Part shown: positions 1 through 64,000 of the stretch, in pieces
Layout: each line of letters starts with the position of its first letter
How positions within the stretch are numbered: the first letter of the stretch is position 1
DNA from: Hyphomonadaceae bacterium ML37
Lineage (GTDB): Bacteria > Pseudomonadota > Alphaproteobacteria > Caulobacterales > Maricaulaceae
Direction of reading: 5' to 3'
DNA: 64,000 nucleotides
Assembly (NCBI GenBank): GCA_027627685.1
Contig: CP091241.1
Span: forward strand, 2,790,396-2,854,395
Notes under the pieces: generated by a model
What the model saw: only the letters and a program-made list of their open reading frames with translations
Told to the model about the DNA's origin: nothing
The model's database searches: none
Position numbers and translations under genes: made by a program

Positions 1-357
1 AGGCACCTGGCCTGTGAATTTCACCTCGCCCACGCCCAGCGCCCGGCCCTTGCCCGGCGCGCCGGTCCAGCCGAGATAAAATCCCACCAGCTGCCACATG
101 GCGTCCAGCCCCAGGCAGCCCGGCATGACCGGGTCGCCCTGGAAGTGGCAGTCGAAGAACCAAAGGTCCGGCTTCACATCGAGCTCGGCGATAACCTCGC
201 CCTTGTTATAGGAGCCGCCCTCTGCGGCGATGCGGGTGATGCGGTCGAACATCAGCATGGGCGGCAGGGGCAGCTGGGCATTGCCCGGCCCGAATAGCTC
301 CCCGCGCCCGCAGGCGATCAGGGCGTCATAGTCATAGCTGTTGCTTTGAGCGGTCAT
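1..357 (-). CDS. fabA: 3-hydroxyacyl-[acyl-carrier-protein] dehydratase FabA (partial, 3' end outside window)
   Basis: Hot-dog-fold dehydratase/isomerase of type II fatty acid synthesis; in the family it dehydrates 3-hydroxydecanoyl-ACP and isomerises the product, feeding unsaturated fatty acid synthesis in the cytoplasm. The first 119 residues are visible. The active-site segment [18 protein letters not shown] carries His71 and Asp85, matching the catalytic His/Asp of the family, and [12 protein letters not shown] near residue 30 is also typical. Family members are about 170 residues, so roughly 50 residues lie beyond base 1. The ATG at 355-357 was chosen because the protein begins there as family members do. 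It runs in the same direction as the SH3-domain gene upstream, 96 bases away. fabB, the usual partner, is not visible. Identification is secure. Confidence 0.95.
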
Positions 358-453
358 GGGTCCTCTGGGCCGGCCGGGACATGACAATCCCGGCGACGGT
401 CTGCTCTGGCGGCGGGCAGGGCGAGGCCCATGCGCGGCGCGGGACTGATATGA

Positions 454-1044
454 TCAGCGGGCCGGCCCGTCGGGCGCTGTCGCGTCGCGGGCGGCCAGCG
501 CCGCTGGCTCCGGAAGCGAGCGGTAGCACGGGTCCTGCGCGCCCTCAAGCGCGCCACTGGCGCCGGCCTCATCGGCATAGACGCCCCAGAAGGCTCCGGC
601 CTCAGCCCAGCCGCGCCGCCCGCCAGCGCTCATCCGGCACCAGCCGGCCCGGCATCTTTCAAGGGACAAGATGGCGCCCGGCTCGATGCGCGCGATCAGA
701 TTGGCGTCCGCGTCGGCCCGGGCGCGCAGATCGGTTCCGATGCGGGCGATCACTGAGCGCCGCCCGGTAAGCAGGGCGTGATGCATCCACACCTGCGCCC
801 CGTCCGGGTCCTCCACCCGGCGCCAGAGCGGGGTCTCGGCCACGATCAGCACCGGCAGGCCGGCGCGGCGGTAGCGCCACTGCGCAGGATGCTGGAGCGA
901 CGGGCCGGTGCGCCCGATGGCGTCATCGCCTTTCAGCGTCACGAAGCGCGGCGTCGCCAGCCCGGAAAACGTGTCGCAGTCCTGCGCCAGCGCGGGCACA
1001 GCAAGACTGGCGGCGATGAGGATGGCGAGACCGGTGCGAAGCAT
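454..1044 (-). CDS. SH3-domain exported protein
   Basis: 196-residue protein with a cleavable signal peptide (about residues 1-20, ending ALA-Q), so periplasmic. The rest matches bacterial SH3 (DUF1058-like) proteins. One SH3-like unit covers about residues 33-95 (FVTLKGDDAIGRTGPS, then PVLIVAET and WRRVEDPDG, WMHHALL). A second covers about 98-150 (DLRARADADANLIARIEPGA, WCRMSAGGRRGW). Such domains are thought to bind peptidoglycan or peptides in the envelope. The two-unit reading is from spacing of the repeated RxG/W patterns, not from an alignment. It lies upstream of fabA on the same strand; the tail after about residue 165 is low in recognisable motifs. The exact function is unknown. Confidence 0.8.
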   Translation of the reverse strand: MLRTGLAILIAASLAVPALAQDCDTFSGLATPRFVTLKGDDAIGRTGPSLQHPAQWRYRRAGLPVLIVAETPLWRRVEDPDGAQVWMHHALLTGRRSVIARIGTDLRARADADANLIARIEPGAILSLERCRAGWCRMSAGGRRGWAEAGAFWGVYADEAGASGALEGAQDPCYRSLPEPAALAARDATAPDGPAR

Positions 1045-1159
1045 GGCTCAAAGCTGCGCGCACACGGTGAAGGCCAGGTTAAGGCGCTGAGATACTGGAC
1101 GCCGCCAGGCTTCCCCTTCATGGTTGGAGGACCGCCGATCCTGCCAAGGAGTTCACGTC

Positions 1160-2050
1160 ATGATCCTGCGCGCATTGTCCGCCACCGCCGTCCTGTGCCT
1201 CGCCCCTGCCGCCCTGGCCCAGGATGGCCCGGCAGTGGAGACCACCGATCTGGGACACGGCGTCTACATGCTTTCCACCGGTATGGCGGGCAATGTGGCG
1301 GTTAGCGTCGGCGAGGACGGGGTGTGGATGATCGACACCCAGATGGCGCCCATCGCGCCGGCTCTGGATGAGGCGCAGAAGGCCGTTTCGGACGGCGGCG
1401 AGGTGCGGCTGGTGCTCAACACGCACCTGCATGGCGATCACGTGTTGGGTAATGCCTATTTTGCTGAACGCGGCGCCCTGATCATGGCCCACACCAGCGT
1501 GCGCGCGCGGCTTCAGTCGCCCTCACCCAATGCGGTGACCGGCAGCACGCCCGAGCCGCTGTCCGGTGGCTTCCTGCCTGTGATCGGCATTCCGGGCGAG
1601 AGCGAGATCATTCTGAACGGCCTGACGGCGCGCATCCAATACGCCCCGGACGCCCATACCGACGGCGATCTGTGGGTCCATTTCGTCGAGGCCGACATCA
1701 TCCATGCAGGCGATTTGCTGTTCTCAGGGATGTTTCCCTTCATTGATCTGGACAATGGCGGCGATGTGGACGGCATGATCGCGGGCATGCAGGCCATCGC
1801 CGACGCCGCCGGTCCGGACACGCAAATCATTCCCGGCCATGGCCCGCTATCCACCCGCGCGGACGTGCTGGCGAGCATCGACATGCTCACCGCGGCGCGT
1901 GACGCGGTGGGTGAACTGGCCGCCCAGGGCCTGACCCAGCAAGAGGTGATGGCCGCCGCGCCGCTGGCGCCGTTCCACGAAGAGTGGAACTGGCGCTTCA
2001 TCACCACCGAGCGCATGACCGCCACACTGTACCGGGACGCTACGCGATGA
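1160..2050 (+). CDS. Exported metallo-beta-lactamase-fold hydrolase
   Basis: 296-residue MBL-fold protein. The metal-binding motif THLHGDH is at about residues 87-93. Later ligands follow in order: DAHTDGD (about 160), HAGDLLF (about 180) and IIPGHGP (about 225). A signal peptide covers about residues 1-20, so it should act in the periplasm. The start at 1160 is set by an AAGGAG about 8 bases upstream and by the signal peptide; an earlier in-frame start at 1124 would bury it. The substrate cannot be told from sequence. Relatives in this broad group include beta-lactamases, quinoprotein-relay SoxH-like proteins and lactonases. The last four bases overlap the start of the next small membrane-protein gene (ATGA), suggesting co-translation. 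Confidence 0.85.
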   Translation: MILRALSATAVLCLAPAALAQDGPAVETTDLGHGVYMLSTGMAGNVAVSVGEDGVWMIDTQMAPIAPALDEAQKAVSDGGEVRLVLNTHLHGDHVLGNAYFAERGALIMAHTSVRARLQSPSPNAVTGSTPEPLSGGFLPVIGIPGESEIILNGLTARIQYAPDAHTDGDLWVHFVEADIIHAGDLLFSGMFPFIDLDNGGDVDGMIAGMQAIADAAGPDTQIIPGHGPLSTRADVLASIDMLTAARDAVGELAAQGLTQQEVMAAAPLAPFHEEWNWRFITTERMTATLYRDATR

Positions 2051-2268
2051 GCAAACCGCGCCCCCGCTGGCTGCCGCCGGCCAACGTCATCAGCATGATC
2101 GTGTCGCTGGCCGTGATCATCGGCCTGATCATGTGGCTGGTGCTGGGCGGCTGGCTGCAGGGTTTTATCGCCGGGATCATCTTCGCGGCGGCCTTCTGGT
2201 TCGTGGTGGTGTTCGCCCCGCGCCGGGCCGCGCCCAAAAAGCGCCGCAGCGGCGGCGGCAGACGCTAG
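2047..2268 (+). CDS. Small two-helix membrane protein
   Basis: 73-residue protein with two likely membrane helices: about residues 14-35 (VISMIVSLAVIIGLIMWLVL) and 37-57 (WLQGFIAGIIFAAAFWFVVVF). Both ends are strongly basic (KPRPR at the start, KKRRSGGGRR at the end), which favours both termini in the cytoplasm. The start overlaps the stop of the metallo-hydrolase gene by four bases, so it is probably translated by coupling. I do not recognise a named family. It may be an accessory to the exported hydrolase, but only gene order supports that. Confidence 0.65.
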   Translation: MSKPRPRWLPPANVISMIVSLAVIIGLIMWLVLGGWLQGFIAGIIFAAAFWFVVVFAPRRAAPKKRRSGGGRR

Positions 2269-2371
2269 CGCGCCGTATGCCGCAGCGGTTTCAGGGCGGC
2301 TTGCAATTGTATGGGCGGGCGCCATTGTGTGCAGCGCAACACGCCCCCAGCCCCCGACGCGGATTCGCCCC

Positions 2372-3595
2372 ATGACCCAGCCCGCCTTTGACGCTCTTCT
2401 GGTCGAAAACGTCCATCCCGACGCTGACAGCGCGCTGACCCAGTATGGGCCGGTGGCGATCCGCCGGGTGGCCGGATCGCCTTCGCCCGAGGCGCTGCGC
2501 AGCGAGATCGCCCGCGCCCAGGTGCTGGGCATACGATCGCGCACCCAGGTGGACGCGGCGCTTCTGGACGCCGCGCCGGAGCTATTGGCGGTGGGCTGCT
2601 TCTGCATCGGCACCAACCAGGTCGATCTCGCCGCCGCCGCCTCGCGCGGCGTCCCGGTGTTCAACGCCCCCTTCGCCAACACCCGCTCGGTGGCCGAGCT
2701 GACCATGGCCAGCGTCATCATGCTGATGCGCCGCGTGCCGGAGAAGATGAGCGCCATCGAACGCGGCGAATGGCTGAAAAGCGCCGACGGCTGCAACGAG
2801 GTGCGCAAGAAGAAGCTCGGCATTATCGGTTACGGCAATATCGGCGCCCAGCTGTCGGTGATCGCCTCGGCGCTGGGCATGCACGTGTATTTCTATGACA
2901 TCGAGCCCAAGCTCGCCCACGGCAATGCCCGGCCCATGGAGAGCCTGGACGCGCTGATCGCGGAGTGCGATGTGGTCACGGTCCACGTGCCGTCCACGGC
3001 GCGCACACGCAATCTGATGAATGCTGAACGCATCAAGGCGATGAAGCCGGGATCCTTCCTGATCAATCAGGCGCGCGGCGATCTGGTGGATGTCGATGCA
3101 TTGGCTGAGGCCTTGCGCTCGGGCCATCTGGCGGGCGCAGCGGTGGACGTGTTCCCGGTGGAGCCCAAAAGCAAGGACGAGCGGTTCGAGAGCCCGCTGA
3201 TCGGCTGCCCCAATGTTATTTTGACCCCGCATATCGGCGGCTCGACGCTGGAAGCCCAGGCCGCGATCGGCATGGACGCGGCCACCAAGCTCGCGCGCTT
3301 CATGTTTGAGGGCGCCACGTCCCAGGCGGTAAACTTTCCCGAAGTGGATCCCGGCCCGTTGCAGCCAGGCCGCGTACGCATCCTGGCGCCGCACCTCAAC
3401 CGGCCCGGCTATCTGCGCAAGCTCAACAACATGGCCGAAGACGCCGGCGCCAACGTCGCCGCGCAATTCCTGCAGACCGACGGCGAGCTTGGCTATGCGG
3501 TCGCCGATCTGGAAGGCGAACTGCCGGACGATTTCCTGGACCGGATTCGCGCCATTGACGGCACGATCCGCGCCCGGGCGATCCGGGCGCGCTGA
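2372..3595 (+). CDS. serA: D-3-phosphoglycerate dehydrogenase
   Basis: First enzyme of serine synthesis, oxidising 3-phosphoglycerate to 3-phosphohydroxypyruvate with NAD. 407 residues in the E. coli-type layout: split substrate domain, Rossmann fold with GIIGYGNIGAQ at about residue 150, and a C-terminal ACT domain (about residues 335-407, RVRILAPHLNRPGYLRKLNN and FLQTDGELGYAVAD) that in the family binds L-serine for feedback inhibition. The catalytic Arg, Glu and His sit in NQARGDLVDV, VFPVEP and TPHIGGST. The ATG at 2372 was chosen since the protein aligns with the family from there. It is a single gene followed by a perfect hairpin. Much more typical of SerA than the shorter dehydrogenase at 23674-24618. 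Confidence 0.93.
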   Translation: MTQPAFDALLVENVHPDADSALTQYGPVAIRRVAGSPSPEALRSEIARAQVLGIRSRTQVDAALLDAAPELLAVGCFCIGTNQVDLAAAASRGVPVFNAPFANTRSVAELTMASVIMLMRRVPEKMSAIERGEWLKSADGCNEVRKKKLGIIGYGNIGAQLSVIASALGMHVYFYDIEPKLAHGNARPMESLDALIAECDVVTVHVPSTARTRNLMNAERIKAMKPGSFLINQARGDLVDVDALAEALRSGHLAGAAVDVFPVEPKSKDERFESPLIGCPNVILTPHIGGSTLEAQAAIGMDAATKLARFMFEGATSQAVNFPEVDPGPLQPGRVRILAPHLNRPGYLRKLNNMAEDAGANVAAQFLQTDGELGYAVADLEGELPDDFLDRIRAIDGTIRARAIRAR

Positions 3596-3605
3596 AGCGA
3601 CGGCT

Positions 3606-3633
3606 TACACCACAAAAATTGTTTTGTGGTGTA
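3606..3633. terminator. Perfect 12-bp hairpin between convergent genes
   Basis: Twelve-base arms TACACCACAAAA (3606-3617) and TTTTGTGGTGTA (3622-3633) pair exactly around the loop ATTG. It sits 10 bases after serA and 20 bases before the end of the convergent O-antigen-ligase-like gene. The A4/T4 part of the stem lies next to the loop, not at its base, so it lacks the usual trailing T-run; bidirectional termination is still the simplest reading. Confidence 0.6.
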
Positions 3634-3653
3634 GCGCTGGGTCAGGCTGGCGT

Positions 3654-4865
3654 TCAGCCCCGCGCGCGCAGCAAGATGAAGGCTGAGCCGAGTGCAAAGG
3701 CCAGGGCGCCGTGGTGCCATTCCTGCCAGACGCCATAGCCCAGCATCACGCTGATCATCCAGACCGACCCGGCGAAGGCGAGACCGGCGCTCAACGGGCC
3801 GCCCAGCGCGGCCCGCCCGGCGCTGCGCGCCAGCGCCAGCAGCGTTCCGGCCGCAAGCATGGCGCCCACCGCCCCGGTCTCCATCCAGATATGCAGGCCG
3901 GCGTTGTGGGCGTGGATTGGCATGCGCTCGATCTCCACGCCGCGCAGCAAGATCGTTTCAGACAGCGTCCGCCCGGCGTCGAGGCCCTGGCCCAGCAGGG
4001 GCGCCTCCGCGATCCGCTCCAGCGCGAAACCCCAGATCTCGAGGCGCCAGTGCCATGAGAGCGGCAGGCGCTCGGCCACACTGTCGGGGAGAAACGCAAC
4101 GAGCGCGCCAATGATCAGCGGCGAGATCAGCACAGCAATCGCCGCTCCGGTCAGGATCACCTGCAGCGTCATGCGCGGCCAGCGCAGGGCGAACGCCATG
4201 GCGCCCAGCCCGCCAACCAGCGCCAGAATGTTCGCCTCGACGCCGAAGCCGGACGCCGCGATGGCGCTGGCGGCCAGAAGACACAGCGCAGCGGCGCGGT
4301 GCAGATAGCCGCCTTTCAGCCAGAACCAGAGTCCGGCCGGGCCGGCCAGCATGATGAAGGCGGTGGCGCCGCGCGACAGGCGCCGCGTGGCGATCCCCAG
4401 TGCGCCTTCGGGATCGGTCAGGTCATGGAGCCAGTCCTGGAACGCCACGGCGATGGGCAGGCCGGCCAGCGCTTCAATGGCGAAGAACACCCCGAGCGCC
4501 AGCGCGCCTGCCAGAAGCAATGGCCGCGCGAAGCGCGCTTCGTCCTCGCCCATGCGCACGCCCGCATAGACGGCCGCCACATAGAGCGGGGTCAGCAGGG
4601 CGAGCTTGTAGACCTCATCCGCTCGCGGATGCGCCGACCAGGCATGCGTGATGCAGAACCAGGCGATGGCCGCCGCGCCCAGAGCCAGCGGCAAAGGCGC
4701 GGCGCGCGCGGCCCGCCAGCCCGGGACCGCCAGAAAGGGCAGGGTGAGCAAGCCGATGAACCCCACCGACGATGACAGGCCAAGCCCGCCCGCCCCGGTC
4801 AGGAATATGCTGAGCGCGGCGAACACCAGGAACACGCCCAGCCGGTAGCGCGCCGCGAAGGTCAT
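3654..4865 (-). CDS. O-antigen ligase-like polytopic membrane protein
   Basis: 403-residue protein with about ten hydrophobic segments along its whole length and a long non-membrane loop in the second half (about residues 265-325, containing LPLSWHWRLEIWGFALERIAEAPLLGQGLDAG and PIHAHNAGLHIWMETG). That loop, with an HAHN motif and a GxG before it, is the mark of the Wzy_C/O-antigen ligase (WaaL-like) family, which joins undecaprenyl-linked glycans to lipid A-core or polymerises repeat units. The ATG at 4865 overlaps the TGA of the upstream phosphatase gene (ATGA). The operon kdsB, phosphatase, ligase fits lipopolysaccharide assembly. Whether it is a ligase or a polymerase cannot be told from sequence alone. 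Confidence 0.8.
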   Translation of the reverse strand: MTFAARYRLGVFLVFAALSIFLTGAGGLGLSSSVGFIGLLTLPFLAVPGWRAARAAPLPLALGAAAIAWFCITHAWSAHPRADEVYKLALLTPLYVAAVYAGVRMGEDEARFARPLLLAGALALGVFFAIEALAGLPIAVAFQDWLHDLTDPEGALGIATRRLSRGATAFIMLAGPAGLWFWLKGGYLHRAAALCLLAASAIAASGFGVEANILALVGGLGAMAFALRWPRMTLQVILTGAAIAVLISPLIIGALVAFLPDSVAERLPLSWHWRLEIWGFALERIAEAPLLGQGLDAGRTLSETILLRGVEIERMPIHAHNAGLHIWMETGAVGAMLAAGTLLALARSAGRAALGGPLSAGLAFAGSVWMISVMLGYGVWQEWHHGALAFALGSAFILLRARG

Positions 4866-5500
4866 GATTCGAAACCGGTACGGGCCACTTCGGGCGGGAA
4901 ATTCCACAGTTCAAGGCGCCAGACCCCGTCGATCAGGCGCGCCGAGCCCATATGGCCGGTCTTCACCTTGGCGCCTTCCGGCGGCGCGCCGGCGCCTGCG
5001 ATCAGGCGGTGAAAATAGCGCAAGATCCCATTGGAACTGATCAGGAGCACATCGCCGCGCGGGTCTTGGGCGATAGCGCCGAGTACGGCGTGCGCATTGG
5101 ATTCAATCGTCTGCGGATCCGGCGACCAGCCCGCGCCATTCGGGACCACGCTGCGCTCGCGCCACGCCTCGATGGCGCTGTCGCCCCATTGTGCGGCGAT
5201 GTCCGCATCGCTGCGCCCGCCCCAGACGCCGTAGTCGATTTCTTTCAGACGGTCATCGATCTCAATCTCGCCAGGAAAGCCGCACGCTTGCGCCGCCAGC
5301 GCTGCACCATGGCGCGTGCGCTTCAGGGGACCTGCGACGATCCGGGCCGGTGCGATGCCGGCCGATTTGAGCGCCGCGCCGATGGCGCGCGACTGCTCTT
5401 CACCCCTGGCGGTCAGCGGCAAATCCTCGCGCGCGCCGACCCAGACCGGCGTCTCGCCCGCCTCGAACGTATTGCCATGCCGGGCGAGGATCAGCCGCAT
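4862..5500 (-). CDS. Histidine phosphatase superfamily protein
   Basis: 212-residue member of the phosphoglycerate-mutase-like phosphatases. The RHG motif (LARHGNT) near the N terminus gives the phosphorylated histidine. DYGVWGGRSD, with the acid/base region, lies near residue 90. The second histidine expected near residue 155 is replaced in part: the segment reads LLISSNGILRYF where GHG is usual, so the second catalytic His is not obvious there. The ATG at 5500 overlaps the kdsB TGA by one base; a GTG three bases earlier is also possible. It sits between kdsB and the ligase-like gene. A role in removing phosphate from a sugar precursor is inference from position only. Confidence 0.8.
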   Translation of the reverse strand: MRLILARHGNTFEAGETPVWVGAREDLPLTARGEEQSRAIGAALKSAGIAPARIVAGPLKRTRHGAALAAQACGFPGEIEIDDRLKEIDYGVWGGRSDADIAAQWGDSAIEAWRERSVVPNGAGWSPDPQTIESNAHAVLGAIAQDPRGDVLLISSNGILRYFHRLIAGAGAPPEGAKVKTGHMGSARLIDGVWRLELWNFPPEVARTGFES

Positions 5501-6276
5501 CACACGATCTCGCCTTCAGCCGCGATGATCTGCGCGGCGATTTCGGCGTCGCGCGGCGAATCCACCGACCAGGGCGTGCGCCCGCGATAATCGGTGAGCA
5601 CCACCCGGATCGGAATCCCGTTCTCCAGCGCGCGCAGCTGTTCCAGACTCTCGGCCAGCTCCAGCGGGCCCGGCTCCAGCGCCACCAGCCGCTCCAGCGC
5701 CGCGAAGCGGTAGGCGTAGAGCCCGATATGCTTGTAGATGCGCGCCGCCTCGCGGTCGCGGCGGAAGGGTATGATCGTCTTGGAGAAATACAGCGCGTTC
5801 ATGGCGTGATCGAACACCACGCTGGTGCCCCCCACCTCGCCGCGCGCCTTGGCCTCGGCGAGCTTTTCATAAGCCGTATCTGTCAGCGCCACAGCGGGGG
5901 TGGCCAGCTGCAGCGCGGGATCGGCCGCCATGGCGCCTGCGGCGGCCTCGATCACCCAGGGCGGGGTGAGCGGCGCATCGCCCTGAAGATTGACGATCAC
6001 GTCATCCGGCCTGGCGAAGCTCTTTACCGCCTCAAAGCATCGTTCGGTGCCGTTGCGGCAGGCCTCGGGCGTCATCACCGCCTCGCCGCCGAACCCGCGA
6101 ACGGCGTCGGCGATACGCTCATCATCCGTGGCGACCAGCACCCGGTCCACTGAGGCGGCGGAGGCAGCCAGCCGCCGCACCCGCTCCACCATCGGCACGC
6201 CCGCAATCGCGTGCAGCGGCTTGCCGGGAAAACGGGTGGAGCCATAGCGGGCAGGAATGACGGCGATCACGGACAT
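5500..6276 (-). CDS. kdsB: 3-deoxy-manno-octulosonate cytidylyltransferase
   Basis: Activates Kdo with CTP to CMP-Kdo for the inner core of lipopolysaccharide, in the cytoplasm. 258 residues, the usual family length. The N-terminal CTP-binding motif IPARYGSTRFPGKPL is at about residues 6-20. VATDDERI (about 60), NLQGDAPL (about 105) and the late SVDSPRD segment also match KdsB. The ATG at 6276 was preferred over an earlier in-frame codon since the protein then begins MSVIAVIPAR as in relatives. It heads an operon with the phosphatase and ligase-like genes. The second cytidylyltransferase in this window (24623-25327) is shorter and of the acylneuraminate type, so this is the housekeeping Kdo enzyme. 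Confidence 0.94.
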   Translation of the reverse strand: MSVIAVIPARYGSTRFPGKPLHAIAGVPMVERVRRLAASAASVDRVLVATDDERIADAVRGFGGEAVMTPEACRNGTERCFEAVKSFARPDDVIVNLQGDAPLTPPWVIEAAAGAMAADPALQLATPAVALTDTAYEKLAEAKARGEVGGTSVVFDHAMNALYFSKTIIPFRRDREAARIYKHIGLYAYRFAALERLVALEPGPLELAESLEQLRALENGIPIRVVLTDYRGRTPWSVDSPRDAEIAAQIIAAEGEIV

Positions 6277-6443
6277 GGGTGGAGCCTCGCGGACGAAACA
6301 GGCGCTTACGTCCTTGCCACGAACCATGCCGCCCCGCCAAGGGCGCCGCCCCCTTTGCCGGACGCGCGGGGATGGGTTAGAAGGCGCGTCTCGCGTCCGG
6401 GCCCGGCCCCGGCGCGCCAGACATTTTGCTGCGGAGACATCTC

Positions 6444-7217
6444 ATGGCCGGCCATTCCAAATGGGCCAATATCCAGCACCGCAAGGGCCGCCAGGACAAG
6501 GCCCGCGCCAAGCTGTTCACCAAGCTGTCCAAGGAAATCACCATCGCCTCGAAAATGGGCGGGCCGGACCCGGACATGAACCCGCGCCTGCGTCTGGCTG
6601 TGGCCAACGCCAAGGGCCAGTCCATGCCCAAGGACAATATCGAGCGGGCGATCAAGAAGGGCCAGGGCGGTGACGTCGAGGAGTATTTCGAGATCCGCTA
6701 TGAGGGCTTCGGCCCCGGCGGCATCGGCCTGATTGTCGAAGCGGCCACCGACAACCGCAATCGCGCGGCTTCGGAAGTGCGCTCGGCGTTCTCGCGCAAT
6801 GGCGGCAATCTGGGCGAAACCGGCTCGGTTTCCTTCATGTTCGACCAGTTCGGCGAAATCCGCTTCCCGGCCTCGGTGGCCGGCGAGGACGCCATGCTGG
6901 AAGCCGCCATCGAGGCCGGCGCCGAGGACGTGACCCAGGAAGACGTGAGCGACGATGACGGCGAGCCGGCGCGCGAGCACCTCATCCTGTGCGCCCGCGA
7001 GGATCTGGCCGAAGTATCCGCCGCCCTGCAGGCCAATTTCGGCGAAGCCAAATCGGCCAATATCATCTGGAAACCGCAAAACCTCATCGAGGTGGATGGC
7101 GAGAAGGCCGCCACCTTGATGAAGCTCATGGAAGCGCTGGAAGATCTCGACGATGTGAGCGAGGTGTTCGCCAATTTCGACATTTCCGACGACGAAATGG
7201 ACAAGCTCGCCTCCTGA
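6444..7217 (+). CDS. yebC: YebC/PmpR family transcription or translation regulator
   Basis: 257-residue YebC/TACO1-family protein. It begins [20 protein letters not shown], the family hallmark, followed by [17 protein letters not shown] and [13 protein letters not shown], and later [19 protein letters not shown]. In bacteria these proteins have been described as DNA-binding regulators, and more recently as factors helping ribosomes through proline-rich stretches; the sequence does not tell which applies here. The acidic mid-region ([15 protein letters not shown], about residue 165) is also typical. The ATG at 6444 follows GGAGA 9 bases upstream. In many alphaproteobacteria it lies near ruvC; here cmk follows after 27 bases on the same strand. 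Confidence 0.93.
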
Positions 7218-7244
7218 CCGGTCCCCGGGGAGGGGCTTCACGTC

Positions 7245-7877
7245 ATGATCATCGCCGTCGACGGCCCGTTGGCGTCAGGCAAAGGCACTCTTGCCCGCGC
7301 TCTGGCGGCCCATTTCGCCCTGCCCCATCTGGACACAGGCACGCTCTACCGCGCCGTGGCCGTGGCCGTGACCGATTCCGGCGCCCAGCCTGAAGACGCG
7401 GACGCCGCCGAGGCCGCCGCGCGCGCGCTGGACATCGACGCCATTGACGAGACCCGCATCCGCACCGCCGGGGCCGGCGTCAGCGCCAGCATCGTTGCAG
7501 CCCACCCCGGCGTGCGCGCGGCCCTGGTCGCGCTGCAGCGTGAGTTCGCCGGCCAGACCGGCGGCGCGGTGCTGGACGGTCGCGATATCGGCACGGTGAT
7601 CGCGCCTCATGCCGATGTAAAACTCTTCGTCACCGCCAGCGCCGATGTGCGCGCGGGCCGTCGCCATGCCGAGCTGGTCAATCGCGGCGAGCAGATCGGC
7701 TTTGACCAGGTGCTCGACCAGCTGCGCCAGCGCGATGCCCGCGACGCCAGCCGCGCCGACGCGCCGATGATGAAAGCGGACGATGCCGTCGAGCTGGACA
7801 CCAGCGAGCTCAACCAGGGCGAAGCTATCCGCGCGGCGATCGCGATTGTGGAGGGACGGCGGGGCACTGGCCGCTGA
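7245..7877 (+). CDS. cmk: Cytidylate kinase
   Basis: Phosphorylates CMP and dCMP with ATP. 210 residues. The P-loop GPLASGKGT is at residues 7-15, followed by LPHLDTGTLYRAVA, the CMP-binding segment of the family. LDGRDIGTVIAPHADVKLFVTA (about 110-130) and the lid region RDARDASRADAPM with its Arg/Asp pattern (about 165-180) are also diagnostic. CMP kinase recycles the CMP released when CMP-Kdo is used, but the position near kdsB is not an operon link, since kdsB runs the other way. The gene is co-directional with yebC, with a GGAGG-like site before the start. Confidence 0.94.
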   Translation: MIIAVDGPLASGKGTLARALAAHFALPHLDTGTLYRAVAVAVTDSGAQPEDADAAEAAARALDIDAIDETRIRTAGAGVSASIVAAHPGVRAALVALQREFAGQTGGAVLDGRDIGTVIAPHADVKLFVTASADVRAGRRHAELVNRGEQIGFDQVLDQLRQRDARDASRADAPMMKADDAVELDTSELNQGEAIRAAIAIVEGRRGTGR

Positions 7878-7912
7878 ATGAGCGCGTGTGGCGCACTCAG
7901 ACCCTCCAGCCT

Positions 7913-9052
7913 CTAACGCGACTCAATCCCCGCAGCGGCGAGGCGGGCGGCGCGATTGAGGCGCTCGGTCTCTTCCGGACCCAGCGCCCGCGCCAGCGCC
8001 GCTTCCAGCTGCGTCCGGTCGGGGTCATCAGCCATCTCGCCGTCACGGGTGATCCCGGCGCGCACCGCCCAGACATAGGCGTCTTCCAGATCGCGCGCGG
8101 TTCCGTCGCCGACAGCCAGCGCATAGGCGTAGAGAAACTGGCTTTCGGGATCGCCGCGCTGTGCGCCTTGCTGCGCCCAATGGGCGGCGTTGACCGGATC
8201 GGCGGCCATGCCCGGCGCGCCCTGAAACAGCAAGAGCGCATACTGGCCCATGGCCGGGACCAGGCCGGATTCTGCCGCCACGCGCACCAGCTGGGCGCCG
8301 CGCTCGGGATCGGGGTCGGCGCCCTCGCCGGCCAGATGCATGGTGCCGGCCATCAGCGCGCCGTATGGCACGCCCGCCTCGCCCGCCCGCTCATACCATT
8401 GGCGCGCCTGGGTCAGGTCGCGCGGACCGTGCGGCCATTCACCCAGCGCATAGGCATAGTCGGCATAGGATTCCGTGCGCCCACTCTCGGCCGCCAGGCG
8501 CAGCCAGTCCAGTGCGGTGGAGGCTGCGCCGGGATCGGTTCGCTCCATCAGATAGAGGCCGAACTCATGGGCGGCGCGGCCATCGCCGGCTTCCGCAGCG
8601 CGGGAGAAATATTCGCGCGCCTGCCACGGGTCGAGGCCCGCGCGGCCGGCTTCAGCCAGGCGCGCCAGGATGATCAGCGCATCGGGCTCGTTCAGGTCCG
8701 CCGCCCGGCGCAGCCAGCGCACAGCCGCCGCCTCATCCGCCTCGCCGCTGAGCCCGTGCAACAGGATATGGCCCGCCAGCGTCGCGCCGCGCGGCTCGCC
8801 GCCCGCCGCCGCCCGCTCGGCATGCAGCAGCGCCATGTCGTAGTCACCGGTCATGTAAGCGCCCGACGCACTGGCCATGGCGTCATTGGAGAGCGAACGC
8901 CCCTCCACAGGCTCGGCGCTGCGGTCACGCCCGATCACGTCTGAAAGCCCGGGCGGCAAGGCCGGCGCCTCATCGCCCCGCGCACCGGGGGCGGCGGCGC
9001 AGGCGAGGCCTGCGGCCAGGATCAGTCCAGCAATTTTGAGAAAGCCGCGCAT
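7913..9052 (-). CDS. Sel1-repeat exported protein
   Basis: 379-residue protein with a signal peptide (about residues 1-26) followed by at least six Sel1-like (TPR-type) repeats of about 36 residues. Typical copies read AAVRWLRRAADLNEPDALIILARL, QAREYFSRAAEAGDGRAAHEFGLYL and ARQWYERAGEAGVPYGALMAGTM. These helical repeats serve as protein-binding scaffolds, and exported members often act in the envelope. The start overlaps the end of thiE by 31 bases, so it could be co-transcribed with thiE, though a functional link is unlikely. No partner can be named. Confidence 0.82.
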   Translation of the reverse strand: MRGFLKIAGLILAAGLACAAAPGARGDEAPALPPGLSDVIGRDRSAEPVEGRSLSNDAMASASGAYMTGDYDMALLHAERAAAGGEPRGATLAGHILLHGLSGEADEAAAVRWLRRAADLNEPDALIILARLAEAGRAGLDPWQAREYFSRAAEAGDGRAAHEFGLYLMERTDPGAASTALDWLRLAAESGRTESYADYAYALGEWPHGPRDLTQARQWYERAGEAGVPYGALMAGTMHLAGEGADPDPERGAQLVRVAAESGLVPAMGQYALLLFQGAPGMAADPVNAAHWAQQGAQRGDPESQFLYAYALAVGDGTARDLEDAYVWAVRAGITRDGEMADDPDRTQLEAALARALGPEETERLNRAARLAAAGIESR

Positions 9053-9633
9053 GCGTGTTCAGGTCCTTTCGGGTGCGACCACACTCCGGCGCACACAGCG
9101 ATGTAATCGGCGCCGGCCTCGATCACCGGAGCGGCGTTGTCAGGCGTGATGCCCCCAATGGCGACGCAAGGCAGTTCAAACAGCTCGCGCCACCAGCTGA
9201 TCAGCTCCAAAGGTGCGGATGTCTTGGGCGTTTTCGTGGCGGTGGGAAAGACCGAGCCGAAGGCGACATAGTCCGCCCCGCGTTCGCCCGCGACCATGGC
9301 CAGATGGCGGCTGTCGTGACAGGTGACGCCCACCAGTCCCTTGGGTCCCATGGCGGCGCGCGCCTGCGCGTAGCTGGCGTCCTCCTGCCCCACATGCACC
9401 CCGTCACAGCCCAGCTCGGCGGCCAGCGCCGGATCATCATTGAGGATCACCGTGACACCACGCGCCCGCGCCGCGGCGATCAGGCCGGGGGCCAGCGCGC
9501 GGATATCGCCCGGCTCATGATCCTTCAGCCGGATCTGCAACGCCGCGACGCGTCCGGCGTCCAGCGTCCGCGTCAGCAGGGCTTCAAAGCGCGCGTCAAT
9601 GCGCGGCGGAGTGAGAAGGTAAAGCTCGCTCAT
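9022..9633 (-). CDS. thiE: Thiamine phosphate synthase
   Basis: Joins HMP-pyrophosphate and thiazole phosphate to thiamine phosphate. 203 residues, a TIM barrel of the usual size. Visible motifs are LQIRLKDH (near residue 34, where the family has QxRxK), ILNDDPALAAELGCDGVHVGQEDA (about 62-87, diagnostic for ThiE), GVTCHD, YVAFGSVFPTATK (about 120-133) and AIGGI (about 157). The glycine-rich phosphate site near residue 177 is GADYIAVCAGVW. No TPP riboswitch was seen upstream and no other thi gene is in the window. TenI is a possible alternative, but the intact HVGQED and FGSVFPTATK segments favour ThiE. Confidence 0.88.
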   Translation of the reverse strand: MSELYLLTPPRIDARFEALLTRTLDAGRVAALQIRLKDHEPGDIRALAPGLIAAARARGVTVILNDDPALAAELGCDGVHVGQEDASYAQARAAMGPKGLVGVTCHDSRHLAMVAGERGADYVAFGSVFPTATKTPKTSAPLELISWWRELFELPCVAIGGITPDNAAPVIEAGADYIAVCAGVWSHPKGPEHACAAFSKLLD

Positions 9634-9641
9634 GGATCAGA

Positions 9642-10769
9642 TCAGCGACCGTGCGCGTCGCGCAGGGCGGTCATGTGCTCCATGGCGCGTGGTTTGCCCT
9701 TGCCGCCATTGAACTTGTATTCCTGAGTACCCGCATGGACGACGGTGTCGGTGTCCAGAAGCGCGGTGGTGGCGTAGGTGAAGCCGGCGGGCAGGCGCTG
9801 GTAGATCGGCCCGAAATCGCGCCCGGCTGTGGCCTTGTGCAGGGCTTCAAGCGAGTCGATGACGAAATACGTGTCCTGGAAATCGCTGATCACATAGTCG
9901 GTGCGCATCACCCGGTCGACATTGAGCGCAATGCGGTGCGGGCTGTCGGAGTAGAGCGAGAACAATGTCTCGTCCGGCGAGGACAAAATGCCCGCGCCAT
10001 AGATGCGCAGGCCGTTATCCTCCTGGATCAGGCCGAACTCCACCGTATACCAGTAGATCGCGCCGAAATTCTTCAGACGGTTATGCTCGATCGCGCGCCG
10101 CCCACCCTTGCCATAGGCGGCGATATAGTCGGCGAAGAACGGATCCATGAGCATGGGCACATGGCCGAACACGTCGTGGAAAATGTCCGGCTCCTGCAGA
10201 TAGAACAGGTCATCCTCCACCCGCTCATAGGCGATGTGCTCGGGCGCGCGCCCCTCATTGGCCTTGCGCACCCTGGATGTCTTAGGCTTGCCGCCGCGGA
10301 TGAAGGCGCCGGCGGGAAAGCGCCGGTTCTCCAGATGCCAGAAGAAGACGTTGTCTGGGATCAGTTCGGGCACCGCCACCACGGTCCAGCCGGTGGCGGG
10401 CTCCAGCACCTTGTTGAGGTCGGCAAACTCCGGAATGCCGTCCTTCATGGCGCCTTCAAGGGCGTTGAAGCCCTTCATGAAGTCACTGCAGGCGCGGCCG
10501 GGCAGCATTTTGCGCTGGTTTTCGAACAGGAGCCGCCAGCGGTGATGCTCGGCCTCGGTATAGCGCGGCTGGCGGGCGAGCAGCCAGCTGTCGGCATCGA
10601 AGTCGTCAGCGCCCAGCGTGTAGCCTTCGGGGCGTTTAGCGTAGCGGTGCATGGCGCCGCCGGGACCCTCAAGCCCCTCGCCGGCGTCCTGCAGCAGCGG
10701 ATCGAAATAGGCGTCCCCCATGCCCGGGATGGACTGGGCGCGCGCGTGTCCTGCGATGTCGTCGGCCAT
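9642..10769 (-). CDS. phhA: Phenylalanine 4-monooxygenase
   Basis: Iron- and pterin-dependent hydroxylase converting phenylalanine to tyrosine. The iron site is clear: PDIFHDVFGHVPML at about residues 192-205 supplies two His, and YWYTVEFGLI supplies the Glu about 45 residues later. 375 residues, about 75 longer than many bacterial PhhA; the extra length is mainly at the N terminus, before ARQPRYTEAEHHRWRLLFE. The start at 10769 is the first ATG; a later start is not obvious. It is divergent from the alcohol dehydrogenase gene across 89 bases that must hold both promoters. Pterin recycling genes such as phhB are not seen. Confidence 0.92.
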   Translation of the reverse strand: MADDIAGHARAQSIPGMGDAYFDPLLQDAGEGLEGPGGAMHRYAKRPEGYTLGADDFDADSWLLARQPRYTEAEHHRWRLLFENQRKMLPGRACSDFMKGFNALEGAMKDGIPEFADLNKVLEPATGWTVVAVPELIPDNVFFWHLENRRFPAGAFIRGGKPKTSRVRKANEGRAPEHIAYERVEDDLFYLQEPDIFHDVFGHVPMLMDPFFADYIAAYGKGGRRAIEHNRLKNFGAIYWYTVEFGLIQEDNGLRIYGAGILSSPDETLFSLYSDSPHRIALNVDRVMRTDYVISDFQDTYFVIDSLEALHKATAGRDFGPIYQRLPAGFTYATTALLDTDTVVHAGTQEYKFNGGKGKPRAMEHMTALRDAHGR

Positions 10770-10858
10770 GGCTTGAACCTTGTCCTGCGTATCCGCCTCC
10801 TTCTAGCATGGGCGTGCGGGCGCCTGCCAGAAACGGGCGCCGTAGCCCGGAGCGCCCC

Positions 10859-12001
10859 ATGACCACCGCCTTCGCCTTCAAGACCGTGCCGCACATATTG
10901 TTCGAGCCCGGCGCCAGCGCCCGTCTGGCGCAGACCGCGGCCCCCGCACTCAAGGGCGCGCGGCGCATTCTGTTCGTCACCGATGCCGGGGTGCGCAGTG
11001 CGGGCCTGTGCGACGGCGCGCTGGCGGGACTGGCCGAGGCGGGGCTCGACGTGCTGGTCCATGACCAGATCATACCCGACCCGCCCGAGCAGACGGTGTT
11101 TGACGCCGTGCAGGCCGGACGTGAATTCGGGGCGCAGGCGGTGATCGGGTTTGGCGGCGGCAGCCCCATGGACACCGCCAAAGTGGTCGCCGTGCTGCTG
11201 TCAGGCGAGCAGGCCCTGAGGGAAATGTATGGCGTGCAACAGGTGCGCGCGAGCCGCCCGCCCCTGATCCTTCTGCCCACCACGGCCGGCACGGGATCGG
11301 AGGTGACCAATGTGGCCGTGCTCACCACCGGCGCCACCTCCAAGCGCGGCATCGCGGCCGATGCGCTCTATGCCGACATGGCGATCCTGGACCCGGATCT
11401 GACGCTGGGCCTGCCGCGCCACCCCACCGCCTATACCGGCATTGACGCCATGGTCCACGCCATCGAGGCCTTCACCAACAAGCGCGCCAAGAACCCGGTG
11501 TCCGACGCTCTGGCGCTGGCGGCGCTCAAAAAACTGCACGGGTCGATCCTGCGCGCCTGCGCTGACGGGTCCGACAGGGACGCACGCGGCGACATGTTGC
11601 TGGGCGCCATGCTGGCCGGCCAGGCCTTCTCCAACTCCCCTTGCGCGGGCGTGCACGCCATGGCCTATCCGCTCGGCGGCATGTTCCACGTGCCCCACGG
11701 CTTGTCCAACGCCGTCGTCCTGCCGCCCGTGCTGCGCTTCAACGCCCCGGCGGCGGAGCGGCTGTATGCAGAGATCGCCGCCCATCTGGGCCTGCACGCG
11801 TCCTCCGACGGCCTGATCGAAGAGATGGACCGCATCGCGGCGGAGGTGGGCATAGAGCGGCGCCTGACAGAGCTCGGGATCAGCCACAACCACATCCCGG
11901 CCATGGCCGCGGACGTGGCTGCCAATGACCGGCTCCTGCCGAACAATCCGCGCGAGATGGACTATGCCTCCATCGTGGCGATGTTTGAGGAAATTCTGTA
12001 A
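10859..12001 (+). CDS. Iron-containing alcohol dehydrogenase
   Basis: 380-residue group III (Fe-ADH) dehydrogenase, NAD(P)-dependent. The nucleotide site GFGGGSPMDTAK is at about residues 99-110, and LPTTAGTGSEVT follows. Metal ligands are in YTGIDAMVHAIEAF (Asp and His, about 193-206) and in HAMAYPLGGMFHVPHGLSNA (two more His, about 266-285). The C-terminal NDRLLPNNPREM segment is also typical. The ATG at 10859 follows an AGCGCC rather than a strong ribosome site; an ATG upstream at 10808 would add 17 residues that relatives lack. Substrate unknown; the family ranges over alcohols, lactaldehyde and butanol. The stop codon overlaps the left direct repeat of an AT-rich insertion. Confidence 0.88.
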   Translation: MTTAFAFKTVPHILFEPGASARLAQTAAPALKGARRILFVTDAGVRSAGLCDGALAGLAEAGLDVLVHDQIIPDPPEQTVFDAVQAGREFGAQAVIGFGGGSPMDTAKVVAVLLSGEQALREMYGVQQVRASRPPLILLPTTAGTGSEVTNVAVLTTGATSKRGIAADALYADMAILDPDLTLGLPRHPTAYTGIDAMVHAIEAFTNKRAKNPVSDALALAALKKLHGSILRACADGSDRDARGDMLLGAMLAGQAFSNSPCAGVHAMAYPLGGMFHVPHGLSNAVVLPPVLRFNAPAAERLYAEIAAHLGLHASSDGLIEEMDRIAAEVGIERRLTELGISHNHIPAMAADVAANDRLLPNNPREMDYASIVAMFEEIL

Positions 12002-12631
12002 GCAAGGAATATAATACATTAGATCATTAATAATGGAAGAAATACCGACATTAGACTATCACAGGTCAGATGAATTTGGCCCGACGTTGCTCGCCTTCGG
12101 CCATTTTATCGTTGATTGGAATTGGGCTGAGCAGATGTTCAATGCCCTCCTGTGGCAGTTTTCTAGCGATATGAATGTTGGTGCCGCCTTTTCGTTGGGC
12201 CTTGGAAACCAAACACGTGCAGAGACCCTTCTAACGTTGGCAAGCCGGAGCAAAGCGCCGGATGACATTGTGGAGCTCGTTAAATTCGCTGCAAAAGCGT
12301 TCAATCGCCTGAGAAGCAACCGCAACGTTCTAGTTCACGCTCATTCAATTACAAAAGAAGCAGACGGACAATTTATGTGGACTCGCGCCTCGAAGAGCCC
12401 GAAGCATACACACCTCTATGTTTTGGCGAGCGAAAAAGATGTGATTGATAATTTATATGCAACCGGCGCGTTGGCTACCTTGTGCGTAGGCTTGGGAATT
12501 TACTTCAATCCTAACGCTGAAGAGAAAAGCTTTCCGTCTGGAGACGAAATGTTTGAAATTCCTAGGCTATTAGAATCAAAGCCGCTAAATTTTGAGCTGC
12601 CACAAGAAAACAACGATGAAAATTAGCAAGG
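12001..12631. repeat. 7-bp direct repeats (AGCAAGG) bounding an AT-rich segment
   Basis: AGCAAGG occurs at 12001-12007, overlapping the alcohol dehydrogenase stop codon, and again at 12625-12631, overlapping the stop of the AT-rich gene. The 617 bases between are clearly poorer in G+C than all neighbours (about 43% in a sampled line against well over 60%). The repeat could be a target-site duplication or recombination scar; with only seven bases, chance cannot be excluded. Confidence 0.45.
12033..12626 (+). CDS. AT-rich protein with HEPN-like RNVLVH motif
   Basis: 197-residue soluble protein that I do not recognise with certainty. It is mostly helical in appearance. FGHFIVDWNWAEQMFNALLW (about residues 22-41) is followed by a helix pair, and FNRLRSNRNVLVHAHS contains RNVLVH (Arg97-His102), matching the R-x4-H signature of HEPN RNases and their relatives. 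HEPN domains occur in toxin-antitoxin and defence proteins, but non-catalytic ones also exist. Base composition and codon choice (many ATT, AAA, GAA) differ sharply from its neighbours, which implies recent transfer. No partner nucleotidyltransferase or antitoxin gene adjoins it. The ATG at 12033 lacks a strong ribosome site. Confidence 0.65.
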   Translation: MEEIPTLDYHRSDEFGPTLLAFGHFIVDWNWAEQMFNALLWQFSSDMNVGAAFSLGLGNQTRAETLLTLASRSKAPDDIVELVKFAAKAFNRLRSNRNVLVHAHSITKEADGQFMWTRASKSPKHTHLYVLASEKDVIDNLYATGALATLCVGLGIYFNPNAEEKSFPSGDEMFEIPRLLESKPLNFELPQENNDEN

Positions 12632-12653
12632 TGTTACAATAGGGCTTCTCGCC

Positions 12654-13103
12654 ATGACCCACCGCAGCCGCGCCTCCCGCGCCGACTTTCCCGTCTTCGA
12701 ACCCATTGAGACGCGCTGGGCCGATAATGACGCCTATGGCCATGTGAACAACGTGGTCTTCTACGCCTTTTTCGACACTGCCGTGAACCGGCGCCTGGCG
12801 CGGGCCGGCCTGCTGGACATCACCGGCGGGGAGACGATCGGCCTCGTAGTGGAAACCGGCTGCCGCTACCACGCGTCCGCCGCCTTCCCCGAGCCGCTGG
12901 AGGCTGGCGTGAGGGTGGCGCACATCGGGACCAGCTCGGTGCGCTATGAACTGGCGATTTTCCGAACCGGCGAAGACGCGGCCATCGCCGAGGGGTTCTT
13001 CGTGCATGTTTATGTGGGCCGCGAGAGCCGGCGGCCCGCGCCCCTGCCTGAAAACTGGCGCGCGGTGTTGTCGGGCTGGATGTCCGTAGAATCCGGGGCT
13101 TAG
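12654..13103 (+). CDS. Hot-dog acyl-CoA thioesterase
   Basis: 149-residue 4HBT/YbgC-type thioesterase. The catalytic motif is [24 protein letters not shown] (about residues 19-42), with the Asp of DxxxYGHVNN as the presumed catalytic residue. [30 protein letters not shown] matches the second sheet of the fold. It should hydrolyse an acyl-CoA or related thioester in the cytoplasm; the substrate is not visible. High G+C returns here immediately after the AT-rich gene. Before that insertion, this gene probably followed the alcohol dehydrogenase directly. Confidence 0.85.
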
Positions 13104-13134
13104 CGAGAAAACCCCGCGACGCGATAAAAAATTA

Positions 13135-13162
13135 TTGTAAGGCAGAAATTTCTTGTTATAAG
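13135..13162 (+). promoter_or_regulatory. Probable promoter of the DUF2975-like/HTH pair
   Basis: TTGTAA at 13135-13140 and TATAAG at 13157-13162 are 16 bases apart, inside the most AT-rich stretch between the genes, 27 bases before the ATG at 13189. A GGAGATG ribosome site follows at about 13178. The elements are a reading by eye, not a scored match. Confidence 0.45.
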
Positions 13163-13188
13163 ACGGCATGGTCTTTCGGAGATGACAC

Positions 13189-13689
13189 ATGACCGCTGAC
13201 AATCAAATGCGCAACCTCGGACGGGCGATGGAAGTGGGGGGCTATCTCGCCCTCATGCTCTGCCTCATTCATGCCGCCATACATCTGGCCGAGCGGGTCT
13301 CGGCTGGGCCTGTCGGAGCGGAGGGAGGGCTCGGCATGCTCAACGCGGTCCTGCTGGGCTTTGTTGACGCCATGCCGCTGCTCTTCCTGATCAACGGGCT
13401 GGCGGCGATGGCCGCTCTCGGCGCCGCCTATGGGCGCGGGGAAATGTTCTCCGCCCAGAACGCCAAGCGCATCCGCAGCTTTGGCGAGGCGCTGGTCTGG
13501 GCGGCGGCGGCGGTGATCGTGATCCAGCCCACCCTGCTGGACTGGATCGGCGGCGGATCGCGCGGGTTCGAGGTCAACATCGATGCCGCCGGACTGGCAC
13601 TCGCCGCCGGGGGCATATTCACCACGGCCATGGCCTACGCCATGCAGCACGCCCACGCGCTCCAAACGGAGCATGACAGCTTTGTCTGA
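13189..13689 (+). CDS. DUF2975-like four-helix membrane protein
   Basis: 166-residue membrane protein with about four hydrophobic segments (residues 16-32, 50-80, 98-118 and 128-150). The stretch FSAQNAKRIRSFGEALVWAAA after the second segment resembles the conserved RxxF-x-xxNAxRLR region of DUF2975 proteins (Bacillus YoaS type). It is weaker as a family match than the second copy at 54581-55135. Its last 17 bases overlap the start of a small helix-turn-helix gene, the usual partner of DUF2975 (YozG type), which supports the call. The function of these pairs is not known; they may sense a membrane condition and relay it to the regulator. Confidence 0.7.
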   Translation: MTADNQMRNLGRAMEVGGYLALMLCLIHAAIHLAERVSAGPVGAEGGLGMLNAVLLGFVDAMPLLFLINGLAAMAALGAAYGRGEMFSAQNAKRIRSFGEALVWAAAAVIVIQPTLLDWIGGGSRGFEVNIDAAGLALAAGGIFTTAMAYAMQHAHALQTEHDSFV

Positions 13690-13924
13690 GCCAGGCGCAG
13701 ACAGCGAGCCGCCCGCCATTGTCGTCACGCTCGACATCATGCTGGCGCGGCGCAAGATGAAGGCGAAGGATCTGGCCGCGCAGATCGGCATTACCGAGGC
13801 CAATCTGTCTCTACTGCGCTCGGGGAAGGTGAAGGGCGTGCGCTTTGACACGCTCGCCCGGCTCTGCGCCGCGCTGGAGTGCCGCCCCGGTGATCTGCTG
13901 GACGTGCAGGGGCGGCAGGACTGA
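13673..13924 (+). CDS. YozG-type helix-turn-helix regulator
   Basis: 83-residue Cro/C1-type DNA-binding protein. The helix-turn-helix reads MKAKDLAAQIGITEANLSLLRSGKVKGVRFDTLARLCAALECRPGDLL (about residues 28-75 in several short blocks), the standard form in YozG-like regulators. A 19-residue acidic and proline-rich leader precedes it. The ATG at 13673 lies inside the end of the membrane-protein gene, so the two are translationally linked. It probably regulates its own operon. A paralogous regulator lies at 54323-54562 with the near-identical layout. Confidence 0.85.
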   Translation: MTALSEPGADSEPPAIVVTLDIMLARRKMKAKDLAAQIGITEANLSLLRSGKVKGVRFDTLARLCAALECRPGDLLDVQGRQD

Positions 13925-13935
13925 CCGCTCTGCTC

Positions 13936-14943
13936 CTAACGCCCCGCCAGGATCGCGTCCACCAGCACGCCCGCCCCATGACGCACCGGATCGGTCGCTG
14001 GCAGGCCGGTTTCGCGCCTGGCAGCTTCCAGCGCGGCTTCGGCGGCGTCGGGCGACAGCGCGCCCGTGTTGACGCTCACCGCCGCGGCGCGCACAGCCGG
14101 ATTATTGATGCGGGCTGCCGCGAGATGGGCTTCCAGCGTCGCGGTGAGGCTGGGCAAAGCTCGGTGGTGCATCCCGCGGATATGGGCGCGACCCGCCTCG
14201 TGGCACAGCACCAGCACATCGGGCTGGGCGCCGAGCACGAGGCCCAGCGTGACCTGACCGAAGAAGGGATGCAGCACGCTGGCCTGCCCCTCGATCACGT
14301 CCCAGTGGCCGTCAGCGTTGGCCGGGGCCAGCATCTCAACCGCTCCCGACACGAAATCGGCGGGGATCGCATCAATGGCGACCCCCTGCCCCGCGATCAG
14401 CACCCCGGTCTGACCGGTGGCGCGGAAAGTGGCGTTGAGGCCGCGCGCCCGCATCTCCTGCGCGACGGCCAGCGCCGTGTACTTTTTGCCGATATTGCAA
14501 TCGGTCCCGGCCATCAGCACGCGCTTGCCGGAGCGCTTCTCTCCCGTGCCCAGCTTGATGGGCGGACCCGACCAGTGGCGCACATCATGAAGCTGCCTGC
14601 CCAGCCGGTCTGCGGTCTCCTTGAGAACCGGGAACGAGCTCAGGCGCTGGTGCAGGCCGCTGGCGATGTCGAGCCCGGCTTCCAGCGCCTGGCGCAGCGG
14701 CTCGATCCAGCGCTCGGGCAGTATGCCGCCGCGATTGGCGATGCCGATGAGCACGGTGCGCGCGCCCGCCGCCACGGCCGCCTCGTAGTCCATGTCGGGA
14801 ATGCCCAGGTCCAGCTCGCAGCCGGGCAGACGGAATTGGCCCGCCACCTGTTCGGGGCGCCAGTACAGCACGCCCTGGGCGGTCTTCACACCGACTTCGC
14901 GGTCGGCATCGCCCAGAAACACCAGATAGGGCAGCGCGATCAT
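13936..14943 (-). CDS. dgcN: D-glutamate N-acetyltransferase DgcN (DUF1611)
   Basis: 335-residue DUF1611 protein. A P-loop-like MAGTDCNIGKKYTALAVAQEM is at about residues 140-160, with TGQTGVLIAG and SVLHPFFGQVTLGLVLGAQPDVLVLCH following, as in the family. DgcN acetylates D-glutamate, and DgcA, whose gene overlaps upstream, then converts the product to the L form. The ATG at 14943 overlaps the dgcA TGA (ATGA), which is good support for the pair. The start at 14970 was rejected for lack of alignment. The gene is convergent with the HTH gene, 11 bases apart. Name based on family plus neighbour. Confidence 0.85.
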   Translation of the reverse strand: MIALPYLVFLGDADREVGVKTAQGVLYWRPEQVAGQFRLPGCELDLGIPDMDYEAAVAAGARTVLIGIANRGGILPERWIEPLRQALEAGLDIASGLHQRLSSFPVLKETADRLGRQLHDVRHWSGPPIKLGTGEKRSGKRVLMAGTDCNIGKKYTALAVAQEMRARGLNATFRATGQTGVLIAGQGVAIDAIPADFVSGAVEMLAPANADGHWDVIEGQASVLHPFFGQVTLGLVLGAQPDVLVLCHEAGRAHIRGMHHRALPSLTATLEAHLAAARINNPAVRAAAVSVNTGALSPDAAEAALEAARRETGLPATDPVRHGAGVLVDAILAGR

Positions 14944-15950
14944 GACAATGTCTCTCCCATGCCGCCCCACACGCCGGCCGGCACTGGCGACAGCCGGCCC
15001 TGATCGTCCAGCGCCATCGGGGCGATGTCCTCAGCCAGCCAGACCGGCCCGTCCACATCCACGAAATCGGCGTCCTGGGCCAGGATCAGCGCCGGGGCGA
15101 TGGCCCGCACGCCGCAGATCATGCAGCCCACAAACACGCCCCTGCCCAGCGCCCGCAGGCGCGCGCGCATCTCCAGCCCATGGGTTAGCCCGCCGCACTT
15201 GTCGAGCTTGATATTGATGACGTCATAGCGCCTCGCCGCCCGGTCGAGCTCGGCCATGGATTGGCAGCTTTCATCGCCGCACAGCGGCAAGGGCGAGCGG
15301 AAATCGTCCAGCTGATTGTCCTGATCAGGCGGCAAAGGCTGTTCAAGCAGTTTGAAACCCAGCCCCGCGAGCTCATGGGCGTGGTGGGGCAAGTCCTCGC
15401 GCGTCCAGCCGCAATTGGCGTCGGCGATCAGCACCGCATCCGGCGCGCCCCGGCGTACGGCGGCGGCGCGCGCGCCGTCCAGCCCGTCACGCCGGCCGAG
15501 CTTGACCTTCAGGAGCGGCCGGTGCGCCGCGTCGCGCGCCTGCTCTTCCATGGCGTCCGGCGTGTCGAGCGAGATGGTGAAGGCGGTGACGACAGGATGG
15601 ATCGGGCCAGAAAGCCCGCACAGCGCGGCGACACTGGTGTCGGCCCGGCGCGCTTCCATATCCCACAACGCCGCATCCAGCGCCGCACGCGCGCCGCCCG
15701 GCGGCAGCAGACTCATGAGGCGCATGCGGTCGGCGCCCGCCTCGATCGCGCTGCGCACGCCCTCAATCTCCGACATCAGGGTCTGCGCGGTCTCGCCGCG
15801 ATAGCTCACCCCCACCGCTTCGCCATAGCCCACATCACTGCCCTGGCTGATGGTGACGGACACCGACGCCTGTTCGGTGCGCGCGCCGGTGGCGATCACG
15901 AAGGGCCGCTTCAGACGCCGGGTTATGATGCTGGCCTGCAGGTGGCGCAC
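14940..15950 (-). CDS. dgcA: N-acetyl-D-glutamate racemase DgcA (enolase superfamily)
   Basis: 336-residue muconate-cycloisomerase-type enolase-superfamily protein, formerly annotated as dipeptide epimerase. The catalytic Lys pair is in LLKVKLGRRD (about residue 146). Metal ligands follow in LIADANCGW, KLLEQPL and LCGDESC, and the second catalytic Lys is in INIKLDKCGG. Next to DUF1611 this form works as racemase for N-acetylated D-glutamate, letting the cell use D-Glu, for instance from peptidoglycan. The start is a GTG at 15950, the only codon giving the full N-terminal capping domain; AAAGGG lies about 12 bases upstream. A true dipeptide epimerase remains possible. Confidence 0.85.
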   Translation of the reverse strand: MRHLQASIITRRLKRPFVIATGARTEQASVSVTISQGSDVGYGEAVGVSYRGETAQTLMSEIEGVRSAIEAGADRMRLMSLLPPGGARAALDAALWDMEARRADTSVAALCGLSGPIHPVVTAFTISLDTPDAMEEQARDAAHRPLLKVKLGRRDGLDGARAAAVRRGAPDAVLIADANCGWTREDLPHHAHELAGLGFKLLEQPLPPDQDNQLDDFRSPLPLCGDESCQSMAELDRAARRYDVINIKLDKCGGLTHGLEMRARLRALGRGVFVGCMICGVRAIAPALILAQDADFVDVDGPVWLAEDIAPMALDDQGRLSPVPAGVWGGMGETLS

Positions 15951-16026
15951 GGCGGTGGGCCCTTTCGCACAACTGATTTGCGCCTGCGTTTGTAACGGCT
16001 TGGCCGGGCTCTGGCGAGACGGCGCG

Positions 16027-17142
16027 TTACACGCTGGCGCGCACGGCCTTGGTCACCTGGTCCTGACGCTCCCCGGCCAGATAGGCGTCCATGGGCAGCG
16101 ACACGACGCGCGCCATGGCCCGCTCCGTCACGGGCAGGCCGCCCGGCGCCAACGGGCAGCGCTGATAGGGTTCCTGCACGTGCATGGGGACGGGGTAGTA
16201 CACCGCCGTGGGCACGCCCTTCTCGGCCAGCGCAGCGCGGAACTTGTCGCGGTCATCGACCTCGATCGTGTACTGCGCCCAGGTCGACACCCCGCCCTCA
16301 ATCACCACCGGCGTCTTCACCACGTCAGAGAGCGCGGCGGCATAAGCGTCGGCGGCGACGTTGCGGTGGATGATCTCGTCAGGGAAAATCTCCAGCTTTT
16401 CCAGGAGGATCGCCGCCTGGATCGTATCGAGGCGCGAGTTCAGACCGATGCGGTCATAGGCGTAGCGCTCGGCGCCCTGGCCATGATTGCGCAGCGAGGC
16501 GAACAGGGCGGCCAGTTCATCATCATTGGTCACCACCGCCCCGCCATCGCCATAACAGCCCAGCGGCTTGGCCGGGTAGAAGCTGATGGTCGCCACGTCC
16601 GCCCATCGGGCCGGGTGATAGTCATTGAGCGTGCAGCCAAAGCCTTGCGCGCTGTCGGAAATGAGCTTCAGCCCGTGGGCGCTGGTGATGGCGCTGAGCG
16701 CGGGATAGTCCGCCGCCTGGCCGAACAGATCCACAGCGATCACCGCGCGCGGGGTCAGCGCGCCTTCGCGTTTCACCGCATCAATGGCGCGCTCCAGGCT
16801 TGCCGGGTCCATGCAGTAGGTGTCGGGATCGATATCCACGAACACGGCTGTCCCGCCCGCCAGCGCAACCACTTCAGCGGTAGAGGCGAAGGTGAAGCTG
16901 GGCACGAACACCGCATCGCCCTTGCCGATCTTCCACGCCATCAACGGCAAAAGGATCGCATCGGTGCCATTGGCGCAGGTCAGGGCGTGGCGCGTCTCGC
17001 CAAACGCCTTGAGCCGGGCTTCCAGCTCGGTGACTTCGGGCCCCAGAATATATTTGCCCTCCTCGATCACCTTGGCGATGGCGGCGTCGAGCCGGTCCTG
17101 AATGCGGGCGCGCTGGGCGGCCAGATCAATAAAGGGAATCAT
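16027..17142 (-). CDS. DegT/DnrJ-family sugar aminotransferase (WbpE-like)
   Basis: 371-residue PLP enzyme of the DegT/DnrJ/EryC1/StrS family, which transfers an amino group to a keto sugar nucleotide. CANGTDAILLPLMA (about residue 55), VFVDIDPDTYCMDPASLE, LISDSAQGFG and the PLP lysine region SFYPAKPLGCYGDGGAVVTND (about 177-198) are all clear. The last segment is most like WbpE-type enzymes, which make 3-amino sugars, but related LegC enzymes share much of it. The start at 17142 is preferred over one 12 bases upstream, which leaves no room for its ribosome site. It lies 84 bases downstream of glmS on the same strand, so both may serve amino-sugar supply. Confidence 0.85.
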   Translation of the reverse strand: MIPFIDLAAQRARIQDRLDAAIAKVIEEGKYILGPEVTELEARLKAFGETRHALTCANGTDAILLPLMAWKIGKGDAVFVPSFTFASTAEVVALAGGTAVFVDIDPDTYCMDPASLERAIDAVKREGALTPRAVIAVDLFGQAADYPALSAITSAHGLKLISDSAQGFGCTLNDYHPARWADVATISFYPAKPLGCYGDGGAVVTNDDELAALFASLRNHGQGAERYAYDRIGLNSRLDTIQAAILLEKLEIFPDEIIHRNVAADAYAAALSDVVKTPVVIEGGVSTWAQYTIEVDDRDKFRAALAEKGVPTAVYYPVPMHVQEPYQRCPLAPGGLPVTERAMARVVSLPMDAYLAGERQDQVTKAVRASV

Positions 17143-17226
17143 GCGGGCGGTCATCCTGTTGCGAGGCGGGGCACGGCGGGGCGTATAGCCCCGCGCGCAC
17201 GAGCGCTTAAGTCACGTTTCATTGCC

Positions 17227-19053
17227 TTATTCGACAGTCACCGATTTGGCGAGGTTGCGCGGCTGGTCCACGTCCGTGCCCTTGTGCACCGCTGTAAGAT
17301 AGGCGATCAGCTGCACCGCCACGGCCATGACGATAGGCGTCGCCAGCCGGCCCGCAGCGGGCGTCACCAGCGTCAGCGCGCTCTGGTCAGCCAGCTCTGC
17401 TTCGCCTTGCGGATCGGTCACAGCGATCACCCGGGCGCCGCGGGCGCGCACCTGCTCGATGGAGGAGCGGGTCTTGTCGAACAAGACGTCCATGGGCGCC
17501 AGCACGATCACCGCCACGCCTTCTTCGATCAGCGCGATGGGGCCGTGCTTGAGCTCGCCGGCGGCATAGCCTTCAGCGTGGATATAGCTGATCTCCTTGA
17601 GCTTCAGCGCGCCTTCCAGCGCCAGCGGGAACAGGGAGTTGCGCCCCAGGAAGAGCACGATGTCGCTGCGGGCGAGATCCAGCGCGAGCGCGTCCACGCC
17701 CTGACGCAGGCTCAACGCCTCGCCCATCAGGCGCGGCGCGGCGGAGAGATCAGCGATGGCGCCCTGCACCGCCTTCGCATCCATGCGACCACGCTGGGCG
17801 CCCGCCGCGATGGACAGAGCCGCCAGCGCGGCGAGCTGACAGGTGAAGGCCTTGGTGGAGGCTACGCCGATCTCCGGCCCGGCCAGCGTCGGCAGCACGA
17901 TATCGGCCTCGCGCGCCATGGTGGAATGGGCGGTATTGGTCAGGGCGATGGTCACAAGCCCCGCCGCCTTGCACAAGCGCAGGGCTTCGAGCGTGTCGGC
18001 GGTCTCGCCTGACTGGGATATGAAAAGGGCTGCGTCGCCCGGTGAGAACGCCGGGTCGCGATAGCGGAACTCTGACGCGATATCGACTTCGGTGGGAAGC
18101 CCGGCGAGGCTTTCGAACCAGTAGCGCGCGACCATGCCAGCATAGGCCGCCGTGCCGCACGCCACGATCAGCAGCCGGTTCATGCCGGCGAAATTCACCG
18201 CGGCGGGCAGATTAACCGCGCCCTCGGCGAGATTGACGTAAGCGGCGATCGTGCGGCCGACGACTTCGGGCTGTTCGTGGATTTCCTTTTCCATGAAGTG
18301 GCGGAACGGACCCTTGTCCACGCGCCCGAACGCGCCAGGGCCGGCGGCCTGTTTGCGCTGGGCGGGGCGGCCCCGGGCATCGCGCACATCCGCCGCGCCC
18401 GGCCCCACTACCACCGTATCGCCGTCTTCCAGATAGATCAGCGTCGCCGCATCCTCTGGCAACGCCATGGCGTCCGAGGCGATATAGCCTGTGCCCGGCC
18501 CCAGCGCGGCCAGCAGGGGCGCAGCCTTGCGCGCGCCGAACACCAGACCCGGTGCGGTTTTGCTGACAGCGGCCAGCGCAAAGGCGCCCTGCAGCCGGTC
18601 GACCGCCGCGCGCCAGGCGTCATGGGGATCGCCGTGGGCGTCCAGCGCCGCGTCGAGCAGATGGGCGACGACTTCTGAATCGGTGTCGGAGAGAAACACC
18701 CGGCCCTCGCCCGCCAGTTCGGCCTTGAGCGCGGCATGGTTCTCGATAATGCCATTATGGACCAGCGCCACCCGTCCGGCGCGGTGGGGGTGGGCGTTGC
18801 GTTCTTCCGCCGCGCCATGGGTCGCCCAGCGCGTGTGGGCGATGCCGCTGAGGCCCGCCAGCCCGCCGCGCGCCGTCAGCTTGTCTGACAGCGCCGCGAC
18901 CTTGCCCGCAGCGCGTTCGACAGCGAGCCCGCCATCCGGGCCGGCGACGCACACGCCCGCCGAGTCATAGCCGCGATATTCCAGCCGGCGCAGGCCTTCC
19001 ACGAGCACGTCTGCCGCATCCGCCCGCCCCGACACACCGACAATGCCACACAT
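17227..19053 (-). CDS. glmS: Glutamine-fructose-6-phosphate aminotransferase
   Basis: Makes glucosamine-6-phosphate from fructose-6-phosphate and glutamine, the entry to UDP-GlcNAc. 608 residues, exactly the usual length. The N-terminal catalytic Cys follows the initiator Met in MCGIVGVSGR, so the ATG at 19053 is certain. An Ntn glutaminase domain (THTRWATHGAAEERNAHPH-type, here IAHTRWATHG, about 74-83) is followed by two SIS sugar-isomerase domains with ACGTAAYAG, SQSGETADTLEAL and ALEGALKLKEISYIHAEGYAAGELKHGP, and the normal C terminus LAKSVTVE. Its position between a sugar aminotransferase and glycosyltransferases suggests it also feeds glycan synthesis. glmU is not in the window. Confidence 0.96.
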   Translation of the reverse strand: MCGIVGVSGRADAADVLVEGLRRLEYRGYDSAGVCVAGPDGGLAVERAAGKVAALSDKLTARGGLAGLSGIAHTRWATHGAAEERNAHPHRAGRVALVHNGIIENHAALKAELAGEGRVFLSDTDSEVVAHLLDAALDAHGDPHDAWRAAVDRLQGAFALAAVSKTAPGLVFGARKAAPLLAALGPGTGYIASDAMALPEDAATLIYLEDGDTVVVGPGAADVRDARGRPAQRKQAAGPGAFGRVDKGPFRHFMEKEIHEQPEVVGRTIAAYVNLAEGAVNLPAAVNFAGMNRLLIVACGTAAYAGMVARYWFESLAGLPTEVDIASEFRYRDPAFSPGDAALFISQSGETADTLEALRLCKAAGLVTIALTNTAHSTMAREADIVLPTLAGPEIGVASTKAFTCQLAALAALSIAAGAQRGRMDAKAVQGAIADLSAAPRLMGEALSLRQGVDALALDLARSDIVLFLGRNSLFPLALEGALKLKEISYIHAEGYAAGELKHGPIALIEEGVAVIVLAPMDVLFDKTRSSIEQVRARGARVIAVTDPQGEAELADQSALTLVTPAAGRLATPIVMAVAVQLIAYLTAVHKGTDVDQPRNLAKSVTVE

Positions 19054-19207
19054 TGAAAACGCCTCCCGCAGCGGTCCGGACCCGGACCGGTTATAGTCAG
19101 CCCTGCACGCCGGGCGCCAGAGACCCCGCATCGACAAATCATTTCAGTTCATGACATGAGGAAGCTCGACATTGCACCGCGGCGCACCCCCGCCTAGAAC
19201 GCGAATC

Positions 19208-19972
19208 ATGACCGCCTCCGGCCCGGACCCGATTGACACCGCCGCGCGCTTCGCCATCGCCATGCCGGTGGGGGCGTGGCATCCGCTGTTGCCGGCTGCT
19301 CTCGACAGCGTGGCGCGGCAGGACACAGGCGTCGAGATCGCCTTTCTGGATGCGTCAGGCGATGGGCGCGTCGCCGCCGCGGCGGACGCTAGCGAGCTTG
19401 AGTTCGCCTACCGGCGCACCGGGCCGGACGCAGGCCAGGCCGCCGCCATCGCGGAAGGATGGGCGCACACGCGCGCGCCGATCCTGGGCTGGCTGAATGC
19501 GGACGATCTGCTGGTTCCCGGCGCCCTCGCCGCCGTGTCGCAAGCCTTTGACGCTGATCCTGACACCGGCGTCGTGCATGGCGGATCGGACTTCATCGAC
19601 GAAACCGGGCGCGTCATCGGCGTGCACGACCATGTGGATGAAGCCGGACCGCTGCTCTACCGCTCCAATTTGATCTCCCAGCCCTCATGCTTTGTGCGCC
19701 GCGCCATTGTGGAGGCGGCTGGCGGAATTGATGAATCGCTGGTCTACACCATGGACTGGGAGCTCTGGGTGCGTCTGTACGCCGCCGGGGTCCGGTTCGC
19801 GCGCATCGACCGGACGCTGTCACACGTCTACATGGGGTCAGGAACTAAAACGGCCGACATCAGTGCGCGCCGCCTCACCGAAATCGCCCGGCTGGTACAT
19901 CGTCATGCCGGACTGTGGAACGCCGTCAAATCAACCGCATCCTTCGCCTTGCACCCCATCCGGAGCCGCTGA
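19208..19972 (+). CDS. Family 2 glycosyltransferase
   Basis: 254-residue GT-A-fold glycosyltransferase. AIAMPVGAWHPLLPAALDSVARQ near the start gives the nucleotide-binding strand, and the metal-binding motif is NADDLL (about residue 98) in the form ILGWLNADD. The acceptor-side MDWELWVRL (about 181-189) carries the usual ED/EL pattern. FIDETGRV and SLVYTMD are typical of rhamnosyl- and galactosyl-type GT2. It is shorter than the next gene and lacks the DUF115 part. Its last base overlaps the start of the GT2-DUF115 gene (TGATG). Donor sugar unknown. It is divergent from glmS across 154 bases. Confidence 0.82.
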   Translation: MTASGPDPIDTAARFAIAMPVGAWHPLLPAALDSVARQDTGVEIAFLDASGDGRVAAAADASELEFAYRRTGPDAGQAAAIAEGWAHTRAPILGWLNADDLLVPGALAAVSQAFDADPDTGVVHGGSDFIDETGRVIGVHDHVDEAGPLLYRSNLISQPSCFVRRAIVEAAGGIDESLVYTMDWELWVRLYAAGVRFARIDRTLSHVYMGSGTKTADISARRLTEIARLVHRHAGLWNAVKSTASFALHPIRSR

Positions 19973-22098
19973 TGTCCGCCGCCGCGACACGCCCCCGCTT
20001 CTCCATCGTGACGCCGAACTGGAATGGACGGGCTTATCTGCGCCCCTGCCTGGATTCAGTGCTGGAGCAAAATTATCCGGAGCTGGAATACATCGTCGTG
20101 GACGGGGCGAGCACGGATGGGTCCCGGCTGCTCATAGAGGAATACCGCGACCGGCTCTCCACCATTATCTGCGAGCCCGATAACGGGCATGCCGATGCGC
20201 TGAACAAGGGCTTCGCCGCGTCCACCGGCGAGCTGATGGGCTGGATCAACTCCGATGATGTGATCCTGCCCGGCACGCTGTCCTTTGTCGCGCGGCTGTT
20301 TGAAATGCGGCCCGATATCGAATGGATCACCGGGCGCCCCTCCAGTATGAATTCCGACGGCGTGATCGAGTGGATGGGGCAGACAAGGCCCTGGTCGCGC
20401 CTGCGATTCCTGGCCGGCGACAATCAGTGGATCCAGCAGGAATCCACCTTCTGGCGGCGCAGCCTGTGGGAGCGCGCCGGCAGCCGTCTGGATACGGACT
20501 TTCGCCTGGCCAACGATTTCGAGCTGTGGTGCCGATTCTTCCGGCATGCGGAGCTTCATACAGTCGACCGGCATCTGGGCTGCTTCCGGGTCCGGCCCGG
20601 CCAACGGTCCATTGTCTTCAAGACGCGTTATGAGAGCGAGGCAAAGGATGTTCTGGCCCGCGAGCTGGACGCGGTGGAGCCGACTTTCCGCGACGCTTTC
20701 GGCGCTTTCTTGCCGGACGCACCAGTCACGCTGGATGACGAGACGCGGCTGGCGCGCAATGCCGAGCTGTCGGCCTGCGATCCGCCGATCATCCGCCCGG
20801 CCAGCCTGAACCCGCGCGGGCGCAGCTCGCGCACCGCCCCCCTCGACACCCGCGCCTTCGACGGCGCGCTGGAGCGTGCGCGCGCGCCCAGCCTGCTGGA
20901 GCGCTTCGCCGGGGTTCATACCGGGCAGCGTTGCTTCATCATGGGCAATGGCCCGTCGCTGAACCGGACCGATCTGGAGCTGCTGGAAGGCGAAACGGTC
21001 TTCGCGTGCAATTCCGCCTTCCTCCTGTTTGACCGGATCAACTGGCGCCCGACCTATTACACCTGTGTGGATTCGCGCGTGCTGCCGGATCGCGCCGGCG
21101 ACATCCAGGCGATGCTGGCGCAAAATCCGTCCATAACAGCCTTCTTTCCCGCCGAGGTGCAGGAGCATGTGGGGGAGAAGCGGCGCTACCCCACACGCGC
21201 GATCCTGCCCTCGGCGCGCAACCGCTTCTATTTCCGCGAAGCCTACGGCACTCTGGAGAACCTGCCCGAGTCCATGTTCTCCCCCGATATCGACCAGCAT
21301 GTGATACAGCCGCGCACCGTCACGATCACCATGCTGCAGATCGCCGCTTATATGGGCTTTTCGGAGATTTACCTGATCGGCTGCGACACGCGCTACACAG
21401 TGCCCGCGACCGTCGATGAGGAAGATGGCGAGGGCCTGGCGCTGGTCTCGACGCGCGACGATGACGCCAATCATTTCGATCCGGCCTATTTCGGCAAGGG
21501 CCGCAAATGGCATGCCCCAAAAGTCGAGCTGATGGTGGAGCACTACCGCATCGCCCGCGATGCACTGGAGGCGCGCGGCATTAAAGTGTTCGACGCCACA
21601 GTCGACGGCGCGCTGGACGTATTTGACAAGGTTGAGTTCAGCGCGCTGTTCGATCCGGACGCTCAGGTCATCATCAAGGCGCGCGCCGCCGCCGCCCCGG
21701 CGGCCGATCAGGCGGCCGGGCCGCGCGGCATGGACGCCTTGATCAACCGGGCGCCCGCGTCCTTTCGCCAGCCTCTCCTGTCGCTGTGGCGCAATCGCCG
21801 CTTCGCCGCCGCGGTACTGGTGATGACGGCCATCGGAGCGGTCGTGGTGGCGAGCCCGCCCGTTGAACCCTTCCGCCTGTGGATATGGCCGCTGGCCCTG
21901 TTTGCCGCCGGGTTTATCTTCACCGGCGCCGTGGCGATCAAATCGCGCCGGCTGCTGATGGAAGCGCACCGGCAGCTGGCGGACCTGCACCGGCGCGAAG
22001 CATCACGTGAGCTGCGCTATATCGAACTGGATTCCCAGCTGGAGGATGCGCGCGCACGGCTAGAAGAGCTGGAAGCTGACCGTCCGGATACGGACTAG
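19972..22098 (+). CDS. GT2 - DUF115 (MptE-like) - membrane - coiled-coil fusion
   Basis: 708-residue fusion. Residues about 5-230 are a GT2 domain (SIVTPNWNGRAYLRPCLDSV; WINSDDVILPG carries the metal motif; LANDFELWCRF the ED-like motif). Residues about 315-560 match the DUF115/6-hydroxymethylpterin-kinase-MptE-like domain seen in Maf flagellin glycosyltransferases: CFIMGNGPSLNRTDLELL, FACNSAFLLFD, then YLIGCDTRY and VELMVEHYRIARDALEARGIKVFDAT. About 611-656 hold two membrane helices, and about 670-708 a charged coiled coil (ASRELRYIELDSQLEDARARLEELEAD). The start is an ATG whose A is the last base of the upstream stop. The joint presence suggests transfer of a sugar, perhaps a sialic-acid-like one, to a surface protein or glycan. 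Confidence 0.8.
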   Translation: MSAAATRPRFSIVTPNWNGRAYLRPCLDSVLEQNYPELEYIVVDGASTDGSRLLIEEYRDRLSTIICEPDNGHADALNKGFAASTGELMGWINSDDVILPGTLSFVARLFEMRPDIEWITGRPSSMNSDGVIEWMGQTRPWSRLRFLAGDNQWIQQESTFWRRSLWERAGSRLDTDFRLANDFELWCRFFRHAELHTVDRHLGCFRVRPGQRSIVFKTRYESEAKDVLARELDAVEPTFRDAFGAFLPDAPVTLDDETRLARNAELSACDPPIIRPASLNPRGRSSRTAPLDTRAFDGALERARAPSLLERFAGVHTGQRCFIMGNGPSLNRTDLELLEGETVFACNSAFLLFDRINWRPTYYTCVDSRVLPDRAGDIQAMLAQNPSITAFFPAEVQEHVGEKRRYPTRAILPSARNRFYFREAYGTLENLPESMFSPDIDQHVIQPRTVTITMLQIAAYMGFSEIYLIGCDTRYTVPATVDEEDGEGLALVSTRDDDANHFDPAYFGKGRKWHAPKVELMVEHYRIARDALEARGIKVFDATVDGALDVFDKVEFSALFDPDAQVIIKARAAAAPAADQAAGPRGMDALINRAPASFRQPLLSLWRNRRFAAAVLVMTAIGAVVVASPPVEPFRLWIWPLALFAAGFIFTGAVAIKSRRLLMEAHRQLADLHRREASRELRYIELDSQLEDARARLEELEADRPDTD

Positions 22099-22940
22099 GC
22101 TTCGCTCAGCCCAATCCTGAACAGCCCGCCCGCCAGCGCCTGACCCTCCAGGCCGATGGAGGCCGAGGTGACATAGATGTCGCCGTCTGCGAAGGCGAGG
22201 CTGGTGGGGCGCGCCACCGGCATCTCGATGCGGGCCATGAGCACGCCGTCCGGGTCATACCGGTCGATCCGCCAGCCGTCCCAGAACGCAATCCAGAGAC
22301 AGCCGTCCGCATCGGTCTCCATACCGTCCGGATAGCCATCGCCGTCCCCGAACTGCGCGAAGACCCGCTTGTTGGAGAAGCCCGAGCCGCCGCCGTCCAG
22401 ATCAGCGATAAACACGGTCTGGCGCGCAGAATCCGTGAGATAGGCCCGCCCGCGCGCCGCATCGAAGGCCGGACCATTGGTGACGCGGTAGCCCGTTTCC
22501 AGACATCGCGACGTCCCGTCCGGATCGAGCCGCCACCACGCGCCGGATGCGATAGCTTCAGCATCATCCATGGTCCCGGCCCAGAAACTGCCGTCCGGGG
22601 CGCGCTTGCCGTCATTGAAGCGATTGCCGGGCGTCGCGGCCTCGGGCTGACAGACCGGCTCCACCTCAATGGCTCCGCCATCCGAGGGCAGAGTCAGCCG
22701 GGCGAAGCCCGATTTCATGGCCGCGAGCAGCCGCCCGTCAGGCTCGATCAGGAATGAGCCCACCGGTTCCGGCGCGGGCCAGCTGGTCTTGTGGCCGCCC
22801 GCCGGCTCATACCGGTGCAGCGCGGGCGCCTTGATATCGGTCCACCAGAGCGCCTGCCCGTCCCAGACCGGGCCCTCGCCCAGAATGGCCCGGGCGTCCC
22901 ACACGCACTCAGGCGTCCCGATCCGCAGCCCAGCGCTCAT
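22095..22940 (-). CDS. SMP-30/gluconolactonase-family lactonase
   Basis: 281-residue six-bladed beta-propeller of the SMP-30 family, which hydrolyses aldonolactones such as glucono-, xylono- or arabinonolactone using a divalent metal. Family markers are ILGEGPVWD (Glu ligand, about residue 21), RFNDGKRAPDGSFWAGTMDD (Asn and Asp ligands, about 107-126), RVTNGPAFD and GYPDGMETDADGCLWIAFWDG (Asp ligand, about 204-224). Last gene of the five-gene operon starting at 26251; its ATG overlaps the SDR stop (ATGA). Its stop overlaps the stop of the convergent fusion gene in a CTAG. Within this operon a lactone opened after SDR oxidation is the natural substrate; that is inference. Confidence 0.86.
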   Translation of the reverse strand: MSAGLRIGTPECVWDARAILGEGPVWDGQALWWTDIKAPALHRYEPAGGHKTSWPAPEPVGSFLIEPDGRLLAAMKSGFARLTLPSDGGAIEVEPVCQPEAATPGNRFNDGKRAPDGSFWAGTMDDAEAIASGAWWRLDPDGTSRCLETGYRVTNGPAFDAARGRAYLTDSARQTVFIADLDGGGSGFSNKRVFAQFGDGDGYPDGMETDADGCLWIAFWDGWRIDRYDPDGVLMARIEMPVARPTSLAFADGDIYVTSASIGLEGQALAGGLFRIGLSEA

Positions 22941-23674
22941 ACCGGATCATGCAGGCGCGACAGCACGCCCCCGTCGAGCCAGAAGGTCGTGCCCGTTGCG
23001 AACGCAGCTGCAGGCGAGGCGAGAAACACTGCCACCTGCGCCGCCTCTTCCGGGGCGCCAATGCGATTGAGGGGGTGGCAGGCTTCCAGCTCCTGGAACG
23101 CTTCCTCGCGCCCCTCGAACCCGGCCATCAGCATGGGGGTGGCGATGGCGGCGGGCGCCAGGCAGGTGACGCGCACCCGCGCACCCAGATCCACCGCCAG
23201 CGCCCGCGTCAGGCCATGCAGCGCCGCTTTGGACGTGGCGTAGGCGGCAAATTCCGGCTTGGTCGCCTGGGCGTGCACGCTGCCAATATTGATCACGCAG
23301 CCGCGCGCGGCCTCGAGCTCGGGCAGGAAGGTCTGCACCAGGCGGAAGGGCGCGGTGAGATTGACGTTCATAGTGCGCCGCCAGGCGTCCATGGACAGCG
23401 TGTCCACTGGCGCGAGGATCTGTGCGGCGGCGTTATTGACCAGCACCGTCAGCTGCGCACCGTCCAGCGCGCCGCGCACGGCATGCGCGAACGTCTCCAG
23501 CGCGGCGCCGTCCTCGGCGATGCGGTTGAGGTCGGCCTCCACGAAGGCGTCGCATACATCGCCCTCAGCGGGCGTGCGCCCGGTGCCGATCACGCGGTAA
23601 CCCGCGGCCCTGAACGCTGCGCCCAGCGCGGTTCCGATCCCGCCCGAAATCCCGGTGACGAGCGCGGCCTGCAT
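22937..23674 (-). CDS. Short-chain dehydrogenase/reductase
   Basis: 245-residue classical SDR. The cofactor site is TGISGGIG (residues 8-15), followed by NNAA (about 84) and the catalytic Ser in INIGSVHAQ (about 133) with Tyr and Lys in YATSKAALHG (about 146-155). APAAIATPML is the usual loop after the active site. Related enzymes oxidise aldoses such as xylose or glucose at C1, or act on sugar nucleotides; NAD or NADP preference cannot be seen. It lies between the hydroxyacid dehydrogenase and the lactonase genes, with one-base and four-base overlaps. Joint operation with the lactonase is likely. Confidence 0.85.
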   Translation of the reverse strand: MQAALVTGISGGIGTALGAAFRAAGYRVIGTGRTPAEGDVCDAFVEADLNRIAEDGAALETFAHAVRGALDGAQLTVLVNNAAAQILAPVDTLSMDAWRRTMNVNLTAPFRLVQTFLPELEAARGCVINIGSVHAQATKPEFAAYATSKAALHGLTRALAVDLGARVRVTCLAPAAIATPMLMAGFEGREEAFQELEACHPLNRIGAPEEAAQVAVFLASPAAAFATGTTFWLDGGVLSRLHDPV

Positions 23675-24618
23675 CAGCCGCCAGCCTGCTTGACGCCCAG
23701 GAAGTCGAACATGTGGCCAATGGCCTGCAGGCTGACCCGGCGCACCGCGTCCTCGGTATTGGAGGCGTTGTGCGAGCCGAATATGCAGCGGTCATAGGTG
23801 CGCAGCACATTGTCCGGGGCCAGCGGTTCGATCTCGAACACGTCCAGCGCCGCCGAGTGAATGCGCCCTGATTCCAGACCCGCCAGCAGGGCGGTTTCCT
23901 TGACCACCGGCCCGCGGCCCACATTAACGATGCGCACGCCCGGCTTCACCCGCGCCAGCATATCCTCGTTGAACATATGGCGGGTGTGGGCGTTGAGCGG
24001 AGCGGTGAAGACCAGGAAGTCGCACGCCTCCACGCCCTCGGGCCAGGGCTTGTTCTCCACCTGGTGGCCCTCCAGCGGGCGGAAGGCGGGATCATAGGCG
24101 ATGATGTGCATCTCGGCGGCCAGAAGGCGCAGGGCGGTGTTGCGGCCGATATCGCCAAACCCGATCACGCCGGCTGTGCGTCCGGCCAGCGAAATGCCGC
24201 GCGGCTTGGGCCAGGTCTTGTTGAGGCGGATTTCCCGGTCGATGTAATAGCTCTCGCGCGCCAGCCCGTTGACATAGTTGACCGCCAGATCGGCGACCTC
24301 GCGCCCGAACACGCCCGGCGTGTTCACTGCGGGCAGGTTGAGACGCTTGGCGGCGGCGAAGTCCACATTGTCGACGCCCACACCCCATTTCACGATGGCT
24401 TTGAGATTGCCCGCCGCGCCGGCTTCCAGCACGCGGGCGCTGGCCGGGTCATCGCCAATAATCCAGCCGTCAAAGCCGGGCAGGAGGGCGATCAGCTCGT
24501 CCTCTGACAGGGTCTGGACGACCTTGGGCGCCTCCAACTCGACACCGCTTTTGGCGAAGACCGGACGAAACTCATCAATCATGCCCAGCATGGGCGGGCA
24601 GGTGACCAGAACGCGCAT
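23674..24618 (-). CDS. D-isomer 2-hydroxyacid dehydrogenase
   Basis: 314-residue NAD(P)-dependent dehydrogenase. The Rossmann fold has VIGFGDIGRNTALRLL at about residue 150. The catalytic triad is visible: Arg in VNVGRGPVV (about 235), Glu in DVFEIEPL (about 266) and His in FGSHNASNT (about 287), the last replacing the usual TPHIGG. No ACT domain, and it ends soon after the catalytic domain, unlike the SerA at 2372-3595. It should oxidise or reduce a 2-hydroxy/2-keto acid, so a sugar-acid substrate fits the operon. The ATG at 24618 was chosen over one 24 bases upstream because GGAAG is 8 to 12 bases before it and the upstream gene ends four bases away. Confidence 0.86.
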   Translation of the reverse strand: MRVLVTCPPMLGMIDEFRPVFAKSGVELEAPKVVQTLSEDELIALLPGFDGWIIGDDPASARVLEAGAAGNLKAIVKWGVGVDNVDFAAAKRLNLPAVNTPGVFGREVADLAVNYVNGLARESYYIDREIRLNKTWPKPRGISLAGRTAGVIGFGDIGRNTALRLLAAEMHIIAYDPAFRPLEGHQVENKPWPEGVEACDFLVFTAPLNAHTRHMFNEDMLARVKPGVRIVNVGRGPVVKETALLAGLESGRIHSAALDVFEIEPLAPDNVLRTYDRCIFGSHNASNTEDAVRRVSLQAIGHMFDFLGVKQAGG

Positions 24619-24622
24619 GAGC

Positions 24623-25327
24623 TCAGCTTCCTTTGCGGGCATTGTACAGCGCGACCGCCTCGGCCTGCGCCCACTGGTCGGCGTCGTCGATATCGATGGA
24701 TTCCAGCGCCGGCGTCACATACATGGCTGGCCGCTTGCCGATGCGGGCGCTGGTGGCCGCAAAGCTCTCCCGGTTGAACAGGTAGAGATTGGAGTTTTCC
24801 TCATACCAGGGCTCAAGATCCTGGGTCCGGATCAGATTGTCCGGATCATGGTTCACCGGGGTCATGTCCTCGCGGTAGAAGCGGGTCTGGATGCGGTTCA
24901 CCGCAAACAGGCTGTCGGCCTCGCCCGCCGCCTTCGTCGCATGATACTTGGCCAGCGCGCCGCGCATGGCGTCGGCCGACAGGAGCGGATTGGTGGTGTG
25001 GGTCATCAGATACGTGTCGGCGTCCACATTGGCGACATCATCGCCCAGCACCAGATTCATCGAGACGAAGTCGCCGCAAATCTCCGGCTTGCGGTCGCGG
25101 ATCATCACCCGGCCGCCGCCATCGCCGTCATTGAGGCCCTTGTCCGACAGAATCTCGCGCGCATCGGTGTTGATCACCACGCGGTCGATCTCCTCCATGC
25201 TCAGCAGGGTGTCGAGAATCCAGCGAAACAGCGGCTTGCCCGCGAACTCGCGGAAATTCTTGGAGGTGACGCGCGCCGAGTGCGCCTTCATCGGCAGAAG
25301 GGCGACCAGCTTGAAACGGTCCGGCAT
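24623..25327 (-). CDS. Acylneuraminate-type CMP-sugar synthetase
   Basis: 234-residue cytidylyltransferase of the CMP-sialic/CMP-ulosonate type. The CTP-binding start is VALLPMKAHSARVTSKNFREFAGKPLF (about residues 7-33; the consensus is IPARxGSKRxPxKN), DRVVINTDA (about 48) and later LMTHTTNPLLSADAMRGAL (about 100) follow. It is neither KdsB nor GlmU-like. KxLF and THTTNPL are characteristic of NeuA/LegF-like synthetases, though here the ARGGSK loop is altered to KAHSARVTSK. It sits second in the operon after the GT2 gene, with AGGAG upstream. The 2-keto sugar it activates is unknown and no NeuB-like synthase is nearby. Confidence 0.8.
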   Translation of the reverse strand: MPDRFKLVALLPMKAHSARVTSKNFREFAGKPLFRWILDTLLSMEEIDRVVINTDAREILSDKGLNDGDGGGRVMIRDRKPEICGDFVSMNLVLGDDVANVDADTYLMTHTTNPLLSADAMRGALAKYHATKAAGEADSLFAVNRIQTRFYREDMTPVNHDPDNLIRTQDLEPWYEENSNLYLFNRESFAATSARIGKRPAMYVTPALESIDIDDADQWAQAEAVALYNARKGS

Positions 25328-25366
25328 GGGAAAGGCTCCTGATTGAATGGCGCCGCCTGACGCGGG

Positions 25367-26251
25367 TCAGCGCGGGTAGAAATACCGGTCCTTGCGATCC
25401 TGCGACAGCTTGCGGTGATTATTGTTGCCCTGATAGCTGCCCCAGTACTGGTTGAAGCGGAACAGGATGACTCCCCCCGCCTCCTTCCAGAACACGCGCT
25501 GAGTGAGCGCCTCGCCCAGATCATGGAAGACGCCCGACATCGTGTAGCGCAGGAAATCGCCAAAGCTGACATGCACTTCCGGCATGATGTCCTGCAGGGC
25601 CACGGCCTCGCGCTCATAGCGCGTCTTGACCTTGGACCAGCTCTCTTCGTGGATGTGGATCACCGACGCCTCGGCGACATAGCCGATTTTCATGCCTTCC
25701 GACACGAGCTGCTTGGCCAGCACCATGTCTTCCAGCCCGGTCACCGTCTCGTCGAAAGGGCGGGTTTCCCAAACCGATTTGAGGATGGCCGAGTTGGCGT
25801 TGTTGCAGAAGAAATCATCCTGCGGGACGTTCGACGTCTCCGGAAAGTATTTACGGAACAGCTGCTCCTCGGAAAATTTGGTCAAACCCGGCTTGCCCTG
25901 CTGGCGTCCGTAGACATAGGCGCAAGTCCCGTCATCGAGCGGCTTGACCAGATCATGCAGCCAGCGCGCGCCCACCGGGATGCAATGGCCCGAAATGAAC
26001 ACCAGAAACCGCCCCTGCGCCGCCTCGCACCCGACATTGAGGGACCGGCCGAAGGTGAAGTCGGATTTCTTGATATGGGTGATCCGGCAGCCATGGGCTT
26101 CCGCGATCTTCAGCGTGTCGTCGGTGGAGCCGGAATCCACGATCACGACTTCATAGCTGTAGGGCGCCGCGTCTTGCGCCGCGACCGCCTGAAGCGCCTC
26201 ACCCAGCCATTTGCCCTCATTATAGGTGCGAATGACGATGGATGCGTCCAT
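25367..26251 (-). CDS. Family 2 glycosyltransferase, first gene of the CMP-sugar operon
   Basis: 294-residue GT2 enzyme. SIVIRTYNEGKWLGEALQAV (about residues 4-23) and VVIVDSGSTDDTLKIAEAHG (about 35-54) are the nucleotide-binding strands; the metal site is atypical, HCIPVGA at the place where DXD is usual. The acceptor motif is TGLEDMVLAKQL (about 169-180). A longer tail, residues 220-294, contains SFGDFLRYTMSGVFHDLG and ends in a basic run (NNNHRKLSQDRKDRYF). The ATG at 26251 has a strong GGGGGG-AGA site about 10 bases upstream, consistent with it being the first gene. It is presumed to transfer the sugar made by the rest of the operon. Confidence 0.82.
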   Translation of the reverse strand: MDASIVIRTYNEGKWLGEALQAVAAQDAAPYSYEVVIVDSGSTDDTLKIAEAHGCRITHIKKSDFTFGRSLNVGCEAAQGRFLVFISGHCIPVGARWLHDLVKPLDDGTCAYVYGRQQGKPGLTKFSEEQLFRKYFPETSNVPQDDFFCNNANSAILKSVWETRPFDETVTGLEDMVLAKQLVSEGMKIGYVAEASVIHIHEESWSKVKTRYEREAVALQDIMPEVHVSFGDFLRYTMSGVFHDLGEALTQRVFWKEAGGVILFRFNQYWGSYQGNNNHRKLSQDRKDRYFYPR

Positions 26252-26534
26252 GAATCAAATCTCCCCCCGGAAGCGGGCGCTTTCGGTCCCATCGCGCATC
26301 CAAATCCGGATCGTCACACCGCCGCAGACGGCGCGCGGCGGACCCGGATCCCGCAAGCAGGACCAGCGCCGCCGTGCGCAACCTCTCGTGCCATCCCCTG
26401 GAGAGGCTGCGTGCAACACACCCGGATTTGATTGCGACGCACCATATCCATGACCCGGACCAAGCACAACGCGTCATCTGGGTGCGCTGCACATCAGCGC
26501 CGCAGCGCCCATTCACGCCGCGCGCCGGCCCGCG
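26252..26534. other. Intergenic region before the CMP-sugar operon
   Basis: 283 bases with no supported gene. It must hold the promoter for the leftward glycan operon and the end of the lipoprotein transcript. A short inverted repeat, CCTCTC and GAGAGG near 26381-26405, is the only structure noticed; no clear promoter boxes or T-run were seen. Confidence 0.4.
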
Positions 26535-26951
26535 TCACCGCGCGCGCGACCAGACAAGATCGCTGGGCGCGCGCCCCTGCCAGACCGTGCCGGCAATGGC
26601 GTCCTCGCCGTCGAGCGCGCCTTCAAACATCAGCGCGCCCAGGCCCGTGGCGAAGCCGATTCGCGGCCCGTCCACCCGCACCTGCTCAAAGCGCACTTGG
26701 GCTCCGCCCTGGTCTGGCGCGGTGAGCACAACCTGCGCCGCCTCGCCCTCCAGCCTGATGATCAGGCGCAGCGCGCGCGGCTCCAGCCCGGTCTCCAGAA
26801 CCGTGACCCACACGCCCTCAAGGCTCGGGTCCGGCGCCGCCGCCGGCTCGCCCGTCCCGGACAATACCGCCATCGGCCCGGCCGGGCCTGCAGGCTGGCA
26901 GGCGGCGAGGCTTAGGGTCACAGCGGCAAGGCACAGGGCGATCAGGCGCAT
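26535..26951 (-). CDS. Small lipoprotein of unknown function
   Basis: 138-residue lipoprotein. The signal ends in the lipobox LAAC (Cys18), so the mature protein is anchored in a membrane facing the periplasm. The body is rich in beta-strand-like stretches (ALRLIIRLEGEAAQVVLTAPDQGG, VRVDGPRIGFATGL) resembling the N-terminal beta domain of the hydrolase encoded just upstream (ALRLIIRLE against SLRLELELE), which suggests common ancestry or a duplicated first domain. I do not recognise a named family. It lies 30 bases downstream of the hydrolase gene on the same strand and is probably co-transcribed. Confidence 0.68.
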   Translation of the reverse strand: MRLIALCLAAVTLSLAACQPAGPAGPMAVLSGTGEPAAAPDPSLEGVWVTVLETGLEPRALRLIIRLEGEAAQVVLTAPDQGGAQVRFEQVRVDGPRIGFATGLGALMFEGALDGEDAIAGTVWQGRAPSDLVWSRAR

Positions 26952-26981
26952 GGCGGCTCCGGCGAGGACATGGCGCCAGAC

Positions 26982-28382
26982 TTAGTCGCCGCAGGCCTGC
27001 GCCGCCAGTGCGGCGGTGCGCCGGGCGATGGCGCCGAGGGCGTCTTGCGAGAGCGGATGGCGGGCCTGCCCGTACTCGGCCGGCAGGCCGGTTTCGGTCT
27101 CCTGGAACAGGTGATTGACGCCGTCGAGGACCACGACCTGCGTGGGCAACCCCTCACGCGCCGCCATCAGGGCCTGGGACTGGGGTGCGGGCAACACCTG
27201 CAGATCAAACTCGCCGAACACGCCCAGCATGGGGCCGGGATAGCCAGCCGCCGCCGCGACCGGGTCCACGGCGAAACCCGCCACGGCATAGGGCTGGCCC
27301 CAGATCTGCGCTTGCTGGCGGGCGAGCCCATTGGGCGCGCCGGCGTCCAGCAAGGCTTGCTCCATGTCCTCGCTCACGCGCGCGCCGGGCTCCGCTTCGC
27401 GCAACACCGCGAACATCGCTGCCTGCAAGGCGCGATTGCCGGTGACCTGGGCGTCGGTCCCGCCCGAGGCGCGGATCAGGGCTTCGGCCTGGTCAAACAG
27501 GGTCTGTTCCAGGCTCATATGCATTCCGGCCAGCGAGACAATGAAGTCAGGCTGCGCGGCGGGTGCGGCGAGCAGGGCGATCAGCGCGCCTTCGGAATGA
27601 CCGGCGAACCCGGCGCACGCCACACGCGGTTCAGCCGCCAGCGCGGCCAGCGCCGCCGCCGCGTCGGCGGCGAGATGGGACGGGGCCTGCGGCGCAGGTC
27701 CTGTACTGGCGCCCACGCCGCGATCATCAAGACGCAGGGACGACACCCCCTGTGCGGCCAGCGCCTGCGCCAGCGCAGCGTAGAGGCGCAGCTCGCCGAA
27801 CGTCCCGTCCCGGTCCTGGGGTCCGGAGCCGGACAGGATCACCACGCCGGGACCGGGCGCCTCGCCCGGCGCCAGACGCAATGTTCCCGACAGCGTGACC
27901 TCGCCTGCCTGGATGGTCACAGGGGTTTCGCCCACATCGCTGTGTTGCGGCGCCGGGGCCGCCTCCTCAAAGCGTCCGCGTTCGAACCTCAGATCAGCCT
28001 CGACCGGCCCTTGGCGGAAGCGGCCTTGAATCACATCACCCTCGCGCACGCCATCGAAAGCGACGCCCGGTGGATTGATGGCGAAATTGATCGCGTCACC
28101 GTCGATGGTCAGACTGGTCAGCCCCATGCCTGCCGGGCTCTGATCAAGGGAGATCAGCGCGCCCTGCCAGCCATCCTCGCCCTCCTCCAGTTCCAGCTCC
28201 AGACGCAGCGACTGCCCGCCAATCTCCAATAGCGCGCGCCAGGCGCCGTCAAAGCCGGCGGCAGGCGTCGCCTCGCCCCGGGAGCCGGCGGGCGTCGGTG
28301 CATCTTCGGCCGGACGCGGTCCGCACGCAGCGAGCGCGAGGCCGGCGGCAAGGCATAGAACGGCGCGGTGGAGGGCGGTCAT
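26982..28382 (-). CDS. Lipoprotein alpha/beta hydrolase
   Basis: 466-residue lipoprotein; lipobox LAAC at about residues 15-18. A beta-rich N-terminal domain (about 40-150) is followed by an alpha/beta-hydrolase domain with the oxyanion turn SGSGPQDRDG (about 187), LRLDDRGVGAS (about 220) and the nucleophile elbow GHSEGALIALLA (about 262; Ser in GHSEG). The acid is likely the Asp of GVFGEFD (about 400) and the base the His of DGVNHLF (about 431). Similar enzymes are peptidase- or esterase-like. The start at 28382 gives a proper signal sequence; an upstream extension would cross the operator. It is divergent from the sdpR-like gene and shares its control region. Confidence 0.82.
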   Translation of the reverse strand: MTALHRAVLCLAAGLALAACGPRPAEDAPTPAGSRGEATPAAGFDGAWRALLEIGGQSLRLELELEEGEDGWQGALISLDQSPAGMGLTSLTIDGDAINFAINPPGVAFDGVREGDVIQGRFRQGPVEADLRFERGRFEEAAPAPQHSDVGETPVTIQAGEVTLSGTLRLAPGEAPGPGVVILSGSGPQDRDGTFGELRLYAALAQALAAQGVSSLRLDDRGVGASTGPAPQAPSHLAADAAAALAALAAEPRVACAGFAGHSEGALIALLAAPAAQPDFIVSLAGMHMSLEQTLFDQAEALIRASGGTDAQVTGNRALQAAMFAVLREAEPGARVSEDMEQALLDAGAPNGLARQQAQIWGQPYAVAGFAVDPVAAAAGYPGPMLGVFGEFDLQVLPAPQSQALMAAREGLPTQVVVLDGVNHLFQETETGLPAEYGQARHPLSQDALGAIARRTAALAAQACGD

Positions 28383-28411
28383 GACGAGGCTCCTGATCAG
28401 CTTGACGTCAT

Positions 28412-28447
28412 ATTTAGCATTGACGCTAATTAGCGTCGAGCCTAAAT
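28412..28447. promoter_or_regulatory. Nested palindromic operator between hydrolase and sdpR-like genes
   Basis: A perfect 16-base palindrome GACGCTAATTAGCGTC (28422-28437) sits inside a wider dyad: ATTTAG (28412-28417) and CTAAAT (28442-28447) are exact inverted partners around the same centre at 28429.5. The 36-base structure fills most of the 72 bases between the divergent starts at 28382 and 28455. It is the obvious binding site for the ArsR-type regulator encoded next to it, probably controlling both directions. Confidence 0.75.
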
Positions 28448-28454
28448 TTTGATC

Positions 28455-28754
28455 ATGACCGATATTTTCGAAGCCCTGGCCCATCCAGTCCGCCGCGCAG
28501 TGCTGAAAAAGCTGCGCGCGGGGCCGATGAGCGCGGGCGATCTGGCCGATGCGTTTCCGGTGACCAAGCCCACCATGTCGCGCCATTTCGCGACCCTGAA
28601 AGAGGCCGGCCTGATCCGGGCCGAACGCATCGGCACCACCATCCGCTACCGGCTCAATGTGTCAGTGGCCGAGGACGCCGTCGCAGCAGTCATGGGGCTG
28701 CTGGGGACGGGCAAGGATGATCACGAGGAAGAAGAGACCAGGCATGACCGTTAA
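28455..28754 (+). CDS. sdpR: SdpR/ArsR-family transcriptional repressor
   Basis: 99-residue winged helix protein of the ArsR family. DIFEALAHPVRRAVLKKLRAGPMSAGDLADAF is the dimer and first DNA-binding part, and KPTMSRHFATLKEAGLIRAERIGTTIRYRLN the recognition helix and wing. No Cys metal site is visible, as in SdpR-type autorepressors. The ATG at 28455 is used; a TTG six bases upstream is less likely. The gene overlaps the SdpI-like gene by 11 bases, which recalls the Bacillus sdpR-sdpI operon, where SdpI binding of toxin relieves repression. It faces a perfect palindrome that is its probable operator. Name by homology only. Confidence 0.85.
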   Translation: MTDIFEALAHPVRRAVLKKLRAGPMSAGDLADAFPVTKPTMSRHFATLKEAGLIRAERIGTTIRYRLNVSVAEDAVAAVMGLLGTGKDDHEEEETRHDR

Positions 28755-29430
28755 AGGACTGGCCGCGGCAGCGGCTTTGATCGCACTGACCCTGGCCTTC
28801 AGCGTCTGGGGCTGGCTCGCCACACCGCCCGGCGCCGAGATCGCCGTGCACTGGAACGCCGCCGGACAACCCGACCGCTATGGCGGCAAGGCGGAAGCTT
28901 TCCTGCTGATCCCGGGGATCGCCGTCCTCCTGTCTCTCCTGTTCGCCGCCGCACCCCATATCGATCCGCGCGGCCGCAATCTGGCGGCGTCCGGGCCGGT
29001 TCTGATGACCGTGTGGATCGGGACTGTAGGGGTGCTCGCCATCGTCCAGGCCGCCCTCACCCTCACCGCGCTGGGCCTCATCACCGCTGACGGCGAGATC
29101 GTGCCGCGCGCTGTGATGCTGTCGGTGTGTGCCCTGATGGTCCTTATCGGCAATGCGCTGGGCAAGGCGCGGCCCAACTGGTTCGTCGGCGTGCGCACGC
29201 CCTGGACCCTGTCGTCCGACCGCGCCTGGGACGCGACCCACCGCTGGGCCGGGCGCGGCTTCGTGCTCAGCGGCCTGATCGGCGCAGCGTGCACCCTGCT
29301 CGCGCCCCTGATGGTGGCGGTCTTTGTGTTCGCCGGCCTGATCCTGGCCACCGCCGCCGGATCGGTGGCGCTGTCCTTCCTCGTCTGGCGCCGCGACCCG
29401 GAGCGGGACGTGTACAGCGAGGACAGCTAG
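28744..29430 (+). CDS. sdpI: SdpI-family membrane protein
   Basis: 228-residue protein with an extracellular or periplasmic stretch after the first helix (GAEIAVHWNAAGQPDRYGGKAEAFLLIPG, about residues 25-53) and about six helices in all. HWNAxGxPDRYG is the signature of the DUF1648 part, and GNALGKARPNWFVGVRTPWTLSSDRAWDATHRWAGR (about 140-175) of the SdpI part. SdpI gives immunity to the SDP cannibalism toxin in Bacillus; Gram-negative relatives have no known toxin. Start at 28744 overlaps the regulator gene. Its stop overlaps the convergent glutaminase stop in a CTAG. No sdpABC-like gene is in the window. Confidence 0.87.
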   Translation: MTVKGLAAAAALIALTLAFSVWGWLATPPGAEIAVHWNAAGQPDRYGGKAEAFLLIPGIAVLLSLLFAAAPHIDPRGRNLAASGPVLMTVWIGTVGVLAIVQAALTLTALGLITADGEIVPRAVMLSVCALMVLIGNALGKARPNWFVGVRTPWTLSSDRAWDATHRWAGRGFVLSGLIGAACTLLAPLMVAVFVFAGLILATAAGSVALSFLVWRRDPERDVYSEDS

Positions 29431-30725
29431 CCGCGCGCGGGCTCCGCCACGATGGGCGCATACACATGCCATGGGAAGGCCTGCACCAGGCGGCGGGAGA
29501 ACTCCACGCCGCGCTCGCTATTGCCGGCGGGGCCGAGGCGCGGGCTGTGCAGGGCGAAACCGGCGACGCCGGGCACGACGATCATCAGCGCGCCGGAGAC
29601 GCCGGATTTCGCTGGCAGGCCTACAGTGAAGGCGTACTCGCCGGAAAAATCATACATGCCGCAGCTCAGCATGAGCGAGAGCACCGCCTTGACGCTTTCG
29701 CGAGAGATGAGCTGGCGCTCGGTCACCGGGCAGACGCCGCCATTGGCCAGCGTCGCCGCCACGCAGGCGAGCCGACGCACATCGGTCTCGATGGCGCAGC
29801 AGCGCAGATATAGCTCCAGCGCTTCGTGCATGTCGGCCTCGGGCGGGAAGCAGCCATGCTCGCGCATGAAGTAGGCCAGCGCATGATTGCGGTCGGCGTG
29901 TTGGGTCTCACTGGCGTAAACCGCCTCGTCAAAACCCGGGGCATCACCCGCCGCCGCCCCGCGCCAGAGGCGGTTGATCAGCGCAAAGCGCCGGTCGACC
30001 GGCAGGCCGGGCCGGATCAGCGCGGCGGTCAGGATCGCCCCGGCATTGATCATCGGGTTATGGGGCCGGCCCTTGTGATTGAGGGTGATCTCGTTGAAGC
30101 CCTGCCCCGACGGCTCGCGGCCCACATGGGCGTGCACCGTCGTCTCCCCCGCCAGCTCCAGCGCCAGGGCGTAATTCATTGGTTTCATCACCGACTGCAC
30201 GCAGAAGCGCCGCTTGGCGTCGTCCTCGCGCAGGCCCAGCTCGAAGCGCTGGCCGTCAATCGTGCAGCAACCCAGCGCAAAGGCTTCCGCGTCAGCCTTG
30301 GCCAATTCCGGGATATAGCTGGCGACCTTGCCCGCGCTGACGCCCGAGGCGTAGTGGAACAGATTGGTGATGCGCCCCCGGAAGGCCTGAAAATCACTCG
30401 CCGCCAGAGCGCCGGTCAGGGCCGCGCGCACCAGGCACGCCTCGTCTCCCGGCAGGATGAAACGGTCTTTATCCAGCGCGCCCGCATTGGCGAACGCCGC
30501 GCGGGTGGCCGAGAGGCGCGGATCGTCCGGCCCCAGCCCGGCCGCCGTCAGCGCCTCCAGCAGCGCCTGGCCCGACGGCTCTCCCCGCGCCGCCAGCGCG
30601 CGCCAGGCCGCCGCGCTCTCGGCCTTGTCCGTGGCGGGTGCGGCGCGCTCGAACTGGGCAGGGCGGGTGCGGAAGGCGCCCGGCGACAGGGCCGGCGCGG
30701 AATCGGGTCTGGTGGTTTTGGGCAC
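29427..30725 (-). CDS. glsA: Glutaminase (kidney-type domain architecture)
   Basis: Serine-type glutaminase that turns glutamine into glutamate and ammonia. The catalytic Ser/Lys pair is QSVMKP (about residue 177), with GREPSGQGFNEI, HNPMINAGAI, CGMYDFSGEYAFTVGLPAKSG (longest exact blocks here) following. These agree better with animal GLS than with the 308-residue E. coli enzyme: an N-terminal domain of about 130 residues precedes the core, with a GKVASYIPEL start to the catalytic part. No ATG occurs before the core, so the start must be non-ATG; GTG at 30725, with GGAAG 13 bases upstream, is the best choice, though a TTG at 30857 is also open. The gene is divergent from argG. Confidence 0.85.
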   Translation of the reverse strand: MPKTTRPDSAPALSPGAFRTRPAQFERAAPATDKAESAAAWRALAARGEPSGQALLEALTAAGLGPDDPRLSATRAAFANAGALDKDRFILPGDEACLVRAALTGALAASDFQAFRGRITNLFHYASGVSAGKVASYIPELAKADAEAFALGCCTIDGQRFELGLREDDAKRRFCVQSVMKPMNYALALELAGETTVHAHVGREPSGQGFNEITLNHKGRPHNPMINAGAILTAALIRPGLPVDRRFALINRLWRGAAAGDAPGFDEAVYASETQHADRNHALAYFMREHGCFPPEADMHEALELYLRCCAIETDVRRLACVAATLANGGVCPVTERQLISRESVKAVLSLMLSCGMYDFSGEYAFTVGLPAKSGVSGALMIVVPGVAGFALHSPRLGPAGNSERGVEFSRRLVQAFPWHVYAPIVAEPARG

Positions 30726-30874
30726 GGGGTGACAGGCTTCCGGCTGCGGGCGTCCAGCATCGCGCCGCGCGCGGGCGCTAGCAAGCCGCCCTGACGGCGG
30801 GGCTTTGACGCGCCCGGCCAAGCCGCTAGATTGCCGCGCCGCACCATGCCCTTCCAACCGGATTATTTCAGCTC

Positions 30875-32113
30875 ATGACCTCACCTGCCGCCCGCCCCGT
30901 GAAAAAGATCGTCCTCGCCTATTCGGGCGGGCTGGACACCAGCGTCATCCTGAAATGGCTGCAGGACGCCTATAACGCCGAGGTCGTCACCTTCACCGCC
31001 GATCTGGGTCAGGGCGAAGAGCTGGCGCCGGCGCGCGCCAAGGCCGAGAAGGCCGGGATCAAGCAGATCTATATCGATGATCTGCGCGAGGAGTTCGTGC
31101 GCGACTATTGCTTCCCCATGGTGCGCGCCAATGCGGTCTATGAGGGCCAGTATCTCCTGGGCACGTCCATCGCCCGCCCGCTGATCGCCAAGCGCCTGGT
31201 GGAGATCGCCCACGAAACCGGCGCCGACGCTGTGGCGCACGGCGCCACCGGCAAGGGCAATGACCAGGTGCGCTTCGAGCTGGGCGTGGCGGCGCTGGAC
31301 CCGTCCCTGAGGGTGATCGCGCCGTGGCGCGAATGGGATCTGACCTCGCGCACCAAGCTGATCGCCTATGCCGAGCAGCACGGCATCCAGGTGCCCGTGG
31401 ACAAGCGGGGCGAGGCGCCGTTCTCGGTGGACGCCAATCTCTGGCACACCTCGTCCGAGGGCAAGATGCTCGAGGACCCGGCCGAGGAAGCCTTCAACGA
31501 GGTCTGCCTGCTCACCACCCATCCCGAGGACGCGCCGGACCAGCCTGAATACATCACCGTCGGTTTCGAGCGCGGCGACGCCATCAGCGTCAATGGTGAA
31601 GCGATGTCGCCCGCGACGCTCCTCACTGCGCTCAATGCGCTGGGTTCAAAGCACGGCGTTGGCCGGCTGGATCTGGTGGAGAACCGCTTTGTCGGCATGA
31701 AGTCGCGCGGCATTTACGAAACGCCGGGCGGGACAATCCTGATGATGGCCCATCGCGGCATCGAACAGCTCACCCTCGACCGGGGCTCCATGCACCTGAA
31801 GGACGAGCTGATGCCGAAATATGCCAAGCTCCTCTATGAGGGCTTCTGGTTCAGCCCCGAGCGCGAAATGCTGCAGGCAGCCATCGACCATTCCCAGCGC
31901 CATGTCAGCGGCGAGGTCCGCTTGAAGCTCTACAAGGGCAATGTGCTGGTGGTGGGCCGGACGTCGCCAGCCTCGCTCTACTCGCTGGCCCACGTGACCT
32001 TCGAGGAAGATCACGTCTACGACCAGAAAGACGCCGAAGGCTTCATCCGCCTCAACGCCTTGCGCCTGCGCCTCATCGCGGACCGCAAGAAGCGGCTGGG
32101 CGAGAACGAGTAG
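30875..32113 (+). CDS. argG: Argininosuccinate synthase
   Basis: Joins citrulline and aspartate with ATP in arginine synthesis. 412 residues. The PP-loop [15 protein letters not shown] is at about residues 15-29, followed by [40 protein letters not shown] (about 121-134) and [40 protein letters not shown] is the citrulline- and aspartate-binding part. The ATG at 30875 has no strong ribosome site, but the N terminus aligns with relatives. A 7-bp stem loop overlaps the end of the convergent peptidase gene 15 bases downstream. Housekeeping and secure. Confidence 0.96.
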
Positions 32114-32127
32114 GCAGAGGGGACGCG

Positions 32128-32151
32128 GCGGCAGTCCTTAGCGGCTGCCGC
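32128..32151. terminator. Weak stem loop between argG and the M23 gene
   Basis: GCGGCAG (32128-32134) pairs with CTGCCGC (32145-32151) around a ten-base loop that includes the stop codon of the leftward peptidase gene. There is no T-run on either side, so a bidirectional terminator is possible but not strongly supported. Confidence 0.3.
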
Positions 32152-33631
32152 TGGCGGCCGTCGAGGCGTCGCGGGCTGCGAGCATGACCGGCGCGCCTTC
32201 ACCATTCGCCGGCGGCGCGCCATTGGCGAAGACCACGCTGTCGCGCAGCGTCATCAGGCGGTCGCGTTCCGCGGTGAAGTCGGGCAGCTCGCCCGACGTC
32301 AGTCGGCGGCCTGTGGGCAGGTCCAGGCGCATCGGATTGAGCGGGCGCCCGTTATTGTGCACCTCATAGTGCAGGTGCGGGCCGGTGCACGAGCCGGTGC
32401 AGCCCACATAGCCGACCACTTGCGCCTGGGAGACGCGCGCGCCGGCGCGTATGCCGCGGGCGAAGCCCTGAAGGTGGGCATAGGACGTCTCATAGCCATT
32501 GGCGTGACGGATGCTGACATAATTGCCATAGCCGCCATGCCAGTTGGCGCGCGTGACCACGCCCGCGCCTGCGGCCATGATCGGCGTTCCGCGCGGGGCG
32601 GCGAAGTCGGTGCCATTGTGCGGCCGGTTGACCCGGTGGATCGGGTGAAAGCGCATGCCGAACGAGGAGGAGATGCGCGCTCCGTTCACCGGCATGCGCA
32701 TCAGCAGGCGCTGGGCGGCTTCACCGTCGCCGGTGTAAAACCCGGTCTCTCCGTCCGGGGCGGTGTAGCGGAAATACTCGATGGGCGATCCGCGACCGGC
32801 GAAATTGACATAGACGATCTCGCCCGTGCGCACCGTCTCGCCGTCGCGGTTGACCTCGCGCTCATAGACCATGTCGAAGGCGTCGCCGGGCTGAATGGTG
32901 CGAAAATCCACCGCATAGCCCAGAATGCCGGCCAGCTGCACCACGATCCGGTCAGTGGCGCCCTGCTCGATGGCCGCCATATACAGGCTGGAATTGACCT
33001 CGCCGCGCACGCGCACGAACTCACGCTGCAATGACAGGGCGGCTTCGCGGGCGCGGAAGCGGTCGCCGGAACGCGCGACGGTCAGCGTGCGTTCCACATC
33101 GGGACGGAAAGACAGACCGGCCAGACGCCGTTCGCTATCGTCCATGCCCGCAGGCGTTTCGAAGAAGATGGTCAGATCCTGACCGGCGCGCAGCCGGCGC
33201 ACCGAAAACACCGGATCGAGCGCCGCGATAGCGCGCGCCGCTTCGACGCGTTCAGCGCCGGCATTGGTCAGCACGCTGGCGAGCGTCTGACCCGAGCGTA
33301 CAGTGACGTCCACGCTTTCCACGGCGGCGCGGAGCGGCGCGGCGGTGAACAGGGCGTGCTCGGCCTCAATGACCGCGCGCGCTGAATCCAGCAAGGGCGA
33401 AGCCGCCGCGCTGGCCGCACCCTCAATCGCCTGGCCCGCCGTTTCGGACAGGGCTTCGATCGCGCTGGCGCTGGCGGGAATGGGCGCAGCCTGGCTGGAC
33501 GGTGCGCCGGGGCTGGTAAACCGCAACAGCAGGGCGCCCACCACGATGATCAGGCCCAGGGCCAGCGTGGCGAAAAACACCAGTGTACGGGAACGGCGGG
33601 CGTCATCGAGACGGACGTCGAATCCTGACAT
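32138..33631 (-). CDS. M23 (LytM) family metallopeptidase, membrane-anchored
   Basis: 497-residue peptidoglycan endopeptidase-like protein. One membrane anchor at about residues 18-38. A LysM/OapA-like region (DVTVRSGQTLASVLTNAGA, about 110-128) is followed by a beta domain. The LytM catalytic domain reads FGMRFHPIHRVNRPHNGTDFAAPRGTPI (His and Asp zinc ligands, about 329-356), then SYAHL and CTGPHLHYEVHNNGRPLNP (last zinc His, about 413-431). All zinc ligands are intact, so it is probably active on cross-links during growth or division, rather than an EnvC-type activator. The ATG at 33631 overlaps no neighbour; upstream 257 bases hold no gene. Confidence 0.88.
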   Translation of the reverse strand: MSGFDVRLDDARRSRTLVFFATLALGLIIVVGALLLRFTSPGAPSSQAAPIPASASAIEALSETAGQAIEGAASAAASPLLDSARAVIEAEHALFTAAPLRAAVESVDVTVRSGQTLASVLTNAGAERVEAARAIAALDPVFSVRRLRAGQDLTIFFETPAGMDDSERRLAGLSFRPDVERTLTVARSGDRFRAREAALSLQREFVRVRGEVNSSLYMAAIEQGATDRIVVQLAGILGYAVDFRTIQPGDAFDMVYEREVNRDGETVRTGEIVYVNFAGRGSPIEYFRYTAPDGETGFYTGDGEAAQRLLMRMPVNGARISSSFGMRFHPIHRVNRPHNGTDFAAPRGTPIMAAGAGVVTRANWHGGYGNYVSIRHANGYETSYAHLQGFARGIRAGARVSQAQVVGYVGCTGSCTGPHLHYEVHNNGRPLNPMRLDLPTGRRLTSGELPDFTAERDRLMTLRDSVVFANGAPPANGEGAPVMLAARDASTAASGSR

Positions 33632-33888
33632 GGACTCAGGTATCCCTGTTGCTTCCTATGGTCTGAGGTCCCATCTCCCCTCCGAGATGAGCATCTAGAG
33701 GCCGGCGCCGGAGCGCTGCGTACCAGCTAGCAAATACCAGACCAATCTGGATCAGTCTGCTTTTGCGGTCAGCCGGCACGCATATGATGGTGACCCAGAC
33801 GGCTCGTATTGCCAAGATCAATTAGCGTTACCGGACGTTAACGATAAGACAACGCCCCGACGGGCCATGTGAGAAAACAGCTGAAGCC

Positions 33889-34113
33889 ATGACCAAGACA
33901 CTGCTACTCGCCGGGACGTTGGGCATTCTACTCGTCGCTTCGATCGCCTTCGCGATCTGGGGGCTGGGCGGCGGGGATTTGCAGATCACCTGGCACGGGT
34001 GGCTGGCCATGGCCATCGGCGTGGTAGTGTCTCTGGCGGTGGGCGGCGGGCTGATGACGCTGGTCTTCTATTCGGCCCGTCACGGTCATGATGATATCGA
34101 CCGCGAGCCTTGA
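33889..34113 (+). CDS. Small two-helix membrane protein upstream of chpT
   Basis: 74-residue protein with helices at about residues 4-25 and 40-62 and a short polar C terminus (YSARHGHDDIDREP). I do not recognise the family. The pattern LLLAGTLGILLVASIAFAIW followed by LQITWHGWLAMAIGVV resembles small conserved membrane proteins of dimorphic alphaproteobacteria. It lies 56 bases upstream of chpT on the same strand and may be co-transcribed. The upstream 257-base gap contains AT-rich sequence and a TTAC-six bases-TTAA that is close to, but not, a CtrA site. Confidence 0.6.
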   Translation: MTKTLLLAGTLGILLVASIAFAIWGLGGGDLQITWHGWLAMAIGVVVSLAVGGGLMTLVFYSARHGHDDIDREP

Positions 34114-34169
34114 ATGATCGCGCAGCGCGTTAACCTCTGAGGACGCGCGAATCGGCTAAGGCTCGCATC

Positions 34170-34844
34170 ATGAGCACGCACATCATCCCCTCCGCTTCCG
34201 AGCTCGCGGCGCTGCTGGCCTCGCGGGTGTGTCACGATTTCGCAAACCCTGTGCAGGGCATGAACTCGGCGATCGGCGTCCTGGACGATCCCAATGCCGC
34301 CGACATGCGCGAGGACGCGCTGGCGCTGCTGCGCTCGGGCGTGCGCCAGCTGGCCGCCAAGATCGAATATGCCCGGGTTTGCTTCGGCGCCGGCGGAACC
34401 CGCGGCGGCGAAATGAGCCTGACCCAGCTGCAGACTCTCAGCACGCCGATGTTCAGCGAGGCGCGGGCGGAACTGGCGTGGAAATCCACAGACGGCGTGA
34501 TCGACAAGACCGCCGCGCGCATCCTGCTCAATCTGATCTGGCTGGCGGTGGACGCCCTGCCCCGCGGCGGGACTGTCACCGTGGAGGCCCACGCCTCGGC
34601 TGGAGGCGGCGCGCGCCTGCGCGTGGTCTCGGCCGGACCGCGCCTGCGTCTTGATCCATCCTATGTTGTGGCGCTGCGTGGGGAGCGGCCCGAGGACGGT
34701 TTCGACGGCCGTTCGGTCCAGCCCTATTATGCCGGCCTGCTGGCGCGCGAAAGCGGCGGCCGCGCGGAGGCGAGCGTCAGCGAGGAGCGCATCGAGTTCT
34801 CCGCCCTGACCGGTCCCGGGCAGCGCGTGCAGGCGGCGGAGTAG
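34170..34844 (+). CDS. chpT: Histidine phosphotransferase ChpT
   Basis: 224-residue phosphotransfer protein that, in Caulobacter and relatives, passes phosphate from CckA to CtrA and CpdR in the cell cycle. The phosphorylated His is His22 in LASRVCHDFANPVQGMNSAIG; the second half is a degenerate HATPase-like domain (ILLNLIWLAVDALPRGGTVTVEA, then FDGRSVQPYYAGLLARESGG). The length matches Caulobacter ChpT. A TTAACC at 34130-34135 is a possible CtrA half site 34 bases before the start, unproven. cheA begins 102 bases downstream. The pairing with the che operon suggests shared control of motility and cell cycle. Confidence 0.9.
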   Translation: MSTHIIPSASELAALLASRVCHDFANPVQGMNSAIGVLDDPNAADMREDALALLRSGVRQLAAKIEYARVCFGAGGTRGGEMSLTQLQTLSTPMFSEARAELAWKSTDGVIDKTAARILLNLIWLAVDALPRGGTVTVEAHASAGGGARLRVVSAGPRLRLDPSYVVALRGERPEDGFDGRSVQPYYAGLLARESGGRAEASVSEERIEFSALTGPGQRVQAAE

Positions 34845-34946
34845 CCGCCCGAACCTGGCGGTCCCTGCGCAAATTGCCAACGTTGCATTAACCCGGTTCA
34901 TGACACCGTCGAGGATGCTGAACGCACTCCGGCCCCGGGCGATGTC

Positions 34947-37646
34947 ATGGACGATCTGATCGGCGAATTTCTCGCAGAAACCGCAGAGAGTCTCGACGTC
35001 ATCGACGCTGAGCTGGTGAAGTTCGAGGCGAACCCGGGCGACCGGGCCATTCTGGACAATATTTTCCGCCTTCTGCACACCATCAAGGGCACGTGCGGCT
35101 TTCTCGCCCTGACCCGTCTGGAAGCGGTCGCCCACGCCGGCGAGACTCTGCTGGGCCGGTTTCGTGACGGCAGCCGGGCGCCTGACAGCACGGCGGTGAC
35201 GCTGGTGCTCGAGGCGCTGGACCGCATCAAGATGATCCTCGCCGGGATCGAAGCCTCCGGCGCCGAGCCGGAAGGCGACGACCAGGACCTGATCACCCGC
35301 CTTGAAGCGCTGGCCGAAGGGCGCGGCGGGGCAGAGGCGATGGCGCGGCGTGAACCCGAACCGGAGCCCGAACCCGCGCCGGTGGAAGCCGGTCTTGAGG
35401 CTGAGGCGGAAGGCGAGTGGGGCTTTGACGCTGATCTGGGCCGGGCGCTGCGTCCGGGCGAGGTGTCACTGGCCGATCTGGAAGCCGCCTTCCTGGCCAC
35501 GCCGGGTCCTCAGGATGTGGATGACACACATGAGGCGGACGCGGGCGCCGAGGCGAGTTTCGACGATGCCGCTGAGGACGCCGGAGACGAGGCCTGGAGG
35601 GCCGCCCGGCCCGCCAATACGCTGTCAGCCGGCGCCGCCCCGGCGGTAGCCGCGGCCAGCGCACGCAGCGTGGCGACGATCCGCGTCAGCGTGGATGTGC
35701 TTGAAGGCCTGATGACCACGGTGTCCGAACTGGTGCTGGCGCGAAACCAGATGCAGCAACTGGTGAACGCCGCCGATGACAGCGCCCTGAAGGGTCCGCT
35801 CCAGCGCCTCACCTCGGTGACCGCAGAGCTGCAGGACGGGGTTATGAAGACCCGCATGCAGCTGGTGGGCGATGCCTGGCGCAAGCTGCCGCGCATCGTG
35901 CGCGACGCCTGTCAGGACCTGGGCAAGAAAATCCGCCTCATCCAGGAGGGCGAGGACACCGAGCTTGACCGTCAGGTGCTGGAGCTGATCAAGGATCCGC
36001 TCACCCACATGATCCGCAATGCCTGCGATCACGGGATCGAGCGCCCCGACGTGCGCGCCGCCGCCGGCAAGAGCGAGACCGGCACGATCCGCCTGTCGGC
36101 CTATCACGAAGGCGGCGCGATCATCCTGAAACTGACCGATGACGGCGCCGGGCTGGACCCGCAGCGCATCCGGGCCAAGGTCCTTGAAAAGGGCCTGGCC
36201 ACCCCGGAAGAACTGGCGGGCATGACCGAGGCGCAGATCCAGCGCTTCATCTTCGCGCCGGGCTTCTCCACCGCCGCCGCCGTGACCAGCCTGTCCGGAC
36301 GCGGCGTGGGCATGGACGTGGTGCGCACCAATATCGAACAGATCGGCGGCGCCGTTGATCTGTCCTCCACGCCGGGCGCGGGCACGGCGTTCACCATCAA
36401 GATTCCGCTGACGCTGGCCATCATCTCCGCGCTGATCGTGGAGGCGGGCGGCGCCCGCTTCGCCGCGCCGCAATTGTCCGTGCGCGAGCTGGTGCGCGTC
36501 GGCCCGGACGCGCCGGTGAAGGTCGAGACCATCAACGGCGCCCATCTCATCCGCCTGCGCGACCGGCTCCTGCCGGTGGCGGCGCTGGCCAGCGTGCTGG
36601 ACGCGGACGCGGCGGCGACAGAAACCCCCGAAGGCTATGTCGTGGTGCTCGAAGCACCGGGCCGGCGCATAGGCCTGATCGTGGACGATGTCATCGACAC
36701 GGTGGAAATCGTCGTCAAACCGCTCTCCGCGCCCTTGCGCCAGACCGGCGTGTTCGCTGGCGCCACGATACTCGGCGACGGCTCGGTGATCATGATCCTG
36801 GATCCCAACGGGCTGGCGCAGGAATGCGCGCTTGAAGGCGAGGGCGGGGAGGTGGGGGCGGATGCCGCCAATGATGACATGGCCCATGCGGCCCTGCGCC
36901 AGCGTCTGCTGCTGGTGCGGGCCGGCGGTCCGGAGCCCAAGGCCGTGCCGGTCAGCCTGATCACCCGCCTGGAAGAGATCGACGCCAGCGCCATCGAGAT
37001 CGTGGACGGGCGCCATGTGGTGCAGTATCGCGGCCGGATTCTGCCGCTGGCCCACGCCGCAGGCCCCGCCGCCTTCCGCGCCGAAGGCCGCCAGCCCGTG
37101 CTGGTGTTCGCTGAAGACGGACGCTCGGCGGGTGTGGCGGTGGACGCCATTCTCGACGTGGTCGAAGAGGCGCTGGACCTTGAGCTCGGCTCTGACCGGC
37201 CCGGCGTGATCGGCTCGGCGATTGTGCAAGGCAAGGCGACCGAGATGCTCGACATCGCCTGGTACATGGAGCGCGCCTGGGATGGCGCGCCCCAGCGCAG
37301 CGCCGCGGCGCGCACGTCCCGCCCGGCCGTGCTGCTGGTGGAAGCTGACGCCTTCTCCCGGCGCATGCTGGCGCCCTTGCTGGCGGCGGCGGGCTATGAG
37401 CTGACGGTGGCCAGCGGGCTGCACGAGGCGCGCGACGCGGCCCGGATGGGCGCGCGCTACGACGTGCTGGTGGGTGACCCCGGGGCGCTGGCGCGTCTGA
37501 GCGAGGAGGGCCTGTTTGCAGAGGTGCCAAGGCTGGGCGTCGGCGACGGGCATTCAGGCATTCTTGAAGGTTTTGTGGCGATCATGCGCCCCGGCGACCG
37601 GGGCGGTCTGATCGCAGCGCTCGACCAGGCCGCGCGCGCGGCGTGA
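34947..37646 (+). CDS. cheA: Chemotaxis histidine kinase CheA with two CheW-like domains and a degenerate receiver
   Basis: 899 residues. Order: Hpt domain (His44 in RLLHTIKGTCGFL), long acidic linker (about 125-240), dimerisation helices (SELVLARNQMQQLVN, about 260), HATPase with N-box MIRNACDHGIERPDVR (about 353), G boxes DDGAGLDP and SGRGVGMDVVRTNIEQIGG (about 450), a first CheW-like domain (about 485-640), a second (about 645-780) and a terminal receiver-like domain (about 792-899). In the last, EAD replaces the usual acidic pair, DVLVGDPG keeps one Asp, and the conserved Lys becomes Arg (MRPGD), so it probably does not phosphorylate normally. A TTAACC at 34888 is a possible CtrA half site. 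First gene of the che operon. Confidence 0.93.
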   Translation: MDDLIGEFLAETAESLDVIDAELVKFEANPGDRAILDNIFRLLHTIKGTCGFLALTRLEAVAHAGETLLGRFRDGSRAPDSTAVTLVLEALDRIKMILAGIEASGAEPEGDDQDLITRLEALAEGRGGAEAMARREPEPEPEPAPVEAGLEAEAEGEWGFDADLGRALRPGEVSLADLEAAFLATPGPQDVDDTHEADAGAEASFDDAAEDAGDEAWRAARPANTLSAGAAPAVAAASARSVATIRVSVDVLEGLMTTVSELVLARNQMQQLVNAADDSALKGPLQRLTSVTAELQDGVMKTRMQLVGDAWRKLPRIVRDACQDLGKKIRLIQEGEDTELDRQVLELIKDPLTHMIRNACDHGIERPDVRAAAGKSETGTIRLSAYHEGGAIILKLTDDGAGLDPQRIRAKVLEKGLATPEELAGMTEAQIQRFIFAPGFSTAAAVTSLSGRGVGMDVVRTNIEQIGGAVDLSSTPGAGTAFTIKIPLTLAIISALIVEAGGARFAAPQLSVRELVRVGPDAPVKVETINGAHLIRLRDRLLPVAALASVLDADAAATETPEGYVVVLEAPGRRIGLIVDDVIDTVEIVVKPLSAPLRQTGVFAGATILGDGSVIMILDPNGLAQECALEGEGGEVGADAANDDMAHAALRQRLLLVRAGGPEPKAVPVSLITRLEEIDASAIEIVDGRHVVQYRGRILPLAHAAGPAAFRAEGRQPVLVFAEDGRSAGVAVDAILDVVEEALDLELGSDRPGVIGSAIVQGKATEMLDIAWYMERAWDGAPQRSAAARTSRPAVLLVEADAFSRRMLAPLLAAAGYELTVASGLHEARDAARMGARYDVLVGDPGALARLSEEGLFAEVPRLGVGDGHSGILEGFVAIMRPGDRGGLIAALDQAARAA

Positions 37647-37657
37647 AGGACAGCTCA

Positions 37658-38107
37658 ATGGCCACGCAAAAGCTGATCGAATACGTCACCGTCCGCATCG
37701 GCGGCCAAGGCTTCGGCGTGGCGGTCAGCGAGATCCGCGAAGTGTTCAGCCCCCAGGCCATCACCCCTGTGCCGCGCGCGCCGGACGGCGTCGCCGGCCT
37801 GCTCAATCTGCGCGGCCGCATCGTCACCATGATCGACGCCCGGACGCGCCTCGGGCTCGCCGCGCGCCGCGCCGACGAACCGGCGATGGCGCTGGGTCTG
37901 GACGAGGGCGCAGACCTGTATGGGGTGCTGGTCGATGCGGTGGGCGAGGTGCTGCGCCTCGATCCGGCGGCGGCGGATGCGGCGCCCGGCCATCTCGATC
38001 CCCAATGGCGCACCCTCATAGGGGGCGTTCACCGGCTGGAAGACCAGCTTCTTCCCATTCTCGACGTGCGCGCCCTGATCGGGCGGCGCGGCGCACTGGC
38101 GGCCTGA
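37658..38107 (+). CDS. cheW: Chemotaxis adaptor CheW
   Basis: 149-residue CheW, which links CheA to the chemoreceptors. VTVRIGGQGFGVAVSEIREVFSPQAITPVPRAPDGVAGLLNLRGRIVTMID forms the first half (in several blocks from residue 7 to 60), and LGLDEGADLYGVLVDAVGEVLRLD the second; the LNLRG segment is diagnostic. The ATG at 37658 follows AAGGAC by six bases; the GTG at 37643, overlapping the cheA stop, is a possible alternative giving five more residues. It follows cheA and precedes cheY. No chemoreceptor gene is in the window. Confidence 0.92.
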   Translation: MATQKLIEYVTVRIGGQGFGVAVSEIREVFSPQAITPVPRAPDGVAGLLNLRGRIVTMIDARTRLGLAARRADEPAMALGLDEGADLYGVLVDAVGEVLRLDPAAADAAPGHLDPQWRTLIGGVHRLEDQLLPILDVRALIGRRGALAA

Positions 38108-38120
38108 AGGAGGGCGCGTG

Positions 38121-38486
38121 ATGAAAACCTGTCTGGTGGTCGATGACAGCCGGGTGATCCGGAAGGTGGCGCGCAAGATCGTCGAGGATATGGGCTTCGT
38201 GTGCGAAGAGGCCTGCGACGGACAGGAGGCGCTCGCCGCCTGCCGCAAGGCGATGCCCGAAGCGATCCTGCTCGACTGGAACATGCCGGTGATGAACGGG
38301 CTCGATTTCCTGGTCCGGCTGCGTCAGGAGACCGGCGGCAAGAAGCCCGTCGTGGTGTTCTGCACCACCGAAAACGACATGGCCCATATCACCCAAGCCC
38401 TGCGCGCAGGCGCGGACGAATACGTGATGAAGCCGTTCGACGGCGAGATCATCGAATCCAAATTCGCTGAAGCCGGCCTGGTCTGA
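38121..38486 (+). CDS. cheY: Chemotaxis response regulator CheY
   Basis: 121-residue single-domain receiver. Acidic pair VVDDSRV (Asp8, Asp9), phosphorylation site LLDWNMPVMNG (Asp52), Thr in FCTTEND (about 83) and Lys in YVMKPFDGEII (about 103) are all intact. It lacks an output domain, so it is expected to bind the flagellar switch. The ATG at 38121 is used; a GTG just before it is less likely, and AAGGAGGG lies 8 bases upstream. Alphaproteobacteria often carry several CheY proteins; this one is in the main operon. Confidence 0.92.
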   Translation: MKTCLVVDDSRVIRKVARKIVEDMGFVCEEACDGQEALAACRKAMPEAILLDWNMPVMNGLDFLVRLRQETGGKKPVVVFCTTENDMAHITQALRAGADEYVMKPFDGEIIESKFAEAGLV

Positions 38487-38519
38487 GCGGGCGATGATCC
38501 TCCGGGAGCCATACGCGCC

Positions 38520-39599
38520 GTGACCGCCGCCCGGCCCGATACGCCATCCGCGCCGCCCGCAGGGTCCCGCCCGCGCGTGCTGGTGGTGGATGACAGCGCC
38601 GTGGTGCGCGGTCTGGTGGCGCGCTGGATCGAGGCCGACGGCCGGCTGGAGCTGGCCGGGACCTGCCCTGATGGCGAGCAGGGCCTGCGCCGGGCCGCCG
38701 AGCTGCAGCCCGATCTGGTCGTGCTGGACGTGGAAATGCCGCGCATGGACGGGTTGACCGCCCTGCCCCTGATTCTCAAGGCCGCCCCGAAGGCGCGCGT
38801 GGTGATGGCCTCTACCCTGACGCGACAGGGTGCGGAGGTGACGATGAAAGCGCTGTCTCTGGGCGCGGCGGATTTCGCGGCCAAGCCCGGGGCCGGACAG
38901 CTGGGCGGCGCGGACGCCTACCGCATCGACCTTCTGGAGAAGCTGACCGCGCTGTGCCCGCGCCCGGCGCCGCCGCGGCGCGTCACCGCGCCCCTGCGTC
39001 CCGATCAACGCCCGGCGGTCTCTCGCCCATCCCTCATCGCCATCGGCGCCTCCACTGGCGGACCCCAGGCCTTGCGCGAAGTGGTCGCCGCCCTGCCTGC
39101 CGATGCGGGCGCGCCCATCCTGATCACCCAGCACATGCCGCGCCTGTTCACCGCCATGCTGGCCGAGCATCTGTCCCAAGTGGGCCTGCCGGCGGCTGAA
39201 GCTGTGGATGGCGAGGCGCTGCGGCCCGGCCGCATCTATCTGGCGCCGGGCGATTTCCATATGCGGGTGACGCCGGGGCCCGGCGGACTGCACGCAGCAC
39301 TCGACCAGGGCCCCAAGGTGAATTTTTGCCGTCCGGCGGTCGACCCGCTGTTTGTGAGTCTCGCCGAGGCCAACATCCGGAACGTGCTGGCCGTGGTGCT
39401 GACCGGCATGGGGACGGACGGGCGCGAAGGCGCGCGCCGCCTGTATGAGGCCGGCGCCCATGTCATCGCGCAGGACCGGGCCAGCAGCGTGGTCTGGGGC
39501 ATGCCCGGCGCGGTGGTCGAGGCCGGCCTGGCTGACATGGTTCTGCCATTGAGCGAAATCGGGCCGGAAATCGCCCGCCGACTGAGAGGATGGTCATGA
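38520..39599 (+). CDS. cheB: Chemoreceptor glutamate methylesterase CheB
   Basis: 359-residue protein: receiver (residues about 18-135; phosphorylation Asp in LVVLDVEMPRMDG) joined by a proline-rich linker to a methylesterase domain (about 170-355). The catalytic Ser is in IGASTGGPQAL (about 178), the His in ITQHMPRLF (about 205) and the Asp in TGMGTDGREGA (about 298). The start is a GTG at 38520, with GGGAG about 12 bases upstream, needed for a complete receiver. It demethylates chemoreceptors when phosphorylated by CheA. Its end overlaps the cheR start (ATGA). Confidence 0.93.
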   Translation: MTAARPDTPSAPPAGSRPRVLVVDDSAVVRGLVARWIEADGRLELAGTCPDGEQGLRRAAELQPDLVVLDVEMPRMDGLTALPLILKAAPKARVVMASTLTRQGAEVTMKALSLGAADFAAKPGAGQLGGADAYRIDLLEKLTALCPRPAPPRRVTAPLRPDQRPAVSRPSLIAIGASTGGPQALREVVAALPADAGAPILITQHMPRLFTAMLAEHLSQVGLPAAEAVDGEALRPGRIYLAPGDFHMRVTPGPGGLHAALDQGPKVNFCRPAVDPLFVSLAEANIRNVLAVVLTGMGTDGREGARRLYEAGAHVIAQDRASSVVWGMPGAVVEAGLADMVLPLSEIGPEIARRLRGWS

Positions 39600-40420
39600 C
39601 CCAGCTCGCCCCGGCCAAATACGACTATCTGTGCCGCGAGGTGCGCGCGCGCACCGGCCTCGTACTGGGACCGGACAAGGCCTATCTGGTGGAAAGCCGG
39701 CTCGGGCCGCTGGCGCGCCGATCCGGGTTCTCCGCCATCGAGCCGCTGGTGGACGCCATGATGCGCGGCGACAAGGCGATCCACACCGATGTGTGCGAGG
39801 CGCTGGCCACTCACGAGACCTTCTTCTTCCGCGACAAGACCCCGTTCGACCTGTTCGAGCAGGTGATCGCGCCCACGCTGAAGACGGCGCGCGCCGGACG
39901 GCCGTTGAAAATCTGGTGCGCAGCGGCGTCCTCGGGCCAGGAACCCTATTCGCTGGCCATGCTGCTGGACGAGGCGGGCGGGCCCAACGCCGACATCCTG
40001 GCCACCGATATGAGCGGCGCTGTGCTGGAGAAGGCCAGGGCCGGGCTCTACAGCCAGTTTGAGGTCCAGCGCGGCCTGGCCATCCAGCGCCTGGTCAAGC
40101 ATTTCGACCCGGCCGGCGAAGCCTGGCGGGTCAAGGCGCACCTGCGCCAGAAAGTCCGGTTCGAGCAGTCCAACCTGCTGGAGGACTTCTCCCGCCTGGG
40201 GCCGATGGACGTGATCTTCTGCCGTAATGTGCTGATCTATTTCGATATCGAGACCAAATCGAAAATCCTCGACCGGCTCGCGGCGCAGCTGGCGGATGAC
40301 GGCTATCTCATCCTGGGCGCGGCGGAGACGGTTATCGGCCTGTCCGACGCCCTGCGCCCCGTCGAAGGTCATCGCGGCCTGTACGCCCGCGCGCCCATGG
40401 CCGGCCGCGCCGCCGCCTAA
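39596..40420 (+). CDS. cheR: Chemoreceptor methyltransferase CheR
   Basis: 274-residue SAM-dependent methyltransferase that adds methyl groups to chemoreceptor glutamates. The N-terminal helical domain (YLCREVRARTGLVLGPDKAYLVESRL) is followed by the SAM domain with ETFFFRD (about residue 77), IWCAAASSGQEPYSLAMLL (about 104-122), ILATDMS and DVIFCRNVLIYFDIE (about 203-217), all diagnostic of CheR. GAGAGGA sits five bases before the ATG at 39596. It is the last che gene and is convergent with the thioesterase gene, whose stop overlaps its own. Confidence 0.93.
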   Translation: MTQLAPAKYDYLCREVRARTGLVLGPDKAYLVESRLGPLARRSGFSAIEPLVDAMMRGDKAIHTDVCEALATHETFFFRDKTPFDLFEQVIAPTLKTARAGRPLKIWCAAASSGQEPYSLAMLLDEAGGPNADILATDMSGAVLEKARAGLYSQFEVQRGLAIQRLVKHFDPAGEAWRVKAHLRQKVRFEQSNLLEDFSRLGPMDVIFCRNVLIYFDIETKSKILDRLAAQLADDGYLILGAAETVIGLSDALRPVEGHRGLYARAPMAGRAAA

Positions 40421-41340
40421 ACCGCCAGCCCGTCAACCGCCGACGCCTGCAGGGCGGCCAGCGCGTCCGGCTCGACGGGTCTGAGGCGGCGCGTCTCCAG
40501 ATCCAGCAGGGCGCCCACGCCCTCCATGGACCACAGCGGTCCGCCGCTGACCGGGTCGCAGGCCCAGTGCACCAGATGGCGCACATTGCGGCTGGCGCCC
40601 GCGAGGCCCGAGCGCATGACATAGCCCTCGCCCGCCACTGGCCAGCGGCGCATGATCACCCGCGCTTCCAGCAGCACGCTGGCCACATCCAGCGCTGCGC
40701 CGGTGCGGTACGCCTCGTATTGCTCGGGAAAACCGCCGGTGAAATGGACCACGCTGCTGGACGCCTTGCCCAGCGCGAATTCCGGCCGCATCCGGCCGAA
40801 GCGGTCGGCTTCCTGGGCGTTGATGCGGCCGCGTCCGATCTCCTGCAGGCCCAGCGCGTCGGCGCGCGCCACTGATGCGTCAGAGGCCGGCGCGGCTGTG
40901 GACAGAGACCGCGGAATGCTCTCGGCCGGCGCTTCGCCGATCAGGGTGTCGATATGGGCGCGTGTGCGCCCGCTCCACGCGAAGGGACGCGCACTGACCG
41001 GATCGGCGTGATCGAGGCGCAGCCGCATGGTCGCCGCCGTGCGCCCCAGCGCGGCGTGTTCGATGACCAGCACCGCCGTCAGGCTCGCCTCGTCAGAGCC
41101 GGTGATGACGCCGTGGATCGCCAGCGGGGCGCCGGGCCGCGCCTCGGCCAGAAAACGGATATCGATCTCGCGCGCGATCAGCGTCGCCGTGGCGCCGGGC
41201 TGAAACGCCGCGCGCATGTTGAGCGCCTCGGACAGCGCCTCGACGGCCTCCCACGCCTTGGCGAGATAGAAGCGCACATTGAGATGGCCGAGCTCGTCAC
41301 ATTCCCAGGCATTGGCATTGCCGCGCCACAAAGGGATCAT
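40417..41340 (-). CDS. Double hot-dog thioesterase-like protein
   Basis: 307-residue protein with two hot-dog domains. The first (about residues 1-140) starts with IPLWRGNANAWECDELGHLNVRFYLAKAWEAV, where DELGHLNVRFY matches the catalytic region of 4HBT proteins. The second (about 150-300) has SSVVHFTGGFPEQYEAYRTGAALDVASVLLEA and SRNVRHLVHWACD but no obvious catalytic acid. Such tandem hot-dog proteins act as acyl-CoA thioesterases or dehydratase-like enzymes. The ATG at 41340 was chosen to align the first domain. It lies 13 bases downstream of zur on the same strand, so zinc control is possible but not implied. Confidence 0.75.
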   Translation of the reverse strand: MIPLWRGNANAWECDELGHLNVRFYLAKAWEAVEALSEALNMRAAFQPGATATLIAREIDIRFLAEARPGAPLAIHGVITGSDEASLTAVLVIEHAALGRTAATMRLRLDHADPVSARPFAWSGRTRAHIDTLIGEAPAESIPRSLSTAAPASDASVARADALGLQEIGRGRINAQEADRFGRMRPEFALGKASSSVVHFTGGFPEQYEAYRTGAALDVASVLLEARVIMRRWPVAGEGYVMRSGLAGASRNVRHLVHWACDPVSGGPLWSMEGVGALLDLETRRLRPVEPDALAALQASAVDGLAV

Positions 41341-41353
41341 GCGCGCCTCCCGC

Positions 41354-41791
41354 TCAGGCGTTCTGGCTGGCGGCGGCGCACGCGGCGCAATGGCCATAGT
41401 GCTCGATCACCGACCGGCTGACCTGAAACCCGCCCGGTCCTGCGGGCGCGGCGTCCTTGCGGTGACGCTCCTCCACAAGACCGCAGGTCTCACACACATA
41501 AAGCTCCGCCGTGCCGCGCCCGCCTGCATGCACGCAGGCGGTATAAGCATTGAGCGCCTCGACGCGGTGGGCCAGGCCCGCCCGGGTCAAAAAGTCCAGC
41601 GCCCGGTAGATCGTCGGCGGCTGGGCCGCAGCGCCGGGTTTGAGCGCCGCCAGCAGATCATACGCCTTCACCGGCGCATTGGCTTCCAGCAACAGCTCCA
41701 GCACCCGCTTGCGCACGGGCGTCAGGGCCAGGCCCCGGCTCCGGCAGATCCGCTCGGCGGCGGACAATGCGCGACTCATCTCCTCGGTCAT
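41354..41791 (-). CDS. zur: Fur-family zinc uptake regulator Zur
   Basis: 145-residue Fur-family repressor. The winged helix includes LTPVRKRVLELLLEANAPVKAYDLLAAL and PTIYRALDFLTRAGLAHRVE. Two Cys pairs, CETCG and HCAAC, form the structural zinc site, and AYTACVHAGGRG holds a sensor-site Cys and His. The missing HxHF-like segment common in iron-responsive Fur, together with the divergent ZnuD-like receptor, supports Zur. The ATG at 41791 follows AGGA by eight bases; another ATG three codons earlier is possible. Divergent from the receptor gene across 142 bases, which contains a Zur-like inverted site at 41902-41917. Confidence 0.86.
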   Translation of the reverse strand: MTEEMSRALSAAERICRSRGLALTPVRKRVLELLLEANAPVKAYDLLAALKPGAAAQPPTIYRALDFLTRAGLAHRVEALNAYTACVHAGGRGTAELYVCETCGLVEERHRKDAAPAGPGGFQVSRSVIEHYGHCAACAAASQNA

Positions 41792-41901
41792 GAAGGGCAT
41801 CCTAAACGGGTCCGGCGCGCCGGGCGAGACCTCACGCAGGCGTGATTCCGCAGGCGGATGACCGGCTTGCCACAGAAGAGGCGTTACAGTATCACACCGG
41901 C

Positions 41902-41917
41902 TCGTAATAATATAACA
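41902..41917. promoter_or_regulatory. Candidate Zur operator
   Basis: TCGTAATAATATAACA reads as an imperfect inverted repeat. Read on the other strand, it is TGTTATA-TT-ATTACGA, where the first half is the classic Zur half site and the second matches in four of six positions. It lies 17 bases before the receptor ATG in an AT-rich stretch. By eye only, without a scoring matrix. Confidence 0.4.
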
Positions 41918-41933
41918 ATCCGGAGCCGTCCCC

Positions 41934-44108
41934 ATGTCCCTCCCCATCCTCGCCCGCCTCCTTGTCTCCACGGCCCTCGCCGCGCCGCTGCTGGCCGCCG
42001 CCGGCGCGCCCGCCGCACAGGCGCAGCAGCGCGGCGACGCGGCCCCGTCTTTCGCCAAGACGACGGCGGACACGGGCGTTGCTGAGCAGCCGGATGTGAT
42101 CACCGTGACCTCGACGCCCCTGCGCCTTCAGTCCGATGAGGTCGTCGGCGCGGTGACCGTGCTCACAGAGGAGCGGCTGTTGGAGCTGTTCGGCGGCAAC
42201 ATCGCCGATACGCTGGACGCTCTGCCCGGTGTGAATTCGAGCTATTTCGGCCCGGCCTCGGGCCGTCCCGTCATCCGCGGCCTGGGCGAGGATCGCGTCG
42301 CGGTTCTCATCAACGGGCTCACCGCCATGGACGCTTCTGCGTCCAGCCCGGACCATGCCGTGGTCGGCGAAGTGCTCGGCGCGCGCGGCGTTGAAGTCCT
42401 GCGCGGGCCTGCGGCCATCGCCTATGGCGGCAATGCTATCGGCGGCGTGGTCAATATCCTGGACGGCCGCGTTCCGACCGAGCGTGTGGACGGCCTCTTT
42501 GACGGCTTCGCCTATCTGGGCGCGACGAGCGTGGATGAGGGGACCCAAGCCGCCGGGCGCGTCGCGGTCGGCGCGGGACCTTTCGTCTTCCAGCTGGAGG
42601 CCCTGCGCCGGGAAGCGCAGAATTTCGACATTCCCGGCTTCGCCGAATCCGCCGCCTTCCGCGCTGCAGAAGAAGACGAGCACGATCACGACGAGGATCA
42701 TGATCACGAGGAGGAAGAAGACGAAGAGGATTTCGGGACTGTCTCGAATTCCTTCTACACGTTCGAGACGGTCTCCGGCGCGATCTCGCTCGTAGAGGAC
42801 TGGGGCTTTGTCGGCGTCGCGGTGAAATCGACCGACGGCGAGTACGGCCTGCCCGGTCACAGCCACGCCCATGAGCACGGCGAGGACGATCACGACGACG
42901 GCCATGATCATGACGAGGACCATGATGACGAACATGGGGACGAAGAGGGCGGCGCTCTTCTGGTCATGAATCAGACCCGCATCGATCTGCGTGGCGAGCT
43001 GAATCTTGACGGCTTTTTCAACCGGGTTCGCTGGTCCTTCGCCTACGGCGAATACGAGCACTCCGAAATCGAAGGCGATGGCGAGGTCGGCGTGACGTTC
43101 ACCCGCGACGGGGTCGAAGGCCGCATCGAGCTTGCTCACGCCCATGAAGGCGCGCGCCAAGGCGCCTGGGGGCTGCAATTCCTCAATCAGGACTTCGCCG
43201 CGCTCGGCGAGGAAGCTTTCGTGCCGTCGGTCAACACCGCGGACTTCGGCCTGTTCGCGGTGGAGCGCTGGGATTTCCAGAGCTGGGGCGCGGAAGCGGG
43301 CGCGCGTCTTGAGAGGCGCGACCTCACCGGACAGAACACGGAGCGCAGCTTCGATACGGTCTCCGCCTCAGGCTCGCTCTTCTTCCGGCCGGCGGATCAG
43401 GCCTTCCTGGCCGTCACGCTGTCACGAACCGAACGCGCGCCCACCGACACCGAGCTGTTCTCCAACGGCCCGCACCTGGCCACCGAAACCTTCGAGGTCG
43501 GCGACCTGGACCTGGGCGTTGAAACCGCCTGGTCGCTTGAAGGCACGGCGCGCTGGAGCGGCGAGCGCTGGTCGGCTCAAGCCAATGTGTTCCACTCCGA
43601 CTATGACGGCTTCATCGGGCTGTTCGGGACGGGGGCCGAAGAAGACGAGCTGGACGTGTTCGAGTACCGCCAGACCGATGCGTCCCTGACCGGGTTCGAA
43701 GTCTCCGGCCGTCTGGAGCTTGGCGACGCGTTCGGCGCGGCCTGGTCCATGGACGCCGCAGTCGACTATGTTCAAGGCGATACTGACGGCGGCGACCTGC
43801 CGCGCATCCCGCCCCTGTCCAGCCTGATCGGGATCGAGGCCGACTTCGGGTCCCTCTCGGCCCGGGGCGAGGCGCGCCTGGTGGATGAGCAGGATGATGT
43901 TGCGGCTTTCGAGCTGCCGACAGACGGCTACACCTTGCTGAACGCGTCTGTGGAATGGCGCCCGTTCGCCGAAGCGCGCGATGTGGCTCTGATCGCGGGC
44001 GTGCGCAACATCGCCGACGAAGAGGCGCGCGCGCACACCTCCTTCCTGAAGGATCTGGTCCCGCTGCCCGGACGCAATGTCCGCCTGGCCATCCGGGCCG
44101 GGTTCTAG
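41934..44108 (+). CDS. znuD: TonB-dependent zinc receptor (ZnuD-like) with His/Asp-rich loops
   Basis: 724-residue outer-membrane receptor. Signal peptide about residues 1-30. A plug domain starts with DVITVTSTPLRLQSDEVVGAVTVLTEERL and includes GRPVIRGLGEDRVAVLINGL and IAYGGNAIGGVVNI. Two segments are exceptionally rich in His, Asp and Glu, at about 245-267 and about 307-339, in external loop positions, as in zinc receptors. The C terminus ends in the strand NVRLAIRAGF with terminal Phe. It is divergent from zur. A second, in-frame receptor C-terminal fragment follows directly after the stop. Zinc specificity is inferred from the loops and zur. Confidence 0.86.
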   Translation: MSLPILARLLVSTALAAPLLAAAGAPAAQAQQRGDAAPSFAKTTADTGVAEQPDVITVTSTPLRLQSDEVVGAVTVLTEERLLELFGGNIADTLDALPGVNSSYFGPASGRPVIRGLGEDRVAVLINGLTAMDASASSPDHAVVGEVLGARGVEVLRGPAAIAYGGNAIGGVVNILDGRVPTERVDGLFDGFAYLGATSVDEGTQAAGRVAVGAGPFVFQLEALRREAQNFDIPGFAESAAFRAAEEDEHDHDEDHDHEEEEDEEDFGTVSNSFYTFETVSGAISLVEDWGFVGVAVKSTDGEYGLPGHSHAHEHGEDDHDDGHDHDEDHDDEHGDEEGGALLVMNQTRIDLRGELNLDGFFNRVRWSFAYGEYEHSEIEGDGEVGVTFTRDGVEGRIELAHAHEGARQGAWGLQFLNQDFAALGEEAFVPSVNTADFGLFAVERWDFQSWGAEAGARLERRDLTGQNTERSFDTVSASGSLFFRPADQAFLAVTLSRTERAPTDTELFSNGPHLATETFEVGDLDLGVETAWSLEGTARWSGERWSAQANVFHSDYDGFIGLFGTGAEEDELDVFEYRQTDASLTGFEVSGRLELGDAFGAAWSMDAAVDYVQGDTDGGDLPRIPPLSSLIGIEADFGSLSARGEARLVDEQDDVAAFELPTDGYTLLNASVEWRPFAEARDVALIAGVRNIADEEARAHTSFLKDLVPLPGRNVRLAIRAGF

Positions 44109-44396
44109 GCCAGCCCCGACCAAAGTCTGAGGGTCAACGCCCAGAACCGCGTGTCTGAAGCCGAGAGCGCAACGCCGGGCTATGATCTGGTGTCGCTCGA
44201 CGCCAGCTATGACCTGCCGTTCGAAAACCTGAACGCAACTATCTATCTCAGGGGCCGCAATCTTCTGGACGAGGCGGGCCGGCGCCACACCTCATTCTTC
44301 AAGGACGAAGCGCCGATCATCGGCCGCGCGCTGTATGTCGGCGTGCGCGCCCGTTTTGCGGCGCATAAGGCCCCGGACTTGCAGGTAGGCGCCTGA
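44109..44396 (+). pseudogene. C-terminal remnant of a second ZnuD-like receptor
   Basis: Reading on from the znuD stop (TAG at 44106-44108) in the same frame gives 95 codons to TGA at 44394-44396. The first 77 or so look like the last strands of another TonB receptor: SLRVNAQNRVSEAE, GYDLVSLDASYDLPFENLN, HTSFFKDEAPIIGRALYVGVRARF. The end of the intact receptor has the parallel series GYTLLNASVEWRP and HTSFLKDLVPLPGRNVRLAIRAGF. A GTG at 44151 could start an 81-residue protein, but it would have no signal peptide and is not plausible. It is best read as the remains of a tandem receptor removed by recombination. Confidence 0.75.
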
Positions 44397-44475
44397 CACG
44401 GCGGCGCCAGGCTTTGTTGCCTCGCGCCGCTGCGTGCGCTAACGAACCGCAACCGTCCATCCAGGGGGAACCGAC

Positions 44476-45295
44476 ATGGCCGACGCCACCGCCAACGAAC
44501 CGACCATTCAGGGCCAGCTGCCGCTCTACAAAAAGCCCGAACCGCTCAGCGCCCAAGCCCACAAGGGCAAAGGCATCACCTATACCGGCCGGCCGTTTGA
44601 TTTCCTGGCCGACACCCATTTCGTGCCGCTCACCGTGGGCGAGTTCGGACTGGCCGCATCGCGTTTTCCCATCCTTTTCCTGGGCGAGAACCGCACACCG
44701 GTAGCCGCAATGGGCCTGCAGCAGGGCGCCAATCTGTTCGTCAATCCGCAGAACGGCCTGTACGAAGAAAATTGCTATCTGCCGGCCTTCGTGCGGCGTT
44801 ATCCGTTTGTCGCCGCCAGCCATGGCGACGACAGCGACCGCTTCACCGTGTGTGTGGACGCCGGATCGCACCTGTTCTCCGACACGCCTGAAGAGCCATT
44901 CTTCAACGAGGACGGCACGCCGACGCCGTTCCTGGAGCGCGCCATCGACTATGTGCGCCGCTTCGAAAGCGACGTCGCCCAGACCGTCGAGTTCGTGAAG
45001 GAACTGCGCGATCTGGACCTGTTCGACCAGCAACAGACCAATTTAAGGCAACCCTGTGGGGGAGCCGCAGGTCGTCGCCAGCTATTGGGGCGTGTCCGGC
45101 GAGAAGGTCAAAGCGCTGTCCCACGACAATCTGGCCAAGCTGCGCGATTCGACGGCGCTGGGCGCGATCTACGCCCACATGATCTCGATGTCCCAGTGGG
45201 AGCTGCTGCTTCAGCGCGCCGGCCGGCGCCAGGGTCAGACCCAGGCCAACTTCCAGCTCCCGCCCGCCACGCCGCCGCCCTCGCCAGAGCTGTAG
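44476..45295 (+). pseudogene. sapC: SapC-family protein gene, frameshifted
   Basis: The reading frame from the ATG at 44476 (AGGGGGA seven bases before) encodes a SapC-like protein for about 188 residues: HKGKGITYTGRPFDFLADTHFVPLTVGEFGLAA, NLFVNPQNGLYEENCYLPAFVRRYPF. The family then continues, but in the +1 frame, as GEPQVVASYWGVSGEKVKALSHDNLAKLRDSTALGAIYAHMIS, from about 45056 to the TAG at 45293-45295. The break lies between the codons for QQQTN (45040) and PVGEPQ (45053). A sequencing error in the short runs TTT and CCC cannot be excluded. SapC relates to S-layer or antimicrobial-peptide resistance proteins of unclear function. If the two halves are joined, the length is normal (about 272 residues). 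Confidence 0.75.
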
Positions 45296-45327
45296 GCGCG
45301 GACGCCAGACATATGTGACCACAAAAG

Positions 45328-45359
45328 CGGCCGGGCGGTGATAACCCCCGGCCGTTTTT
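45328..45359 (+). terminator. Rho-independent terminator after sapC
   Basis: CGGCCGGG (45328-45335) pairs exactly with CCCGGCCG (45347-45354), followed by TTTTT at 45355-45359. It lies 32 bases after the sapC stop. It is a standard intrinsic terminator, and its conservation beside a broken gene suggests recent breakage. Confidence 0.85.
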
Positions 45360-45483
45360 CTTGGGCGTCAGCACCGCACGATCACTGCGCGTTCACAAGC
45401 GTGTCAGCCCGGTTTCAGCCCGCGGGCTCAGGGCGTATATGCATGGGTCTGCAGACGGCCCCGCCCGGCCCCGGTTCCGAAGG

Positions 45484-47658
45484 ATGCCTGATTTGATCCG
45501 CTTGCTCGCCGCCCTCGCCGCGCTTCTGGTCTCAGCCGCCGCGTCGGCACAGGAGTTCAGCCCGGACGGGCCGTGGGTGCATCCGCGCCTGACCGCCGAC
45601 CGCGTCTCGGTGGCGCCGGGAGAGACCTTCCATATCGCCCTGCATCAGGACATTGCCCCGGGCTGGCACACCTACTGGCGCAATCCCGGCGATTCCGGCC
45701 TGCCGACCGAGATTGACCTGACCCTGCCAGAGGGCTGGACCGCAGGGGACATCGTCTGGCCGGCGCCAAAAGCCTATCCGCTCGGGCCGCTGACCAATTA
45801 CGGCTACTCCAACGCCGTCACCCTGCCCGTGCCGGTCACCGTCCCGGCTGACGCGGCGCCCGGCCGGATCGAGATACCCGCCTATGCCAGCTGGCTGGTG
45901 TGCGAGGATATCTGCGTGCCCGAGGACGCGCAGCTGACCTTGATCATTGATGTCGGCGCCAGCCGCCCGGATCGCGCCGGCGCGAACCTGATCGCCGCCG
46001 CCTTCGACGCCGCCCCGGAACCGGCCGGCGCGATCGAAGCCGGGCTCATGCGCGGACCGGACTCCCTGATCCTGACGCTTGCCGGCGCGCCGCTGGATGG
46101 CGGCGCGGACGCCGTCAGCAACCTGGCCTTCTTCCCCTTCAACCCGTCCGTCATCGACCACGCCGCACCCCAGCGCGTGGCGCTGGAAACGGGCGAGGCG
46201 CGCATCGACATGCGCCCGGGCCGTCTGACCCGGCAGTCGGTCGATGAAGCCTATGGCGGCGTCATCACGTTTGATCGCCTGGACGGCGGCGAACCGGTCC
46301 GCATGGCCTATACAATTGAAGCCGCGCCGGGCGCTCAGGTTTCGGACCTCGCCGCCGCACCGGCTCCCTCTGCGCCGGTTTCCGGGACGCCGGACGCCAT
46401 CAATGACGCAGCACCGGACGCCGACCCTGCGGGCGCCGCCCCGGCCTCATCCGGCATCGGCTTTTTGCAAGCAGCCCTGTTCGCGCTGATCGGCGGGCTG
46501 ATCCTAAATCTCATGCCGTGCGTTTTTCCGATCCTGTCCATGAAGGCGCTGACCCTGGTGGAGAAGCGTGGGATCGAACGGGGCGAAGGACGTCTTCTGG
46601 GCCTGATCTTCGGCGCCGGCGTGATCCTCACCTTCCTGGCCCTGGGCGCGGTCTTCCTGGCCGTTCGCGCGGCGGGCGGAGATGCCGCATGGGGCATGCA
46701 GCTCCAGTCGTCCGGCGTGGTGGCGGGTCTGGCGCTGTTGATGTTCCTGATCGGACTCAATTTCCTGGGCGTGTTCGAGATCGGGACCTCGCTTCAGTCC
46801 GTCGGCTCGGGCGTGCGGGATTCCGGGCGCCGCGGGGCCTTTTTCACCGGCGTGCTGGCCGTGTTTGTCGCCGCGCCCTGCATCGCTCCCTTCATGGCCG
46901 GAGCGCTCGCCTATGCGCTGGGTCAGCCGCCCCACGTGGCGCTGGCGGTGTTCGCCTTCCTCGGGATTGGTCTCGCCCTGCCGTTTGTGATCGTGGCCTT
47001 CTATCCCCATTTGCTGGCCTTCCTGCCCAAGCCTGGCGCGTGGATGGTCCGGCTGCGCCAGGTATTGGCCTTTCCCATGTTTGGCGCGGCGATCTGGCTG
47101 GTCTGGGTGCTGGCCGCCCAAACCGGGCCCAATGGCGTCCTGTGGGGGCTGATCATGCTGCTCGCCGCGGGCTTCACCGCCTGGGCGTTCTCCTTGCACG
47201 GAACGCTGTCGCGGGTCACGGCGGCGGCCGCTGCCGTGCTGACCGCAGGCCTGCTCTACACCGCCGCGACCCAGCCGACGGTGTCTCAAGCGCCCTCCAG
47301 CGCCGACGCCCGCTGGGCCGACTGGTCGCCCGAGGCCGTGGACGCGGCGCGCAGCGAGGGCCGCGCGGTCTTTGTCGACTTCACCGCCGCCTGGTGCGTC
47401 ACCTGTCAGGTCAACAAGGCCGGGGCTCTGTCGGACCGGAGCGTCACCGAGCATTTCGCAACCCATGACGTGGCGCTGTTCCGCGCTGATTTCACCAATC
47501 GTGACCGGCGCATCGCCGATACGCTGGCGCAGCATGGCGCCGCGGGCGTGCCGCTCTATCTGATGTACCCGGCGAGCGGCGGCGCGCCCGACATACTGCC
47601 GCCGCTTTTGACCGGGACCATCGTCACCCGCGCCGTTGACCGCGCCGTGAGCCCCTGA
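45484..47658 (+). CDS. DsbD/ScsB-type thiol:disulfide transmembrane reductase
   Basis: 724-residue protein. Signal peptide about residues 1-20, then a periplasmic N-terminal domain (about 22-300) with the Cys pair CEDIC (about residue 140), a proline- and alanine-rich linker, and about eight membrane helices (about 325-605). LMPCVFPILSMKALTL and AAPCIAPFMAGALAYALG hold the two membrane Cys of DsbD. A C-terminal thioredoxin domain contains FTAAWCVTCQVNK (about 635). It passes electrons from cytoplasmic thioredoxin to periplasmic proteins. The start at 45484 was chosen for the signal peptide. A 31-base gap separates it from the redoxin gene, which should be its partner or substrate. Confidence 0.9.
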   Translation: MPDLIRLLAALAALLVSAAASAQEFSPDGPWVHPRLTADRVSVAPGETFHIALHQDIAPGWHTYWRNPGDSGLPTEIDLTLPEGWTAGDIVWPAPKAYPLGPLTNYGYSNAVTLPVPVTVPADAAPGRIEIPAYASWLVCEDICVPEDAQLTLIIDVGASRPDRAGANLIAAAFDAAPEPAGAIEAGLMRGPDSLILTLAGAPLDGGADAVSNLAFFPFNPSVIDHAAPQRVALETGEARIDMRPGRLTRQSVDEAYGGVITFDRLDGGEPVRMAYTIEAAPGAQVSDLAAAPAPSAPVSGTPDAINDAAPDADPAGAAPASSGIGFLQAALFALIGGLILNLMPCVFPILSMKALTLVEKRGIERGEGRLLGLIFGAGVILTFLALGAVFLAVRAAGGDAAWGMQLQSSGVVAGLALLMFLIGLNFLGVFEIGTSLQSVGSGVRDSGRRGAFFTGVLAVFVAAPCIAPFMAGALAYALGQPPHVALAVFAFLGIGLALPFVIVAFYPHLLAFLPKPGAWMVRLRQVLAFPMFGAAIWLVWVLAAQTGPNGVLWGLIMLLAAGFTAWAFSLHGTLSRVTAAAAAVLTAGLLYTAATQPTVSQAPSSADARWADWSPEAVDAARSEGRAVFVDFTAAWCVTCQVNKAGALSDRSVTEHFATHDVALFRADFTNRDRRIADTLAQHGAAGVPLYLMYPASGGAPDILPPLLTGTIVTRAVDRAVSP

Positions 47659-47689
47659 GATCAACCGAAGCCCTCGACAGGAGACCCGC

Positions 47690-48358
47690 ATGATCAAAGC
47701 CGCCGCCAGAACCGCCGGCGTCAGCCGCCGCCACATGATGCTCGGCGCCACGCTGCTGACCGCTTCGGCGCTCGCCATCGCCGCGTTCACGGGGCTGGCC
47801 AAAGCCGAGCCGTTCCCGGCCAATCCGGCCCCGGCCTTCACCGGCGCCACCGCTGCGGGCGAGACTGTCTCGCTGTCCGATTTCGCCGGTCAGACCGTGA
47901 TCCTGGAATGGACCAATCATGACTGCCCGTTCGTGGTGAAGCACTATAATCACGGGACCACCATGGCCGACCTCCAGACCCGCGCGGCGGATGAAGGACA
48001 TGTCTGGCTGCAGATCATCTCCTCCTTCCCCGGCACGCAAGGCCATGTCAGCCCGGAGCGCGCGCTGGAGCTCAATGAAGAGCGCGGCGCCAGCCCGACC
48101 TATGTCATTCTGGATGAAAGCGGCGATATCGGCCGCGCCTATGAGGCGCGCACCACGCCGCACATGTTCGTCATCGACGCCGACGGCGTCATCCAGTACG
48201 CCGGCGCCATCGACGACCAGCCCAGCGCCAACCCCGCCTCGCTGAACGGCGCGCGCAATTATGTCAGCCAGGCGCTGGACGAGCTGGCCGCCGGCGAGCC
48301 GGTCTCCACACCGGAAACCCAGCCCTATGGCTGCTCGGTGAAGTACGAGGGCACATAA
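47690..48358 (+). CDS. Exported AhpC/TSA-redoxin family protein
   Basis: 222-residue thioredoxin-fold protein with a twin-arginine-like start (SRRHMMLGATLLTASALAIAAF) and a signal peptide cleaved near residue 38. The redoxin motif is WTNHDCPFVVKHYNHG (about residue 78), in which the single Cys stands where peroxiredoxins have their peroxidatic Cys; a further Cys is near the end in PYGCSVKY. TTPHMFVIDADGVIQYAGAIDD is typical of TlpA/redoxin proteins. It is in an operon with the DsbD-like gene, which should keep its Cys reduced. A strong terminator follows 28 bases after its stop. Confidence 0.85.
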   Translation: MIKAAARTAGVSRRHMMLGATLLTASALAIAAFTGLAKAEPFPANPAPAFTGATAAGETVSLSDFAGQTVILEWTNHDCPFVVKHYNHGTTMADLQTRAADEGHVWLQIISSFPGTQGHVSPERALELNEERGASPTYVILDESGDIGRAYEARTTPHMFVIDADGVIQYAGAIDDQPSANPASLNGARNYVSQALDELAAGEPVSTPETQPYGCSVKYEGT

Positions 48359-48385
48359 GTCTCGCACTGTCTCGAGCAGACGAAC

Positions 48386-48420
48386 AAGCCCCGGCGGCCC
48401 ATGCGGCGCCGGGGCTTTTT
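48386..48420 (+). terminator. Rho-independent terminator after the redoxin gene
   Basis: AAGCCCCGGCG (48386-48396) pairs exactly with CGCCGGGGCTT (48407-48417); the T-run is continuous from 48416. It lies 28 bases after the stop codon at 48358 and ends the DsbD-redoxin transcript. Confidence 0.88.
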
Positions 48421-48520
48421 CTTGGGCACGCTGCGCCGCGCCAGCCGCCCCGCTTTTCAGGTCCGGACCGGCGCCCTAGTCTGCGCGCCTGTTCATGAAT
48501 CCGCCTGATGGAGACGTTCG

Positions 48521-50710
48521 ATGCGCGCCGCTCTCGTGACCTTTGCTTCCTTGCTGGCGCTCGCCGCCTGCAGCCCGGACCCCGCGCCCGAGCCCCAGGC
48601 CCCCGCCAGCGACCCGGCGCCCGAAGCGGCGCAAGGCCCTTCAGCGCCGGTCTATCCGGAAACCCGCACCACCGATCAGCGCGACACATACCAGTCTGCG
48701 TCGCTGGGCGAGGTGGTGATCGCCGATCCCTATCGCTGGCTGGAAGCCGATGTGCGCGTCTCCGATGACGTCGCCGGCTGGGTGAGCGCCCAGCAGGACG
48801 TCACCAACGCCTATCTCGAGGCGCTCCCAGGCCGGGCGCGTATTGCCGAGCGCTTGTCCGAGCTGTGGAACTATGAGCGCTACGGCCTGCCGACAGAGCG
48901 CGGCGGCCGGTATTTCTTCACCCGCAATGACGGGCTGCAGAACCAGTCCGTGCTGATGGTCCAGGATGGCCTTGATGGTGAGGCGCAGGCGCTGATCGAT
49001 CCCAATGCCTGGTCGGAGGACGGCACCACGGCGCTGGCCGGTTCGGTGGCGTCGCCCGACGGCTCACGCGTGGCCTATCTCATCCAGGAAGGCGGCTCGG
49101 ACTGGCGCACCATCCGCGTCATCGACGTGGACAGCGGCGCGCAGCTGGAAGACCAAGTGCGCTGGGTGAAGTTCTCGCCGCTGAGCTGGGCCAGCGACGG
49201 GTCGGGCTTTTTCTATTCGCGCTATCCCGAGCCGGCGGCGGGGGAGGAATTCACCTCTCTGAACATGAACCAGGCCATATATTTCCACGCTCTGGGAACT
49301 GATCAGAGCGAAGACCGGCTGATTATCGCCGATCCCGAAGCGCCTGAAACCAGCTGGCGCGGGTCGGTCAGTGATGACGGGCGCTATCTGGTGATCAATT
49401 CCAGCCAGGGCACCGACGGCAATGGCGTGTGGGTGCTGGATCTTGAAGCCGAAGAAGGCGAGCCGGTCGAGATTTTTGAAGGTTTCGCCAATAACCACAG
49501 CTATGTGGGCAATGCGGGCGAGACCTTCTTCTTCCGCACTGATCTCAACGCCCCCAACCAGCGCATCGTCGCCGTGGATTTGTCCGATCCGGCGGCGCGC
49601 CGTGACGTCGTCGCTGAAGGCGATTTCCCCATTACCAGCGCCAGCCATGTGGGCGGACATCTGATCGTTCAGACCATGCGCGACGTGGCCAGCGCCGTTA
49701 CAGTCCATGATCTCGACGGCGCGCGGGTGCGCGAGGTGGAGTTGCCGGGCCTGGGCGTGGCGTCCGGCTTCAGCGGCAAGCCGGACAGCGCTGAAACCTT
49801 CTACAGCTTCTCCAGCTTCAACCAGCCGGGCGCGCTCTATCGCTATGACGTGGAGACCGGCGAGAGCACCGTCTTCCGCGCGCCGGAGCTGACGTTTGAT
49901 CCCGACGACTATGTCGTCTCACAGGTGTTCTTCGAATCCACCGGCGATGTGCGCGTGCCGATGTTCATTGTGCACCACCGCGATGTGACGCCGGACGGCG
50001 CCCGCCCGACGCTGTTGTTCGGCTATGGGGGCTTCAAAATTCCCATGCGCCCGGGCTTCGACGTGCGCCGCCTGCAATGGATGGAGATGGGCGGCGTCTT
50101 CGCACTGGCCAATATCCGCGGCGGCTCGGAGTACGGCCGCGACTGGCATGATGGCGGACGCCTGGCCGAGAAGCAGAACGTCTTTGACGACTTCATCAAC
50201 GCCGCCGAGCATCTGATCGACATGGGCTGGACCAGCCCGGACCATCTCGCCATCGAGGGCCGCTCCAATGGCGGGCTGCTGGTCGGCGCGGTGTCCAACC
50301 AGCGCCCAGACCTGTTCGCCGCCGCCCTGCCGGGCGTGGGCGTGATGGACATGCTGCGCTTTAATCAGTTCACCGCCGGACGGTTCTGGGTGTCGGATTA
50401 TGGCAGCCCCCAGGACCCGTCCATGTTCGACGTGCTCTACGGCTACTCGCCGCTGCACACCATCCCGGAGGGCGAGGGCTATCCGGCCACCCTGATCACC
50501 ACTGCCGACACCGATGACCGGGTCGTGCCGGGCCACTCGTTCAAGTTCGCCGCCGCCCTGCAGGCGGCGGACACGGGCGATGCGCCCACCCTCATCCGAA
50601 TCGAAACCAGCGCGGGGCATGGCGCGGGCACGCCAGTGTCCAAGCTGATCGAGGAAACCGCCGACAAATGGGCGTTCATCGCCTTCCACACCGGGTTGGC
50701 GATCGAGTAG
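48521..50710 (+). CDS. Prolyl oligopeptidase family (S9A) lipoprotein
   Basis: 729-residue serine peptidase with the lipobox LAAC (Cys17), so it is probably anchored to the outer membrane or inner membrane on the periplasmic side. A seven-bladed propeller (about residues 90-440) precedes the catalytic domain. The catalytic Ser is in IEGRSNGGLLVGAV (about 580), Asp in TADTDDRVVPGHS (about 664) and His in SAGHGAGTP (about 699). TLLFGYGGFKIPMRP and GGSEYGRDWHDGGRL are diagnostic. It cleaves peptides after proline. The ATG at 48521 fits the lipoprotein signal. It ends seven bases from the convergent hypothetical gene. Confidence 0.92.
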   Translation: MRAALVTFASLLALAACSPDPAPEPQAPASDPAPEAAQGPSAPVYPETRTTDQRDTYQSASLGEVVIADPYRWLEADVRVSDDVAGWVSAQQDVTNAYLEALPGRARIAERLSELWNYERYGLPTERGGRYFFTRNDGLQNQSVLMVQDGLDGEAQALIDPNAWSEDGTTALAGSVASPDGSRVAYLIQEGGSDWRTIRVIDVDSGAQLEDQVRWVKFSPLSWASDGSGFFYSRYPEPAAGEEFTSLNMNQAIYFHALGTDQSEDRLIIADPEAPETSWRGSVSDDGRYLVINSSQGTDGNGVWVLDLEAEEGEPVEIFEGFANNHSYVGNAGETFFFRTDLNAPNQRIVAVDLSDPAARRDVVAEGDFPITSASHVGGHLIVQTMRDVASAVTVHDLDGARVREVELPGLGVASGFSGKPDSAETFYSFSSFNQPGALYRYDVETGESTVFRAPELTFDPDDYVVSQVFFESTGDVRVPMFIVHHRDVTPDGARPTLLFGYGGFKIPMRPGFDVRRLQWMEMGGVFALANIRGGSEYGRDWHDGGRLAEKQNVFDDFINAAEHLIDMGWTSPDHLAIEGRSNGGLLVGAVSNQRPDLFAAALPGVGVMDMLRFNQFTAGRFWVSDYGSPQDPSMFDVLYGYSPLHTIPEGEGYPATLITTADTDDRVVPGHSFKFAAALQAADTGDAPTLIRIETSAGHGAGTPVSKLIEETADKWAFIAFHTGLAIE

Positions 50711-50716
50711 GGGCGC

Positions 50717-51244
50717 TCAGCGCAGGCCCGCGCGGCGCAGGATCTTGTCGCGATAGAGCGTCTGTTCATGCGTGCCCGGGCCGGACCGGTCGATGGCCCG
50801 GTCAAGCACGGGGATCAGGCTGGTCAGCGCTTCGAGCCCGGCGCGCTGCACGATGAGGTCGGTCATCGCGCTCACGGCGTTCATGGGATCATTCAACTGG
50901 TTCACATGCCAGGCGGCGCGGGCGGTGAGTTCGTCGGCGTCACCGGCGCTGATCTCCAACAGCCCGGCCAGATCGGCCGACAGGGCGGCCTTGTCCTCCG
51001 GCGACAGCGGATTGGCGCAGGCCCCCGCCCCGTAAAGCAGCACGGCTGCGGCCTCGCGCGGATCGTCAATGGTTTGAAACCCGCCCCGGCGGGCCTTGGC
51101 GCGGAAGCGCATCTTGCGGGGCAGATTGGCGGCTTCACCGGCCAGGTCCGACAGCTCGCGCGCCGCCTCCATGGCCACGCGCACGCGCCAGATGATAACG
51201 CCCACCGTCGCCAGTGCGCCCAGAATGGCCAGGATTATATGCAT
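50717..51244 (-). CDS. Membrane-anchored protein with TerB-like helical domain
   Basis: 175 residues. An N-terminal membrane helix (IILAILGALATVGVIIWRVRV, residues about 3-23) is followed by a basic segment (LPRKMRFRAKARRG) and a helical domain: AAAVLLYGAGACANPLSPEDKAALSADLAGLLEISAGDADELTARA, with a TerB-like pattern (small acidic helical bundle), though no clear metal site. I only offer the TerB resemblance as a weak guess; no function is known. The gene is convergent with the S9 peptidase gene and divergent from acs across about 125 bases. Confidence 0.65.
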   Translation of the reverse strand: MHIILAILGALATVGVIIWRVRVAMEAARELSDLAGEAANLPRKMRFRAKARRGGFQTIDDPREAAAVLLYGAGACANPLSPEDKAALSADLAGLLEISAGDADELTARAAWHVNQLNDPMNAVSAMTDLIVQRAGLEALTSLIPVLDRAIDRSGPGTHEQTLYRDKILRRAGLR

Positions 51245-51369
51245 GCGCCCCTCCCGTGTTGCGCGATTATGGCGGGGCGCGCAACTGCCGGCAAGCGCTC
51301 AGACGCGTGCTTGCACCGGCCCCGCGCGCCGGGCCAAGCTAGGGCAAGCAAACCAATCCGGAGCGAGTG

Positions 51370-53307
51370 ATGACTGACGCCTTGATCCCTGTCCCCGCCA
51401 GCTTTGCGCGCGCGCGCATCACGCCTGCGCTCTATCAGGACAAATATCAGCGCTCCATCGCCGACCCGGACGGGTTCTGGCGCGAGGAGATTGAGCGCAT
51501 CGGCTGGATCGAGAAACCCACCCAGATCTCCGACGTCTCGTTCGCCGCTGACGATTTGCACATCCGCTGGTTCGCGGACGGGGTTCTGAACGCCTGCTGG
51601 AACTGTGTCGACCGGCACCTGCCGGAGCGGGCGAACAAGCCGGCCTTGCTGTGGGAGGGCGACCACCCCGCGCGCCATCACGCCATCACCTACGCCCAGC
51701 TGTTCAACCATGTTTGCCGCTTCGCCAATGTGCTCAAAAGCCTGGGCGTCAAGAAGGGCGACCGGGTCACGCTCTACATGCCGATGATCCCCGAAGCGGC
51801 CTACGCCATGCTGGCGTGCGCGCGCATCGGCGCGGTCCATTCGGTGGTGTTTGGCGGATTCTCGCCCGAGGCGCTCGCCGGTCGCATCCGAGACTGCGAG
51901 AGCACATTCGTAGTCACCGCCGACGAAGGCGTGCGCGGCGGCAAGCCGGTGCCGCTGAAAGCCAATGTGGACGCAGCGCTCGCCCAGGCGCCGGGCGTGA
52001 AGGCCGTGCTGTGCGTGCGTCATACCGGGGCCGATGTTGGCTGGGTGGAGGGGCGCGACCACTGGCACGATGAGCGCGCGCTGGAGGTGGACGCGCACTG
52101 CGACCCCGAGCCCATGAACGCCGAGGACCCGCTCTTCATCCTGTACACGTCGGGGTCCACGGGAAAGCCCAAGGGGGTCATGCACACCACCGGTGGGTAC
52201 ATGGTCTGGGCCTCCATGACCCATGACTACACGTTCGACCATCGCGAGGACGATGTGTTCTGGTGCACCGCCGATGTGGGCTGGGTGACGGGGCACAGCT
52301 ATATCGTCTACGGGCCGCTCTCCAATGGGGCCACCTCGCTGATGTTCGAAGGCGTGCCCACCTGGCCCGGCCCGGACCGGATCTGGGAGGTGGTGGCCAA
52401 GCACAGGGTCACGGTCCTCTACACCGCCCCAACCGCCATAAGGGCCCTGATGCGCTTCGGCGATGAGCCGGTGCGCGCCCATGACCGGTCCTCGCTGCGG
52501 CTTCTGGGCAGTGTGGGCGAGCCGATCAATCCCGAGGCCTGGCGCTGGTATCACGCCGTGTGCGGCGAAGGCCGCTGCCCGGTGGTGGACACATGGTGGC
52601 AGACCGAGACCGGCGGGCACCTGATCACGCCTTTGCCCGGCGCACACGCCCTGAAACCCGGCTCGGCGAGCTTTCCCATGTTCGGCGTCCGGCCAGCCCT
52701 GATGGACGCGGAGGGCCAGCGCCTGCCCGACGAGGGCGAGGCGCAGGGCAATCTGGTCCTGTTGGGTTCCTGGCCGGGCCAGGCGCGCACGGTCTATGGC
52801 GACCATCAGCGCTTCATCGACACGTATTTCACCGCCTATCCGGGAACCTATTTCACCGGCGACGGCGCCCGGCGCGACGCGGACGGGTACTGGTGGATCA
52901 CTGGCCGGGTGGATGATGTGCTCAACGTCTCCGGCCACCGGCTGGGCACGGCCGAGATCGAAAGCGCGCTGGTCGCCCATGAGGCGGTCGCCGAGGCCGC
53001 CGTGGTCGGCTATCCCCACGATATCAAGGGCCAGGGCATTTATTGCTATGTCACCCTGACCGCCGGGCGTGAGCCGGATGACGCGCTGGAAACCGCCCTC
53101 AAAGACCAGGTGCGCAAGGAGATCGGCCCGGTGGCGAGCCCCGACGTGATCCAGTTCGCCCCCGGCCTGCCCAAGACCCGGTCAGGCAAAATCATGCGCC
53201 GGATCCTCAGGAAAATCGCGGAAGGCGAAACCGGCGCGCTGGGCGATGTGTCCACCCTGGCCGATCCCGGCGTAGTTGACAGCCTGATTGCGGGGCGGAA
53301 GGGGTAG
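51370..53307 (+). CDS. acs: Acetate-CoA ligase
   Basis: 645-residue AMP-forming synthetase, making acetyl-CoA from acetate, ATP and Co[21 protein letters not shown] (about residue 258) is the P-loop-like AMP motif, [20 protein letters not shown] (about 297) is typical, and WWQTETGG (about 411) contributes to the acyl pocket; the Trp there favours acetate. [20 protein letters not shown] (about 515) is the hinge, and [16 protein letters not shown] (about 604) holds the Lys that can be acetylated. The ATG at 51370 is used; GTG at 51367 is less likely. GGAGCGAG lies about seven bases upstream. A propionate-CoA ligase is a minor alternative. Confidence 0.92.
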
Positions 53308-53349
53308 CGGTGGGGCGCAGGCCGGTGGCTTTCCAGTGACCGGCGGGCA

Positions 53350-53440
53350 GCGGGAGGCCGCTTGAGGGGTCGGGCCTCCCGCCTTGGGCGGCTGACATCT
53401 TGCGGGCGTGTGCTCCCGCAAGACCAGCTGACCCGCCCAA
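53350..53440 (+). ncRNA. Candidate structured RNA (two tandem stem loops)
   Basis: The 346 bases between acs and the next gene hold no supported gene, but two strong stem loops. The first pairs GCGGGAGGCC (53350-53359) with GGCCTCCCGC (53373-53382) exactly. The second is two-tiered: TTGGGCGG (53384-53391) pairs with CCGCCCAA (53433-53440), enclosing TCTTGCGGG (53398-53406) paired with CCCGCAAGA (53415-53423). Neither is followed by a T-run, so these are not simple terminators. The strand is undetermined; perfect pairing in both tiers suggests a real RNA, either a small RNA, a 5' leader of the membrane-protein gene or an acs trailer. Confidence 0.45.
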
Positions 53441-53653
53441 ACCACGCGCCGCTGTCGACAGGTTTGGCGTAGCGTCATGAACTTACTACCTGGGCGCGGG
53501 TCGAAGAATACGGCGATTAGCGTAGACCGGCCCGCCAACAACCCCACAACCGGTAAGCGCTTTCTGGCCGCACCGGTTTGCCTTGCGGGCGCCCGATTTG
53601 GCCGCGATACCGGCGCGCCTCTTGAAGCCACGAAGCCCTAAGCGAGCGCAGCC

Positions 53654-54319
53654 ATGCGATATCTTCCCTATGTGTTCGGGATATTCCTGCTCACCCCGTT
53701 TGTGATCTGGGCGGGGCTGTCCACGGTCATGCCGGGTCCGCAATCGGGCATCACCGATGCGCCGCTGACCACGGCATTGCTGATCGTGTCGCTGCCGCTG
53801 GTCGTGTACCACAGCATGGCGGGGCTCGCCTTTGTGGCCAACTCCATGTCGGGGCGGTCCGGAGAGACCGCGCCCGTCTGGGGGCCTGCGCGCCGGATCA
53901 GCCAGGCGATGGCGCCGCTGACCCTCGTGCTCACCATCGCATCGGCCTGGTGGATCGTCCGGACGGGCGAAGGCGCCGCTTCGGTGGCCGGTGTGGCGCT
54001 GGCCGGTCTGGCGATGGCCGGCGTGATCGCCGCGGCCCAGAGCGGCCGGCCCATGGGCCACTGGCTCACCCGTCCGGCCGCACTTTTGCTGATGCCGCCG
54101 CGCCAGCTGGGGCGTCTCCTGCTGGCCGTGCCTTTTCTGGGTCACATGTTGAGGGAAATTGCGCAGGACCCGCACCGCGCCGGCCCTTGGGTGATGCTCA
54201 ACGCGGCGCTGGCGCTGATCGCTATGGTCTGGCTGTTCGGGGTTGGCGTGCTGGTGGTGCTGGCCATGCTGAGCATCCCGGCGGTGTTCTGCGGGATATT
54301 GATGTTCTGCACGGAGTAA
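53654..54319 (+). CDS. Polytopic membrane protein of unknown family
   Basis: 221-residue protein with about six hydrophobic segments (residues 5-25, 37-60, 76-97, 103-122, 135-155 and 180-215). It has no recognisable motif beyond hydrophobicity; the C terminus ends VLAMLSIPAVFCGILMFC. I do not recognise the family. The start ATG at 53654 lies 213 bases after the second stem loop described upstream. It is convergent with the HTH/DUF2975 module, four bases apart, which does not prove a link. Confidence 0.65.
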   Translation: MRYLPYVFGIFLLTPFVIWAGLSTVMPGPQSGITDAPLTTALLIVSLPLVVYHSMAGLAFVANSMSGRSGETAPVWGPARRISQAMAPLTLVLTIASAWWIVRTGEGAASVAGVALAGLAMAGVIAAAQSGRPMGHWLTRPAALLLMPPRQLGRLLLAVPFLGHMLREIAQDPHRAGPWVMLNAALALIAMVWLFGVGVLVVLAMLSIPAVFCGILMFCTE

Positions 54320-54322
54320 GCC

Positions 54323-54562
54323 TCAATCGTCCGCGTCATCATCCTCGTCAGGATCGCCGTGGGGATCGTAGACGAGGAGGTCGCTCGGCTGGCAATTCAG
54401 CTCCCGGCACAGCGCCTCCAGCGTGGAGAAGCGCACCGCCTTGGCCTTGCCGGTTTTCAGGATCGACAGATTGGCCATGGTGATGCCCACCCGGTCGCAC
54501 AGCTCTGTCAGCGACATGCGCCGCTCCAGCAGCATACGGTCAAGGGTGACGCGGATGGGCAT
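54323..54562 (-). CDS. YozG-type helix-turn-helix regulator (second copy)
   Basis: 79-residue Cro/C1-type regulator. The DNA-binding part is MSLTELCDRVGITMANLSILKTGKAKAVRFSTLEALCRELNCQPSDLL (in blocks across residues 16-63), which matches the paralogue at 13673-13924 almost position for position (GITMANLSILKTGKAKAVRF against GITEANLSLLRSGKVKGVRF). It ends in a very acidic tail (DPDEDDDADD) absent from the other. The ATG at 54562 lies 18 bases after the DUF2975 stop on the same strand. It probably controls its own operon, perhaps through the 17-base palindrome at 55526-55542. Confidence 0.88.
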   Translation of the reverse strand: MPIRVTLDRMLLERRMSLTELCDRVGITMANLSILKTGKAKAVRFSTLEALCRELNCQPSDLLVYDPHGDPDEDDDADD

Positions 54563-54580
54563 GGCTCTGTCCCCGCTCCC

Positions 54581-55135
54581 CTAGATCGTCAGCTTCTGTT
54601 CGTCGCGCAGGCGAGCACCCTCGCGGAACACTTCCGCAAGGACAAGGATCGCCAGCACCGAGAACCAGGCCGCCAGATTGAGGCTGAAATCAGGGATCAC
54701 CCGCGCGCCGCTTTCCACCGGCGACCGGCCCAGCAGCGTGATCACCAGCGCCAGCACGCCGTGCGCGGCGTAATGCAGCAGCTGATACACCGCGATGCCG
54801 ATGGCGATGGCCCGCAAATGGCCGGCATTTTCCGGCACAAAGGGATCGCCCGCGCGCAGGGTCGCGAAAATCAGGCGCAGGCGGTGAACGATAAAGGTCA
54901 GCGCAGCCCAGGCGGCGATCGCCATGGGCAGGGCCACCACAAAGTCGCGCGCCAGCAACTGGCGCAGAAGCCCCGGCAGCTCCGGCCCGAAGCCGAGCAG
55001 GCCATAAATGCCGCTGAAAACGATGAGGACGATGATCAGGCTGGCCAGGCCGAGCACGGCCAGCAGCACGAAATAGCCGATATCGAGCAGCACCTTCAGG
55101 ATGGAGGCCAGCGACCCGGCGCCTAGCGTTCTCAT
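54581..55135 (-). CDS. DUF2975 membrane protein
   Basis: 184-residue protein with about four helices (residues 12-45, 66-88, 110-135 and 155-172). RAGDPFVPENAGHLRAIAIGIAVYQ (about 93-117) and the end ILAEVFREGARLRDEQKLTI are the DUF2975 hallmarks, so the identification is firm. It is followed on the same strand by the HTH gene. Bacillus YoaS/YozG pairs have the same order, and their function is not known. A 38-residue membrane ORF lies 128 bases upstream on the same strand. The start ATG at 55135 gives the usual family length. Confidence 0.85.
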   Translation of the reverse strand: MRTLGAGSLASILKVLLDIGYFVLLAVLGLASLIIVLIVFSGIYGLLGFGPELPGLLRQLLARDFVVALPMAIAAWAALTFIVHRLRLIFATLRAGDPFVPENAGHLRAIAIGIAVYQLLHYAAHGVLALVITLLGRSPVESGARVIPDFSLNLAAWFSVLAILVLAEVFREGARLRDEQKLTI

Positions 55136-55263
55136 GCTGTCCTCCCCTCTTCCTCGTCAAACCCGGGCGACGAACGGGCTGTGGCCGGAAAGCGTCTGAT
55201 CGAAATCCGCCGGGGAGGCGCGGTTCATCTCAGAGCTTCCGGCCGTCAGCCGTCGCCATTACC

Positions 55264-55380
55264 TTACGCGACCAGCGGTGCGATCGCGGCGGCCATACCG
55301 GCGAAGACGCCCGCCACCAGAACCAGATTGATAACCATGGCGATTGCGGCGTGTCCTGCGGTGTTGGTGGTCCTGACCAT
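55264..55380 (-). CDS. Possible 38-residue membrane peptide
   Basis: Short ORF with a very good ribosome site, AAGGAG eight bases before the ATG at 55380. It begins MVRTTNTAGHAAIAMV and continues as one uninterrupted helix of about 25 hydrophobic residues (INLVLVAGVFAGMAAAIAPL). It is on the same strand as the DUF2975/HTH genes, 128 bases upstream of them. It could be a leader peptide, a small membrane partner or a toxin-like peptide; the last is speculation. No homologue is known to me. Confidence 0.5.
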   Translation of the reverse strand: MVRTTNTAGHAAIAMVINLVLVAGVFAGMAAAIAPLVA

Positions 55381-55525
55381 CTCATACTCTCCTTGTGTTA
55401 CGTGTCGACCAACTTTTTGCCTCGCCCGGTCATTGTTCCGCCGGGCTGTCGGCTTTATGAGGTGGGCGTTCCCGCTCGCCTCGAGAACACATCTAGGACA
55501 CTCCGCATCGCTTGGCAACAAAAAT

Positions 55526-55542
55526 ATATCGAAATTCGATAT
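55526..55542. promoter_or_regulatory. Perfect 17-bp palindrome, candidate operator
   Basis: ATATCGAAATTCGATAT is symmetric about the A at 55534 (8-base arms). It sits in an AT-rich stretch between the small membrane ORF (starting 55380, leftward) and rdgB (starting 55588, rightward). A further CGATAT occurs at 55558-55563. It may bind the HTH protein encoded at 54323-54562 or a separate regulator. Confidence 0.55.
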
Positions 55543-55587
55543 TAATTTTCCGAAAGGCGATATGAGCTTTCAGCAGGACGGTTATGC

Positions 55588-56193
55588 ATGAATGTCTTCA
55601 CACGGACGGATTCCTGGGTGCTGGCGAGCCATAACCCGGGGAAAATCAAAGAGTTGGATGCACTTCTGACGCCTCACGGCCTGACCGTTATCGGCGCCGG
55701 GGCGCTTGGTTTGCCCGAGCCCGAAGAGACTGAAACCAGCTTTTCCGGCAATGCGCGGCTGAAAGCCGAGGCGGCTGCGCGCGCCTCGGGCCGGGTGTCG
55801 CTGGCCGATGATTCCGGCTTGGCGGTGGATGCGCTGGGCGGCGCGCCGGGCGTCTACTCCGCCCGCTGGGCCGGGCCAGGCAAGGATTTCACCGCTGCGA
55901 TGGAGCGCGTGCGCGCAGAGCTGGAGGCGAAGGGCGCACACGATCATACGGCCCGCTTCATCTGCGTGCTGGCTCTGGCCCATCCCGATGGCGAGACGCG
56001 GCTCTATGAGGGCGAGGTGCGCGGCACGCTGACCTTCCCGCCGCGCGGCGAACACGGGTTCGGCTATGATCCGATCTTCTTGCCCGAGGGCCATGACCGA
56101 ACTTTCGCCGAGATGGACGCGAGCGCCAAGCGCGCGCTCAGCCACCGCGCCCGCGCCTTCGCGGCCATGACTGACGATGTGTTCGGCGCATGA
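55588..56193 (+). CDS. rdgB: XTP/dITP diphosphatase (RdgB/HAM1)
   Basis: 201-residue pyrophosphatase that removes non-canonical purine triphosphates. WVLASHNPGKIKELDALL (about residues 9-26), ETGTSFxxNA-like ETETSFSGNARLKA (about 50-63), SLADDSGLAVDALGGAPGVYSARWAG (about 70-97) and FGYDPIFLPEGHDRTFAEM (about 153-171) are all diagnostic. The ATG at 55588 is used; a good ribosome site is lacking (CAGGACGG is about 12 bases before). Its last four bases overlap the start of hemW (ATGA), a common arrangement (rdgB-hemW). Confidence 0.94.
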   Translation: MNVFTRTDSWVLASHNPGKIKELDALLTPHGLTVIGAGALGLPEPEETETSFSGNARLKAEAAARASGRVSLADDSGLAVDALGGAPGVYSARWAGPGKDFTAAMERVRAELEAKGAHDHTARFICVLALAHPDGETRLYEGEVRGTLTFPPRGEHGFGYDPIFLPEGHDRTFAEMDASAKRALSHRARAFAAMTDDVFGA

Positions 56194-57338
56194 GCGCATC
56201 GCCCGTCCGGCTGGGCCTCTATATCCACTGGCCCTATTGCGCGCGCATCTGCCCCTATTGCGATTTCAACGTTTACAAGGCGGCGGGCGCGGATAGCGGC
56301 GCGCTAACGGACGCGCTGCTCGCCGATCTGGATAACTGGCGCGAACGCACCGGACCACGCGTGCTGGCCAGCGTGCATTTCGGCGGCGGCACGCCCTCGC
56401 TGATGACGCCCGCCCAGATCGAGGCCGTGCTGGCGCGCGCCGATGCGCTGTGGGGCATCGCGCCGGGCGCCGAGATCGGGCTGGAAGCCAATCCCAAAGA
56501 GGCCGCATCCTTCGCCGGGCTCGCCGGCGCCGGGATCAACCGGCTGTCGCTGGGCGTGCAGGCGCTTGACGACGCAAGCCTCGCCCGCCTCGGCCGTGAT
56601 CATGACGCTGCTGGCGCGCTGCATGCGCTGGAAACGGCGCAGGCGCTGTTTGACCGCCTCTCCATCGACCTCATCTATGCCCGCGAGGGCCAGAGCCCGG
56701 ATGACTGGGCAGCTGAGCTGTCTCGGGCTCTGGCCATGGGGCTCAGTCATCTCTCGCTCTACCAGCTGACCATCGAGCCGGGCACGGCGTTCGCCCGTCA
56801 GGCCGAGCGTGGCCGCCTCACCCCGCCCGGCGATGACGATGCGGCGGACATGTATGCGCTGACGCAAGAGCTCACCGAAGCCGCCGGCCTGCCGGCCTAC
56901 GAGATTTCCAATCACGCCCGCACCCGCGCGGATCACTCGGTGCATAACCGGCTCTACTGGGAGGGCGCGGACTGGATCGCCATCGGTCCGGGCGGCCATG
57001 GGCGTCTGGGCGCCCATGCCTCCGGCGGACGCCTCGCCACGGAAGCGGCGCGCAAACCCGCCGACTATATCGCTCGCGTGGCAACCGGCGCCGCCCATGA
57101 GATCGAAGCGCTGAACGCCCGCGACGAAGCGGTGGAGCGGGTGCTGATGGGCATGCGTCTGGTGGAGGAGGGGCTCGATCTGGACGCCCTCAAGGCGCTT
57201 ACCGGCTTTGAGGTGGATGCTGAGGGTCTGGCGCTGGCCCTGTCGCGCGGTCAGGTGCGCCGTGATGGCGCGCGCCTCATCCTGACGCCCGCCGGGCGCA
57301 TCTTTGCCGACGCGGTCGCCAGCGGCCTCGCCCCCTGA
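56190..57338 (+). CDS. hemW: Radical SAM heme chaperone HemW
   Basis: 382-residue radical SAM protein related to oxygen-independent coproporphyrinogen oxidase. The iron-sulphur motif is YIHWPYCARICPYCDFN, with Cys at about residues 17, 21 and 24. FGGGTPSLM (about 65), EANPKEA (about 93), GINRLSLGVQALDD (about 110) and HLSLYQLTIEPGTAF (about 185) match HemW; the CxxxCxxC is intact but the extra cysteine of HemN is absent, as expected of HemW. It delivers heme rather than oxidising the porphyrinogen. It is coupled to rdgB by a four-base overlap. Confidence 0.93.
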   Translation: MSASPVRLGLYIHWPYCARICPYCDFNVYKAAGADSGALTDALLADLDNWRERTGPRVLASVHFGGGTPSLMTPAQIEAVLARADALWGIAPGAEIGLEANPKEAASFAGLAGAGINRLSLGVQALDDASLARLGRDHDAAGALHALETAQALFDRLSIDLIYAREGQSPDDWAAELSRALAMGLSHLSLYQLTIEPGTAFARQAERGRLTPPGDDDAADMYALTQELTEAAGLPAYEISNHARTRADHSVHNRLYWEGADWIAIGPGGHGRLGAHASGGRLATEAARKPADYIARVATGAAHEIEALNARDEAVERVLMGMRLVEEGLDLDALKALTGFEVDAEGLALALSRGQVRRDGARLILTPAGRIFADAVASGLAP

Positions 57339-57426
57339 TATCCCCCCTGAGCCCTTGCGTGGCCGCAGGCGGGTGCATGCGCTATATCGCGCATCGACGC
57401 AGACTTGAGAACAGGGATCATCCGGC

Positions 57427-58245
57427 ATGCGGCTGGCGTTTTTTGGCGATGTGGTGGGCAAGGCGGGCCGGGACGGCCTGACGGCGCACCTGCCCGGCCT
57501 GCGCAAGCAGCTCAAGCTCGATTTCGTGGTGGTGAACGCGGAAAACGCCGCGGGCGGTTTCGGCATCACCGAGCGCACCGCCATCGAGCTCTATGACGCC
57601 GGCGCCGATGTGCTCACCCTGGGCAATCATTCCTGGGACCAGTCGGAAGCCCTCACCTATATCGAGCGCGAACCGCGCCTGTTGCGCCCGGTGAATTATC
57701 CCGAAGGCGCCGCGCCGGGCCGGGGCTGCTCGCTCTACACCCTGCCCGATGGGCGCCAGGTGCTGGTGATGAACGTGCTCCTGCGCCTGTTCATGCAGCC
57801 GCTGGACGACCCCTTCGCGGCGGTGGACCGCCAGCTTGCCGCCTGCCCGCTGGGCCAGGTCGCCGACGCGATCATCGTGGACATGCATGGCGAAGCCACG
57901 TCGGAGAAAATGGCGCTGGGCCATTATTGCGACGGCCGGGCGAGCCTGGTGGTGGGCACCCACACCCATGTGCCTACCGCCGACCACATGATCCTCAATG
58001 AAGGCACCGCCTACATGACCGATGCGGGCATGTGCGGCGATTATGATTCGGTGATCGGCATGGAGAAGACCGAGCCGGTGGCGCGCTTCGTCACCCATAT
58101 GCGCTCCACGCGCTTCACCGCCGCCAGCGGCGAGGCGACGATCAGCGGCGTCTTCGTCGAAACCGATCCGCGCACGGGGCTGGCCGTGCGCTGCGAACCG
58201 CTGCGTGTCGGAGGGCGTCTGAGCCGGGCTGTGCCCGAAGCCTGA
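57427..58245 (+). CDS. ymdB: YmdB-family metallophosphoesterase
   Basis: 272-residue protein of the YmdB (TIGR00282) family, a cyclic-nucleotide phosphodiesterase in Bacillus. LAFFGDVVGKAGRDGLTAHLPGLRKQ (about residues 3-28) carries the first metal Asp, VVNAENAAGGFGIT (about 37-50) the Asn and Glu, LGNHSWDQ (about 66) the His, and VDMHGEATSEK with VGTHTHVPTAD (about 155-185) the rest. All metal ligands are visible. ATG at 57427 follows ATCCGGC with no strong site. It lies between hemW and lptD, 88 and 81 bases away, both on this strand. Confidence 0.92.
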   Translation: MRLAFFGDVVGKAGRDGLTAHLPGLRKQLKLDFVVVNAENAAGGFGITERTAIELYDAGADVLTLGNHSWDQSEALTYIEREPRLLRPVNYPEGAAPGRGCSLYTLPDGRQVLVMNVLLRLFMQPLDDPFAAVDRQLAACPLGQVADAIIVDMHGEATSEKMALGHYCDGRASLVVGTHTHVPTADHMILNEGTAYMTDAGMCGDYDSVIGMEKTEPVARFVTHMRSTRFTAASGEATISGVFVETDPRTGLAVRCEPLRVGGRLSRAVPEA

Positions 58246-58326
58246 GCAGGCCGTGGACGGGCCGCATTTCATCCGGTACACCCAGAGGGCTTGGCGCCGG
58301 GGCGCTGGTCGGGATCGAGGTCTGCG

Positions 58327-60495
58327 GTGAGACGGTCTTTGCTCGCACTCAGTTGCGCTGCTGCAGCGCTGACAGCCGGACTCGCCGAAGCCCGCCAGAG
58401 CGAGGCTGACCGCACCTATCTGGACGCCGCCGAGCTGATCGAGGACCGGGCGCGCGGGCTCTACATCGCCCGCGGCGCCGTGCGCATGCGCTCGGACGAG
58501 CGTGTCGTGCTGGCCGACGAGATCACCTATGACCCGGCTCTGGGGCGCATCATCGCCACCGGTTCTGTCGAGATCCACGAGCCCGGACGCCCCGCCCAGC
58601 TGGCCGATTATGTCGAGCTGGACGATGAGATGCGCGAGGGCTTCGCGCGCGGCTTCGCCACCTTGCTGGAAAATAACGGGCGCACCGCCGCCGCGCTGGC
58701 CCTGCGCCGCGCCGATGGCGGGGTCGAGCTCAACGATGCTTACTACACGGCCTGTGATCTGTGCGAGGACGGTTCTCGCGAGCCGACCTGGCGGCTGCGC
58801 GCCGATCAGGTGATCCAGGACGTCGACAACGACATGATCCGGTACCGCAATGTGCGCCTGGAAGTGCGCGGCGTGCCGGTCTTGTACTCGCCCGCCTTCG
58901 CCCACGCCGATCCCAGCGTGGGGCGCAAGTCGGGCTTTCTGGCGCCGCGGATCGATATCTCCAACCGGCTCGGCTTTTCGTGGCAGCAGCCGTATTTCTG
59001 GGCCATCAGCCCATACCAGGACCTGACCATCGCCCCGCGGGTGATGACCGAAGTCAATCCGCTGCTGGAGCTGGACTGGCGCAGGCGGTTCTGGTCCGGC
59101 GAACTGCGCGTGCAGACATCGGCCACGTACGAGCGCGAGTTTGACCGCGATGGGCCGTTCGGCGACCGCGAACTGCGCGGGCATCTGTTTGCGACGGGCG
59201 AGTTCGACATCTCCCGCCACTGGCGCTGGGGCTTCGGCGCCCAGGCTGTGACCGGCGGCGATCTGTTTCTGCGCCGCTATGGCTATTCGGAAGACGCCGA
59301 GGGTTATCAGAGCCTGTTCACAGCGCCCCGGCGCACGCTGATCAGTCAGGTCTGGACGGCGGGACGCGGACCGGCCTGGTATGCCGACGCGGCCGCCTTC
59401 CACTTCAACCAGCTCAGCGAGACGTTTGACGACGACCGCCTGCCGCTGGCGGCGCCGCAGGTGCGCGGCCACTACCAGCTGGCCCTGCCGGGCGGGGCGG
59501 GGGTGGCGGACCTGTCGTTCCACGCGCTCAGCCTGACGCGCGAGCTGGGCGATGACTATCACCGCGCCAGCGCCGGCGCGGAGTGGAGCCGCGCGATGAT
59601 CCTGCCCGGCGGGGTGCGCGCCGAACCCTTCGCCGTGGCGCGCGCGGACGTATTCGACATCACCCAGCGCGATGTTGCGGGCGTCGAGACCGGCCGTTTC
59701 GACACCGCGCGCTGGCTCGGCGCGGCGGGGCTGGACGTGAGCTGGCCTTTCCTGCGGCCCGGCGAGCGGGTGGACGTGATCCTGGCGCCGCGCCTGGCCG
59801 CCATCGCCTCCACAGAAGCCGGAACCGGCAATGCGCCGCCCAATTTCGACAGCCAGACCCTCGATCTGGACCGCTCTTTCCTGTTCGCGCCGGTGCGCTC
59901 GCCGGGATTTGACTTTTGGGAAGACGGCGCGCGCGCCGATCTGGGCCTGTCGGCCTCCTTCAATGAGGCGGGCGGCCCGCGCGGACTGGAGCTGTTCGCC
60001 GGGCGCAGCTACCGCCTGTCGGGCGATGACCGCTTCCCCGCCGCGTCGGGCGTAGCCGAAGACGCGTCCGACTGGGTCGCCGAAGGCCAGCTCGATTATG
60101 ACTGGCTGACCCTGGGCGCGCGCGCGCGCCTTGATGGCGACACCGGCGCCACCAACCGGCTCGACGCCAATGGCTCGGTGCAGCTGTGGCGCGCCAGCCT
60201 GTCGGCGCGCTACACCGATGTCGCCGCGCAAGCCGGAGGCTCGGCCCTGCGCGAGCTCAGCACGGCTGGTCAGGTCGAGATCACCGATCGCTGGTCAGGC
60301 TTCTACCGCCAGCTCCAGGATCTGGATGCCGGAGAAGCCCGGCGCATCCAGGCCGGCTTCATGTACCGGGATGAATGCACGCTGATGCGCATCTATTACC
60401 AGCGCGAAAACGAGCGCATCAGCAATCTTGAACCGAGCGAATCCATCCGGTTCGAGCTGGTCCTGTTCACGCTGGGCGGGGTCGACGGGCGCTGA
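58327..60495 (+). CDS. lptD: LPS assembly outer-membrane protein LptD
   Basis: 722-residue LPS translocon barrel. Signal peptide about residues 1-22. An N-terminal OstA-like beta-jellyroll (about 30-125) has ADEITYDPALGRIIATGSVEI. The Cys pair YTACDLCEDGS (about residues 141-144) is followed by the barrel with VLYSPAFAHADPSVGRKSGFLAPRI, and another Cys sits in MYRDECTLMRIYYQRENER near the C terminus, consistent with the disulfide rearrangement used in LptD maturation. The start is a GTG at 58327, with GAGG six bases upstream; an earlier ATG at 58291 gives a poorer signal peptide. With lptC and lptA at 63.3-64 kb, this shows LPS export genes close together. Confidence 0.93.
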   Translation: MRRSLLALSCAAAALTAGLAEARQSEADRTYLDAAELIEDRARGLYIARGAVRMRSDERVVLADEITYDPALGRIIATGSVEIHEPGRPAQLADYVELDDEMREGFARGFATLLENNGRTAAALALRRADGGVELNDAYYTACDLCEDGSREPTWRLRADQVIQDVDNDMIRYRNVRLEVRGVPVLYSPAFAHADPSVGRKSGFLAPRIDISNRLGFSWQQPYFWAISPYQDLTIAPRVMTEVNPLLELDWRRRFWSGELRVQTSATYEREFDRDGPFGDRELRGHLFATGEFDISRHWRWGFGAQAVTGGDLFLRRYGYSEDAEGYQSLFTAPRRTLISQVWTAGRGPAWYADAAAFHFNQLSETFDDDRLPLAAPQVRGHYQLALPGGAGVADLSFHALSLTRELGDDYHRASAGAEWSRAMILPGGVRAEPFAVARADVFDITQRDVAGVETGRFDTARWLGAAGLDVSWPFLRPGERVDVILAPRLAAIASTEAGTGNAPPNFDSQTLDLDRSFLFAPVRSPGFDFWEDGARADLGLSASFNEAGGPRGLELFAGRSYRLSGDDRFPAASGVAEDASDWVAEGQLDYDWLTLGARARLDGDTGATNRLDANGSVQLWRASLSARYTDVAAQAGGSALRELSTAGQVEITDRWSGFYRQLQDLDAGEARRIQAGFMYRDECTLMRIYYQRENERISNLEPSESIRFELVLFTLGGVDGR

Positions 60496-60502
60496 CCGGC
60501 GC

Positions 60503-61150
60503 CTACAGATACAATCCCGTCAAAGCCCGGCAGTCGGCGAAGGCGTCATATATACGCTGGCGTTGTTGCGCAGTGACCTCTTCGGGCCGGGCCAGGACAG
60601 GCGTGCGGTAATCGGCCTTGGCGCGCGCGGTCAGACCGAACCCGGCCAGGCCCAGCGCGCCCAGCAGAGCGGGCAGGTCCTGGTCAAGGCGCTCATACGC
60701 GATCACATGATCGGCGCGGCGGCGCCAGCGCCCGGTCTGACGGTCACGCGTGGCGTAGCGCGCCGTGTCGACCGGGAAGGCGCCCGCCTCGCAATAAGCC
60801 GCCCAGTCACGCTGATAAGCCCCGTCCGGGTTGTGGTAGGACGAGTTGCGCTTCATGTGAAAATGACTGAGGCATTTGTCCACCGGCTCGCGCTCGACGC
60901 AGATCACGGCCATGCCTGCGAACGCGTCCGCGCCGATGAAGTCGCTGATCTCGCTTGCGCTGGCGTGCGCGGACAATGTGCGTTCGCCGTTCACATGATG
61001 GCGCGGCTCATGCCCCTCAACCGCCGGCTTCACCGGTGTGACGATGGCGTCGGGGCCCAGGCGCCGGGCCAGATCGATCTCGATGCTGGTTCCGGCGGTC
61101 TTCTGCGTCTTGATGAAGACGAACCGGTGCTGGAAGCTGATCACGGCCAT
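60503..61150 (-). CDS. Sulfotransferase family protein
   Basis: 215-residue P-loop sulfotransferase-like protein. The 5'-phosphosulfate-binding loop is FVFIKTQKTAGTSIEIDLARRL (residues about 8-29), where TQKTAGTSIE parallels the GxxKxGTT/S motif; VICVEREPVDKCLSHFHMKRN (about 85-105) corresponds to the 3'-phosphate site. These match HNK-1/carbohydrate sulfotransferase-like proteins of bacteria, which use PAPS to sulfate glycans. The ATG at 61150 was chosen because the fold begins there. It ends eight bases from lptD and is divergent from the FkbM gene, 142 bases apart. Confidence 0.78.
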   Translation of the reverse strand: MAVISFQHRFVFIKTQKTAGTSIEIDLARRLGPDAIVTPVKPAVEGHEPRHHVNGERTLSAHASASEISDFIGADAFAGMAVICVEREPVDKCLSHFHMKRNSSYHNPDGAYQRDWAAYCEAGAFPVDTARYATRDRQTGRWRRRADHVIAYERLDQDLPALLGALGLAGFGLTARAKADYRTPVLARPEEVTAQQRQRIYDAFADCRALTGLYL

Positions 61151-61292
61151 GGGGCCTGCCTGTCTGTGCCGCTGCGCGCCCGTACATCGATAGGACGCCG
61201 GCGCCGGGATGCGCAAGGCGCAGATTCCGCCTTGCGCGCAGGTGCAGCACGGCGTTGTATGCGCCCGAATTTCAAACGCAGAGGATTTTGCC

Positions 61293-62003
61293 ATGCCGCG
61301 CCGCGCGCCGTTGAAGCAGGAGGCCCTGGCCATGCTGGTCGGCCGCGGCGTGCCGGTGGGCTGCGTCCTGGATGTCGGCGCCCTGAACGGCACGCCGGAG
61401 CTCATTCGCGCCTACCCTGACGCGCCTCACATCCTGTTCGAGCCGGTGTCCGAGCTGCACGGCGCCATCGCCGCCACCTACCGCACCCTCGCCCACCAGA
61501 TCGTCATTGCCGCCGTGAGTGACGCCGAAGGCGAGGTCGAGCTGGAGATTCACACCCGCCCCGACACCGGCGCGCTGACCCATGCCGGCATGGTGTCAGG
61601 CGGCGCCCAGCGCGGCGGCGCGGTGCGGACGGTCAAGGCGATCACCCTGGACGGGTTTCTGGCCGGACGTGATCTGCCTGAACCTTTCCTGCTCAAGATC
61701 GATATTGACGGCCATGAGATGAAGGTGCTCGCCGGCGCGCGCGAAACCCTGCCGCGCTGCTCGGTGGTGATCATCGAATGCACTGTGGACACGCTGCCCG
61801 AGCGCGCGGCCGCGGTGCGCGATGCGGGCTTCCGCCTCTTCGACCTGGCCGAGCCGTGCTATTATGATGGCGCTCTGTGGCAATGCGACGCCGTGTTCCT
61901 GCGCGAGGACCTGCACCGCGAGCACTTCGCGCGCATTGACGGCGAGGCCGACCCCGATCTCTACCAGACCTTCCGCAAGGGCAACTGGTCGCTGTTCGGC
62001 TGA
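61293..62003 (+). CDS. FkbM-family methyltransferase
   Basis: 236-residue SAM-dependent methyltransferase. CVLDVGALNGTPELIRAYP (about residues 22-40) is the SAM loop, HILFEPVSELHGAI the second, and LLKIDIDGHEMKVLAGARETL (about 134-154) the FkbM signature. FkbM enzymes often methylate sugar hydroxyl groups in polysaccharides. GAGGA lies about 9 bases before the ATG at 61293. It is divergent from the sulfotransferase gene, and the two may decorate the same glycan. The C-terminal extension (EHFARIDGEADPDLYQTFRKGNW) is beyond the core fold. Confidence 0.85.
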   Translation: MPRRAPLKQEALAMLVGRGVPVGCVLDVGALNGTPELIRAYPDAPHILFEPVSELHGAIAATYRTLAHQIVIAAVSDAEGEVELEIHTRPDTGALTHAGMVSGGAQRGGAVRTVKAITLDGFLAGRDLPEPFLLKIDIDGHEMKVLAGARETLPRCSVVIIECTVDTLPERAAAVRDAGFRLFDLAEPCYYDGALWQCDAVFLREDLHREHFARIDGEADPDLYQTFRKGNWSLFG

Positions 62004-62017
62004 ACGCGACGCTTCAG

Positions 62018-62410
62018 TCAGCTCAGGAGCCAGGCCCGCGCCTCGACATCGCTGTCGAATGCGCGCACCCGCACCGCATACGGAAAGGTCACGGTCTCGA
62101 TCACATCGAGAATCTCGTCGCGGCCGCGCACGCTGACAAAGGCGCAGCGCCTGATCCTGAGCTCCTCCAGCACCGCCGACATCGGCTCGACCAGCTGTCC
62201 TGGCGGGTAGCCGGGCGAGGAGTTTCGCGCATCGATCATCATGGCCCGCACGCTGCGGCCATCGGCCAGGCGGTCGGCCTCGGCCTGGGCCTGCTTGAGG
62301 TCGTCCTGGGTCACCACGCCTTCACACAGAAAGCTGATCAGCCCGACATCCGGTTCGAAGCGGATGTCGATAGCGGCCTTGTCCTGGCGCGAAAGACGGA
62401 ATTTCAGCAT
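62018..62410 (-). CDS. STAS/SpoIIAA-like small protein
   Basis: 130-residue soluble protein with a STAS-like alternating pattern: IDIRFEPDVGLISFLCEGVVTQDDL, AMMIDARNSSPGYPPGQLVE, AFVSVRGRDEILDVIETVTFP. SpoIIAA-like proteins of this type are seen in many alphaproteobacteria, but I am not certain of the family. If STAS, the NSS at about residue 63 could be the phosphorylated region, though this is a guess. It is convergent with the FkbM gene and divergent from rnd. Confidence 0.6.
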   Translation of the reverse strand: MLKFRLSRQDKAAIDIRFEPDVGLISFLCEGVVTQDDLKQAQAEADRLADGRSVRAMMIDARNSSPGYPPGQLVEPMSAVLEELRIRRCAFVSVRGRDEILDVIETVTFPYAVRVRAFDSDVEARAWLLS

Positions 62411-62616
62411 CTGGGCCTGCCCGGTCGGCGTGTGACGTCACGGACGCCGGGGCTGGGATCCCCGCATCCTATAACCTTGCCATGGCCCATAACGGGCCCG
62501 ATCAGCAACTCCGCGCGCGCAAGTCCGCCTTGCACCAGCGTGTGCATTGACGCGCCGGACGGAAGGTCCGATACCCATGACGACATCCTATCACACAAGC
62601 GCGTACAGGCGAAGAC

Positions 62617-63231
62617 ATGGCGATTCACTTTCACCGGGGCGATCTGCCGGACGGGCTCGAATTCGGCCCGCGCGTGGCGGTGGATACCGAAACCCAGGGC
62701 CTGTCGTTGACGCGTGACCGCGTCTGCCTGGTCCAGCTTTCGGCCGGTGATGGCGACGCCCACATTGTCCAGCTGACGCGCTCCGGCGAAGACTGCCCGA
62801 ACCTGAAGTCCCTGCTCGCCGACCGCAGCGTGGAGAAAATCTTCCACTTCGCCCGGTTTGACGTCGCCATGCTGCTGCGTGATCTGGGCGTGGAGACCGG
62901 GCCGGTGTTCTGCACCAAGATCGCCTCGAAACTCACGCGCACCTATACAGACCGTCACGGGCTGAAGGACGTGGTGCGCGAGATCGCCGGCATCGAACTG
63001 TCCAAGCAGCAGCAGAGCTCTGACTGGGCCGCGCCGGAGCTCAGCGCCGCCCAGCTGGAATACGCGGCCTCTGACGTTCTCTACCTGCATCAGGTGCGCG
63101 ACGGTCTCTCCGCGATGCTGGAGCGCGAGGGACGCACCGACCTGGCGCGGGCCTGCTTTGATTTCCTGCCTGCCCGTGCGCGTCTGGATCTCGGCGGCTG
63201 GCCTGAAATCGACATTTTCTCCCATTCATGA
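62617..63231 (+). CDS. rnd: RNase D-like 3'-5' exonuclease
   Basis: 204-residue DEDD-type exonuclease, the catalytic domain alone, as is usual in alphaproteobacteria (E. coli RNase D is about 375 residues with HRDC domains). The first metal motif is VAVDTETQGLSLTRD (about residues 20-34), then FHFARFDVAML (about 78-88) and SDWAAPELSAAQLEYAASDVLYL (about 131-153), giving the full DEDDy set. It trims 3' ends of structured RNAs. It lies 37 bases upstream of lptC, an arrangement common in this class. Confidence 0.9.
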   Translation: MAIHFHRGDLPDGLEFGPRVAVDTETQGLSLTRDRVCLVQLSAGDGDAHIVQLTRSGEDCPNLKSLLADRSVEKIFHFARFDVAMLLRDLGVETGPVFCTKIASKLTRTYTDRHGLKDVVREIAGIELSKQQQSSDWAAPELSAAQLEYAASDVLYLHQVRDGLSAMLEREGRTDLARACFDFLPARARLDLGGWPEIDIFSHS

Positions 63232-63268
63232 TGGCTCAGCCCCTCCAGCCCGGCCGGGAGACACCTGA

Positions 63269-63946
63269 ATGAACGCCGCCGCCCTTGCGCGCGACAGCCT
63301 GATCGGGGAACGCCGTGCGCGCTCGCTGACCAGTGCGCGCGCGCGTTCGGGGCGGGTGCGGATTCTGCGCGCCGTTCTGCTGGCCGCCATGGTGCTGGTG
63401 GCGGGCAATGTCGTGTTTCAGATATTCACCTCCGGCGCGTCCGGCCCGGCCGAGCCCGCCTTCACGCCGGCCGGCGACGCCGAGCGCATCACCAATCCGC
63501 GCTTCACGGGCCGCGACCGCGGCGGCACGCCCTTCGTGGTCACCGCCGACGCCGCCGTGCGCCGTCTGGGCGGCGTGTCCCCGCTCACCGATCTGGAGCG
63601 CCCGGCGCTGGACTATGCCTGGATCGAGGGTCTGCGCGACGCCTCTCAGGCTTTGGCCGAAAGCGGCGTGTTCGACGAGGCCGGTCAGATGCTCACCTTG
63701 CGCACCGATGTGCGGTTCGCCACGCCCGCCGGGTACCGGTTCGAGGCGCCGTCAGCGCGCATCAGCCTGCGCGACGGCACGGTGAGCGGAGAGGAAGGCG
63801 TTTCCGGCGAAGCGCCATGGGGCGCTGTGCGCGCCGATTCGTTCGAGGTGCAAGACGGCGCCAACCGGGTTATCCTCAGCGGCGATGTGCGCACCCGCAT
63901 CTATCCTGACGGCAGGCCGTCAGATGATCAGGAGACCAGACCATGA
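63269..63946 (+). CDS. lptC: LPS export ABC transporter periplasmic protein LptC
   Basis: 225-residue inner-membrane-anchored protein. A helix at about residues 31-53 (ILRAVLLAAMVLVAGNVVFQIF) is followed by a beta-jellyroll with RITNPRFTGRDRGGTPFVVTADAAV and FDEAGQMLTLRTDVRF, the LptC pattern, though weakly conserved. It passes LPS from the LptBFG complex to LptA. Its last four bases overlap the lptA start (ATGA). The position between rnd and lptA is as expected in this class. Confidence 0.86.
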   Translation: MNAAALARDSLIGERRARSLTSARARSGRVRILRAVLLAAMVLVAGNVVFQIFTSGASGPAEPAFTPAGDAERITNPRFTGRDRGGTPFVVTADAAVRRLGGVSPLTDLERPALDYAWIEGLRDASQALAESGVFDEAGQMLTLRTDVRFATPAGYRFEAPSARISLRDGTVSGEEGVSGEAPWGAVRADSFEVQDGANRVILSGDVRTRIYPDGRPSDDQETRP

Positions 63947-64000
63947 TCCGCCCTTTGCTCTGCGCCGCCCTCCTCTGCGCCGCCCCTCATGCCGCGGCCT
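63943..64000 (+). CDS. lptA: LptA start (partial, 3' end outside window)
   Basis: Nineteen codons visible, MIRPLLCAALLCAAPHAAA, a signal peptide. The start overlaps the lptC stop, and LptA follows LptC in related genomes; identification rests on position, since the mature protein lies beyond the window. Confidence 0.7.
   Translation, partial: MIRPLLCAALLCAAPHAAA

Follow-up and report, generated by a model that had tools for sequence, protein, structure and literature searches.

The window examined here, a stretch of 64,000 nucleotides, carries five closely packed genes on the minus strand, faced by one convergent gene on the plus strand:

25367-26251, minus strand: GT2 glycosyltransferase (PF00535, 83.5 bits), a candidate transferase
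24623-25327, minus strand: CMP-ulosonate-type synthetase in a subfamily of its own (PF02348, 54 bits against a cut-off of 22.6)
23674-24642, minus strand: D-2-hydroxyacid dehydrogenase, NAD-type (PF02826 and PF00389), the proposed aldonate 2-dehydrogenase
22937-23674, minus strand: SDR (PF13561), the proposed aldose 1-dehydrogenase
22095-22940, minus strand: SMP-30 family protein (PF08450, 243 bits), the proposed aldonolactonase
19915-22098, plus strand: convergent neighbour with a GT2 domain (PF00535) and a PF01973 domain, a second candidate transferase

The initial annotation had read the minus-strand genes as a five-gene operon, and both positions and order are borne out, each protein matching its Pfam family above the cut-off. 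With the longest open reading frames, a gap of 39 bases follows the glycosyltransferase gene and the remaining junctions are overlaps of 20, 1 and 4 bases; the first gap is as annotated, and the separation by four bases given for a later junction fits a dehydrogenase start at the methionine in ninth position.

The synthetase belongs to PF02348 by profile, by fold and by conserved motifs. It matches NeuA in a profile search (E 2e-14), and the nearest structures to its predicted model (pLDDT 87.5) are CMP-Kdn, CMP-Neu5Ac and CMP-Pse synthetases, the CMP-Kdn enzyme at E 1e-15. Lys23 (81 of 82 rows), Asp212 and Asp214 (80 of 82 each), which we take to be nucleotide and metal motif positions, are conserved. 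It did not reach a named subfamily: PseF, at 67.7 bits against a cut-off of 205.7, was the only NCBIfam model to match at 1e-10. By fold and profile, this is the same type of CTP-dependent synthetase as in the CMP-nonulosonate pathways (NeuB-NeuA, PseI-PseF and LegI-LegF), from which the module differs in having oxidoreductases and a lactonase instead of a condensing synthase. With the Kdo pathway (KdsA-KdsC-KdsB) it shares a CMP-activated 2-keto acid as presumed product, but it has no KdsA partner, and in the fold search NeuA and PseF come ahead of KdsB structures.

The keto-acid end of Kdo, Neu, Leg, Pse and Kdn comes from PEP condensation, so that NeuB and KdsA are the obvious genes by which to recognise acidic ulosonate glycans in a genome. 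As the initial annotation had stated, neither lies in the operon. The search of the remaining genome that it had proposed revealed one NeuB and one KdsA-family gene, the former in a complete pseudaminate gene set and beside its own PF02348 synthetase. Two genes in this row are taken, by sequence and position only, for PseG and PseH, and PseB (465 bits) and PseC (447 bits), also encoded outside the window, both exceed their cut-offs. The operon synthetase is the third CMP-synthetase of the window genome, in which no NeuB or KdsA dedicated to it was found. The alternative of a legionaminate-like route using the DegT and glmS genes of the window is unlikely, the DegT protein scoring 199 bits against a PseC cut-off of 423.5; with PseB and PseC above cut-off elsewhere and NeuB in a Pse-type row, we rejected a legionaminate or pseudaminate supply through these two genes. 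Both were left out of the module because, among the 80 loci compared (the best 80 of 109 confirmed relatives, ranked by likeness to the window synthetase), GlmS occurs only in L007, there together with DegT.

Across the same best 80 of 109, NeuB-like genes lie near the synthetase in two loci. We searched 50 of the 80 genomes for NeuB, and 24 of these, all with a module synthetase, gave no match and 5 more weak matches only; the obligatory NeuB partner that would have spoken against the annotated route is not the pattern found. KdsA was sought in 32 of the 50 genomes, namely the 29 without a clear NeuB and 3 cyanobacteria. It exceeds the cut-off in 24 of the 29, and no credible KdsA was found in 4 of them (the drafts G005, G009, G023 and G046), where no PF02348 match other than the module synthetase exceeds 36 bits. 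That most NeuB-free genomes keep KdsA counts against an oxidative route and in favour of an ordinary Kdo or nonulosonate, supplied by KdsA or NeuB elsewhere, being activated here and its sugar modified by the oxidoreductases. Such a supply would also suit the presence of both genes in the window genome and a cluster (L088) that contains kdsB and kdsA, but it does not sit well with the four drafts lacking both synthases or with a window-genome NeuB that adjoins its own synthetase, and we hold it to be very improbable. That the module does without PEP-condensing synthases has good support.

The 80 loci span six phyla, two of them by one MAG each. Within 4 kb of the synthetase, 71 of these best 80 of 109 have a dehydrogenase, 68 a GT2, 47 an SDR and 14 an SMP-30 protein; the pair of SDR and lactonase is often missing, the dehydrogenase nearly constant. 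The full set of five genes in this order, sought in other genomes as had been suggested, recurs in seven loci (L007, L010, L012, L013, L048, L062 and L064), and the protein distances of the core four are correlated (41 loci, r 0.42-0.67; permutation test, 0 of 1000). Shared ancestry of the loci weakens all counts and P values given here. The arrangement is nevertheless more than chance, as the recurring order and the pairing of synthetase and dehydrogenase across phyla demonstrate. It is also patchy: in Alphaproteobacteria, a synthetase match at 1e-50 was obtained for 5 of 289 genomes, and in 2 of these 5, one being the window's own, the match goes beyond 1e-100. The catabolism of xylose and galactose characteristically pairs an SDR with SMP-30, and L014 carries a catabolic-type set with both, as would be expected if dehydrogenase, SDR and SMP-30 were catabolic genes for sugar oxidation lying beside a glycan synthetase by chance. 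To this we give almost no credence, given a gene order kept across phyla, the correlated distances and the polysaccharide genes among the scanned neighbours (Wzy, FkbM, NKWYS and sulfotransferase); a chance or catabolic neighbourhood was rejected on the conservation of order and pairing.

The SDR, the SMP-30 protein and the dehydrogenase are of the right families for sugar oxidation, and their presumed catalytic residues are intact at the level of sequence: N105, S132, Y145 and K149 of the SDR in 47 of 47 rows, E22, N155 and D205 of the SMP-30 protein in 18 of 18, and R243 and E272 (70 of 72) and H291 (69 of 72) of the dehydrogenase, the remainder being gaps. Asp184 at the nucleotide site of the dehydrogenase (69 of 70 letters) suggests the use of NAD+. 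For the SDR, both the best NCBIfam model (161 bits, cut-off 215) and the nearest PDB entry (3vtz, E 2e-34) are glucose 1-dehydrogenases. Among solved structures the dehydrogenase is closest to phosphoglycerate dehydrogenases, a point against an oxidative route, and the GT2 has distant PDB relatives only (best E 9e-10).

From these data, we consider it reasonably probable that the operon serves both to produce a CMP-activated 2-keto sugar acid, likeliest a C5 or C6 2-ulosonate, and to use it, with no PEP-condensing synthase involved. In this scheme, the SDR would oxidise an aldose at C1 to a lactone, SMP-30 would open the lactone to an aldonate, and the NAD-type D-2-hydroxyacid dehydrogenase would oxidise C2 to give a 2-ketoaldonate, followed by ring closure. 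The synthetase would then convert 2-ketoaldonate and CTP to CMP-2-ketoaldonate, pulling the unfavourable oxidation forward, and the GT2, the sialyltransferase-like neighbour or both would transfer the sugar acid to a surface polysaccharide. What each enzyme catalyses, in which direction and on which sugar is our inference; a dehydratase or sugar-specific gene fixing the substrate was not found in the conserved module, a further point against the scheme. The oxidative reading of the initial annotation thus gains support, with a chemistry predicted from sequence. The link it drew between SDR, SMP-30 and sugar oxidation agrees with their co-occurrence, since of the 23 loci that have a lactonase candidate, 22 also have an SDR, as do 16 of the other 35 (P 6e-5 by Fisher's test, optimistic as the rows are related), and with stand-in SDRs at other loci that resemble D-xylose 1-dehydrogenase. 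Of the 58 loci with full flanks, 20 have no SDR within 4 kb, and where the module SDR is missing from the locus it is missing from the whole genome in 15 of 16 cases; the dehydrogenase must therefore often be supplied with substrate in another way.

An SDR-type aldose 1-dehydrogenase and an SMP-30 lactonase act likewise in the Caulobacter oxidative pentose pathway (XylB-XylC) and in sulfoquinovose oxidation, whereas the product of the module would be CTP-activated for a glycan and not degraded. The window SDR belongs to another subfamily than XylB, a D-xylose 1-dehydrogenase for which the window genome gave no match at 1e-60. The stand-in SDRs match XylB best: D-xylose 1-dehydrogenase is the best model in six of the seven scanned, the seventh being a fragment, with 253-280 bits, all under the curated cut-off of 400 for NF053674. 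The nearest named PDB relative of the stand-in in L046 is sulfoquinovose 1-dehydrogenase; the SDR of L055, a 124-residue stretch ending at a contig edge and without a model match, was left out of the swaps. The lactonase position is likewise taken by SMP-30 or, at different loci, by an unrelated metallo-beta-lactamase-fold hydrolase, never by both among the best 80 of 109; this exclusion (P 0.015 for the 80 loci, 0.059 for 58 of them) is weak evidence on its own. This hydrolase has the HxHxDH motif in 17 of 19 cases and is distantly like UlaG (61-63 bits in the two scanned, cut-off 306) and equally like other hydrolases.

In four loci (L031, L053, L070 and L083), an HpcH/HpaI aldolase replaces both dehydrogenase and SDR, and aldolase and dehydrogenase occur together within 4 kb in none of 58 loci (P 3.5e-5, resting on these four). 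As the four form one clade with L043 (97/89), the swap may be a single event. The exchanges of lactonase, of SDR, and of aldolase for dehydrogenase and SDR are of the kind that an oxidative route predicts. The nearest named models of the aldolases make 2-keto-3-deoxy acids, and all CMP-ulosonates known to us are 3-deoxy, which could mean that the activated sugar is a KDG-like 3-deoxy-2-ketoaldonate, formed through a dehydratase elsewhere or, in the aldolase loci, from pyruvate and an aldehyde, with the dehydrogenase acting at a different position or on a different acid. In L014, genes for a 2-keto-3-deoxygalactonokinase family protein and an IlvD/EDD dehydratase lie close to SMP-30 and SDR, which would be in keeping with this. 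However, that set lies 5-9 kb off and may be catabolic, the conserved module contains no dehydratase and the dehydrogenase would lose any clear role, so that we regard a KDG-like product as unlikely. The kinship of the dehydrogenase with phosphoglycerate dehydrogenases raises a further possibility, that it converts glycerate to hydroxypyruvate (or to the phosphate of this), from which an aldolase elsewhere builds the ulosonate, SDR and lactonase serving another step. A more distant row (L089) does combine aldolase, synthetase, dehydrogenase and HAD phosphatase, but the 0 of 58 for the close family argues otherwise, and the lactonases and aldose-dehydrogenase-like SDRs would go unexplained, which makes a hydroxypyruvate origin improbable in our view.

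Taking the oxidative reading beyond the window, we lean slightly towards a PEP-independent route from aldose to CMP-2-ketoaldonate in six phyla, giving an undescribed C5/C6 class of CMP-ulosonates, with a sister version based on the aldolase. The latter has a phosphatase or an anomerase-family protein in some loci, and its HAD phosphatase is a likeness to the Kdo pathway, in which KdsC is an HAD phosphatase. A literature search at the level of abstracts returned no description of the module. If the route is real, it would be a new way of making a bacterial surface-sugar building block, by stepwise oxidation of an ordinary sugar, and a class of acidic surface sugars would have been overlooked. 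GT2 or Maf-like enzymes would then accept a new donor, and a defined role would fall to those genes of glycan clusters that are annotated as phosphoglycerate dehydrogenase, SDR and gluconolactonase.

A candidate for such a transferase is the convergent neighbour, whose PF01973 domain, judged by profile and predicted fold, resembles the CMP-sugar transferases of the GT42 and Maf type. Its profile matches the sialyltransferase CstII (E 9e-11) and, more faintly, Maf (E 0.008); the fold search ranks Maf first (E 3e-4, TM about 0.5), and archaeal MptE/HPPK pterin kinases, of the same Pfam family, are also matched. Unlike the GT42 sialyltransferases and Maf, the domain is fused to a GT2 domain. The initial annotation had overlooked this transferase-like domain, as well as the swaps and the frequent lack of SDR and lactonase beside a nearly constant dehydrogenase. 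Its near-invariant histidine (H205) aligns near, not clearly on, the histidine that we take to be the catalytic base of CstII, and a similar domain is present in 53 of the best 80 of 109 loci.

All five genes described in the initial annotation at 22095-26251 (in transcription order GT2, PF02348 synthetase, D-2-hydroxyacid dehydrogenase, SDR and SMP-30) are present as claimed, each above the cut-off of its Pfam family, with junctions of +39, -20, -1 and -4 bases. The sole named model met by the synthetase was PseF, at 67.7 bits (cut-off 205.7). Among proteins of known structure, a profile search places NeuA enzymes closest to it (E 2e-14). A fold comparison of its predicted model (pLDDT 87.5) ranks CMP-Kdn, CMP-Neu5Ac and CMP-Pse synthetases first and KdsB behind them. 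The enzyme is of CMP-ulosonate type and forms a separate subfamily. The idea that these genes make a CMP-ulosonate oxidatively, from aldose through lactone, aldonate and 2-ketoaldonate, without a PEP-condensing synthase, holds up under those of its proposed tests run here, and such an oxidative route is probably the best fit to the module. We found no description of the module in the literature searched, whose coverage mostly excludes subscription journals.

The window genome, a single contig of 3.04 Mb, has one NeuB, whose gene row (L002 7005-10336) also includes a PF02348 synthetase and a pair of genes taken for PseG and PseH; PseB and PseC score above cut-off elsewhere. There is one match at the level of the DAHP/KdsA family. 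A gene at window 5614-6267, with a strong PF02348 match (163 bits), is taken for a candidate KdsB. Since the NeuB row has its own synthetase, 5614-6267 is tentatively assigned to KdsB and a fourth PF02348 match is below cut-off, the operon synthetase is left as a third, partnerless one.

Among 50 genomes carrying a close relative of this synthetase, NeuB gave no match in 24 and exceeded the Pfam cut-off in 26, clearly in 21 (E 1e-63 or better) and by a weak partial match only (26-51 bits) in five (G023, G028, G038, G042, G046). NeuB is thus not always found alongside the operon's synthetase, in keeping with the initial annotation. Each of these five overlaps a weak match of the KdsA model to that gene, which is probably a DAHP synthase. 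KdsA was above cut-off in 24 of the 29 genomes without clear NeuB; in G021, a 253-bit match over two adjacent pieces looks like a split KdsA. The KdsA model gave only weak matches in G023 (L045, Richelia) and G046 (L076, Aphanocapsa MAG), and no match whatever in G005 (L013, Sphingomonadales EhC05) and G009 (L020, Altericroceibacterium). In these four draft genomes PF02348 exceeds 36 bits just once (57-65 bits), at the contig position of the module synthetase. There is good support for the module being independent of PEP-condensing synthases.

The best 80 of 109 synthetase relatives define loci (L-numbers) spanning Pseudomonadota, Verrucomicrobiota, Cyanobacteriota and Nitrospirota, with Bacteroidota and Myxococcota represented by one MAG each. 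Neighbours were counted on both strands up to 4 kb from the synthetase, in all loci and in the 58 with at least 4 kb on each side (full-flank).

Neighbours of the synthetase: all loci; full-flank loci
Dehydrogenase: 71 of 80; 52 of 58
GT2: 68 of 80; 49 of 58
Module SDR: 47 of 80; 36 of 58
Metallo-beta-lactamase-fold hydrolase: 19 of 80; 12 of 58
SMP-30: 14 of 80; 11 of 58
HpcH/HpaI aldolase: 4 of 80; 4 of 58

NeuB-like genes occur in two of the 80 (L063, L070), both with a PseF-like gene. The four core proteins (synthetase, dehydrogenase, GT2, SDR) tend to travel together, as their protein distances correlate (r 0.42 to 0.67; 41 loci; 0/1000 permutations), to which shared ancestry contributes. 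On Thalassovita gelatinovora plasmid pAge77 (L088 1-10628), kdsB, kdsA, a xylose-dehydrogenase-like SDR, SMP-30 and an MptE-like gene precede GT2-synthetase-dehydrogenase; the module is therefore also plasmid-borne. Unrelated genes interrupt the module in two loci: a HEPN-domain gene separates synthetase from dehydrogenase in L023 (10766-11380), and in L044 (3625-4671) dehydrogenase and SDR are split by a YhcG-type nuclease gene. In Richelia sinica (G023:C19:61841-63150), the module-type SDR is matched a second time, next to a PF01973 gene and interrupted by one in-frame TGA; this is perhaps the relic of a second module.

An SDR is present in 22 of 23 loci with SMP-30 or the metallo-beta-lactamase-fold protein, compared with 16 of 35 without; the lone exception, L050, carries the module SDR at another genomic site. 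Against the oxidative reading, not every locus has the SDR/lactonase pair: 20 of 58 full-flank loci have no SDR within 4 kb. At 1e-50, the module SDR was absent from 15 of 16 whole genomes searched whose locus is without it. Stand-in SDRs of six loci best match D-xylose 1-dehydrogenase (253-280 bits, cut-off 400), in the same slot (L033, L035), divergent and adjacent (L046) or about 4-8 kb off (L071, L014, L088). In the PDB, the L046 SDR is closest to two generically named entries and, after these, to sulfoquinovose 1-dehydrogenase; the window SDR is nearest to glucose 1-dehydrogenase. At 1e-60, xylose-dehydrogenase-like SDRs were found in five of seven Rhodobacterales/Stappiaceae genomes without a module SDR at the locus (G024, where it adjoins the module, G029, G033, G040 and G045; not G043 or G049), and in none of four Hyphomonas/Parvularcula-type genomes (G014, G017, G048, G050). 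Overall they occur in 10 of 50 genomes, three above cut-off, these also with module SDR. For the dehydrogenase, the closest solved relatives are phosphoglycerate dehydrogenases, which also counts against the oxidative reading; its nucleotide site has Asp184 in 69 of 70 letters, which favours NAD+ and hence an enzyme that would oxidise its substrate. The window SDR lacks the Asp found in 39 of 47 SDR rows.

No locus has both SMP-30 and the metallo-beta-lactamase-fold protein within 4 kb of the synthetase (0/80, P 0.015; 0/58, P 0.059), weak evidence alone. In L039, L072 and L079, SMP-30 sits 1.75-1.8 kb upstream, directly before GT2, a slot held in L066, L068 and L074 by the metallo-beta-lactamase-fold protein. 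L039 falls inside a clade (97/92) whose seven other lactonase-bearing members have the latter. A PDB comparison of one of these proteins (L066) gave about equal similarity to an uncharacterised hydrolase, to NAPE-hydrolysing phospholipase D and to the lactonase UlaG; two run against NCBIfam met only UPF0173-type hydrolase and UlaG models, below cut-off, and 17 of 19 carry HxHxDH. The protein may be a lactonase.

Four loci (L031, L053, L070, L083) have an HpcH/HpaI aldolase and no dehydrogenase, SDR or lactonase candidate within 4 kb. A DUF386/YhcH gene is also present in L031 and L070, and a HAD phosphatase in L031; E. coli YhcH is reported to be an N-acetylneuraminate anomerase (PMC8141875). 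More distant synthetase relatives keep the same theme, with dehydrogenase (L090, L095), HAD and aldolase (L093) or all three (L089). Swaps of lactonase, SDR and keto-acid maker point to the chemistry of the module. Aldolase, HAD phosphatase and synthetase adjoin in L089 8201-11362, L093 7443-9668 and L031 9496-12181, the last adding the DUF386 anomerase-family gene; this set seems to be an aldolase-based equivalent of KdsA-KdsC-KdsB.

GT2 is a constant neighbour of the synthetase, and the convergent gene at 19915-22098 encodes a GT2 domain and a PF01973 domain; both proteins are candidate users of the CMP-sugar. With a custom profile, domains like this PF01973 region were found, at any position in the locus sequence analysed, in 53 of the 80 loci; PF01973 itself was matched by 48 of 50 rows run against Pfam (the window and 49 of the 53 loci; L010, L059, L064 and L078 were left out as redundant or short). 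The domain profile reached E 9e-11 with CstII sialyltransferase and a weak 0.008 with Maf; the predicted model (pLDDT 84.8) matched Maf first (E 3e-4, TM about 0.5), followed by a sialyltransferase from human and a pterin kinase from an archaeon. PF01973 occurs in 41 of 50 module genomes (one to four matches each; none in nine). The family is not common, since among 14 controls only the four archaea match. In L080 (8999-16708), GT2 and synthetase, without dehydrogenase, adjoin MotB, flagellar hook, FlgK and flagellin-like genes, a setting that hints at a role in flagellin glycosylation there.

Elsewhere in the window, two genes at 13936-15950 are near DgcN/DgcA of D-glutamate metabolism, scoring slightly too low for the curated models, with 465 bits (cut-off 480) and 368.5 bits (cut-off 400). 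At 16027-19137, a DegT aminotransferase (PseC model 199 bits, cut-off 423.5) adjoins a GlmS-like gene, a pair that, among the 80 loci, recurs beside the module in L007 only.
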